Shown piece after piece: positions 1 to 40,100 of a stretch of DNA of 40,100 bases. The DNA is taken from contig CASDRY010000088.1 of the NCBI GenBank assembly GCA_949283235.1, forward strand, positions 1 to 40,100. The letters run 5' to 3'. This DNA comes from an uncultured Spirochaetales bacterium. GTDB lineage: Bacteria > Spirochaetota > Spirochaetia > Sphaerochaetales > Sphaerochaetaceae. How positions within the stretch are numbered: position 1 is the first letter of the stretch; every line of letters starts with the position of its first letter. Below the pieces are notes generated by a model that saw only the letters and a list, made by a program, of their open reading frames with translations, made no database searches and was not told the origin of the DNA. A program made the position numbers and the translations under genes.

Positions 1-450
1 AGGAACGAAGAGAGATGGATTCATAAGCTCTTCCTTCTCCGCATGGACTGCAAGCACACCCTTGTAGCGAGCGTCTGAAAGCACCTTGAATACCGCTCTC
101 TGCTTCTCCTTCCCTATTATTCCCATGTTCCCTGTAGATTGACCTGCGAACATCTTAAGTCCGACCACAAGCGGGAAAAGCTCATCATGGAGATCAACCA
201 TCTCCCTGATCTGATCTTCATCAGAGGTTATCCCACCATACAGATGATATGAAACACCTGTCTTTTCCGCACTCTCACCACCATCTGCCAGACGAGAGAG
301 TATCGTGTCCCTGTCAGTACAGGGAGGATTTGTGTTCGGCATATCAAAGAGATGATTAAAGCCTAGGCGTGAAGCGACTTTCATGCCATGCTCAATCGTT
401 TCCTTGCTGCTCTGATTCCAATCTCTTAGGTGAACATGAGGATCTATCAT
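1..450 (-). CDS. pyrC: Dihydroorotase PyrC, partial (C-terminus off the left edge)
   Basis: Only the first 150 codons are present. The protein starts with M-I-D-P-H-V-H-L-R-D, the metal-binding D-x-H-V-H-L-R motif of dihydroorotase, followed near residue 40 by M-P-N-T-N-P-P, the substrate loop of the family, and by G-L-K-M-F, a plausible position for the carboxylated lysine. Dihydroorotase closes carbamoyl-aspartate to dihydroorotate, the third step of cytoplasmic pyrimidine synthesis. Its ATG overlaps the TGA of the upstream pyrDK gene by four bases (ATGA), so translation is probably coupled. It is the last visible gene of the pyr operon. The sequence stops at the window edge, so total length and later motifs cannot be judged. 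Assignment to dihydroorotase rather than another cyclic amidohydrolase rests on the motifs and on operon context. Confidence 0.93.
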   Translation of the reverse strand, partial: MIDPHVHLRDWNQSSKETIEHGMKVASRLGFNHLFDMPNTNPPCTDRDTILSRLADGGESAEKTGVSYHLYGGITSDEDQIREMVDLHDELFPLVVGLKMFAGQSTGNMGIIGKEKQRAVFKVLSDARYKGVLAVHAEKEELMNPSLFVP

Positions 451-2114
451 AACTCAGCTCCATTCTCCTTGAGCGTATGCCATGTGAAGAAAGTACCTTC
501 CTTGCATGTGAGATGCCCACCGCAGACACACTCTCCGCACATACCTATACCGCACATCGTATTCTTCTCCATCGAGAGATAGATGCGGTTATCATCAAGA
601 CCAAGAGCTTCAAGCTTAGCAGCCGCTTTCTCCATCAGTTTCCCAGGTCCCACGACGTATGCAGATACATCCCCCTCGATATCTTCTTCTGAGAGTGTAT
701 CGAGAACACGGCCTGGCTTTCCATCATCAGGAACGGAACGATAGCTACCATATGATCTGAGAACGTCTTCAAGCGGATCCTTTCCATCCTCTTTCTCAAC
801 AATTCCCACTCTGATATCCATCTCTGTACCATCGTTTTTGAGTTTATCCCCGATAAGAGGAAGTACAGCAGCACCTGTTCCACCACCAATGAGAATAGCC
901 TTCTTCGAAGGAGTATAGACCATAGGTCTGCCATAGAGCCCCCTGGTATAAACAGTGTCCCCTACATTCACGCTAAAGAGCGCTTCTGTGAACTCACCCC
1001 TCTTCTTTATGAGGAATGTAAGAGGCTTGTTTACGGCAACTGAGAATGGCTTCTCGCCCTTTCCAGGGACCCAGATGAAGACAAACTCACCACTCTGACA
1101 GTTCATCTCGCCAGAGAGAGTCATAACCATCACATTACCCTTATGCATCTCCTTGCTGAGAACTGTATGAGGAGTGTAAACAAGCTTGTTATCTGCAGAG
1201 AGGAGTGAAGAGACATCCTTTCCTGTCTTCATTCTATGGAAGTACTCTTCCCACTCAGTTGGCATAACACGGGAAAGCGCGGATCCTATTCCAACACTAT
1301 CAGCACCGGCCTCAAGCATTGCCTCAACATCTTCAGGGCGAGTAACTCCTCCCATTCCGAGGATTATAGGATCATCTCCGATAGCCTCTCTTATTTCTTT
1401 GATACACTCAAGCGCGGTACTATTCACCCACTCTCCGGAAGCTCCGCCTTTACCTCCAAGCTTGTTATTGAGGATAGGAGCACCAGAGTGCGGCTCTGTG
1501 TAAAGCTTAGGACCAACTGTGTTGATAGCGGCAATTCCATCTGCTCCAGCTTCTATAACAGCCTTTGCGATAGCCCCGATATCAGGGACATTGGGAGTAA
1601 GCTTCACGATAAGAAGTGCTTTTCTATCTGGAAGCGCATCAACTATTGCCTTCACATAGGAAGAAGCTATCGAAGCATCGCTTCCGATAGAAGCGCCAAA
1701 GCCTGCAGCTGCATGAGGACAGGAGAAATTGAGCTCAAGCATATCACCATAGGGATCAAATGCTTTTACAAGTGTTATGAAATCCTCAGGGTTGGATGCC
1801 GAGAGCGATATATTGAGAAGCGCCCTCATACCATTCCCCCTGATTTCCCTTATCTCTGGAAGCACAACATCCATTCCTGGGTTTCTGAGTCCGACCGAAT
1901 TCCCGAAATCCCCAAGCGATGGAGAGCAGACTATAGGCTCCCTGTTTCCCGGATTCGGTGTTACCTGGAAGCTCTTTGTCGTTATGATATCCACACTCGG
2001 GATTTTCTTATCAAAGAGCTCTATCAGCTCCTTCTTGGTGGATGCGACACCGGATACAGTTGCAAGTATCGCTTTCTTTCTGAGATGGTTCTTTCTGAGT
2101 TCGCTTATATCCAT
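447..2114 (-). CDS. pyrD: Dihydroorotate dehydrogenase fused to its electron-transfer subunit (PyrD-PyrK fusion)
   Basis: This 555-residue protein joins two subunits that are normally separate. Residues about 1-295 are a class 1B dihydroorotate dehydrogenase: N-F-S-C-P at 129-133 carries the class 1 active-site Cys (C132), and G-M-G-G-V near 255 is the FMN phosphate site. Residues about 305-555 resemble PyrK: a ferredoxin-reductase-like beta barrel, a nucleotide-binding G-G-G-T-G-A, and a C-terminal [2Fe-2S] motif with C521, C526, C529 and C537. In the known two-subunit 1B enzymes PyrK passes electrons from FMN through FAD and the iron-sulfur cluster to NAD+; the fusion should do this in one chain. 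The start codon overlaps the pyrF stop (TGATG) and the stop overlaps pyrC (ATGA). The whole reading frame is open, so the fusion is real in this sequence. Confidence 0.93.
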   Translation of the reverse strand: MDISELRKNHLRKKAILATVSGVASTKKELIELFDKKIPSVDIITTKSFQVTPNPGNREPIVCSPSLGDFGNSVGLRNPGMDVVLPEIREIRGNGMRALLNISLSASNPEDFITLVKAFDPYGDMLELNFSCPHAAAGFGASIGSDASIASSYVKAIVDALPDRKALLIVKLTPNVPDIGAIAKAVIEAGADGIAAINTVGPKLYTEPHSGAPILNNKLGGKGGASGEWVNSTALECIKEIREAIGDDPIILGMGGVTRPEDVEAMLEAGADSVGIGSALSRVMPTEWEEYFHRMKTGKDVSSLLSADNKLVYTPHTVLSKEMHKGNVMVMTLSGEMNCQSGEFVFIWVPGKGEKPFSVAVNKPLTFLIKKRGEFTEALFSVNVGDTVYTRGLYGRPMVYTPSKKAILIGGGTGAAVLPLIGDKLKNDGTEMDIRVGIVEKEDGKDPLEDVLRSYGSYRSVPDDGKPGRVLDTLSEEDIEGDVSAYVVGPGKLMEKAAAKLEALGLDDNRIYLSMEKNTMCGIGMCGECVCGGHLTCKEGTFFTWHTLKENGAEL

Positions 2115-2995
2115 CAGATGGAAGCCTCCGCAAAGAGTGAATGGATCGATGCCATAACCTGATCAAGCCAATCATCTGGAGCTTCTCCCTTCTTCCAAGG
2201 ATGAGTAAGACCAGAGGATGAGTTAATTCTAGCAAGCTCTGCAGGATACTCCGCATTCTTCAGCGCAGCCATTACATCTGTAGCGCTTCCTCCCTGGGAA
2301 CCTACTCCAGGAATGAGCATAGGCATATCCCTGTCAGAGTAGTAGGAGGCTATCTCCCCAAGTTCCTTCATGCTTGTAGCTCCTACGACAGCACCAAGTC
2401 CTGGATGAGAAGAAGCCCAGTGCGCGATGCGATGCGCAACCGCTATATACATCGGATAGAGTTCCTTCTCATCAACAGCATCAACTGAGAGCATATTCTG
2501 AAGATCGATAGCTCCTGGGTTTGATGTCCTGTTGAGAATGTAAACACCCTTATCCTCGAAAGCGAACGGAATTACGGAGTCCGTTCCCATATATGGGGAT
2601 ACTGTCACAGCATCTGCTTTCCAGGAATCGAAAGCCTCTTTTGCATAGTTCTCGCTTGAGCGTGCTATATCACCACGCTTGCTATCAAGAATGACAGGTA
2701 TGCCAGGAAAGAAGTTCTCGATAAGATCCATGATATCTGCAAGTGCAAGAGAACCCTGGAAATCCTCCTCTCTTGGTCTATCCAGAGAGGAATAATACCC
2801 GATATTAGGCTTGAATGCGGCAGGTACTGTACCTTCAAGTCTCATTCTGCGGAAAATCTCAGCAAAATAAGAGGAAAGACGCTCCCTCAGTGGTGCTTCC
2901 GATGCAGGAAGAACAGAGACAATGGGATCAAGTCCCATGCAGACTATATTCCCGGCTTCCTTAGCGCTCTGTCTGAGTTTATCAAGATAGCTCAT
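2114..2995 (-). CDS. pyrF: Orotidine-5'-phosphate decarboxylase, type 2 (long form)
   Basis: The 293-residue product converts OMP to UMP, the last step of de novo pyrimidine synthesis. L-D-S-K-R-G-D-I is the D-x-K-x-x-D-I catalytic motif of the family; early M-G-L-D-P and late P-G-V-G-S-Q-G fit the substrate and phosphate loops. The length of about 290 residues and the A-R-S-S-E-N-Y-A sequence after the catalytic motif match the type 2 enzymes rather than the roughly 240-residue E. coli type. I start it at the ATG at 2995, which overlaps the pyrE TAA by one base (TAATG) and follows AGGGAGGTG at good spacing; an in-frame start 60 bases upstream lies inside pyrE and would add a 20-residue extension unlike the family. 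The stop overlaps the pyrDK start by one base. Confidence 0.95.
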   Translation of the reverse strand: MSYLDKLRQSAKEAGNIVCMGLDPIVSVLPASEAPLRERLSSYFAEIFRRMRLEGTVPAAFKPNIGYYSSLDRPREEDFQGSLALADIMDLIENFFPGIPVILDSKRGDIARSSENYAKEAFDSWKADAVTVSPYMGTDSVIPFAFEDKGVYILNRTSNPGAIDLQNMLSVDAVDEKELYPMYIAVAHRIAHWASSHPGLGAVVGATSMKELGEIASYYSDRDMPMLIPGVGSQGGSATDVMAALKNAEYPAELARINSSSGLTHPWKKGEAPDDWLDQVMASIHSLFAEASI

Positions 2996-3690
2996 TACTT
3001 CACCTCCCTTGGAAAGCCTCTCTTCTCGCCCCATCCGAAAGGATCCTCTCTCCATTCACGGAGGACATCAGCCTCCTCTGAGGAGATATAGCCTGTCTCA
3101 TATGCTGTATGAATCATTGTGTCATATGAGAGGATTGTGTAGAAAATACACTCAGGGTCTAGTGCCGCAAATGCATCGACAGAGGCCTTGAGACCATATG
3201 TGAAGATAGCAAGACAGAGCGAGCAGTCACCATTTGCATTTCTGATAGCCTCTACAGCTTTCAGTGAAGAAGAGCCAGTGGAGATCAGGTCCTCGATAAG
3301 CACTACCTTCTGATTGCCATAGCCTTCCTTTCCTATTCCCTCAATCTGATGTCCGAGTCCATGGTCCTTTGAGGAAGAACGGACATATGAAAGCGGTTTG
3401 TAGAGCATATCAGCAAGACTTGTCGCGTGAGGAATTCCCGCTGTTGCAGTTCCCGCGATGTTATCGCACTTCTCACCTGTAGCTGAGAGCATATCAGCAA
3501 AGGCATCCCTTATAAGAGCTCTGTACTTCGGTGATGAGAGGAACATCCTGTTATCGTTATAGATAGGCATCCTGTATCCAGAAGCCCATGTAAAAGGAGC
3601 TGAAGGTGAAAGTTTTATCGCACCAAGCTCAAAAGCTCCTTTCGCGAGTATCGGTCCATAGTATTCTGTTATTTCATCCAATCTTTTCAT
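2995..3690 (-). CDS. pyrE: Orotate phosphoribosyltransferase
   Basis: The 231-residue enzyme joins orotate to PRPP to make OMP for the overlapping downstream pyrF. The PRPP-binding signature V-V-L-I-E-D-L-I-S-T-G-S-S is near residues 125-137. I-K-L-S and F-T-W-A-S-G-Y-R in the N-terminal part match the orotate-binding region of PyrE. Two ATG codons are possible. The one at 3711 directly abuts the pyrBI stop codon; the one at 3690 has TTGGAGAG six to seven bases upstream and starts M-K-R-L-D-E, so I chose 3690. The gene is third-to-last in a tightly packed operon with one-base or four-base overlaps, implying equimolar, coupled expression of all steps after carbamoyl phosphate. Confidence 0.95.
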   Translation of the reverse strand: MKRLDEITEYYGPILAKGAFELGAIKLSPSAPFTWASGYRMPIYNDNRMFLSSPKYRALIRDAFADMLSATGEKCDNIAGTATAGIPHATSLADMLYKPLSYVRSSSKDHGLGHQIEGIGKEGYGNQKVVLIEDLISTGSSSLKAVEAIRNANGDCSLCLAIFTYGLKASVDAFAALDPECIFYTILSYDTMIHTAYETGYISSEEADVLREWREDPFGWGEKRGFPREVK

Positions 3691-3711
3691 ATATCTCTCC
3701 AATTGTAGCAT

Positions 3712-5304
3712 TTATGAGCGTTTTTTCCAGATTTCCTTGAAGGAATGGAAGCGACCGCAGTATGCACATGCAAAGTGACCATCCGGGGTGCGGTAGAAGG
3801 AAGCAGGAACCCCCTCTCCATTGACTGGATTGGAGATACATGCCTCGTTCTGGCAGCAGAGATCATCGAAGTTGTAGATACGAGGTGGCATATGCGTTCT
3901 GTACTTCTCAGCAACACGTCCATCCCTGATTATATTCAGAGTGCAGTGAGGAGCAACTGCGGCAAGTCTCTTCAGATCCTTCCTCTCCAATGGTCTTGCA
4001 CCAGGACGGAAGATTATTCCCTTATACTGTCCATCAGAACCCCTTGATACCCATTCACCGCCACGGCCATCATCAAGACCGAGGATAGATGAGATCAGGC
4101 GCATATGATTTCTGATCGAGCCAGGATCATCACCCTTGCAGATATGGTCAATTACTATTCCATCTGATATAGGGCGAACACCTTCAGAGTAGTTCTTATC
4201 CTTCTTATCCTTCGAAGGCTCCACCTGAATGATGTACTCCTCTGTACGCCTATCTGTGACATGGTCCCCTGGAACAGGAACATAATCATCACCGATCTTA
4301 CCTCCAACAAGGGAAAGAAGAACGATACGGCAGTACATTCCGTTTATCGCCTGTCTCTCCCAGCCATTGAGAGGAGTTTTATCGAGCCATGTAGGAATCG
4401 TCGGATGCTCTTTGTGGCGCGGAAGCGGATGATAGAACCTTGTCCCCTCTTTAAGGTATGGAAGGAAATCCTTCCTGAATGTGATAGCTTCTCTTAGAAT
4501 CTCCTGCTTCTGCAGAATCCTCTCACCCATTCTCTCAAGCTGAGGTCTTGTGAAGTACCAGAGCTTTGCAGGATCCGCTGTCTTCAGATACTCCTCAATG
4601 GATGAGTAGATAGATACCTCAAATCCATTCTCCTTCATCTTCTCGATATATGACTCAGGCATCATGAGCTCTTCAGGAGCGATAAGGTCCACCTTTACGT
4701 GATCAAAGATTCTGAGGCCATCTGCCTTGGAGTGTACTGTACGCCCATGGTAAAGATCTCCGACAAGCGCTACATGAATCGAGCTGAAATCCATCGAGAG
4801 GTCTTCAAGGAATGAGAACTCATCGAGAAGCTCCTGTGTAGGATGCTCATGTTTTCCATCTCCTGCATTTATGAATGCTGGCCTATATGGAAGGTTATTG
4901 CGCTCAGCATACTCTGTACATTCCTCTGAAAGCCACTTTGTCAGTCCTTCGACCTTGCTTCTCACGATGAAGATCGAGTTATGGTATCCGGAAAGCATAT
5001 TGAATGTGTCCGCATAGCTCTCACCTTTATTGATGGAAGATGAAGAGGAGATAAGCTCGGAAACCTTCACATGATGGAAGTTCGCAGCATTCCTGAATGA
5101 TTCCTTCGTTCTGGTGCTGTCTTCAAGGAATACTTCATAGATACCGAAATCCGGATCATTGATACGGAAGCTATCCAGAACCTTCTCATCACCAGCGATG
5201 ATAGCATCCTTGAGTTCCTTTACCTTTGTGAAGAAATATCTGCGCTCATTAATCGAGAGATCGTCTATTACATTCAGCGATCTTGAAGCGAATACACTGG
5301 ACAT
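3712..5304 (-). CDS. pyrB: Fused aspartate carbamoyltransferase catalytic and regulatory chains (PyrBI)
   Basis: The 530-residue protein makes carbamoyl-aspartate, the committed step. Residues about 1-335 are the catalytic chain, with S-T-R-T (carbamoyl-phosphate site), N-K-G-E (lysine from the neighbouring chain), H-P-T-Q-E, G-R-T-V-H and H-P-L-P-R. Residues about 375-530 are a PyrI chain: G-I-V-I-D-H-I is the nucleotide-effector motif and C484, C489, C513 and C516 form the C-x4-C...C-x2-C zinc site that docks regulatory to catalytic subunits. Fused chains of this kind are known in Thermotoga maritima and Treponema denticola. The start is set at the ATG at 5304, preceded by AAGGAG; a GTG two codons earlier is too close to that site. 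An intrinsic terminator ends only about 15 bases upstream, so expression must depend on read-through (see the leader). Confidence 0.96.
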   Translation of the reverse strand: MSSVFASRSLNVIDDLSINERRYFFTKVKELKDAIIAGDEKVLDSFRINDPDFGIYEVFLEDSTRTKESFRNAANFHHVKVSELISSSSSINKGESYADTFNMLSGYHNSIFIVRSKVEGLTKWLSEECTEYAERNNLPYRPAFINAGDGKHEHPTQELLDEFSFLEDLSMDFSSIHVALVGDLYHGRTVHSKADGLRIFDHVKVDLIAPEELMMPESYIEKMKENGFEVSIYSSIEEYLKTADPAKLWYFTRPQLERMGERILQKQEILREAITFRKDFLPYLKEGTRFYHPLPRHKEHPTIPTWLDKTPLNGWERQAINGMYCRIVLLSLVGGKIGDDYVPVPGDHVTDRRTEEYIIQVEPSKDKKDKNYSEGVRPISDGIVIDHICKGDDPGSIRNHMRLISSILGLDDGRGGEWVSRGSDGQYKGIIFRPGARPLERKDLKRLAAVAPHCTLNIIRDGRVAEKYRTHMPPRIYNFDDLCCQNEACISNPVNGEGVPASFYRTPDGHFACAYCGRFHSFKEIWKKRS

Positions 5305-5318
5305 GGCCACTCCTTAAT

Positions 5319-5340
5319 AAAAAAGCCGGACAATGCCGGC
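5319..5340 (-). terminator. Intrinsic terminator in the pyr leader (attenuator)
   Basis: On the minus strand a five-base-pair GCCGG/CCGGC stem with a six-base loop is followed by six T. It ends just before the AAGGAG of pyrBI, so no promoter can fit between them. It lies three bases after the stop codon of the leader ORF. It may also stop transcription from the upstream ugp operon, but its position forces any pyr transcript starting upstream to cross it. Confidence 0.8.
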
Positions 5341-5343
5341 AAA

Positions 5344-5409
5344 TTATTTAGAAATAATAAGGTAAGGATCGTAAGATGATACGAAGTAAATATCTATCAG
5401 ACTATACAT
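5344..5409 (-). CDS. pyr operon leader peptide (21 aa), UTP-sensitive attenuator candidate
   Basis: This short ORF starts at ATG 5409 with a strong GGAGG five bases upstream and ends in TAA at 5346-5344, three bases before the terminator stem. The peptide is MYSLIDIYFV followed by SSYDPYLIISK. Its coding RNA is about 44% U, and the last third is especially U-rich. In E. coli pyrBI a U-rich leader makes RNA polymerase pause when UTP is low, so that the translating ribosome closes up and masks the terminator. Here a ribosome near the stop codon would cover the GCCGG arm, so the same logic works. The mechanism is inferred from this arrangement; the ORF, ribosome site and terminator are directly visible. 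The residues themselves (four Tyr) are probably less important than translation of the U-rich stretch. Confidence 0.7.
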   Translation of the reverse strand: MYSLIDIYFVSSYDPYLIISK

Positions 5410-5452
5410 CCTTGCCTCCGTCTGGATAGGATATCAGAAGGAGGGATTGGTG

Positions 5453-5480
5453 TCTATATTCTGCACAGCACCTATTTAAT
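5453..5480 (-). promoter_or_regulatory. Candidate pyr operon promoter
   Basis: TATAGA at 5458-5453 (minus strand) is a reasonable -10 box; ATTAAA at 5480-5475, sixteen bases upstream and overlapping the end of ugpE, is a weak -35. It is the best candidate upstream of the leader ORF, about 45 bases before it. Transcription may also enter from ugpE. Confidence 0.3.
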
Positions 5481-6302
5481 TCCGGTATTCGCAATACCCT
5501 GCACGAAATATTTCTGGAGAAGGATGAAAATAACTATAACAGGCATGACTATTATCGCTGCAATCGCCATGATATACCCCCACTGAGAACCAACATCCTC
5601 TGAAATCATATAGGTTATACCAGTCTGCACAGTCTTATAGCGAGTGCTGTTCGAGACAATCAAAGGCCACATGTAATCATTCCAGACATCAACCATGCTG
5701 AAAATCCCGGTTGTAGCCATTGCGCTCTTCCCCATCGGGAGGAAGATGCATAGAAATGTCCTGAGTTTTCCACAGCCATCGAGACTTGCAGCTTCCATAT
5801 AATCATCAGGGATGGACTTGAAGTTCTGCCTCATCAGGAATATGCCGAAAACGCTTGTCAGGGATACAAGGACAATACCGAGGTAGGTATTCACAAGACC
5901 AAGCCTGGATATGGTTATGTAATTTGATATAACCGTAGCCTGGGATGGAATCATCATGCAAGCAAGGAACAGCTGGAAAATCACATCGCGGAAACGGAAA
6001 TGTATCTTTGCAAACGCAAAAGCCGCCAAAGAACATGTCATAAGCTGGCATAGAACAGAAATCGCAGTCACAAGAATGCTGTTCTTGAAGAACACCCCGA
6101 ATGGAGCTGCATGAAGCGCTTCAGGATAATTCGAGAACTTCCACACTTCAGGAAAGATGATCGTGTTATCAAAAACCTCATTATTGTCCTTGAAAGAGGA
6201 AATCAGCATCCAGAAAAACGGCAGAATGACTATCGCCGCTACGAAAATAAGGAAGGCATGTCTTAAAGCCTCCTTCAGTTTTCTTTTACCGAGATCAGTC
6301 AT
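5472..6302 (-). CDS. ugpE: ABC sugar/glycerol-3-phosphate importer permease, UgpE/MalG type
   Basis: The 276-residue inner-membrane protein has about six hydrophobic segments (first near residues 13-33, last near 243-263) and the ATPase-contact EAA loop E-A-A-S-L-D-G-C-G near residue 180. It belongs to the CUT1 permease family and is the second permease of the pair. Its ATG overlaps the end of ugpA by eight bases. I name it ugpE because a glycerophosphodiester phosphodiesterase gene (ugpQ) lies in the same operon; the substrate is therefore inferred, and another phosphorylated polyol or a sugar is possible. It is the last gene before the pyr leader. Confidence 0.8.
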   Translation of the reverse strand: MTDLGKRKLKEALRHAFLIFVAAIVILPFFWMLISSFKDNNEVFDNTIIFPEVWKFSNYPEALHAAPFGVFFKNSILVTAISVLCQLMTCSLAAFAFAKIHFRFRDVIFQLFLACMMIPSQATVISNYITISRLGLVNTYLGIVLVSLTSVFGIFLMRQNFKSIPDDYMEAASLDGCGKLRTFLCIFLPMGKSAMATTGIFSMVDVWNDYMWPLIVSNSTRYKTVQTGITYMISEDVGSQWGYIMAIAAIIVMPVIVIFILLQKYFVQGIANTGIK

Positions 6303-7179
6303 AATTCACCTTCTTTTCCAATCTCATCTGAATGAGGTTCACAACGACAATCAGCAAGAAGAGGACAACAGATATCGCGCTTGCATATCCGATCCTATTG
6401 TTCTGAAAACCATATTTGTAAAGCATTACAACGAGATTTTCAGTTGTACCGGCAGGTCCGCCCTGGGTCATGACATCGATGGTAGTAAATAACTTCAGCG
6501 TGTCGATTGTAAGGAGTATCAGGAGCATGAATGATGTTGGCGATATAAGAGGAAGGTCTATATACCTTATTCTCTTCAAACCTGTAGCTCCATCAAGCTC
6601 AGCCGCCTCTGTTACTGATTTAGGGATATTCTGCAATCCGCCAAGGAAAAGCACGGCAGTGTACCCGATGTTCTTCCATATCAAGATTACCGAAAGCACA
6701 GGAAGCGCTGTCTCAGGCTCGTTGAGCCATCTCTTTCCCTCCCCTCCAAGTGCCTCGATAATCGTGTTCACAAGTCCATACTGGGGATTATACAGGAAAA
6801 GCCATACAGCAGACATCGCGACCATCGATGTAACCATTGGCGTGATATATATAGTTCTGTAAACAACATTGGCCTTGGAAGGCTTGCGGATAAGAAAAGC
6901 AAGCACAAAACCGATGGCCATTGAGAATGGTATGATAATCAAAGCATAGAGAAATGTATTCAGCACGCTCTGCCAGAACTCTTCGGACAGGAACATCTCA
7001 GAATAATTTCTCAGTCCTATGAATTTTCTCGGGAAAATGAGATTCCACGAGGTAAAGCTATTATACAGACTTGCAAATAGCGGATATATGACAAAAGCAA
7101 TGAGGAGAACTGCTGCGGGCAGGATGAAAAAATAGCCCGCCACATTCTCCATCAAAGCTCTATATGTTTTTTCCTTCAT
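6295..7179 (-). CDS. ugpA: ABC sugar/glycerol-3-phosphate importer permease, UgpA/MalF type
   Basis: The 294-residue membrane protein has a first hydrophobic segment near residues 13-36, several further segments, and the EAA loop E-A-A-E-L-D-G-A-T-G-L near residue 190. The sequence F-I-L-P-A-A-V-L-L followed by Y-P-L-F-A-S-L-Y-N-S-F is typical of MalF/UgpA-like CUT1 permeases without the long MalF periplasmic loop. The ATG at 7179 has TAGGAGAAATA upstream and overlaps the end of ugpQ by 20 bases; the stop overlaps ugpE. It would form the translocation pore with UgpE, and both need an ATPase that is not encoded here. Confidence 0.82.
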   Translation of the reverse strand: MKEKTYRALMENVAGYFFILPAAVLLIAFVIYPLFASLYNSFTSWNLIFPRKFIGLRNYSEMFLSEEFWQSVLNTFLYALIIIPFSMAIGFVLAFLIRKPSKANVVYRTIYITPMVTSMVAMSAVWLFLYNPQYGLVNTIIEALGGEGKRWLNEPETALPVLSVILIWKNIGYTAVLFLGGLQNIPKSVTEAAELDGATGLKRIRYIDLPLISPTSFMLLILLTIDTLKLFTTIDVMTQGGPAGTTENLVVMLYKYGFQNNRIGYASAISVVLFLLIVVVNLIQMRLEKKVNYD

Positions 7180-7885
7180 TATTTCTCCTAAGGTAAGCTG
7201 TGAGCAGATCAGGGAAATTGACAGTCATACCATCAACCCCGGAGAGGGAAGCATGTATCATCAAATCCATATCCTTAACGCCCCAGGCTCTCACTCTCAG
7301 CCCCTTTTCATGTGCATACGCTGTAAGCGATGGCGTAATAAGATCCGCACGTGGACAAATTTCATTCATTCCATCATCCACAAGCCTCTTTATCTCATCA
7401 TGAGAGAAGTTGGATGTAAGATACCCAAGCTTAGGTTCCAAGTGCGCTTTTCTTATTTCAAGAATGCTTTCATACGAAAAAGAGGTAATCTCATATGTCA
7501 TACCTGCATGACTGATGATCTCATCATAAGCATCAAGCGCAATCCCCTTTCCTTTTATCTCCAGCGCGAGATGCATTCCAAGCCTTGTGCCATACTCAGA
7601 AAGGAAATCATCAAGGCGAACAATCCTCGTTCCTCTGTACTGCTCACCCTTCCAGATTCCAAGATCATATTCCAGTAGCTCTTTATAAGTAAGTTCCTCT
7701 ACAGCTTCACCTACCCCTGCAACCCTCTCAAGGGTATCATCATGAAAAAGAACAAGAATGCCGTCTTTCGTCCTCCGGATATCGGTTTCGATACCATCAG
7801 CGCCCATTTCGATACCAAGATTGAATGCGGGAAGTGTATTTTCAGGGACATACGATGATGCCCCCCTATGTGCGTAATTAACCAT
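7160..7885 (-). CDS. ugpQ: Glycerophosphodiester phosphodiesterase
   Basis: The 241-residue protein has no signal peptide and carries the GDPD motifs in order: H-R-G-A-S near residue 6, P-E-N-T near 14, E-T-D near 38 and H-D-D-T-L near 48. These bind the divalent metal and supply the catalytic histidines. It hydrolyses glycerophosphodiesters to glycerol-3-phosphate and an alcohol in the cytoplasm, so it would process substrates brought in by the surrounding importer. It sits between the binding protein gene (five-base gap) and ugpA (20-base overlap), an unusual internal position. No Shine-Dalgarno sequence is evident before its ATG, so translation may depend on coupling with ugpB. Confidence 0.92.
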   Translation of the reverse strand: MVNYAHRGASSYVPENTLPAFNLGIEMGADGIETDIRRTKDGILVLFHDDTLERVAGVGEAVEELTYKELLEYDLGIWKGEQYRGTRIVRLDDFLSEYGTRLGMHLALEIKGKGIALDAYDEIISHAGMTYEITSFSYESILEIRKAHLEPKLGYLTSNFSHDEIKRLVDDGMNEICPRADLITPSLTAYAHEKGLRVRAWGVKDMDLMIHASLSGVDGMTVNFPDLLTAYLRRNNEGKNI

Positions 7886-7890
7886 AGTTA

Positions 7891-9141
7891 TCAGTAATAA
7901 TCGTTATAGAAATCATCAACAGTCTTCTGGAAATCCTTCAGCAACGCAGGGATATCAGCATTAGGATCTGTCTCAACCTTGCTAAGGATATCCATCGTCT
8001 CCTGCCAGATTGTCGAATCGGCTACGTTCACAGGCTGTGGATAGATATTCTCAGAGCTCTCGATACTGACTTCTCTAAGAGGCTCCGAAGCGATGAGATT
8101 CTTAATCTCCTCTGACTCCATGAAAGAAGTCCTGATTGGAAGATAACCCTTCATGATGTTTGTAAGGCTTCCATCGAGGGAGATGAGATATGTAATCCAT
8201 TTGATCGTAGCCTCAAGCTCTTTATCATCATCGGTCGCGAAAAGACCAATTGAGTTTCCGCCAAGAGCTGTGTATGTACCAGGGAATGGAGCAACGCCAA
8301 GCCTGAAGCTGCAGCTGCCCTGAAGCTGGGAAAGGTTTGCACTGGATGTCACAAACATGGCAGTAAATCCATTCTTGAAATCCTCAAGGCTTGTGCTGTG
8401 CTGGTTAGAAGGCATCGATTTATCCTCGAATACCATTTTGTGGATTCCATTGAATACAGTAAGATACCCTTCGTTATCAACAGAAGCTTCGCTATCGGAA
8501 ATTATTATAGTTGCACCTTCATCCCATGCCCATGGCTGGATATACCACGCAGTATCGGAGTTGAAGTTGAATCCGTACACATCAGTCTTTCCATCTCCGT
8601 CTTTATCGAGCGTGAGAGCTTTTGCGACAGCTGGAATCTCCTCGAAATGCTTAGGAACTTCAAGCCCATACTCCTCAAAGAGGTCCGCATTGTAATAAAG
8701 GACAGGCACGCTGCTTGAATAAGGGATGCAAACACGCTTTCCATCATAGATGAACCTTCCCCAGAAAGCCGGCATGATATCATTAAGGGATTCCTCAGGA
8801 AGATAGTCCTCAATAACAAGAAGCTTACTGCTCTCGTACATTTCCGGAATTCCATGCCTCTGTCCCACGATGCCAGCATTTGGGAGGGAATTGGAAGCAA
8901 TTGCTGTCATATATTTTGTATAAAGATCATCGTAATCTCCGCCTACCGCTTCATTTACGACATCAATGTCAGGATTAGCAGCTTCGAAGGCCGCCTCTTC
9001 CTTTGAAAAATCATCAAACGTTCTGTGCCAGAAAACAATCTGTGTTTTCCCATCATCAGATGATTCTGCCGACCCATTTGCAAATGCAAATGTACATGTG
9101 AGTAATGCGAGAACCAACGCAAGTACAATCTTCTTACTCAT
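7891..9141 (-). CDS. ugpB: ABC importer substrate-binding protein, UgpB-like (family 1)
   Basis: The 416-residue protein starts with a signal peptide (basic M-S-K-K, hydrophobic core to about residue 20, then F-A-F-A-N-G-S-A-E). No lipobox Cys is placed correctly, so a secreted periplasmic form is likelier than a lipoprotein. The rest has the layout of family 1 sugar-binding proteins: Q-I-V-F-W-H near the start, N-A-D-L-F-E-E-Y-G, a D-K-D-G-D-G-K-T-D calcium-binding-like loop, and F-K-N-G-F-T-A-M-F. GGAGG lies five bases before the ATG. It opens the ugpB-ugpQ-ugpA-ugpE operon. The substrate, glycerol-3-phosphate or glycerophosphodiesters, is inferred from ugpQ only. Confidence 0.85.
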   Translation of the reverse strand: MSKKIVLALVLALLTCTFAFANGSAESSDDGKTQIVFWHRTFDDFSKEEAAFEAANPDIDVVNEAVGGDYDDLYTKYMTAIASNSLPNAGIVGQRHGIPEMYESSKLLVIEDYLPEESLNDIMPAFWGRFIYDGKRVCIPYSSSVPVLYYNADLFEEYGLEVPKHFEEIPAVAKALTLDKDGDGKTDVYGFNFNSDTAWYIQPWAWDEGATIIISDSEASVDNEGYLTVFNGIHKMVFEDKSMPSNQHSTSLEDFKNGFTAMFVTSSANLSQLQGSCSFRLGVAPFPGTYTALGGNSIGLFATDDDKELEATIKWITYLISLDGSLTNIMKGYLPIRTSFMESEEIKNLIASEPLREVSIESSENIYPQPVNVADSTIWQETMDILSKVETDPNADIPALLKDFQKTVDDFYNDYY

Positions 9142-9157
9142 TAATTCCTCCGAATAA

Positions 9158-9181
9158 GCAGCAGATATAATTCTCTGCTGC
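9158..9181 (-). promoter_or_regulatory. Perfect 8-bp inverted repeat in the ugpB 5' region
   Basis: GCAGCAGA at 9158-9165 and TCTGCTGC at 9174-9181 form a perfect hairpin with an eight-base loop, ending about ten bases before the ugpB ribosome site. No T-run follows on the minus strand, so it is not an ordinary terminator. It could be an operator or a 5'-UTR structure. Further upstream, to about 9362, the intergenic DNA is AT-rich with weak promoter-like hexamers only. Confidence 0.5.
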
Positions 9182-9419
9182 CATTATCCTTACATGGAAT
9201 TGTTAATGAATTTGGTACGTTACTTTGATTTCTGTTTAAATTTCAGTATCGTAGTATTTAATTCAGGATTATATTCGTGTTAAATCAAGCACCTTGGCAA
9301 ACATAGAAGCGGAAGGGAAAATCGTATAATATAATCAAGCTGCATAAACTCTGCACACTCCGGTGGAGCTGATTCAAGAAGCCATTCTTTCTGAATTGAG
9401 GAGAGTTCACAATTTCACT

Positions 9420-9854
9420 ATGGATATCAGGGAAGTAAAGGAAAGAGAGCCAAGCCTTATAGGGAAACTCATTGAAGTCTGGGAATCCTCTGTGAGAGAA
9501 ACACATCTGTTTCTTTCCAATGATGAGATTCTCAGCATAAAGAATTATGTTCCAGAGGCTCTGAAGAATGTCGAACACCTTATAATCGCTGAAGAAGAGG
9601 AGCCTGTCGCATTCATGGGTATTGAGAATGAATCATTAGAAATGCTTTTCATTGCAGCTTCAGAACGTGGAAAAGGTATAGGAAGGCGTCTCATTCAATA
9701 TGGTTTTGACAACTTCCACATAAATAAAGTTGCTGCAAATGAGCAGAATCCACAGGCTATAGGCTTCTATGAGCATATGGGTTTCCATACATACAAGCGC
9801 ACAGATCATGATGAGCAGGGAAATCCCTACCCACTGCTTTATATGTGTATTTAA
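9420..9854 (+). CDS. GNAT-family N-acetyltransferase, YjaB-like
   Basis: From the ATG at 9420 the product is 144 residues, close to the 147 of E. coli YjaB. It shares with YjaB the order V-W-x-x-S-V-R-E-T-H-x-F-L-S near the N-terminus, the acetyl-CoA loop R-G-K-G-I-G-R-R near residue 80, N-E-Q-N-P-Q-A-I-G-F-Y, and a final Y-P-L-L. These proteins acetylate an amine or protein lysine; the substrate here is unknown. A GTG at 9363 would add 19 residues, but neither start has a well-spaced ribosome site. The ATG matches the family start and has CACAAT six bases before it, a weak form of the leaderless pattern seen elsewhere in this window. It is a single gene, divergent from ugpB. Confidence 0.82.
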   Translation: MDIREVKEREPSLIGKLIEVWESSVRETHLFLSNDEILSIKNYVPEALKNVEHLIIAEEEEPVAFMGIENESLEMLFIAASERGKGIGRRLIQYGFDNFHINKVAANEQNPQAIGFYEHMGFHTYKRTDHDEQGNPYPLLYMCI

Positions 9855-10016
9855 ACTGATTACCAACGCGCCAATTGCAAACACTTCCTTATCTTGAAGG
9901 AATTTCAGAGTGGCTAGGCTTTGTCTTGTCGGGTCAAGAGTTCCACCTGACTTTATCATATGCATCGAACTGTGGAGCACAACCTCACCACCCTATAGCG
10001 GATGGAGGCTGAGTAG

Positions 10017-11210
10017 TTATATTGGCTCAAAGAGAATCATCACAGCCCCTGCCATTCTTGCATATTCCGATTTCGGATACGTCTCAATCAGTGCACGGAA
10101 CACATCGCGGGAGGCAACCTTGTCACCATCCGCCAACAGTAATCGTCCTATTCCAAAAAGCGCTTTAGGTGCAAGACCTGATAATTGTCCGCCTATATCA
10201 TATACAACTTGGTACAAGTATCGCGCTAATGTACGATTCCCAGCATTCTCTGCCGATACCGCAGCGTTAAATACTGCCAAGGGAACAAGATACCCATTTG
10301 CAACATCGGTAACACGCAAGTACATAGTCATAGCCTCAACATATCGTTTTGCATCAAAGAGCACATCACCAGCAAGCATCAAGGACTTCCCTCGAACGTA
10401 AGACCAAACTGGTACTGATTCGGAAAGCTCTTCGGCCTTTGTGATAAATACATCTACATCTGTGACTTTCTCTGCTTCTTGTTCGATATTCACAAGCCAA
10501 TCCATCGCATCCATCGACCGATCAATAGCCTCTCTGATAATCGGAAGACATACGACACTAGGTTCACAATGGCGCAATACGCTTTCAGATTCCTCCGAGG
10601 ATAACGTCTCCCCATTCATTTCACCTGATAGCCCTGAATACTCGGTTCCCCACTCTCCCCCAATAATATGATGTTTTTCCGTTCCTGATACGGAAAGAGA
10701 ATAGTCATACCGATCAGATTCTGCCTCTATGAGATGATGGATTACGATGCCATACTCGCTGACACTCTGAACCCTTGAAATCATCGTAACATCAATATTT
10801 TGTTCGATTTCGCTAAGCCCTGCTGGAGTATCGACAAAAATCCTATAATCTGCAGAAGCTTGTAAAGTCATCGCATAGTCCTCAATGTCCCTCTTGACGC
10901 TAAATATTCCTTCAGACTCTATGCTTTTGGCCTTATTGAGATAAGATTCCCTCGATGCTTCGTGTGTAATATACGATGGAATAAGTTCATCAGCATTAGC
11001 ACGGATTATAGCCTGATTTACCACGCTGTTATCGGTACCATTATTATCGAAATTGGTACTATCATGAAACAAAACATAATCGCCATCCTCAATTAGAGAT
11101 ACAACACTAAGAGCATTCTGTATAGAATCGGCAATTTCACCAATAAAAGCGGACGCTGTAAGAGGAATAGTCAACGTAAGAATAATGATTGCTGAAAGGA
11201 TTCTTCTCAT
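10017..11210 (-). CDS. Unrecognised exported protein with C-terminal helical (TPR-like) repeats
   Basis: The 397-residue protein has an N-terminal signal peptide (M-R-R, then a hydrophobic core to about residue 22, cleavage likely after A-S-A). I do not recognise the middle region, about residues 30-230. From about 265 to 395 it shows paired amphipathic helices with Ala and Tyr at TPR-like positions, for example L-A-V-F-N-A-A-V-S-A-E-N-A-G-N and R-D-V-F-R-A-L-I-E-T-Y-P-K-S-E-Y, resembling the outer-membrane TPR proteins of the BamD/YbgF type. Periplasmic or envelope scaffolding is a guess. No ribosome site precedes the ATG; instead TAGAAT lies exactly six bases upstream. Both neighbours are oriented differently or unrelated, and the gene-poor DNA around it suggests a variable locus. 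Confidence 0.75.
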   Translation of the reverse strand: MRRILSAIIILTLTIPLTASAFIGEIADSIQNALSVVSLIEDGDYVLFHDSTNFDNNGTDNSVVNQAIIRANADELIPSYITHEASRESYLNKAKSIESEGIFSVKRDIEDYAMTLQASADYRIFVDTPAGLSEIEQNIDVTMISRVQSVSEYGIVIHHLIEAESDRYDYSLSVSGTEKHHIIGGEWGTEYSGLSGEMNGETLSSEESESVLRHCEPSVVCLPIIREAIDRSMDAMDWLVNIEQEAEKVTDVDVFITKAEELSESVPVWSYVRGKSLMLAGDVLFDAKRYVEAMTMYLRVTDVANGYLVPLAVFNAAVSAENAGNRTLARYLYQVVYDIGGQLSGLAPKALFGIGRLLLADGDKVASRDVFRALIETYPKSEYARMAGAVMILFEPI

Positions 11211-11216
11211 AAACCC

Positions 11217-11225
11217 ATTCTACCA
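11217..11225 (-). promoter_or_regulatory. Extended -10 promoter placed for a leaderless mRNA (exported TPR-like protein)
   Basis: On the minus strand TGG TAGAAT GGGTTT ATG: a TGN-extended -10 hexamer lies six bases before the start codon, so transcription would begin at or next to the ATG. No Shine-Dalgarno sequence is present. Confidence 0.55.
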
Positions 11226-11883
11226 CATCTGTCGGTTATAGAATTTTCAAGAAACACCTATAGGACTCCTGCCTCTGGGAAGATGTACATCATACGCATA
11301 TCAATCGAAATTAAGAACAAGTTGGCTACAGGTTCGCCTGCCTCAGCACTGATAACGATGAATATGCAGAGGCAACGATTACGCAGATGAACCTGATTGC
11401 TAAATACATGCCATCACGCCTTGAGATGAATGATGCAAACAAACGGATATAGGAGGTAGTTCAAAATATTGTCAAATATGCGAACATACCAAAAGAGGCA
11501 AGATTACAGCTCTGTATCACCTATCCAGAATATTTCTTTCGAGGGGACTTATAATCAATCTCTAAGGCTTGTAGCAATACAGGATGCAACCAAAAAAGGA
11601 AATGCACCACTAGCATTACGATTAGAAGAAACAGCACCTGTTTCTGGATGGCTGTTTTCTTTCGCATAATCTACAATTCAAAAAATTACGTAAGATTCTT
11701 TTATTGTATGGTTTTCTTGATCCTAAAAGATTCTGATTCAGTAGCTATATATGGCAAGAATTCCTCTGTTTACTTTGCAGATAATCAGGTTCAATAACAA
11801 AATACAGAAACAAGATTATAACTTCATAAGTTATTTCTTTGGTTTATTTAAATTAACTATTTTGTTAGCCATGATTATCTTCA

Positions 11884-11892
11884 TGGTATTAT
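11884..11892 (+). promoter_or_regulatory. Extended -10 promoter placed for a leaderless mRNA (amrB)
   Basis: TGG TATTAT ATAGTC ATG: the -10 hexamer TATTAT at 11887-11892 with an extended TG at 11884-11885 sits six bases before the amrB start. There is no Shine-Dalgarno sequence. It would drive the whole amrB-amrA-amrS operon. Confidence 0.6.
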
Positions 11893-11898
11893 ATAGTC

Positions 11899-12702
11899 AT
11901 GATCAGAAGAGCCAGATTCAGAGGAACATGGTATCCATATGACAAGGAAAGCCTTGATGAAATAATAGGTCCATTGAATACAAATGGAGAGTATCGCATA
12001 GCGGTCCTTCCTCATTCAGGACTTGTTTTCAGCGGTGCTCTGATTAGAAGCTTCTTTGAGAGAATTCCGAAAGGAATTTCCCATGTTATCATCCTGTCTC
12101 CATCACATTACTATCCGATTCCAGCTTCCAGAATAGCCGTTTCAGAGTTTACAGAATCTGAAACTCCATATGGGAACATAAAAACGAATAAGCTAGACAT
12201 AGAGGGAAGCTTTGTGAATGACGATGTGATTGCGGCAGAGCATGGAATTGAAATGTTCCTGCCATTTATCGGGAAGCTTGGATTCTCTGTGTCATATGGA
12301 GTTATAAGCACACTGAGAAAGCCTGAAGATTCAAAGATAATCGCAGAGAATCTTCTTCCTTTGATTAATGATAATACACTGCTCATTGCCTCATCTGATT
12401 TCACTCACTATGGATCAAGGTTCGGTTACACACCATACCCAAGCAATGCAAAAGCGATGACTGTGCAGCATGACAGAAAATGCGCCGCTCTCCTCGCAAC
12501 AGGAGATGGATGCAGAGCATATGGAGAATATTCGCATTCTACAATCTGCGGCATAGCTCCTGCTTCGATTGCTGCAGAGCTTTCGGGACTCTTAGGAATG
12601 GAAGGAGAATCAGGAGATGGCTACACCTCTTCTGATATCTACCCAGATGGAGATGATGATTTCGTATCATACAGGACTGTATTCTGGAGGAAGAATGAAT
12701 AA
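11899..12702 (+). CDS. amrB: AmmeMemoRadiSam system protein B (Memo family)
   Basis: The 267-residue cytoplasmic protein belongs to the Memo family, which has the fold of LigB-type non-heme iron dioxygenases. It starts R-A-R-F-R-G-T-W-Y-P, the standard opening of AmrB. The residues that bind metal in human MEMO1 appear conserved: H39 in P-H-S-G, H70 in S-P-S-H, H170 in S-S-D-F-T-H-Y-G and C217 in S-T-I-C-G. E-H-G-I-E-M (114-119) is also typical. This suggests a metal-dependent redox enzyme or metal-binding protein; the reaction is not established. It overlaps amrA by eight bases and heads a three-gene operon with the AMMECR1 and radical SAM partners. Confidence 0.93.
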   Translation: MIRRARFRGTWYPYDKESLDEIIGPLNTNGEYRIAVLPHSGLVFSGALIRSFFERIPKGISHVIILSPSHYYPIPASRIAVSEFTESETPYGNIKTNKLDIEGSFVNDDVIAAEHGIEMFLPFIGKLGFSVSYGVISTLRKPEDSKIIAENLLPLINDNTLLIASSDFTHYGSRFGYTPYPSNAKAMTVQHDRKCAALLATGDGCRAYGEYSHSTICGIAPASIAAELSGLLGMEGESGDGYTSSDIYPDGDDDFVSYRTVFWRKNE

Positions 12703-13225
12703 GGCGGAACAGCAGAAGCTTCTTCGAATTGCAAGAAGATCAATAGAGAGTGCATTCACAGGTGATGTCATCGAGATTGAGAAGACAGATCTGAGACGAG
12801 GCGCGTTTGTGACACTCAACAAAGGAGGGAATCTAAGGGGCTGTATAGGATACCTTACAGGAATCGAACCCTTGTATCTCGAGATATTCAACCTCGCCCG
12901 TGCAGCGGCTTTTGATGATTACCGCTTTCCACCTCTGAGAAAAGAAGAGCTTAATGAGATTGAAATCGAGATCTCTGTCCTGACAGAACCGGAGGAAATA
13001 GAAAGCCTCGATGAATTCATACTTGGGCGGGATGGAATCATAATGAGATGCGGAAATAACAAGGCGGTATTCCTTCCGCAGGTTGCTGATGAGACAGGCT
13101 GGAGCAAAAGCGAGATGCTCTCCGCTCTTTCCCTGAAAGCTGGCCTCGATAGCAATGCATGGCAAAGAGAAGAAGCACGATTCAGCACATTCCAGGCGGA
13201 GGTATTCAGTGAAAGCAAGGTGTGA
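12695..13225 (+). CDS. amrA: AmmeMemoRadiSam system protein A (AMMECR1 domain)
   Basis: The 176-residue protein is an AMMECR1 domain: F-V-T-L-N-K-G-G-N-L-R-G-C-I-G is the family signature, with the invariant L-R-G-C-I-G near residues 46-51, followed by A-A-A-F-D-D-Y-R-F-P-P-L and a late W-Q-R-E-E-A-R-F-S-T-F-Q-A-E. I start it at the ATG at 12695, which overlaps the amrB stop and has GGAGG four bases upstream; a longer frame beginning inside amrB is a shadow. The biochemical role is unknown, but the Cys in the signature and its constant pairing with Memo and a radical SAM enzyme suggest a shared modification or metal-handling pathway. The gene end overlaps the start of amrS by 17 bases. Confidence 0.93.
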   Translation: MNKAEQQKLLRIARRSIESAFTGDVIEIEKTDLRRGAFVTLNKGGNLRGCIGYLTGIEPLYLEIFNLARAAAFDDYRFPPLRKEELNEIEIEISVLTEPEEIESLDEFILGRDGIIMRCGNNKAVFLPQVADETGWSKSEMLSALSLKAGLDSNAWQREEARFSTFQAEVFSESKV

Positions 13226-14126
13226 TTTCTGTTTCCGCTCCTGCGTAATCGAGGAAGGGAACTATGGCTGGTGCCGTGTCAGGAAGAACGAGAATGGAAA
13301 GATAATCAGCCCATACTACGGGATCATCCCAGCAATTGCTGTAGATCCAGTGGAGAAGAAACCGCTTTATCATTTTCTTCCAGGAACCTCTACCCTCTCC
13401 TTCGGAGCTTCAGGCTGTAATCTTTCCTGCGATTTCTGCCAGAACTGGGAATTAAGTCAGGAGGTCAGGAAAGGTTCTCGGATAAATCCGGATGAGGCAA
13501 TTCAATATGCCCTTGAGAATGATATCCCATCAATAAGCTTCACCTACTCCGAGCCTCTTGTCTGGCAGGATTATATGCTTAGCCTTGCAGCGAAAGCAAA
13601 AAATACGGGACTGAGGACTATCATGGTATCGAACGGAAGCTTCAGCAGTGATTCCCTTAAGCGCATCATCCCATATATCGATGCTTATAATATAGACGTT
13701 AAGGGAGATGGAGATTTCTACAAGACTATCTGCCATGGCCTATTAGATCCCGTGCTTGATGCAGTGGGAGAAATAGTAAGGCAAGGAAAGCACATTGAAA
13801 TCACAACAATGATAGTAGAGGGAATCCATACTCCTGAGATGATCAGGGAAATCGGAAAAGAGCTTTATGAGAGAGGAGTTCAGGTGTGGCATCTTTCACG
13901 CTTCTTTCCCCAATATAAAATGAATAATAGAAAACCAACTTCGGAATTATATCTTTTTAAAATTATAGAAGTCGCAAGGGAATCAAAGATACCTTACATC
14001 TACCCAGGGAACAGCTATCTGAAAGCTGAGAATAGCTGTCCCTGCTGTGGTAAGGAAATCGGGATACCACCCCGCTCAGGTGAGTGCCCCCACTGCGGCG
14101 AGCGAATATATGGCGTTTGGTTCTGA
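13209..14126 (+). CDS. amrS: AmmeMemoRadiSam system radical SAM enzyme
   Basis: The 305-residue protein carries the radical SAM cluster motif C70-x3-C74-x2-C77 (G-C-N-L-S-C-D-F-C), preceded by further cysteines at C5, C8, C12 and C22 that may bind an extra cluster or zinc. The motifs S-F-T-Y-S-E-P and V-S-N-G-S match the AMMECR1-linked and pyruvate-formate-lyase-activating-like branch. Near the C-terminus, C-P-C-C and C-P-H-C form a zinc-ribbon-like knuckle pair. I start at the GTG at 13209 because GGAGG lies six bases upstream and the family opens close to this cysteine cluster; the longer frame would start inside amrA. The 3' end overlaps the convergent Nudix-like gene by 51 bases. Confidence 0.93.
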   Translation: MKARCDFCFRSCVIEEGNYGWCRVRKNENGKIISPYYGIIPAIAVDPVEKKPLYHFLPGTSTLSFGASGCNLSCDFCQNWELSQEVRKGSRINPDEAIQYALENDIPSISFTYSEPLVWQDYMLSLAAKAKNTGLRTIMVSNGSFSSDSLKRIIPYIDAYNIDVKGDGDFYKTICHGLLDPVLDAVGEIVRQGKHIEITTMIVEGIHTPEMIREIGKELYERGVQVWHLSRFFPQYKMNNRKPTSELYLFKIIEVARESKIPYIYPGNSYLKAENSCPCCGKEIGIPPRSGECPHCGERIYGVWF

Positions 14127-14579
14127 TTTCTCTTTCTTTGCGAAAATTGCATTTTTAAAAGCCTTGAGCTCATCGCGAAGGAGGATATTCCCATCCTCAA
14201 TCATAAAATCATCAGGAAGACAGATCCATGTCGCATCATGGTAGTTATTCCTGCACTTGGGCTTCTTCATTGAGGAAAGACGCTGAGCATAGAGACGCAT
14301 CGAAATCTTTCCCTCATCAATCCTCCAGAACTCCACGAAGCTTGTCTTCACAGGCATGAGTCCTAGCTCATCATGTCCTGCCCTTGCAGCTCCATCCTCC
14401 TCTCTTTCATCCTCATTAAGAGAAACTGTTGGTATCGTAAATGTATAAGCCCTGCCAAGTATGGCGTTCACTCTTCTTCTGGCGAGAAGCACCCATATGT
14501 TTCCATTCATGTCGGTAGTCCAGAAGAGAGTTCCAGCTCTCCTGCAATCAATGGACTGTGTAATACTACTAAGATCCAT
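14076..14579 (-). CDS. Nudix-like hydrolase with a degenerate Nudix box
   Basis: The 167-residue product starts at ATG 14579 with GGAGG five bases upstream; the open frame extends much further back but only as a shadow of intergenic and porin DNA. Residues about 12-105 look like a Nudix domain: R-A-G-T-L-F-W, a beta strand W-V-L-L-A-R-R, then a Nudix-box-like R-A-G-H-D-E-L-G-L. In the standard R-E-x-x-E-E-x-G motif the first Glu is Ala and the next is Asp, while the last catalytic Glu and the Gly remain. Activity on a nucleoside diphosphate derivative is therefore uncertain. The last 51 bases overlap amrS on the opposite strand, so the two genes can affect each other by antisense transcription. 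Confidence 0.65.
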   Translation of the reverse strand: MDLSSITQSIDCRRAGTLFWTTDMNGNIWVLLARRRVNAILGRAYTFTIPTVSLNEDEREEDGAARAGHDELGLMPVKTSFVEFWRIDEGKISMRLYAQRLSSMKKPKCRNNYHDATWICLPDDFMIEDGNILLRDELKAFKNAIFAKKEKSEPNAIYSLAAVGALT

Positions 14580-14591
14580 GTGCACCTCCTG

Positions 14592-14619
14592 ACTATAATT
14601 TAGCCATGAAAGGTGTGAA
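14592..14619 (-). promoter_or_regulatory. Candidate promoter of the Nudix-like gene
   Basis: On the minus strand TTCACA (14619-14614), a 16-base spacer and TATAGT (14597-14592) precede the ribosome site of the 14579 start. The same bases read on the plus strand contain TATAAT (14594-14599), six bases before an ATG at 14606, so the site may fire in both directions. Confidence 0.4.
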
Positions 14620-14658
14620 GATGGGTAAAGTCCATGTGTATTTAGATGAAGATGAGAT

Positions 14659-14682
14659 GAGCCACGGAAAAATCCGTGGCTC
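14659..14682 (-). terminator. Perfect hairpin after the porin gene
   Basis: GAGCCACGGA and its exact complement flank a four-base T loop (on the minus strand), 22 bases after the porin stop codon. The 10-bp stem is strong but no continuous T-run follows. It is probably the 3' end or a stabilising structure of the abundant porin mRNA. Confidence 0.55.
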
Positions 14683-14703
14683 AGAGATTGAATGCATTTT
14701 CTA

Positions 14704-15831
14704 TCAGAAAGCAACTGAGATAGATGGTACAATCCAGAGTCCTGCAGCAGACTTATCTGTTGCATAGTAGTTATCATCATAAGCATATGATGTACCGCCA
14801 CCATATTCGATTCCAAGCTTGTATGTAACATTGGACATTGTATAGCCTACATCTCCTCCGATATACCAGGAATCAGCGAACTCTGAGAGGTTGTACGCAC
14901 CGAAGTAAACATCAAGAAGCATGTTCTCTACTGCTGTGATATCAACACCTGTGTAGAGGAAGTGCTCAGTTCTGTCATTGCCATATGTCTTGAGACCATA
15001 CTGTGCTTCAAAGCCTACTGCATCGAATGCGCCGTAAACAGCTGCTGCGAAGATGTTGTTGTTAAGATCAAACTGATACTTCTCGGAAAGACCTACACCA
15101 AGGCTGAAATCAAGACCGATAAGTGTTGCAAGATCCACATTAGCAGATGCTCCGAAGATACCATTGCCATAGTCTCCTGTTGCATTTGTATCAACACCAG
15201 AGTCTGTAACATCTCCCTTGAGAGCATATGTTGCGGATACTGCAAGACCATCGAGAGGCTTTACAAGAGCAGATACCATGAGGTCACCTTCTTTAGCTCC
15301 GAGATGAGCAAAGCTGTCCTCAACATCATCTACTGTCGAAGGAGAACCTCCGATCATCAAATCGAAAATATCTGAATAACCAACATTGAGGGCGACTTTA
15401 AGACCGCCATCTGCTGTTCTGATTCTATCGAGGTTCTTCTGCATGCTATATGCTCTGAGACCTGTAAGACGATCATTTGCATAGAAGCTGAGATCAACTG
15501 ACCAGTCGGTTGTTGCTCCGAATGCAGCTGCGATGGACTTTGCAAGATCAACTGTGATGTCACCTGAAACCTCACCTGACTCATCAGTTACCATAGCGCC
15601 TTCGAGTGTAATCTTCCAGATTCCGTTATCATCACCGATACCGAGGTTAAGAGAAGTTGTATTTGTATCCTCTCCATCATCACCCATGATATGGTTTCTC
15701 CAGACATCCTCACGATTGTTGTACTGGAAAGCATAACCTGCTGTAAGTGAGCCAGAGAAATCCACTGCAGCCGAGACAGCAGATAGAGCCATCGCGAGAA
15801 CAAGCAGTGACACAATTAGCTTTTTCATCAT
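14704..15831 (-). CDS. Outer-membrane beta-barrel (porin-like) protein
   Basis: The 375-residue protein has a clear signal peptide (M-M-K-K, hydrophobic core, cleavage likely after S-A-V-S-A-A near residue 22). The mature part shows alternating polar and hydrophobic strands rich in Gly, Tyr and Asp with no long hydrophobic helices, starting V-D-F-S-G-S-L-T-A-G-Y and ending S-I-S-V-A-F. A C-terminal Phe is the usual barrel-assembly signal. It resembles spirochaetal major outer-membrane proteins, so a general diffusion pore is likely; the solutes are unknown. GGGAG lies five bases before the first of two adjacent ATG codons. It is a single gene with its own 3' hairpin and an inverted repeat in its upstream region. 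Confidence 0.82.
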   Translation of the reverse strand: MMKKLIVSLLVLAMALSAVSAAVDFSGSLTAGYAFQYNNREDVWRNHIMGDDGEDTNTTSLNLGIGDDNGIWKITLEGAMVTDESGEVSGDITVDLAKSIAAAFGATTDWSVDLSFYANDRLTGLRAYSMQKNLDRIRTADGGLKVALNVGYSDIFDLMIGGSPSTVDDVEDSFAHLGAKEGDLMVSALVKPLDGLAVSATYALKGDVTDSGVDTNATGDYGNGIFGASANVDLATLIGLDFSLGVGLSEKYQFDLNNNIFAAAVYGAFDAVGFEAQYGLKTYGNDRTEHFLYTGVDITAVENMLLDVYFGAYNLSEFADSWYIGGDVGYTMSNVTYKLGIEYGGGTSYAYDDNYYATDKSAAGLWIVPSISVAF

Positions 15832-15881
15832 TGATTCTCCCTTGTTTGTTAGGTTATTTCAATTTTCCGATGCCACTATAT

Positions 15882-15906
15882 AGCCCATACGACCCAAATC
15901 TGGGCT
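15882..15906 (-). promoter_or_regulatory. Inverted repeat upstream of the porin gene
   Basis: AGCCCA at 15882-15887 and TGGGCT at 15901-15906 are exact complements separated by 13 bases, with a further CCCA/TGGG nested pair. The repeat touches TATATA (15877-15882), a plausible -10 for the porin gene. It could be an operator for osmotic or nutrient control. Confidence 0.4.
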
Positions 15907-15979
15907 GACTGTGGATAGTAGAAAATGAAATCTGGAGAATGTGTGATTAACATGAAGATGATTTATCAGAGTCACTCTC

Positions 15980-15990
15980 TATGCTAAGCT
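15980..15990 (+). promoter_or_regulatory. Possible -10 element of yfcE, close to the start codon
   Basis: TGC TAAGCT GTCGCC ATG fits the TGN-TANNNT-six-base pattern of other genes here, although TAAGCT is a poor hexamer; the overlapping TATGCT at 15980-15985 is better but eleven bases from the ATG. No Shine-Dalgarno sequence is present. Confidence 0.35.
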
Positions 15991-15996
15991 GTCGCC

Positions 15997-16542
15997 ATGA
16001 AATTCCTAATTGCTTCAGATATTCATGGTTCAGCTAGCAGTGCTGAGAGAATCAGCGAAATATATGGAAATGGCAACTTCAGCAAGCTTCTGCTTCTTGG
16101 AGACCTTCTCTATCATGGTCCAAGGAATGACCTTCCTGAATCATATAATCCCAAGGAAGTTATAAAAACGCTCTCAGAGCTTAAAGATGAAATCATAGCG
16201 GTGAGGGGCAACTGCGAAGCTGAAGTCGATCAGATGGTTCTGCCATTTTCCGTGCTTTCAGAAAGCGCCATAGTCTTTGCAGATAACTTGACCCTTTTCA
16301 TGACACATGGACATATCCACACACCGGAAAAGCATCCGGGAGGGATTGATGCATTTCTCTCGGGACACACCCACATTCCAGTGCTGGAGATAAAAGATAA
16401 GGTTCTCTACCTCAATCCAGGCTCCGTATCGATTCCGAAAGGAGGATTCCCTCCTAGCTATGCAATCTGGGATTACCCTGAAATCAGGATAATTTCATTA
16501 CTGGACAGCAAACCTATCTTCACTCTGACGCTGGAAGAGTAA
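15997..16542 (+). CDS. yfcE: YfcE-type metallophosphodiesterase
   Basis: The 181-residue protein matches E. coli YfcE (184 residues) in length and motif order: D-I-H-G near residue 8, G-D-L-L-Y-H-G-P-R-N near 35, R-G-N-C-E near 70, T-H-G-H near 105 and G-H-T-H near 123. These are the two-metal calcineurin-like ligands; H-G-P-R-N is distinctive of YfcE. Such enzymes hydrolyse phosphodiesters in vitro, and the physiological substrate is not known. It is cytoplasmic, with no signal sequence. The 3' end overlaps the convergent histidine kinase gene by 23 bases, so no terminator separates them. Confidence 0.92.
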   Translation: MKFLIASDIHGSASSAERISEIYGNGNFSKLLLLGDLLYHGPRNDLPESYNPKEVIKTLSELKDEIIAVRGNCEAEVDQMVLPFSVLSESAIVFADNLTLFMTHGHIHTPEKHPGGIDAFLSGHTHIPVLEIKDKVLYLNPGSVSIPKGGFPPSYAIWDYPEIRIISLLDSKPIFTLTLEE

Positions 16543-18016
16543 GAGTCACAGAGACAATACCATCTTTCTCACCGATATGGACGCTTCCGCCCTCAAGCTC
16601 CATTATCTGGTAAACGATAGGAAGACCAAGGCCAGAGCCCCCTGCGGTTCTTGATGCATCGCCTCTTGCCCATGGCTCGAAGAACTGCGGGAGAGGATTC
16701 GGCAGATGTCCTTCATTCCGGACTATTATTGTTACATTATTTCCGGTCTTCTCGATTTCAGAGCTTATTTCGCCTCCACTCTTATAAGCTTCAGCATTGA
16801 GAAGCACTTCCTTAATTGCCCTGTTCACAAGAGCAGGATCTGCTGTAACAAAGGCGTCTGCTTCAGGAATAGAGAAGCCAAGATTATTCTCATCCGAAGC
16901 CTCCAGAAGAAGGGACTTAACAGAGACTCGCATGTTATTCACCTTCACATCGGGAGAAAGGAGATAGGAGTAATACGCTACAGACTGGATTCTCTGCATA
17001 AGGGTATCATTCTCCTTCTTCATGCTCTCAATAAGGTTGATATCAATCGGAAAGACTCCATCGATAGCTCCATTCAGAAGGATATTAAGACTTGTCACAG
17101 GAGTATTGAGATCATGGGATATGTTTCTGATCCATTCCTTTCTCGATTTCTGATGTCTTGAAAGGTCCTTTCCTAAAGCTGTGATCGACTCCGCGATCTC
17201 TGCCATCTCCTCAGTATTCTGCTTCGGAAGATTCACATCGAAATAGCCTCGGGAAAGATGTGTAAGAGCCTGCTGTATCTCCTTTACGCTCCTAGCGTTC
17301 TTCTTTGAGACAACTGCTGCAAGGATTACAGAGACGATGAGAGCGAACGGCAAAGATATAATGAAAGCAAGAAGAAGCTCCTTTGTCGCGAAAAGCGTCG
17401 GAGCGTAGTAATCTATCCTGTAAACCAGGACATCGATATATCCAACAGTCTCATTGTTTGCCTCGATTTTTATTGTCCCCGCGATATCCTGATCAGCGAC
17501 AATTGAAGGCAGGGATACCCTCATATCCTTCTCATCTGTCGCTTCGGAGAGCGAGACGACAAGAGGAAGAGGAGTTTCTGAAAGGGTTGTAATGGAAAGG
17601 ATATACTTAGCTGCAGGTATATCTCGCTCATCATATGTGATTGAATCCTCATATGAGAGCTTCAAGCGTCCCTGGGGAATTGGAAAAGAAACATTCTCTT
17701 CCTGCTCTGGAGACGGCATCTGAACACCCGCAGGAGATGCCCCTAGAGATAAAAGATAATGACCTTCCGCATCCCTTATCAGAATGCCTGAGATTCTCTC
17801 CGTCGCCTTCGATACCATGACATTCATGACACTATCGGTATCCTCAATATTCCCGATAGCGTTTCGCAGGGATGCTATGAATTCCTCGAAAACAAGATCC
17901 TTCCAGCTATTCGCGAGATGCCAGTTACCGGCAAAAAGCACCATGCACTGCATGAATATGATAGCAAATGCAATGAGTACTATCGAAAGGAAAAGCCGGA
18001 AGAACTGATGACGCAT
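16520..18016 (-). CDS. Two-component sensor histidine kinase
   Basis: The 498-residue membrane kinase has a first membrane segment at about residues 8-28, a 180-residue extracytoplasmic sensor region with no motif I recognise, a second segment at about 213-236, a HAMP-like linker and a catalytic half. The phospho-accepting histidine is H301 in R-N-I-S-H-D-L-N-T-P. The N box is E-V-L-L-N-A-E-A-Y (N407) and the G2 box is G-S-G-L-G-L-P-I. The G1 box reads R-N-E-G-H-L-P: Asn replaces the usual Asp and the second Gly is missing, a variant also seen in VanS-like kinases. It follows the 18019 regulator gene by two bases, so it is the partner of that regulator and perhaps of the paralogue further upstream. 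The signal sensed is unknown. Confidence 0.93.
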   Translation of the reverse strand: MRHQFFRLFLSIVLIAFAIIFMQCMVLFAGNWHLANSWKDLVFEEFIASLRNAIGNIEDTDSVMNVMVSKATERISGILIRDAEGHYLLSLGASPAGVQMPSPEQEENVSFPIPQGRLKLSYEDSITYDERDIPAAKYILSITTLSETPLPLVVSLSEATDEKDMRVSLPSIVADQDIAGTIKIEANNETVGYIDVLVYRIDYYAPTLFATKELLLAFIISLPFALIVSVILAAVVSKKNARSVKEIQQALTHLSRGYFDVNLPKQNTEEMAEIAESITALGKDLSRHQKSRKEWIRNISHDLNTPVTSLNILLNGAIDGVFPIDINLIESMKKENDTLMQRIQSVAYYSYLLSPDVKVNNMRVSVKSLLLEASDENNLGFSIPEADAFVTADPALVNRAIKEVLLNAEAYKSGGEISSEIEKTGNNVTIIVRNEGHLPNPLPQFFEPWARGDASRTAGGSGLGLPIVYQIMELEGGSVHIGEKDGIVSVTLTLPASE

Positions 18017-18018
18017 TC

Positions 18019-18711
18019 TTATGCCTTCTTACCAGAAAAACGATAACCATAGCCACGGACTGTATCAATCCAGGAACCTGGCTTCAGCTTCGCTCTTATA
18101 TTCTTGATGTGGGTATCAACAACTCTCTCATAGCTTTCGAAGCTGTAATCGAAGCACTCCTCCAGTATCTGGGAACGAGTAATCAGATTAGGGGCATTCG
18201 AAGCAAGATAGAAGACTATTCTCCATTCAGCTGCTGTAAGGGAGATTGGAGTCCCGTTTATGGAGAGAACATGCTCGTTATCATCTATTACAAGAACATT
18301 GTCCTCATCCTTATATGTATAGACGTTGTCATTGGAGGTATCGCTCTCATCTATTCTCCTGAATAGGGCCTGTATTCTGAGAACGAGCTCCTTTGGACTG
18401 AATGGCTTTGAGATATAATCATCGGCACCAAGCTCAAAACCGAGAATCCTGTCAGACTCCTCGGTCCTTGCTGTAAGGAAGATGACAGGAAGACGAGGAT
18501 AGCGCTGCTTCATCTCCTTCACGAACGTGAATCCATCCCCATCTGGAAGCATGACATCCTGAATAAGAAGATCAGGAACGCGGCTCTCAAAAGCAGTCCT
18601 GACTTCCTCTATGTTCTTCTGCCCAACAGCCTCATATCCTGAGATTGCAAGGTACTGGACAACACCATTCCTGATTACATCATGATCCTCAACAACATAT
18701 ACCAGTTTCAT
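18019..18711 (-). CDS. OmpR-family response regulator (canonical receiver)
   Basis: The 230-residue protein has a receiver domain (about 1-120) and a winged-helix DNA-binding domain (about 135-230). Receiver residues are complete: acidic pair E8-D9, phospho-acceptor D52 in I-Q-D-V-M-L-P-D, T in F-L-T-A-R, and K in S-K-P-F. The C-terminal part contains S-Y-E-R-V-V-D-T-H-I-K-N-I-R-A-K-L and V-R-G-Y-G-Y-R-F, the recognition helix and wing of OmpR/PhoB proteins. It lies two bases upstream of the kinase gene and should be its direct target. It is a close paralogue of the regulator at 18796, of identical length. TTGAGC with an 18-base spacer to CATAAC upstream is a weak promoter candidate. Confidence 0.95.
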   Translation of the reverse strand: MKLVYVVEDHDVIRNGVVQYLAISGYEAVGQKNIEEVRTAFESRVPDLLIQDVMLPDGDGFTFVKEMKQRYPRLPVIFLTARTEESDRILGFELGADDYISKPFSPKELVLRIQALFRRIDESDTSNDNVYTYKDEDNVLVIDDNEHVLSINGTPISLTAAEWRIVFYLASNAPNLITRSQILEECFDYSFESYERVVDTHIKNIRAKLKPGSWIDTVRGYGYRFSGKKA

Positions 18712-18779
18712 GTCTCTGAGTTTCTCGTAATGTTATGGAGTTGGCAATAAACCAAGCTCAAACTACACACGAAAAACAG

Positions 18780-18797
18780 AAAAAGAAGCGTAGCTTC
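18780..18797 (-). terminator. Intrinsic terminator after the atypical response regulator gene
   Basis: On the minus strand GAAGC, a three-base loop and GCTTC are followed by five T, then C and TGTTTTTC. The stem overlaps the stop codon of the gene ending at 18796. It separates this regulator from the downstream regulator-kinase pair. Confidence 0.65.
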
Positions 18798-19488
18798 ATT
18801 TACGGATAGGAGAACCCCTGAAACGATAGCCATATCCTCGCACAGTCTCTATCCATTCCACATTGCAGGCCCCGAGTTTTGCTCTTATGTTCTTTATATG
18901 CGTATCGATTATCCTGTCATAGCTTTCAAGGCTTTCAGGAAAGCATGATTGCAGGAGCTGCAATCGTGAAACAAGACTGCCAGCATTCCCGATAAGATGT
19001 GAAAGTATCTTCCACTCCGATGCCGTGAATCTTATCTCCTTTCCATTGACAGAAGCAGTATGAGCATCCCAGTTGATCGAAAACACCTGATTTCTCAGAT
19101 ACCAAACAGATTCAGGGGATACATTTCTCCTTCTCCTTCTGAGAATGGCTATAACACGAAGCGTCACTTCCTTCATGGAATAAGGTTTTCCGACAAAATC
19201 ATCACATCCAAGCTCGAAACTCATGATTCTATCGCTCTCACTTTCCCTCTGGGAAGCAACCATTATAGGAAGTGAGTAGCGTACATGAGTTCGTCTTAGG
19301 AACTGAAAACCATCGCCATCTGAGAAATCCAACTCCATTATCAGGAAATCCGGAAGAAGTTTCTGCATAGCCTTTCCAAGATCCGCAAGAAGGGAAAACC
19401 CCTCGACAGAGAAACCTTGGACAGAAAAGTATTGCTGAAGCTTCAGCCTTGTTTCTGAATCCGGGTCAGCTATATAGATATAAGCCAT
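18796..19488 (-). CDS. OmpR-family response regulator with Glu at the phospho-acceptor site
   Basis: From the ATG at 19488 the protein is 230 residues and aligns without gaps over the first 60 residues with the regulator at 18019. At position 52, where that protein has Asp (I-Q-D-V), this one has Glu (I-M-E-L, codon GAG). The acidic pair is reduced to A7-D8; Lys (G-K-P-Y) and the Thr/Ser switch position are kept. Glu here often mimics phosphorylation, so the protein may be constitutively active or regulated without phosphate. The DNA-binding domain is intact, with S-Y-D-R-I-I-D-T-H-I-K-N-I-R and V-R-G-Y-G-Y-R-F. No ribosome site precedes 19488; an in-frame ATG at 19518 would add ten residues and lies two bases after a short upstream ORF, so coupling from that ORF is possible. 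Confidence 0.9.
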   Translation of the reverse strand: MAYIYIADPDSETRLKLQQYFSVQGFSVEGFSLLADLGKAMQKLLPDFLIMELDFSDGDGFQFLRRTHVRYSLPIMVASQRESESDRIMSFELGCDDFVGKPYSMKEVTLRVIAILRRRRRNVSPESVWYLRNQVFSINWDAHTASVNGKEIRFTASEWKILSHLIGNAGSLVSRLQLLQSCFPESLESYDRIIDTHIKNIRAKLGACNVEWIETVRGYGYRFRGSPIRK

Positions 19489-19520
19489 CAAAAAGCAGAT
19501 ACTGCTGAAAAACTCCATAA

Positions 19521-19565
19521 TCAATAAAAAGGAATAAAAATACACAAAAATAGGAGGATAATCAT
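19521..19565 (-). CDS. Short upstream ORF (14 aa) before the atypical response regulator
   Basis: ATG at 19565 has AGGAG with good spacing and encodes MIILLFLCIFIPFY, ending in TGA at 19523-19521. The next in-frame ATG of the regulator begins two bases later. A weak terminator-like hairpin (AGCAG, three-base loop, CTGCT, four T) follows at about 19490-19506. This may be a translational-coupling or attenuation leader; a chance ORF cannot be excluded. Confidence 0.4.
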   Translation of the reverse strand: MIILLFLCIFIPFY

Positions 19566-19689
19566 CTTTCTCCTGTGATTCTTCACTATTAAAACACTAT
19601 ATTGCAAGGAAAAATCCATCATAATCCACAAAGAATACAATCAACTGCGTGAAGCTGACACACTTGTTCCTTATAGATACAAAAGGTTG

Positions 19690-19695
19690 TATCAT
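19690..19695 (+). promoter_or_regulatory. -10 element placed for a leaderless mRNA (NusG-II gene)
   Basis: TATCAT, five of six matches to the consensus, lies exactly six bases before the GTG at 19702. No Shine-Dalgarno sequence with normal spacing is present. The 120 bases between this and the divergent leader ORF are AT-rich with no other feature I can support. Confidence 0.5.
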
Positions 19696-19701
19696 CAATG
19701 C

Positions 19702-20046
19702 GTGAAACGATCGTGGCTCGGAAATGGATTTGCCGTTGTGATATATCTAACTGCAATTGCACTATCTCTGCTCTCCCTCTCTGCAGGTGGAGATATCCTT
19801 ACAATCGAGACAGAAAACGGAACATTCGCCTATTCGCTTAATGAGAATGGAATACATTCATTCGATGGACCATTAGGCATTACAGAGATAGAAATCAAAG
19901 ACGGGAAAGCCAGGGTCATCTCCTCTCCTTGCAGAAATGGCCTCTGCATGAAAGCGGGCTGGTCAAATACACTATGCTGTCTGCCAAACAGAATCATAGC
20001 AACTACCAATTCCCCAGAAGGAGGCGTGGATGCTATCTCGGGATAG
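19702..20046 (+). CDS. NusG domain II-containing membrane-anchored protein
   Basis: The 114-residue protein has one N-terminal hydrophobic segment (about residues 10-28) and then a small beta domain of the NusG-domain-II type found in many Firmicutes and spirochaetes: G-P-L-G-I-T-E-I-E-I-K-D-G-K-A-R-V, then S-P-C-R-N-G-L-C, and finally C-C-L-P-N-R-I. The paired cysteines are typical of the family. Its function is unestablished; next to Gx transporters and Rnf-related genes it is thought to act at the cell surface. I chose GTG 19702 because a -10 box sits six bases before it; a TTG at 19687 is the alternative. It overlaps the Gx transporter gene by 17 bases. Confidence 0.85.
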   Translation: MKRSWLGNGFAVVIYLTAIALSLLSLSAGGDILTIETENGTFAYSLNENGIHSFDGPLGITEIEIKDGKARVISSPCRNGLCMKAGWSNTLCCLPNRIIATTNSPEGGVDAISG

Positions 20047-21070
20047 AATAAGCCGCCTTGCTGCTCTCTCGCTTTTCTTGAGCGCCGTAGAGCTCTTCAT
20101 ACCAAGATTCCTTCCATTCTTCAGGCTGGGGCTTTCAAATATACCAATATTGATGGCACTAGACCTGAATCCGCTCTCATTCCTTGCGCTCTGTGTCATA
20201 AAAGGAATCGGAACAAGCTACACAGCTGGCAATCTATTCTCGGTCTTCGCAATAATCTCACTGCTGCAATCAATATGTTCAGGACTAGTTATGTATGGTA
20301 CTGCCAGAGTATTCAAGAGCGGTATATCACGCTATGGAGTCTCACTCTTTGGAGCTTTGACAAGTACATTGGTGCAGATAGCACTTGCCGCGCTCTATGC
20401 AGGAAGAGGAACCATTGCATTCCTTCCCATAATGCTTATCCTCTCATTCCCTGCTGCTATTCTGACAGCTTATCTTTCGGAGAAAATTCCAGAGCCTGAT
20501 GCAAAAATTCCTGAGATGAGCGGAGAGAAAGAATCGAGGCTTGCTATCATTCTCTTCATCCTTTCCAGCGCTGCCATGATGATGACAACCGAAATCATAT
20601 TGCTCCTTCCATCTCTTGCGCTAGCTTTTATTCTGCAATATCTCACAGGAAGGAAAATAAAGCTTCTTCCTCATCTTTCTATGCTTCTTTTCATGGTGCT
20701 ATCATCACTACTTGTTCCGCATGGGAAGGTACTGTTCTCTATCTTTTCCTACCCTGTGACTGAAGGCTCACTTGCAGATGGCATTTCAAAAGGATTGAGG
20801 CTCTCTGGAGGAGTTGCCCTTTCTCAGGCATTCTCCACTATGAGAACCCCTGGAACTGGCATTATCGGTAAATCTATTTCCATATTCACAATGCTTTTAT
20901 CATCATTTCGGAACACCACGGGAAGTCTCTGGTCACGATTCCTCGAGGCTTTACATTCTGACAACACGCAAAATAACAGAAAAGAGCAAGTTAATATTCC
21001 AATTTTCACATTAATATCTCTTTCTGTAATTATAATTGCACTGGCAATTACTGATTGCGTCTTTTTCTGA
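20030..21070 (+). CDS. Gx transporter family protein with an EcfT-like C-terminal half
   Basis: The 346-residue polytopic membrane protein has an N-terminal part (about 1-165) with the Gx-transporter opening L-F-I-P-R-F-L-P-F-F-R-L-G-L-S-N-I-P and I-K-G-I-G-T-S-Y. The family is annotated in some genomes as heptaprenyl diphosphate synthase component I but looks like the S components of ECF transporters. The C-terminal part (about 175-340) adds further membrane segments and the sequence V-T-E-G-S-L-A-D-G-I-S-K-G-L-R-L, reminiscent of the EcfT (CbiQ-like) family. It may therefore join a substrate-binding and a coupling module; no ATPase is nearby. The substrate is unknown. Translation is coupled to the overlapping NusG-II gene. 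Confidence 0.75.
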   Translation: MLSRDRISRLAALSLFLSAVELFIPRFLPFFRLGLSNIPILMALDLNPLSFLALCVIKGIGTSYTAGNLFSVFAIISLLQSICSGLVMYGTARVFKSGISRYGVSLFGALTSTLVQIALAALYAGRGTIAFLPIMLILSFPAAILTAYLSEKIPEPDAKIPEMSGEKESRLAIILFILSSAAMMMTTEIILLLPSLALAFILQYLTGRKIKLLPHLSMLLFMVLSSLLVPHGKVLFSIFSYPVTEGSLADGISKGLRLSGGVALSQAFSTMRTPGTGIIGKSISIFTMLLSSFRNTTGSLWSRFLEALHSDNTQNNRKEQVNIPIFTLISLSVIIIALAITDCVFF

Positions 21071-21099
21071 AAGCATTTATCTTTTTTCTTGGATGCAGA

Positions 21100-21128
21100 T
21101 TGACACTCATCAGTGATTTAACTATAAA
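21100..21128 (+). promoter_or_regulatory. Strong sigma-70 promoter of adhE
   Basis: TTGACA at 21100-21105 (perfect), a 17-base spacer and TATAAA at 21123-21128 lie 27 bases before the adhE ATG. A small inverted repeat CACT-CATC-AGTG (21104-21115) lies between the boxes and could bind a regulator; it does not closely match the Rex consensus. Confidence 0.85.
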
Positions 21129-21155
21129 TCTTTATCGATAAGAAAGGAGCAATTT

Positions 21156-23816
21156 ATGGCAGAAGTCAATGAACTCTTTCCTGGACAGCTCGAACTCCAG
21201 GAGATGATCGAGAGAACAAAACGTGCCCAGCTTATTTATGCTAACTTCCCGCAGGAGAAAGTCGATGAGATTTTCCGTCAGGCGGCTATTGCAGCTAACA
21301 ATGCACGAATCCAGCTTGCTATCGATGCTGTCGAAGAGACAGGAATGGGAATCATCGAGGACAAGGTAATCAAGAACCACTTCGCTGCTGAGTATATCTT
21401 CCATAAATATAAGGATGAGAAGACATGCGGTATCATCGAGAGCGACAAGGCTTTCGGTATCGAGAAGATCGCAGAGCCTAAGGGAGTTATCTGCGGAATC
21501 ATTCCTACAACAAATCCTACATCTACAGCTATCTTCAAGTCACTCATCGCTCTGAAGACAAGAAACGCTATCATTTTCTCACCACACCCGAGAGCAAAGA
21601 AGTGTACATGCGATGCTGCTCGCCTTGTTCGCGATGCCGCAGTTGCCGCAGGTGCACCTGAGGATATCATCAACTTCATCGAGGAGCCTTCAATGGAGAA
21701 GACAGATTACCTGATGAAGCATCCTCTTATTAACCTCATTCTTGCGACAGGTGGTCCTGGCATGGTCAAGTCAGCATACTCCTCTGGAAAGCCAGCTATC
21801 GGAGTAGGCGCTGGAAATACTCCTGCCCTTCTCGACAAAAATTGCGATATCAAGATGGCAGTTGCATCCATTCTCATGTCCAAGACATTCGACAATGGTG
21901 TTGTCTGTGCTTCCGAGCAGTGTGTAGTTGTACATAAGGATATCTATTCAGAGGTAAAGAAGGAGTTCAAGGAGCAGGGAGCTCACTTCCTTTCAAAAGA
22001 GGAGCTTTCACTTCTCGAGCCAATCATCCTCGACCCGAAGAGGGGTTCTGTCAACCCGAAGATCGTAGGACAGCCAGCTTATAAGATTGCTGAGATTGCA
22101 GGCTTCAAGGTACCGGAATCAACAAAGGTCCTTATCGGAGAGGTAAAGAGAGTTGCTGCAGATGAGCCATTTGCTCACGAAAAGCTCTCCCCTGTTCTCG
22201 GTATGTACTCATGCAACAACTTCGGAGAAGGTGCCGCAATGTGCGCAGAGCTTATCGCTCTCGGTGGATTCGGTCATACATCAGTTCTCTACTGCGATGA
22301 AAAAGAGCAGGATAAGATCGATGCATATGGCAAGGCTGTAAAGACAAGCCGTATCCTTATCAACATGCCAGCATCACAGGGTGCTATCGGAGATATCTAC
22401 AACTTCCGTCTCGAGCCATCCCTCACACTCGGCTGCGGAAGCTGGGGAAACAACTCAATTTCCGAGAACGTCGGTCCGAAGCATCTTCTGAACATCAAGA
22501 CAGTTGCAGAAAGGAGGGAAAACATGCTCTGGTTCAAGCTTCCACCTAAGGTATATTTCAAGTATGGTTGTCTTCCTGTTGCACTTCAGGAGCTTGAGAA
22601 CAAGAAGAGAGCTTTCATCGTTACAGACAGCTTCCTCTTCTCCTCTGGTATGATCGATCGCCTCACAGAGACACTCAACCAGATGGGAGTAGAGACAGAG
22701 GTATTCCATCAGGTAAAGCCAGACCCGACACTTGGAACTATCAACACAGCTATGGAGCTCATCAACGCTTTCAAGCCAGATGTATTCATCGCAGTTGGCG
22801 GTGGTTCTCCAATGGATGCCGCAAAGATCATGTGGCTTCTCTATGAGCACCCAGAGGTAAGCTTCGAGGGTCTTGCTCTCAGATTCATGGATATCCGCAA
22901 GAGAATCTATGCATTCCCGAATATGGGCAAGAAGGCTGAGCTTGTATGTGTCCCTACAACATCAGGAACAGGTTCTGAGGTAACACCATTTGCTATCATC
23001 ACTGATGAGACAACAGGCATGAAGTGGGCTATCGCAGATTACGCTATCACACCGACAATGGCTATTGTGGACAGCGAGCTTGCAATCGGACAGCCAAAGG
23101 GACTTACAGCTTCCTGCGGTATCGATGTTCTCACACACGCTCTCGAGTCACTCGTATCCTCGATGTGCACAGACTTCACAGCACCGCTTTCACTTGAAGC
23201 AGCAAGAATCATCTTCAAGTATCTGCCACGCGCATATGCTGACGGAACAGACAAGAAGGCAAGAGAGAAGGTACACGACGCAGCTACAATGGCTGGTATG
23301 GCATTCGCAAATGCATTCCTCGGTGTATGCCACTCAATGGCTCACAAGCTTGGAGCTGCTTTCCATGTTCCACATGGAATGGCTAACGCTCTCCTGCTTA
23401 CAAATGTTATCCGCTTCAATGCTAACGATACACCTACAAAGCAGGCTGCGTTCCCACAGTATGAGTATCCATCAGCAATTTCACGCTATGCTCGTGCTGC
23501 TGATTACATCTCCATGGCTCTTAACGACACAAAGAATACAGATTATGTCGTTACGACACCTAAGATGACAATGGAAGAGAAGGTACAGGTACTTATCGAT
23601 GGTATCGAGAAGCTCAAGAAGGAGCTTGGAATTCCTGCTTCCATCAAGGAATGGGGAGTTGATGAGGCAGAGTTCCTCGCACAGGTCGATGAGCTTTCAG
23701 TAAAGGCATTCGATGACCAGTGCACAGGTTCCAACCCACGCTACCCACTGATCAGTCAGATCAAGCAGCTCTACCTCGATTCCTACTATGGAAGAGAGTG
23801 GAAGGAAACAAACTGA
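21156..23816 (+). CDS. adhE: Bifunctional acetaldehyde-CoA/alcohol dehydrogenase
   Basis: The 886-residue protein has the standard AdhE layout. Residues about 1-440 are an acylating aldehyde dehydrogenase with the catalytic Cys at 251 (D-N-G-V-V-C-A-S-E-Q). Residues about 450-886 are an iron-dependent alcohol dehydrogenase with G-G-G-S-P-M-D, G-T-G-S-E-V-T and the metal-ligand region C-H-S-M-A-H-K-L-G-A-A-F-H-V-P-H-G. It reduces acetyl-CoA to ethanol with two NADH, the main electron sink of a fermenting anaerobe, and usually forms cytoplasmic filaments (spirosomes). AAGGAG lies before the ATG. Codon use is strongly biased (AAG, GAG, CTC, ATC, ACA), as expected for a very highly expressed gene, and it has its own consensus promoter and terminator. 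Confidence 0.98.
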   Translation: MAEVNELFPGQLELQEMIERTKRAQLIYANFPQEKVDEIFRQAAIAANNARIQLAIDAVEETGMGIIEDKVIKNHFAAEYIFHKYKDEKTCGIIESDKAFGIEKIAEPKGVICGIIPTTNPTSTAIFKSLIALKTRNAIIFSPHPRAKKCTCDAARLVRDAAVAAGAPEDIINFIEEPSMEKTDYLMKHPLINLILATGGPGMVKSAYSSGKPAIGVGAGNTPALLDKNCDIKMAVASILMSKTFDNGVVCASEQCVVVHKDIYSEVKKEFKEQGAHFLSKEELSLLEPIILDPKRGSVNPKIVGQPAYKIAEIAGFKVPESTKVLIGEVKRVAADEPFAHEKLSPVLGMYSCNNFGEGAAMCAELIALGGFGHTSVLYCDEKEQDKIDAYGKAVKTSRILINMPASQGAIGDIYNFRLEPSLTLGCGSWGNNSISENVGPKHLLNIKTVAERRENMLWFKLPPKVYFKYGCLPVALQELENKKRAFIVTDSFLFSSGMIDRLTETLNQMGVETEVFHQVKPDPTLGTINTAMELINAFKPDVFIAVGGGSPMDAAKIMWLLYEHPEVSFEGLALRFMDIRKRIYAFPNMGKKAELVCVPTTSGTGSEVTPFAIITDETTGMKWAIADYAITPTMAIVDSELAIGQPKGLTASCGIDVLTHALESLVSSMCTDFTAPLSLEAARIIFKYLPRAYADGTDKKAREKVHDAATMAGMAFANAFLGVCHSMAHKLGAAFHVPHGMANALLLTNVIRFNANDTPTKQAAFPQYEYPSAISRYARAADYISMALNDTKNTDYVVTTPKMTMEEKVQVLIDGIEKLKKELGIPASIKEWGVDEAEFLAQVDELSVKAFDDQCTGSNPRYPLISQIKQLYLDSYYGREWKETN

Positions 23817-23824
23817 CACAATCG

Positions 23825-23855
23825 CCCGGCTTCATCTGAGGCCGGGTTTCTTCTT
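23825..23855 (+). terminator. Intrinsic terminator of adhE
   Basis: CCCGGC at 23825-23830 and GCCGGG at 23841-23846 form a six-base-pair stem with a ten-base loop, followed by TTTCTTCTT. It starts eight bases after the adhE stop codon. Confidence 0.85.
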
Positions 23856-23869
23856 GCTTTCAAAAGAGC

Positions 23870-23875
23870 TAAAGT
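23870..23875 (+). promoter_or_regulatory. Possible -10 element of the chromate-transporter pair
   Basis: TAAAGT lies exactly six bases before the ATG at 23882, fitting the leaderless spacing seen elsewhere, but lacks the TG extension. The AAGG at 23876-23879 is too close to the start to be a normal ribosome site. Confidence 0.3.
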
Positions 23876-23881
23876 AAGGTT

Positions 23882-24448
23882 ATGAACGCCCAAGCTAAAC
23901 GATACCTTACCCTCTTTCTCTCAACATTCGAGATAAGCGCTTTCACATTCGGAGGCGGCTATGTGATCATTCCACTGATGAGGAAGAAATTCGTCGGGAA
24001 ACTTGGCTGGATCGATGACTCGGAGATGCTGGATATGACAGCAATAGCCCAGTCAGCTCCCGGCCCGATAGCCGTTAATGCTGCTATCCTCATCGGCTAC
24101 AAGACAGGAGGAGTATTCGGAGCGATTCTGAGCATACTTGGAGCAGTGCTTCCTCCACTTATCATAATCTCAGTAATTTCCCTGTTCTATCAGACATTCA
24201 GGGGCAATAAATATGTCTCACTGGTTATGTCTGGAATGAGTGCTGGAGTTGCCGCGGTTGTCCTTGATGTCGTCATCTCAATGACAGGAGATGTCATAAA
24301 GACGAAGAGAGTCCTTCCCACTGCGATGCTTGTAGCTGTATTCATACTAGCCTACTTTTTTGATGTCAGCGTTATCCTGCTTATTATCGCATCTGGGGTG
24401 GTTGGTTATATAGATGGAGTCTTCACGAAGAGGAGGAATGCAAAATGA
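23882..24448 (+). CDS. chrA: CHR-family (chromate transporter-like) half protein, first subunit
   Basis: The 188-residue membrane protein is one half of the CHR superfamily. F-T-F-G-G-G-Y-V-I-I-P-L-M near residue 20 and A-Q-S-A-P-G-P-I-A-V-N near 60 are the family signatures, followed by about four to five hydrophobic segments. Single-domain CHR proteins work as pairs of oppositely inserted subunits, and the second half follows with a four-base ATGA overlap. Characterised members export chromate in exchange for sulfate; in anaerobes without chromate exposure the natural substrate is unclear. It lies after the adhE terminator and so needs its own promoter. Confidence 0.9.
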   Translation: MNAQAKRYLTLFLSTFEISAFTFGGGYVIIPLMRKKFVGKLGWIDDSEMLDMTAIAQSAPGPIAVNAAILIGYKTGGVFGAILSILGAVLPPLIIISVISLFYQTFRGNKYVSLVMSGMSAGVAAVVLDVVISMTGDVIKTKRVLPTAMLVAVFILAYFFDVSVILLIIASGVVGYIDGVFTKRRNAK

Positions 24449-24993
24449 TCTACCTCCAGCTTCTTTGGAGCTTTATCCAGATAGGACTTTTCAGTATAGG
24501 CGGCGGATATGCTGCAATGCCTCTTATACAGCATCAGGTTGTAGATCTTCATGGATGGCTGTCGATGCAGGAATTCTCTGATATCATCACGATATCACAG
24601 ATGACACCAGGCCCGATTGCAATAAACAGTGCCACATTCGTCGGCATCCAGATAGCGGGGATTCCTGGAGCGCTTGTCGCTACATTCGGCTGTGTCCTCC
24701 CATCCTCGATAATAGTAATGACGCTCGCTTTCATCTACTACAAGTACAAAGGCCTCGATGCTATACAGAGCGTGCTGAAAGGACTCAGGCCCGCTGTTGT
24801 TGCCATGATAGCTTCCGCAGCCCTTTCACTTACAGCCATGGCTCTCTGCGGCGGGAGCGAATTCACAGAGAATATAGACATAACAAACGCAGTTATTCTA
24901 ATAGCTGCTCTGATAATCCTGAGAAAATGGAAGCTCAATCCAATAATCGTTATGGTGCTTTCAGGACTGGCAGGGCTTATCGCAGGGCTCTGA
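24445..24993 (+). CDS. chrA: CHR-family (chromate transporter-like) half protein, second subunit
   Basis: The 182-residue partner shows the same signatures as its neighbour in diverged form: F-S-I-G-G-G-Y-A-A-M-P-L-I and S-Q-M-T-P-G-P-I-A-I-N-S. Its ATG overlaps the TGA of the first half, so the two are made together, as expected for a heterodimeric antiporter. The C-terminal hydrophobic end (G-L-A-G-L-I-A-G-L) is complete. The final 17 bases overlap the 3' end of the convergent metallophosphoesterase gene, so there is no intergenic terminator between the converging units. Confidence 0.9.
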   Translation: MIYLQLLWSFIQIGLFSIGGGYAAMPLIQHQVVDLHGWLSMQEFSDIITISQMTPGPIAINSATFVGIQIAGIPGALVATFGCVLPSSIIVMTLAFIYYKYKGLDAIQSVLKGLRPAVVAMIASAALSLTAMALCGGSEFTENIDITNAVILIAALIILRKWKLNPIIVMVLSGLAGLIAGL

Positions 24994-25977
24994 GAGAGGA
25001 TGTGAACACCTGCCCTGTCTTCTCTCCGTTCTTTGCAGAGTATTCATTTATCCTGATTTCATTTTCCAAGGTATCTATCTCGACAACATACCATGAACCT
25101 TTGCTTTCATATGGAACATCACGTCCATGTTCAGCTGCGGCATTGAACTCCGCCATATCATCAGCGAATCTGTACAGGATATTTCCTTTATGATTATGCC
25201 CAGTGAAAATCATTGAGACCCCATACTCATCCATTAACCTGTAAAGCATATTGGCTTCTTCCGGATCTATTCCGAATATTGCAAGCGTCTGGTCAAATCT
25301 TCCACCGCTTGCAACACTGCCATGGGCAATGAAGATTTTATAAGGGCTTTCATCTTCTCTGAGAGCTTCTTCAAGATACAACAGCTGTTCCAATCCAAAT
25401 GTCCTTTTAGAGTTATCGAGCTTATAGATTGAGAGAGGACCATAGACATATCTCATCATCCTGACACACTCATGTCCAGGTCGAAGGGAGGAGAAGAATC
25501 TATCAAAGGACTCTCCTGTCTCAGCGTGTAGCTCATGATTTCCTATCGCATAGAGAAGCCTTCCATTTACTGAATCAGAAGCTCTTGTGAGGAAATCAAG
25601 AGTTTCCTTATCGGAGAAACCTCCGGAGTCGAGCGTGTCCCCGAGATTCACGCAAATGGATAATCTCCCCATTCAAGAAAGCTGAGAAGTTCATCTCTGT
25701 ATTCAAGGATACCACTATCTTCATCCTCTCTGAGAACATGTACATCTGTAAATAGCGGAAACGAGATAATGCCAGAGCCATTGTATTTAATGGTTTCATA
25801 ACCAGGGGTAGCTATCAGAACACCATCTTCTACCTCTCCGCTGACACTGCATGAGATGCTTTCGAGATCGACAGCTTCCGAGAAAGGGTTCGATTCAAGC
25901 TTTCCCGCTATCCTGGAAGCAGGCTCACATGATAAGAGACAAAGAGCAATCATTATGATAAAAAGCTTTCTCATCAT
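24977..25977 (-). pseudogene. Frameshifted metallophosphoesterase lipoprotein
   Basis: Two overlapping minus-strand frames together make one protein. Frame 1 (25977-25648) gives a lipoprotein signal peptide ending L-L-S-C-E-P and the first metal motif F-T-D-V-H. It stops at a TGA just where frame 2 (25672-24977) supplies the next motifs: N-L-G-D-T-L-D, G-N-H-E-L-H, I-A-H-G and G-H-N-H. Reading one extra base at about 25650 would join P-F-A to V-N-L-G-D-T-L-D and restore about 330 residues. No slippery heptamer is visible, so a true inactivating indel or a sequence error is likelier than programmed frameshifting. The intact protein would be an envelope-anchored phosphoesterase. Its ATG overlaps the preceding barrel-like gene by four bases, making it the last gene of the ilv-leu transcription unit. 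Confidence 0.8.
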
Positions 25978-26642
25978 TTCCCCCTATAGATATATCCAGC
26001 TCTTATACTCCAGATATAAGGTGTCCATACTGGATCCATAAGCATTTCCGAGCATGCGATGTAAGCATCCGCGAAAAGCGAATGTCCATCTGTGATTAAG
26101 ACTTCTGCAATTGCGCCGAAATATGGCTTGAACCTCCATGTCCTGTCATATGGATGTGAAAGCGATGCATATGCAAGGATGGAAAGATAATCGGAAGCGA
26201 AACCTGCATAGAGGTGCATAAGCGGAGCGAGGGAGAAACCAATATGTGATGTATGATCGGAATAAGTAATTGCCCCCTGTATGCCTACACCATACCCCAG
26301 AGCGAAGTATCCGAATCTGAAATCCTGGGAAAAGAGATACAGGGCTCCGCTCCATCCACCTTCGCGAGGAATATAATCATTGCTTAGAGAGAAAAGATGA
26401 TTCATGTTTCCGCTCTCAAGCTTATAGGACAGGGCCACATCAAGACCGCCATCTATTTGATGCTGAAAAGAAAGACCTATATTCTCATACTCAGCGCCAA
26501 GCGCGTAGATGAAAGCATCGGATGGATGCTGATCAATTCTGGCACCTGCTGAAAGAGAAAGGGAGAAATCTGCCGCCGGAAGAGGAAGCAGAAGAGATAA
26601 TAACAGAAGAATACAGGAAATTACTTTCACCTCAGACCCCAT
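25974..26642 (-). CDS. Small predicted outer-membrane beta-barrel protein
   Basis: The 222-residue protein has an N-terminal signal peptide (hydrophobic core I-L-L-L-L-S-L-L-L-P-L-P-A-A) and a mature region of short amphipathic beta strands rich in Gly, Tyr, Ser and Phe, such as F-S-L-S-L-S-A-G-A-R and F-R-F-G-Y-F-A-L-G-Y-G-V-G. No family is recognised. The end, G-Y-I-Y-R-G-K, lacks the usual terminal Phe. The start is uncertain: ATG 26642 is used, but a GTG at 26630 begins nearer the signal peptide, and neither has a convincing ribosome site. It lies six bases after panE and overlaps the lipoprotein gene, so it is transcribed with amino-acid genes although it looks like an envelope protein. 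Confidence 0.65.
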   Translation of the reverse strand: MGSEVKVISCILLLLSLLLPLPAADFSLSLSAGARIDQHPSDAFIYALGAEYENIGLSFQHQIDGGLDVALSYKLESGNMNHLFSLSNDYIPREGGWSGALYLFSQDFRFGYFALGYGVGIQGAITYSDHTSHIGFSLAPLMHLYAGFASDYLSILAYASLSHPYDRTWRFKPYFGAIAEVLITDGHSLFADAYIACSEMLMDPVWTPYIWSIRAGYIYRGK

Positions 26643-26648
26643 TTAGTT

Positions 26649-27656
26649 TCATTTATTATATAGCATCAGGTTATGTGGAGAAGGTCTTATTTCTCCTCTT
26701 TCTATCATGTGGACTATTTCGATGGTTCTGTCAGTTACAGGAGTGGGAACTCCAGCCTTTCTGCCCTCTCTGGATAACGCTCCATCTATAGCATCAATCT
26801 CAGTGAGCTTTCCCTTCTCAATGTCCTGCAGCATCGAGGATTTGAGCGCTCTATGCTTTCTCATCGCGAATGGGATAATCATGAAGCAGAAAAGGCGCTT
26901 AGGAAGAGATGAATAAGATGCAAGAATCTCGATATTCTTTCCTTGCATCGGGGCAAAGCTTATTCCTTTCCCATGGGCAACATCGACACATTCCTTCATT
27001 ATGAGCTGGACTATACGTCTTGCTTTCAGGTTGCCGCAGACACCGCCAAAAGAGAGTCCTGTAACTGCGGAAACAGCTGAAAAGGAAGCGTTTATGAGAA
27101 GCTTAGACCACCTTGCACCAAGAAAATCCTCTGCAATTTCAACCTCGCCCATTCTTGAAAAGACTTCCCTGAGCCTCTGAAGTCCTTCATCGCGGGTATT
27201 GTTAAGCTTACCTATTGTAAATGTGAAAGTATCCTCTCCGCTAGTGAGTTCAACAGTTCCTGGAGAAAGATATGTCGCACCCCATCCTATAGTGCATCCA
27301 TATGTCTTTTTCTCCCCTATGATTTCAGCAATGACCAGTTCTGGAAGCCCATTCTGACAGGTGCAGATGATACCATTGTCTGAGAGCTTATCCGAAAGGA
27401 AACGGACTGTCTCCTCCTCTCCAATTCCTTTTGTCATCAGGATGATAACATCGTAATCATCAGGCATCTCAGAGGGAAGAAATGCAGAAACGGGGATGCG
27501 GAAATCCACCTTCCCCGTTATATGAGCACCATCTTTTCTAAGTGCTTCTATGTGAGCTTTGTTTCTTGATATCAGATCAGCTCTCATACCGCTTTTGGCA
27601 AGGTATGCGCCAAGCACTGTTCCAAGACTTCCAGCTCCATAGATTGCGACTTTCAT
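26649..27656 (-). CDS. panE: 2-dehydropantoate 2-reductase (ketopantoate reductase)
   Basis: The 335-residue cytoplasmic enzyme begins with the Rossmann motif G-A-G-S-L-G-T-V-L-G and has C-Q-N-G-L-P and G-C-T-I-G-W-G-A in the middle, with the catalytic lysine region A-R-W-S-K-L-L-I-N-A. These are typical of the PanE/ApbA family, which reduces ketopantoate to pantoate for coenzyme A. Ketopantoate is made from 2-ketoisovalerate, the valine precursor produced by IlvD in the same operon, so the position makes metabolic sense. Start at ATG 27656, overlapping the ilvB TGA by one base, with GGAG upstream. Related proteins reduce other 2-keto acids, so substrate is likely rather than certain. Confidence 0.85.
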   Translation of the reverse strand: MKVAIYGAGSLGTVLGAYLAKSGMRADLISRNKAHIEALRKDGAHITGKVDFRIPVSAFLPSEMPDDYDVIILMTKGIGEEETVRFLSDKLSDNGIICTCQNGLPELVIAEIIGEKKTYGCTIGWGATYLSPGTVELTSGEDTFTFTIGKLNNTRDEGLQRLREVFSRMGEVEIAEDFLGARWSKLLINASFSAVSAVTGLSFGGVCGNLKARRIVQLIMKECVDVAHGKGISFAPMQGKNIEILASYSSLPKRLFCFMIIPFAMRKHRALKSSMLQDIEKGKLTEIDAIDGALSREGRKAGVPTPVTDRTIEIVHMIERGEIRPSPHNLMLYNK

Positions 27657-29341
27657 CAATTCTCCAAAGGCACTTCCTGGTAACCTATCATATCAGAGAT
27701 GGAGGCACCTGGCGCTACCATAGGATAGACTTTATCATCAGTTGGGATGATAGCCTCTATAACTACAGCCTCATTAAGCGCAATAGCCTTCCTGAGGACC
27801 TCTTCAGGATCATCATCAGGCATAATCCTCATTCCCTTGACACCATAGGCTTCTGCAAGCTTAACCCAATCAAGAGGAGTATCAAGAGTAGTCTCTGAAT
27901 AATGGCCATCATAGAAAAGCGTCTGCCACTGTCTCACCATTCCCAGTGCATGGTTGTTCATTATAAGAATCATCACAGGAAGCCTATAGCGCGCGATGGT
28001 TGCAAGCTCATTGGCATTCATCCTGAAAGAACCATCACCTGCGATGTTTATTACTCTCTTATCAGGATGCGATACCTGTGTTCCGATAGCGGCTCCTGTT
28101 CCGTATCCCATAGTACCAAGACCACCGGAGGTGAGGAAATGATGAGGCTCCCTGGAGTGAAGGAACTGTGCAGCCCACATCTGATGCTGACCTACCTCGG
28201 TCGTTACAAATCCATCTTTAGGGAATACGCGATCAAGGGCTTCAAGAATCTCCTTAGGGCGAGCAGCATCGGAGGAAACCTTTACAGGGAATCTCTTCCT
28301 GCCCCTCTCAACAGTCTCCATCCACTCTCTGTGCTCAAGCTTCTTTCCGAGCTTATCCATGATAGCTCGAAGCGCAACCTTTATATCCGCAACCACATGA
28401 ACAGAGGAGATGATGTTCTTATTGAACTCTGCAGGATCCACATCTATCTGAAGAATCTTTGCCTGTTTTGCAAATGTAGAACCATTGGAGATTACACGAT
28501 CTGAGAACCTTGCTCCGATTACAATCAGAAGATCACAGCGGTTTATTGAAAGATTCGAGAGCCTTGTTCCATGCATTCCGATCATACCAGTGAAGCGAGG
28601 AGATGAGGAGTCAATCGCGCCAAGTCCCATTAAGGAAGAACCTACAGGCGCATCGATGAGATCAACAAACTCCCTGAGCTCCTGAGAAGCCTCCGCTCTT
28701 ATAACACCGCCTCCGATATAACACATAGGACGCTCCGCAGCCTTAATAAGAGCTACAGCCTCCTCAACATCCTTCTCACGAAGACGTACAGAGACAGGAG
28801 CTGGCTCCTCTACAGGTTTTGAAGAGAATTCATACTCCCCTACCTGTATATCCTTCGGGATATCAATAAGGACAGGACCAGGACGACCTTCCTTAGCGAT
28901 TCTGAATGCCTCTCTGATTGTATCAGCAAGCTCAGCTATATCCTTAACAATGTAGTTATGCTTTGTGATGGTAAGGGTAATTCCGCGGATATCTACTTCC
29001 TGGAAGCTATCCCTGCCAAGAAGGGAAAGCGGGACATTTCCTGTTATAGCAATCATGGGAACGGAATCCATGTATGCAGTAGCAAGACCTGTTACAAGAT
29101 TGGTAGCTCCAGGACCTGATGTCGCTATACATACGCCTACCTTTCCAGTTGAGCGAGAGTAACCATCTGCCGCATGGCTAGCCCCCTGCTCGTGAGCTGT
29201 AAGGATATGGCGGATCCTTGACCTATTCTTGTAGAGCGCATCATAAAGAGGAATGACCTGTCCTCCTGGATAACCGAAAACAGTATCAACTCCTTCTTCA
29301 ATGAGACACTCTATTATGATATCAGCACCTGTCATCTTCAC
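27656..29341 (-). CDS. ilvB: Acetolactate synthase large subunit
   Basis: The 561-residue thiamine-diphosphate enzyme has F-G-Y-P-G-G and the catalytic Glu in T-A-H-E-Q-G-A near residues 47-53, the FAD-binding middle domain, and the cofactor motif G-D-G-S-F-R-M-N beginning near 435 and ending M-N-N. It joins two pyruvates to acetolactate, or pyruvate and 2-ketobutyrate, at the start of valine, leucine and isoleucine synthesis. The start is taken as the GTG at 29341, eight bases after GGAGG; an ATG two codons later is possible. Its regulatory subunit gene ilvH lies at the far (promoter-proximal) end of the operon rather than next to it. Confidence 0.97.
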   Translation of the reverse strand: MKMTGADIIIECLIEEGVDTVFGYPGGQVIPLYDALYKNRSRIRHILTAHEQGASHAADGYSRSTGKVGVCIATSGPGATNLVTGLATAYMDSVPMIAITGNVPLSLLGRDSFQEVDIRGITLTITKHNYIVKDIAELADTIREAFRIAKEGRPGPVLIDIPKDIQVGEYEFSSKPVEEPAPVSVRLREKDVEEAVALIKAAERPMCYIGGGVIRAEASQELREFVDLIDAPVGSSLMGLGAIDSSSPRFTGMIGMHGTRLSNLSINRCDLLIVIGARFSDRVISNGSTFAKQAKILQIDVDPAEFNKNIISSVHVVADIKVALRAIMDKLGKKLEHREWMETVERGRKRFPVKVSSDAARPKEILEALDRVFPKDGFVTTEVGQHQMWAAQFLHSREPHHFLTSGGLGTMGYGTGAAIGTQVSHPDKRVINIAGDGSFRMNANELATIARYRLPVMILIMNNHALGMVRQWQTLFYDGHYSETTLDTPLDWVKLAEAYGVKGMRIMPDDDPEEVLRKAIALNEAVVIEAIIPTDDKVYPMVAPGASISDMIGYQEVPLEN

Positions 29342-29344
29342 TTT

Positions 29345-31018
29345 TCAATCCTCCAGAACAATTGCACCCTGACGAGCAGAAGTTACATGCTTGGAATACC
29401 TATAAAGGTATCCTGTCTTAATCGGTGACTCATGCGGAACAAGCTTCTTCCTTCTCTCCTCCAGAGTCTTCTCATCAACTACAAGGTCAAGCTTTCCTGC
29501 CGGGATATCAATAGAGATCTCATCTCCATCCTCTACCAGAGCAATCGGTCCGCCTGAAGCTGCTTCAGGAGAGACATGGCCGATTGATGCGCCTCTTGTA
29601 GCTCCAGAGAATCTTCCATCTGTTATGAGAGCAACTGTTTTATCGAGTCCCATACCTGCAATTGCAGATGTAGGACTGAGCATCTCACGCATTCCAGGGC
29701 CACCCTTTGGTCCTTCATAGCGGATTATAATAACATCACCCGGATTTATCTTCTTACCGAATATAGCGGCAATAGCCTCTTCCTCGCTGTTGAAGACTCT
29801 TGCAGGCCCCTTATGAACAAACATCTCAGGAGCGACTGCGCTTCTCTTTACAACAGCACCTTCAGGAGCAAGCGTACCCTTGAGCACAGCTATGCCACCA
29901 GTTGCTGAATATGGATTATCTATTGGTCTTATGACCTCAGGATCTGTATTTCTTGCTTTCTCAACAGACTCTCCGATAGTTCCTCCTGTTACTGTAGGAA
30001 GGGAAAGGTCGAGAAGATTCCTCTTTGAAAGCTCCTTCATTACAGCCATAACGCCACCAGCCTGATAAAGATCCTCCATATGATGAGGTCCTGCAGGAGC
30101 AAGATGGCAAAGATTAGGAACAACTGCGGAGATATCATTAGCTTTAAAGATATCGATATCAACACCTGCTTCGTGTGCGATTGCTGGAAGATGAAGCATT
30201 GTGTTTGTGGAACAGCCAAGAGCCATATCGACTTTGAGAGCATTCGTAAAAGCCTTCTCAGTCATAATCTGGCGAGCTGTGATACCCTTCTTAAGGAGTT
30301 CCATAACCTGGTACCCCGCCTCTTTCGCAAGCCTGAGTCTCTCAGAATATACAGCTGGGATCGTTCCATTTCCCGGCAGTCCCATTCCGATAGCCTCTGT
30401 GAGACAGTTCATGGAGTTTGCCGTATACATACCAGAGCAGGATCCACATGATGGGCATGCGCTGTTCTCCCAGTCAAGCAGCTCTTCATCATTCATTGTT
30501 CCGGCAGCATGTTTTCCAACTGCCTCGAACATCGAGGAAAGGGACATGCCTTTCTTATCTCCACCCTTTATATGTCCTGCAAGCATAGGACCACCGGAGA
30601 CGAAGATTGAAGGGAGATCAAGCCTTGCCGCTGCCATAAGCATGCCAGGAACAATCTTGTCGCAATTAGGAATAAAGACCATGGCATCGAATGGATGAGC
30701 CGTTGCCATAACCTCGATAGAGTCTGCGATAAGCTCCCTGGAAGCAAGTGAATACTTCATTCCCTTGTGTCCCATAGCTATGCCATCACACACTCCAATT
30801 ACAGGGAAGGAAACAGGATTTCCGCCATTCTCCCTCACTCCGGCTTTTACAGCATCTGCAATAAGCTGGAGCTGCATATGACCTGGGATTATCTCATTAT
30901 AGGCGCAAACGACACCGATTGTAGGCATCGAAATCTCCCTGTCAGTCCAGCCAAGAGCCTTCATAAGTGATCTATGAGGAGCTTTATCAACTCCTTTCTT
31001 CATCGCATCCGATCTCAT
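29345..31018 (-). CDS. ilvD: Dihydroxy-acid dehydratase
   Basis: The 557-residue enzyme dehydrates dihydroxy-isovalerate and dihydroxy-methylvalerate to the keto acids. The iron-sulfur cysteines lie in N-C-D-K-I-V-P-G-M and [14 protein letters not shown], and the C-terminal [10 protein letters not shown] motif is typical. Full length compared with other IlvD proteins. The ATG at 31018 overlaps the leuB stop (ATGA) and has GGAGG five bases upstream. The oxygen-sensitive cluster suits an anaerobic host. It feeds both LeuA and, through ketopantoate, the panE branch. Confidence 0.98.
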
Positions 31019-32082
31019 TTCAACCTCCTGATAATCTCATCTCCGCACTCAGCTGTTCCTACAAAGTCCTCACCTTCGGAGGCTATATCCTTCGTCCTTA
31101 CTCCATCGGAAAGTGCAGAGGAGACAGCATCCTCGATGGCCTTCGCTTCCTTTTCAAGGGAGAAGGAGTAGCGGAGCATCATTGCAGCTGAAAGGATTGT
31201 CGCTATAGGGTTCGCTATATTCTTTCCAGCAATATCCGGAGCGGAACCATGGATAGGTTCATACATTCCGAAGCTATCATCTCTAAGAGAAGCTGAAGCC
31301 AGCATTCCGATTGAACCTGTAATCATGGAAGCTTCATCGGAGAGAATATCACCGAACATATTCTCTGTAAGAAGAACATCAAAATGCTGGGGATCTCTTA
31401 CAAGCTGCATGGAGGCATTATCCACATACATGAAATCAAGGCTTACATCGCTGTATTCCTTCGCGAGCTCGGAAACTGTCTCTCTCCAGAGTCTTGATGT
31501 CTCGAGAACGTTTGCCTTATCGACAACTGTCACATGGGAACGCCTGAGTCTTGCAGCTTCAAAAGCTTTCTTTGCAATACGATTGATCTCATCAACAGAG
31601 TACCTCATGACATCATAAGCACTCTTTCCATCATCGCTTCTGCCCTTCTCCCCGAAGTAGATTCCACCTGTAAGCTCCCTGACAACAAGAAGATCAACTC
31701 CTCTGGAAATAACCTCTGGTTTAAGAGGGGAAGCTGATGAAAGCTCCGGGTAAATCACAGCAGGACGAAGGTTGCAGAAAAGACCAAGTCCGCTTCTGAG
31801 TCCAAGGAGCGCCTTCTCCGGACGAAGATTTCCTGGAACATGATCCCATTTAGGACCACCTACAGCTCCAAGGAGCACCGCATCTGATTCCTTCGCACTC
31901 TCGAGAGCATCATCTGTGAGAGGTACTTTGTATTTATCTATTGAGATTCCACCTGCATCGATTTCCTTGTAAGAAATGGAATGACCATAAATCTCAGCAG
32001 CTTTATCGAGAACGCGAACAGCCTCCCTTACTATATCTGGACCGATACCATCACCTGGCACCAGCGCTATTTTCATTTCCAT
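31015..32082 (-). CDS. leuB: 3-isopropylmalate dehydrogenase
   Basis: The 355-residue enzyme oxidises and decarboxylates 3-isopropylmalate with NAD+. It has P-G-D-G-I-G-P-D at the N-terminus, the substrate-binding R-x-x-x-G-L and [21 protein letters not shown] with the catalytic Lys, and D-N-A-S-M-Q-L-V with the metal-binding Asp. H-G-S-A-P-D-I-A near residue 275 marks the NAD site. R-E-L-T-G-G-I-Y distinguishes it from isocitrate dehydrogenase. The ATG overlaps the leuD stop by one base (TGATG). Confidence 0.97.
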
Positions 32083-32570
32083 CAGTAATTCTCCTTGATA
32101 TACGGGACAAGTCCGCCAGCTTCGATAAGGCTCTGCATGAATGGAGGGAATGGTTCAGCCTTATACTCCTTGCCTGTCGTCTCATCGAAGATGATACCTG
32201 TAGAGAAGTCAACTGTGACCTTGTCTCCAGCTTTAATCTCCTGAGAAGCCTCCTCGCACTCCAAAATAGGAAGCCCTATGTTTATCGAATTGCGGAAGAA
32301 TATCCTTGCGAAAGTTGAAGCTATAACACAGCTGATCCCAGACTCCTTGATAGCTATAGGAGCATGCTCACGCGAAGAACCACAGCCGAAGTTCTTTCCA
32401 GCAACGATGATGTCCCCGCTATGCACATTCTTAACAAAGGAGCTATCGATATCCTCCATGCAGTGCGAAGCAAGTTCTTTTTTATCGGAAGTATTCAAAT
32501 AGCGAGCAGGAATGATTACATCTGTATCAACATTATCCCCATAGCGGAATACCCTACCTTCAGCCTTCAT
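32082..32570 (-). CDS. leuD: 3-isopropylmalate dehydratase small subunit, archaeal-type
   Basis: The 162-residue subunit contains [16 protein letters not shown] near its N-terminus, H-C-M-E-D-I-D and [11 protein letters not shown], the swivel-domain substrate loop. Its short length and the Y-L-N-T motif place it with the LeuD2 (archaeal and Thermotoga-like) branch rather than the roughly 200-residue E. coli type. I start at ATG 32570, six bases after GGAGG, which overlaps the end of leuC by eleven bases; an upstream TTG is not needed. Confidence 0.95.
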
Positions 32571-33831
32571 AACCAACCTCCTCTGGATCTGCTATATATC
32601 CCATCACAGCGCTTGCAGCGGCTGTTTCAGGAGAAGCAAGGTATACCTCGCTCTTAACATGTCCCATTCTTCCCACGAAATTGCGATTCGTGGTTGAAAC
32701 ACATTTCTCACCTTCGGAAAGAATACCCATATAACCCCCAAGACATGGTCCGCATGTAGGAGTGGAAACAACACATCCAGCCTCAACGAAGATATCGAAA
32801 AGACCTTCATGCATAGCCTCAAGCCAGATTCTCTGAGTTGCTGGAATAACAATACATCTCACTCCATCTGCAATCTTCCTGCCCTTGAGGACCTTAGCAG
32901 CAGCTTCCAGATCGGAAAGACGACCATTTGTACAGCTTCCGATAACAACCTGATCGATCTTTATGTCCTTTCCTTCCTTTGCATCATGGGTATTCTCAGG
33001 AAGATGAGGATAGGAAACTGTCGGATTGATAGCCCCAAGATCTATATCTATTGTTTTCTCATACTCAGCATCCTCATCTGAATAGAAGATCTTAGGCTCC
33101 TTAGCTCCATGCTCCTTAAGATACTCAAGGGTCTTCTCATCAACTGGGAAGATTCCATTCTTGGCACCTGCCTCGATAGCCATGTTAGCAATCGTGAATC
33201 TATCATCCATTGAAAGGGAATGAACGCCCTCTCCCGCAAATTCCATAGCTCTATAAAGCGCTCCATCGACACCAATCATTCCAATGATGGTGAGAATGAG
33301 ATCCTTTCCAGAGACATGTTCACGAAGCTTTCCAGAAAGACGGAAACGAATTGTGGATGGTACTTTGAACCATGCCTTTCCGATTGCCATCCCAGCTGCC
33401 ATATCAGTGGAACCAACTCCGGTGGAGAAAGCCCCGAGAGCACCATATGTACAGGTGTGGCTATCTGCTCCGATTACAGTATCGCCTGCAGTTACAAGTC
33501 CCTTCTCAGGAAGAAGCGCATGCTCTATACCCACCCTTCCGACTTCAAAGTAATTTGTGATCTCCTCACTTTTAGCGAATGCTCTCACGCATGCGCACTG
33601 CTCTGCTGCCTTGATATCCTTATTCGGTGTGAAATGATCAGGAACAAGCGCGACTTTGTCCTTGTCAAAGACATGATCCTTACCGAATTTAGGGAATTCC
33701 TTTATAGCTACAGGGCTTGTAATATCATTGCCAAGCACCATATCGAGATTCGCCATTATAAGCTGGCCTGGATGAACTTCCTTCAATCCAGCAGCTGATG
33801 CGAGAATCTTCTCAGTTATTGTCATACCCAT
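32560..33831 (-). CDS. leuC: 3-isopropylmalate dehydratase large subunit, archaeal-type
   Basis: The 423-residue aconitase-family protein carries the [4Fe-4S] cysteines in V-I-G-S-C-T-N-G-R and P-T-C-G-P-C-L-G-G, and D-S-H-T-C-T-Y-G-A near residue 122. At about 420 residues it is the short LeuC2 form, matching the LeuD type next to it, and isomerises 2- to 3-isopropylmalate. Some relatives act on homoaconitate or methylmalate; the leu gene context settles it. The start at 33831 overlaps the leuA stop (TGATG) with GGAGG upstream; a GTG one codon earlier and an ATG two codons later are alternatives. Confidence 0.95.
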
Positions 33832-35426
33832 CACTCGACCTCCTTGTCGGTGTGGCCAACGAGCATATCGTTGTCAAAAGAAAGGCTTGAAGCTGGCTTT
33901 CCTCCTGAAATAGAGGAGCTTCCACCCTCCAGCATCCTATTCACGGCATTGAGACAAGCCAGAATAGAAGCCTCGATAACATCTGTGGAAACACCACGTC
34001 CTCTGTAAACACCGCTTCCATCAGAGATCTTGACAAGAGCTTCTCCGAGAGCATCGCGATGCTCTGTAACAGCCTGCAGCTGATAATCATCAAGAGAGAA
34101 TGGGTGATGTATTATCTTCTCGACAGCTCTAAGGGAGGCATATACAGGACCAGTTCCAGATGCCACGCCTTCGATTACCTTATCGCCATTCTTGAGCGCG
34201 ATGCATGCTGTCGATGTGATTTTGTTTCCACTGTTTACAACATAGGAAGAGAGAGACCATGTCTGCTTCGCGACTGCTTCAGTAGACTCTACAAGAGCCA
34301 CGATATCACGATCAGAGACATTCTTCTTCCTGTCACAGAGTTTCTTGAACTCATCGAAAAGCCTTGCGATTTCAGCCTCTGGGAGTACATATCCAAGCTC
34401 ATCAAGCTTCTTTGAGAAAGCATGCTTTCCTGAATGCTTCCCAAGAACATAGTTTGTCTTGACAACTCCGACGCTCTCAGGAGTCATGATTTCATATGTC
34501 TTGGAATTAGCCATCATTCCATGCTGATGGATTCCAGACTCATGAGCAAACGCGTTGTCTCCTACAATAGCCTTCGAAGGGAAGATCCTTACACCTGTTA
34601 TCGAGGAGAGAAGACGAGCAGAGCGGCAAAGCTCCTCAGTCTTTATATTGGTCTCAGCATTGTAGATATCAGGGCGGGTCTTCATAGCCATGACAACTTC
34701 TTCGAGCGCAGTGTTTCCTGCCCTCTCTCCTATTCCACAGAGAGTGCATTCAATCTGCCTAGCTCCAGCTTTGACACCGGCAAGGCTGTTTGCTGTTGCC
34801 TGTCCAAGATCATCATGACAATGCATTGAGATTATTGCCTTATCGATATTGGGAACACGATTAATTACCGTGCTTACCATATCCGTGATATCCCCAGGAG
34901 AGGCATATCCAACGGTATCTGGAAGATTGATCGTTGTTGCCCCCGCATTTATTGCGGCCTCGACTACACGGCACATATAGTCAAGATCTGTGCGTGTTGC
35001 ATCTTCAAGCGAGAATTCGATATCAGGGCAGAGGTTGCGGGCATAGCTCACCTCTTTCTTTATTCTTTCAAGAGCCTCTTCCCTAGACATCTTGAGCTTA
35101 TACTGAAGATGCAGATCCGATGTTGCAAGGAAGACATGAATACGAGGTCTGTTAGCCTTCTTGACAGCATTCCATGCAGCATCGATATCCTTCTCGAGAG
35201 CACGGGCAAGGGATGCGACTGTCACATCATTAACGCTCTTCGCTATCGCCTCGACACTCTCGAAATCACCAGGGGATGAAATGGCAAAGCCGGCTTCTAT
35301 TATATCCACGCCTAGCGTTTCCAGCTGCCTAGCTACCCTGATCTTCTCCTCCAGGTTCATGCTGTAACCAGGAGCCTGTTCTCCATCGCGGAGCGTGGTA
35401 TCAAAAATGTAAATCCTCTCTGCCAT
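33831..35426 (-). CDS. leuA: 2-isopropylmalate synthase
   Basis: The 531-residue enzyme condenses 2-ketoisovalerate with acetyl-CoA, the first step of leucine synthesis. [13 protein letters not shown] begins the TIM barrel with the metal-binding Asp and the catalytic Arg; [12 protein letters not shown] near residue 203 supplies the metal-binding His residues; [12 protein letters not shown] follows. Residues about 395-515 form the C-terminal leucine-feedback domain, with A-S-G-T-G-P-V-Y-A. The regulatory domain and position favour LeuA over citramalate synthase. GGAGG precedes the ATG, 19 bases after ilvC. Confidence 0.95.
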
Positions 35427-35445
35427 ACTTCCCCTCCATCCTTAA

Positions 35446-36986
<1,541 letters not shown>

Positions 36987-37003
36987 TCAGAACCTCCAAT
37001 AAT

Positions 37004-37035
37004 AAAAAATGCCCGGGATTTACAACACCACGGGC
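37004..37035 (-). terminator. Attenuator terminator of the ilv-leu operon
   Basis: On the minus strand GCCCG (37035-37031) pairs with CGGGC (37015-37011), with an inner GG/CC pair, followed by A and six T. It ends just before the ilvH ribosome site, so every ilv-leu transcript from the upstream promoter must pass it. Confidence 0.85.
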
Positions 37036-37068
37036 CTACATCAAAAAATGCTTAAACCGTGGTTTAGC
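37027..37068 (-). promoter_or_regulatory. Pause hairpin and antiterminator segments of the ilv-leu attenuator
   Basis: Two exclusive foldings are visible. Pause form: GCTAAAC (37068-37062) pairs with GTTTAAGC (37057-37050), with one bulged A. Antiterminator: ACCACGG (37063-37057) pairs perfectly with CCGTGGT (37033-37027), which would destroy the terminator stem. The leader stop codon lies in the first arm, so a ribosome at the stop covers the antiterminator segment while one stalled upstream leaves it free. Confidence 0.8.
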
Positions 37069-37126
37069 ATGTAATGACGAGTACAGATAGAAGGAGAGAA
37101 GATGAAATCAATGTAATGTTATTCAT
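37064..37126 (-). CDS. ilv-leu operon leader peptide (20 aa)
   Basis: ATG 37126 has CAGGAGGAG upstream and the ORF ends in TAA at 37066-37064. It encodes MNNITLISSS followed by LLLSVLVITC: five Leu, three Ile and two Val in 20 residues, with a Leu-Leu-Leu run and a V-L-V-I run. This is the composition of classical branched-chain amino-acid attenuation leaders such as those of enterobacterial ilv and leu operons. When charged tRNAs are scarce the ribosome stalls in the run, the antiterminator forms and transcription continues. The mechanism is inferred; every required element is present in the right order and spacing. Confidence 0.88.
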   Translation of the reverse strand: MNNITLISSSLLLSVLVITC

Positions 37127-37161
37127 GTTTTCTCCTCCTGTTATTTGATTTGATTTACCTT

Positions 37162-37191
37162 CTTATACGGCAACAGAGAGGGCTATGTCAA
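37162..37191 (-). promoter_or_regulatory. Strong sigma-70 promoter of the ilv-leu operon
   Basis: TTGACA (37191-37186, perfect), an 18-base spacer and TATAAG (37167-37162) on the minus strand. Transcription should start near 37155, about 30 bases before the leader ATG. Confidence 0.85.
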
Positions 37192-37239
37192 CAAAGTGTG
37201 AGTTAAAAATGCAATAATATTCGTTTTCATGCATACAGC

Positions 37240-37305
37240 TTACTGCTTTTTGACTAAAGCCCAGATTATGATGCCGCCTAGAAGACAGATAATGATCGCT
37301 TCCAT
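37240..37305 (-). CDS. Possible small membrane peptide (21 aa) after the HAD gene
   Basis: The ATG directly follows the TAA of the HAD phosphatase gene with no gap. The peptide begins MEAIIICLLGGIIIWALV and ends K-K-Q: one hydrophobic segment with a basic tail, the typical look of bacterial small membrane proteins. No ribosome site is present, so translation would depend on coupling. It may be chance; a hairpin-like ATGCA/TGCAT with TTTTT follows near 37200-37230. Confidence 0.35.
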   Translation of the reverse strand: MEAIIICLLGGIIIWALVKKQ

Positions 37306-37893
37306 TTATATAAAAGGAGAGAAGAACTCCCTTGCCCTCTCGTTTTTATCATCACCGCTATATTGCAGCACTGTAATACCAAGCGAAGCTGCAGCGGATG
37401 TGTTCTCTTCAAGATCATCTATGAAATATGTATCTTTATAATCATAGCCCTCACTCTGGCAGATTATCCTCCAGAATGAAGGTTCAGGTTTAGACATATG
37501 CATAAGATGCGATGCGTAGAGCGCATCAAAGTGTTCCAGCGGCTTCTCCTTATATGTCTTTATATGGTCCCAATGAGGCTTGAATGTATTTGATCCAATG
37601 ACACACCTGTGCCCATTCTCTCTCAGCTTATCTATAACTGAGAGCATCTCCATGTTTACAGCTGGATGGAAGAACTTAACGAAAAGATCTTCTTTGATTA
37701 CGCACTGATACTTATCTTCAAGATGGCGATAGTAATCATCAGCACTCATATATCCATCCATTAAAGCCCTATCATAGTAACTATAGTCCATGCGGATATC
37801 ATGATAATCAGTTCCTACATACTCTGAGAGCTGCTTCAATGTGCGAACACCAAGGAGAATAACCTCTCCCATATCAAAAATGAAAAGACTCAT
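37306..37893 (-). CDS. HAD-superfamily phosphatase, YihX-like (FDxGxV type)
   Basis: The 195-residue protein opens S-L-F-I-F-D-M-G-E-V-I-L, the first HAD motif in the form used by YihX-type sugar-phosphate phosphatases, where Gly follows two residues after the nucleophile Asp. Motif II is V-I-G-S-N-T near residue 102, the Lys is in H-M-S-K-P-E-P-S-F-W, and the acidic motif is F-I-D-D-L-E-E-N. All catalytic positions are present, so it should be active; substrate unknown. The ATG at 37893 is chosen because a perfect TATAAT lies six bases before it and no Shine-Dalgarno sequence exists; an earlier in-frame TTG overlaps that promoter. Confidence 0.88.
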   Translation of the reverse strand: MSLFIFDMGEVILLGVRTLKQLSEYVGTDYHDIRMDYSYYDRALMDGYMSADDYYRHLEDKYQCVIKEDLFVKFFHPAVNMEMLSVIDKLRENGHRCVIGSNTFKPHWDHIKTYKEKPLEHFDALYASHLMHMSKPEPSFWRIICQSEGYDYKDTYFIDDLEENTSAAASLGITVLQYSGDDKNERAREFFSPFI

Positions 37894-37899
37894 GAAAGC

Positions 37900-37908
37900 A
37901 TTATAGCA
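37900..37908 (-). promoter_or_regulatory. Extended -10 promoter placed for a leaderless mRNA (HAD phosphatase)
   Basis: On the minus strand TGC TATAAT GCTTTC ATG: a perfect extended -10 element ends six bases before the start codon, so the transcript would begin at or beside the A of the ATG. A -35 box is weak or absent, as usual for extended -10 promoters. Confidence 0.7.
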
Positions 37909-37945
37909 CAAAGAAAATTTTAATGATTATGCAGAAAACTGCATG

Positions 37946-37960
37946 AAAATACAGTATTTT
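37946..37960. promoter_or_regulatory. 15-bp palindrome, possible operator of the amino-acid importer
   Basis: AAAATAC, one central A and GTATTTT form a perfect palindrome ending four bases before the -35 box of the importer promoter. A second perfect hairpin, ATGCAG-AAAA-CTGCAT, lies just upstream (about 37929-37944). The AT-rich palindrome has the general shape of an ArgR-like box but does not match it closely. Confidence 0.4.
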
Positions 37961-37964
37961 TGTA

Positions 37965-37993
37965 TTCAAACTCGGATTCATAAAATGTATACT
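37965..37993 (+). promoter_or_regulatory. Promoter of the amino-acid importer operon
   Basis: TTCAAA (37965-37970), a 17-base spacer and TATACT (37988-37993) lie 20 bases before the ATG at 38014. Confidence 0.6.
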
Positions 37994-38013
37994 CCACACA
38001 TACGGAGGAAATT

Positions 38014-38823
38014 ATGAAGAAAGCTTTTACCATAATTCTGGCATCCCTTCTTTCAATTACAGCACTTTTCGCTTCTGGCGCAGCTGAGTCAGGAGAGGAT
38101 ACCTCGTTACAGGATGTACTCGATAAAGGAACATTCATCCTGGGCCTTGATGATTCATTCCCGCCAATGGGATTCAGGTCTGAAAGCGGAGAGATCGTAG
38201 GCTTTGATATCGATACAGCAAAAGAGGTTGCCTCTCGCTTAGGTGTTGAGCTTATCGCGCAGCCTATAGACTGGAACTCAAAGGAACAGGAGCTTGCGAC
38301 CGGGAACATTGACTGCATCTGGAACGGCTTCACAGTAACCCCGGAAAGAGAAAAAGTCATGATTTTCTCCGAACCATACCTCAGGAACGCTCAGGTTGTT
38401 GTTGTACAGAATGATAGCCCTTATCAGAGTCTTGCAGATCTTGCGGGAAAGACAATTGGCGTTCAGGCAGGCTCTTCTGCCCAGGAAGCTATTGATGATA
38501 CACCGGGCTTCAAGGATTCCCTTGATGAGGTAATAGAGTTCAAGGACAACCTCACAGCACTGATGGATCTCGAAATCGGAGGACTTGATGGCGTTGTAAT
38601 GGACCTCGTTGTAGCAAACTATTCAATCCAGACATCGGGAAAAGATTTCAGAGTCCTTGACGAAACACTCACAGAGGAGGAGTATGCTATCGGATTCAGA
38701 CTTCACGACGTAGCACTCCGCGATGCAGTCAACAGCGAGCTGGAAGCAATGGCCAGCGACGGAACGCTTGCTGCTATCTCTGAGGACTGGTTCGGTTCTG
38801 ATATCACAGTAGTAGGAAAATAA
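38014..38823 (+). CDS. Polar amino-acid ABC importer, substrate-binding protein
   Basis: The 269-residue protein has a signal peptide (M-K-K, hydrophobic core, L-F-A-S-G-A-A-E-S) and a family 3 solute-binding domain: L-D-D-S-F-P-P-M-G-F, then G-E-I-V-G-F-D-I-D-T-A-K-E-V, N-G-F-T-V-T-P-E-R, G-K-T-I-G-V-Q-A-G-S-S-A and A-I-G-F-R. Asp and Arg in these motifs normally hold the amino-acid backbone. Glutamine, glutamate, cystine or arginine are possible; the exact ligand cannot be read from the sequence. CGGAGG precedes the ATG. There is no lipobox Cys, so a soluble periplasmic protein is likely. It heads an operon with permease and ATPase. Confidence 0.92.
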   Translation: MKKAFTIILASLLSITALFASGAAESGEDTSLQDVLDKGTFILGLDDSFPPMGFRSESGEIVGFDIDTAKEVASRLGVELIAQPIDWNSKEQELATGNIDCIWNGFTVTPEREKVMIFSEPYLRNAQVVVVQNDSPYQSLADLAGKTIGVQAGSSAQEAIDDTPGFKDSLDEVIEFKDNLTALMDLEIGGLDGVVMDLVVANYSIQTSGKDFRVLDETLTEEEYAIGFRLHDVALRDAVNSELEAMASDGTLAAISEDWFGSDITVVGK

Positions 38824-38832
38824 GGAAAAATA

Positions 38833-39468
38833 ATGCAGGGCCTGATATTGCAGATGCTTGAAGGGACGGTCACGTCCCTGAAGATCTTCTTTCTTACCCT
38901 GATCTTCTCGCTACCGCTTGGATTCGTGGTAGCGAAAGGCAGGATGTCGAGGATAGCTCCACTGAGATGGATTGTCGATTTATATATCCAGATAATGCGA
39001 GGAACTCCCCTCATCCTGCAGCTTATCTTCGTCTACTTTGCTCCTTTCTATATCTTCGGAGCATCTTATGACAGATTCACAGCTTGTATCGTGGCCTTTG
39101 TCATAAACTACAGCGCGTATTTTTCTGAAATCTATCGTTCAGGACTTCAGTCAATTGACAGAGGCCAGTATGAGGCTTCCAAGGTTCTTGGGTTCTCCAA
39201 AACCTATACATTCTTCCATATAATACTTCCACAGGTCATAAAAAGAATCCTTCCAGCTCTTGGAAATGAGGTTATCACCCTTGTAAAGGATACTGCACTT
39301 GCACAGACTATCGGAGTCGCAGAACTCTTCAGGGTCGCACAGACAGCTTCCTCGAGAGAGTTCTCTACAGTACCGATCTTCATCGCAGGTGTGTTCTATT
39401 TCGTGATGAACTATATAGTGTCTCGACTCTTTGTTGTAGGAGAGAAGAAACTGAATTACTACAGGTGA
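38833..39468 (+). CDS. Polar amino-acid ABC importer, permease
   Basis: The 211-residue membrane protein has about five hydrophobic segments and the His/Glu/Gln/Arg/opine permease signature: G-T-V-T-S-L-K-I near the start, R-G-T-P-L-I-L-Q-L in the first third and the EAA loop [10 protein letters not shown] near residue 112. [11 protein letters not shown] follows, as in GlnP and HisM relatives. Only one permease gene is present, so it probably works as a homodimer. It follows the binding-protein gene by nine bases with a weak AAGGA ribosome site. Confidence 0.93.
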
Positions 39469-39472
39469 TGAT

Positions 39473-40100
39473 ATGGAGATGATCAGACTCAGCGGCCTTA
39501 AGAAGGCTTTCAATGGCGTGGAAATACTCAAGGATATCTCATTCACTCTCGAGAAGGGAAATGTTCTCTCCATAATAGGCCCTTCAGGGTCGGGAAAATC
39601 CACAACGCTCAGGATAATAACACAGCTTGAACGAGCTGATGATGGAAACCTTGAGATAGCAGGACATACACTCTTCTCATCAGTTGACGGGAAAGCAGTC
39701 TACGCAAAGCCGGAAGAAGAGAGAACGATCGGGCTGAAGACAGGACTTGTCTTCCAGTCATTCAATCTCTTTCCCCACTTCTCAGTGCTCAGGAATATAA
39801 CAGAAGCTCAGAGAGCGGTACTGCACAAGTCAAAGGAAGAGGCAGAGGAGAAAGCTATGTCCCTTCTTAAGAAGATGGGGCTAGAAGATAAGGCAAAACA
39901 ATATCCTTATCAGCTATCAGGGGGACAGCAGCAGAGAGTCTCGATAGCAAGAGCTTTGGCATTGGATCCAGAGGTTCTATTCTTCGATGAGCCCACATCC
40001 GCACTCGACCCGGAGCTGACAAGAGAAATTCTCAAAGTCATAAGGGAGCTTGCCGAGGAAAGAATGACGATGGCTGTAGTCACACATGAAATGCATTTTG
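39473..40100 (+). CDS. Polar amino-acid ABC importer, ATPase (partial, 3' end off the right edge)
   Basis: The first 209 codons are present. Walker A is G-P-S-G-S-G-K-S-T near residue 36, the Q loop is [10 protein letters not shown], the ABC signature is [10 protein letters not shown], Walker B is [13 protein letters not shown], and the switch His is in V-T-H-E-M. H-E-M and L-F-P-H are typical of GlnQ/HisP-type ATPases. A 15-residue or so insertion after the first beta sheet ([10 protein letters not shown]) is slightly longer than usual. AGGTG lies seven bases before the ATG, which follows the permease stop by four bases. Confidence 0.95.

Follow-up and report, generated by a model that had tools for sequence, protein, structure and literature searches.

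The question raised by this locus is whether the short open reading frame (ORF) standing before the pyrBI gene of an uncultured spirochaete is the leader of an attenuator like that of E. coli pyrBI, and, if it is, how a ribosome could act in time on an RNA of only about 100 nt. The second part of the question is an old one. In the pyrL leader of E. coli, 49% of which requires U, low UTP makes the polymerase pause, and the ribosome coupled to it keeps the terminator from forming (PMC10135430). Where a stop codon lies a few bp before a terminator the ribosome represses termination, and unless RNA polymerase pauses, a ribosome is unlikely to draw level with it within the first 100 bp (PMC4824070).

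The window, by which we mean the whole 40,100-nt stretch of DNA that was analysed, comes from the genus Candidatus Ornithospirochaeta of the family Sphaerochaetaceae. We consider it probable that its pyrBI leader is a translation-coupled attenuator of the E. coli pyrBI kind which controls the pyrBI-E-F-DK-C operon, and in which a hairpin masking the leader start, here called P1, gates the loading of the ribosome. The translation coupling is strongly supported by the sequence comparisons; what we infer is that ribosomes do read the leader, that termination depends on the UTP level and that P1 works as a timer. Read along the minus strand, the locus starts where a ugp-type permease gene ends (stop at 5472) and continues through a promoter, GGAGG, the leader ORF and a terminator to pyrBI, with the following features:

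5428..5456, minus strand: predicted promoter with TAGACA (-35), a 17-nt spacer and a TG-extended -10 TATCCT, from a sequence scan and from relatives.
5415..5419, minus strand: Shine-Dalgarno (SD) sequence GGAGG of the leader ORF, from the sequence.
5344..5409, minus strand: leader ORF of 21 codons and a stop, MYSLIDIYFVSSYDPYLIISK, with its ATG at 5409, from the sequence and the family comparison.
5359..5418, minus strand: start-masking hairpin P1, with 5′ arm 5418-5405 (SD and AUG), 3′ arm 5373-5359 and the ORF body as its loop, from the MFE fold and family covariation.
5341..5360, minus strand: U-rich tract between the 3′ arm of P1 and the terminator, the presumed zone of UTP-dependent pausing, from its U content.
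5319..5340, minus strand: intrinsic terminator, a 5-bp GC stem (5340-5325) and six U (5324-5319), from the sequence, shuffles and family complementarity.
5310..5315, minus strand: pyrBI ribosome-binding site AAGGAG, from the sequence.
3712..5304, minus strand: pyrBI fusion (aspartate carbamoyltransferase catalytic and regulatory chains), 530 aa, NF009916 at 814.7 bits (cut-off 800).
2995..3711, minus strand: pyrE, TIGR00336 over its cut-off.
2114..2995, minus strand: pyrF, TIGR02127 over its cut-off.
447..2114, minus strand: pyrD-pyrK fusion (dihydroorotate dehydrogenase and electron-transfer subunit), from the best NCBIfam matches of each half, below curated cut-offs.
1..450, minus strand: 5′ end of a pyrC-like (dihydroorotase) gene running off the window, from an HVHLRD motif recognized by eye.

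Since pyrE, pyrF, pyrD-pyrK and the pyrC-like gene all lie 3′ of pyrBI, the leader precedes almost the whole pathway. The pyrD-pyrK product has 555 aa, with the dihydroorotate dehydrogenase at residues 14-281 and PyrK at about 314-550. By eye, no pyrBI-like leader was seen ahead of carA in the window's genome.

The anatomy from which the original prediction started, namely the GGAGG, the U-rich ORF of 21 codons (44% U across 66 nt), the gap of exactly 3 nt between the end of its stop (5344) and the GC stem, the six U and the pyrBI SD, is all present in the sequence. Two features go beyond it: the hairpin masking the leader start and the promoter ahead of the leader. From this promoter, the start of transcription is placed near 5421, directly before the leader SD, which predicts a 5′ UTR of 12 nt. 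A scan of the window found one promoter site against 1.4 expected in shuffles, so that the window promoter is weak evidence when taken alone; in 45 leaders of relatives, the best score is 9.7 against 7.5 in shuffles, and nearly all of these promoters have TAGACA, TGGACA or TTTACA placed 17-18 nt from a TG-extended -10. The original prediction had named a transcription start 3′ of the terminator as an outcome that would speak against it, and the predicted, conserved promoter lies 5′ of the leader instead.

It could also be supposed that the hairpin, situated as it is after ugp-like genes in the window, merely terminates an upstream ugp/glpQ operon, and that the ORF has arisen by chance. This we find scarcely credible, in view of the conserved promoter between those genes and the leader, the mere 14 nt from the T-run to the pyrBI ATG (5304), the persistence of the arrangement in relatives and the ORF statistics given below. 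The terminator-like site is also above chance expectation: the window has two such sites, one per strand, against 0.3 expected from shuffles.

Conservation, too, speaks for the leader. PyrBI is present in 119 of the 139 genomes of the order, and more than 110 upstream regions, mostly from MAGs, were inspected; most of them keep the order promoter, ORF, terminator, pyrBI. Leader start codons were picked by SD strength alone, blind to the stop, and 93 of 114 leaders have one. The ORFs so chosen stop at or beyond -12 of the terminator stem in 90 of the 93 cases (33.1 expected from dinucleotide shuffles), and within -12..+16 in 73 (16.1 expected); in a non-redundant subset, all 38 leaders have the stop at or beyond -12, against 14.5 expected. 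The arrangement of the leader ORF is not due to chance. The terminator itself shows an own-specific complementarity of z -15 across the family, and its stem begins about 80-110 nt from the -10 box in the relatives. The leader peptides, on the other hand, drift freely, and neither a conserved peptide nor a recurring codon run was found among the family leaders. To judge from these sequences, it is the distance from ORF to terminator that selection acts on and not the peptide. The picture that the original prediction expected of the relatives, with conserved ORF start, stop position and terminator around a drifting peptide, is therefore the one that they present. One MAG (G093) has two pyrBI copies, on contigs C7 and C8 (L061, L063), which are 98% and 93% identical to the window and have a leader each; these are probably two strains binned together.

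The leaders without an SD-preceded ORF, 21 in number, include those of the only five of 139 family genomes with a PyrR above the curated cut-off (G005, G012, G021, G030 and G088, with pyrBI leaders L044, L045, L043, L042 and L123). It is suggestive only that a pyrimidine-sensing protein would be present just where the leader has changed; the five genomes are one group of near relatives, and the coincidence is thus perhaps a single event. In L042-L045, L123, L094, L104, L124 and L126, about 10 nt separate the -10 hexamer from the start of the SD-less ORF, the stop of which is still close to the terminator. Genus g45 has leaders with neither SD nor PyrR. Such SD-less leaders, in the PyrR group and in g45, may be read from a leaderless start. 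At another locus (L220), pyrR and a uraA-like permease gene, so named by eye, are transcribed divergently.

Because PyrR is encoded in those five genomes, an attenuator of the PyrR or riboswitch type has to be weighed for the window as well; we regard it as very improbable. No PyrR was found in the window's genome (a MAG that is 85% complete), and it is absent from 134 of the 139 family genomes. Rfam gave no match at gathering threshold for the window and none that was credible for 16 leader loci, and on this ground a riboswitch or PyrR-binding RNA at the leader was rejected. The sequence of P1, moreover, drifts while its pairing is kept, which argues against a bound ligand.

What, then, could prevent the terminator? 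A trp-like antiterminator would pair with the 5′ arm of the terminator, and no own-specific leader pairing of this sort was found across the family. Measured against cross-species combinations, the pairing with this arm gave z +1.7 for the ORF body, z +3.8 for the 3′ part and z +2.7 for the SD region; it is never above the cross-species level and, for the latter two segments, it is below. As far as these comparisons go, leader-terminator pairing is absent or avoided. The next-best segment pair after P1 and the terminator is that of the SD region with the terminator 3′ arm (z -1.7, P 0.05). Since there is no sign of an antiterminator, the ribosome is left as the only candidate for preventing the terminator. 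Also considered and rejected were a leader control of the pyrBI SD by pairing, for which there is no own-specific pairing (C:S2 z 0.0), and an amino-acid attenuator of the trp type, the leader being without a regulatory codon run and without a hairpin that competes with the terminator.

Besides the terminator, a single structure is conserved in the leaders, and that is P1. In the window, it is the MFE fold of the leader (-18.0 kcal/mol, z -2.7, with P 0.08 for the window alone), and it pairs GAGG and AAGGAUGUA, that is, the SD and the start codon, with UACGAUCCUU and CCUU just 5′ of the U-rich tract. Pairing of the P1 type recurs in most family leaders with differing sequences, and the arms compensate each other, as in UUCAGAU/AUCUGAA vs UCCGGAU/AUCUGGA and in AAGGAU/AUCCUU vs UAAGGU/ACCUUA. 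When the duplex energy of the SD/start region with its own downstream arm was compared with that of arms from other species (41-45 dissimilar leaders), the values were -15.0 and -11.0 kcal/mol, respectively (z -9.7, 0/5000 permutations, a P value that is optimistic because the compared species are related). The control segments showed no own-specific pairing (untranscribed promoter z -1.1; codons 4-9 z 0.7). The reversed-arm control gave z -2.9, and a minor part of the complementarity signal is therefore compositional. The statistical strength of P1 derives from the many species, not from the window or E. coli alone. In 32 leaders, the unpaired fraction of SD and AUG falls from 0.54, while the last 32 nt are still to emerge, to 0.18 in the full leader, as compared with 0.35 in shuffles (Wilcoxon P 6.5e-9). 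We found no published description of a hairpin masking the pyrL/pyrBI start in the open-access literature, although older reports could still contain one.

The U-rich tract spans about -20 to -2 from the terminator stem. At -20..-10, the U content is 51% against 24% in the upstream background (41 leaders), and it reaches 66% in the window's close relatives. The tract is present in the window and in most genera and is weak in the Sphaerochaeta-like genus g40, which keeps the ORF, P1 and terminator with only 25-35% U before the stem; the UTP specificity may thus vary. The original prediction that the logic of E. coli pyrBI operates here accordingly holds for the anatomy, with an ORF running into the terminator, a U-rich tract and neither antiterminator nor PyrR; UTP as the signal is the part that we infer, and g40 does not share the U-rich tract. 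Could the attenuator be sensing something else, such as an amino acid through the leader codons, or translation capacity or growth rate? Several leaders open with Arg-rich codons (RYR), and this, together with the composition of g40, would fit such a signal. However, there is neither a conserved codon run nor an alternative hairpin, and a ribosome stalled early would miss the terminator, so that starvation would turn the operon off. We think a signal other than UTP unlikely.

The position of P1 relative to the U-rich tract suggests how UTP could be read. The nascent RNA was folded stepwise, the polymerase being taken to cover 13 nt. In 34 of 36 leaders, the mask was calculated in this way to close with the polymerase at a median of -9 (IQR -11 to -6) from the stem. 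With the tract at -20 to -2, the masking arm would be inside or just leaving the polymerase during most of the crossing, and P1 would in this way measure the dwell in the tract. By this geometry, the start would stay open for longer when low UTP slows the crossing, and it would close when the crossing is fast. The proposed sequence of events is as follows. Transcription would begin just before the leader SD, and the polymerase would cross the ORF, the U-rich tract and the terminator in turn. A ribosome, once loaded, would reach the stop at or inside the stem and hold the stem open, and the operon would be read; with no ribosome loaded, the terminator would form. P1 would gate the loading: the 3′ part of the ORF would pair with the SD and AUG of the same leader, and the hairpin would be shut only once the polymerase, with most of the U-tract behind it, has come to within about 9 nt of the terminator. 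Because closure of P1 has to wait until its 3′ arm has left the polymerase, low UTP would mean an open gate and read-through, and high UTP a shut gate and termination. If this is true, UTP control acts on the loading of the ribosome and not on its catching up alone.

A more modest role for P1 is possible, though to our mind doubtful: the attenuator would be translation-coupled all the same, with P1 serving just to pause the polymerase and/or to shut off leader translation late, not as a timer, and UTP would act via pausing alone. The geometry suits a pause hairpin: from the end of the P1 3′ arm to the stem there are about 20 nt, so that a polymerase held up in the U-tract would stand about 10 nt past the hairpin. 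For such a hairpin, however, the specific pairing of SD and AUG (occupancy 0.71-0.87) would be superfluous. The E. coli pyrL tests likewise lend the idea no support, since no dependence of a main pause on a NusA-type hairpin was found, and NusA and compensatory tests left a hairpin-stabilised pause unsupported (PMC9291695).

The hairpin itself can be followed beyond the spirochaetes. The pyrBI leader of E. coli K-12 can form P1 as well (CGGGAGGA with UUCUUCCCG), and in the same stepwise calculation the unpaired share of its SD and AUG drops from 37% to 1% as the polymerase moves from -7 to -1; against shuffles, E. coli P1 alone has P 0.04-0.09. The hairpin recurs with different sequences in Klebsiella, Photobacterium (AAAAAAUGC with GCAUUUUUU), Aeromonas and the fusobacterium Ilyobacter. 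Seven leaders together give -18.2 for own and -13.5 for cross-species arms (P 0.0004), most species alone being weak; the set consists of E. coli and its close relative Klebsiella, Photobacterium, Aeromonas, Ilyobacter, Proteus and one Clostridia MAG, the leader of which has no mask. The gammaproteobacterial leaders were taken from plasmid-collection records, several of them chromosome-sized. P1 is an extra conserved element which E. coli, too, appears to possess. We offer one generalization tentatively, at a little under an even chance: pyrBI attenuators would have a start-masking hairpin as a general component, in Spirochaetota, Gammaproteobacteria and Fusobacteriota at the least, and this hairpin would time the dwell of polymerase in the U-tract. 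The old question of how the ribosome acts in time on such a short RNA is now approachable via simple E. coli leader mutants.

Some distant loci deserve a separate mention. In Ilyobacter polytropus (L215, 130-300), a 56-codon ORF before pyrB, annotated as hypothetical, resembles a pyrL-type leader; its 10-bp mask is perfect (AGGUAGAAAA/UUUUCUACCU), and a terminator is present. In three MAGs labelled as Clostridia/Ruminococcaceae (L190-L192), a pyrBI fusion shares 71% identity with its spirochaete counterpart, and a pyrE-like gene comes next (in L190 also a pyrF-like one); upstream of position 1501, there are a leader ORF, a very U-rich run (UAUUUCUUUUUAUUUUUA) and a terminator, and no clear P1. 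Either the operon was transferred horizontally together with its leader, or the sequences were mis-binned. PyrBI-like proteins of 48-52% identity are found in Absconditabacterales MAGs (L200, L205).

As far as we searched, there is no earlier description of pyrimidine control in Sphaerochaetaceae, and, within the same limits, an attenuator of the pyrBI kind is new for Spirochaetota. It would extend translation-coupled control of this type from the gammaproteobacteria to a whole family of another phylum, one in which PyrR is mostly missing. The likeness to E. coli pyrBI lies in a promoter near a short leader ORF, a U-rich transcript, an ORF running onto an intrinsic terminator and the aspartate carbamoyltransferase genes that follow, and may reflect common descent or convergence. 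The spirochaete ORF, however, has mostly 17-28 codons with a stop usually at -8..+15 of the stem, whereas that of E. coli has 44 codons and a stop 47 nt after the start of the stem; E. coli also has an extra local hairpin within the P1 loop, and it is only for E. coli that the UTP response is proven. In the E. coli pyrE attenuator, the leader is the upstream gene rph, and translation likewise proceeds into the terminator under UTP control, while the spirochaete leader is a dedicated short ORF. The PyrR-dependent attenuation of Bacillus also controls the pyr operon by termination, but it needs PyrR and an anti-antiterminator, neither of which was found for the spirochaete leader. The trp-type leaders share the leader peptide, the terminator and a leader hairpin, which can cover the leader start; their 1:2 hairpins serve as pause hairpin and/or as late shut-off of leader translation. 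What sets them apart is the regulatory codon run and the competing hairpin, both of which the trp-type attenuators have and the spirochaete leader does not.
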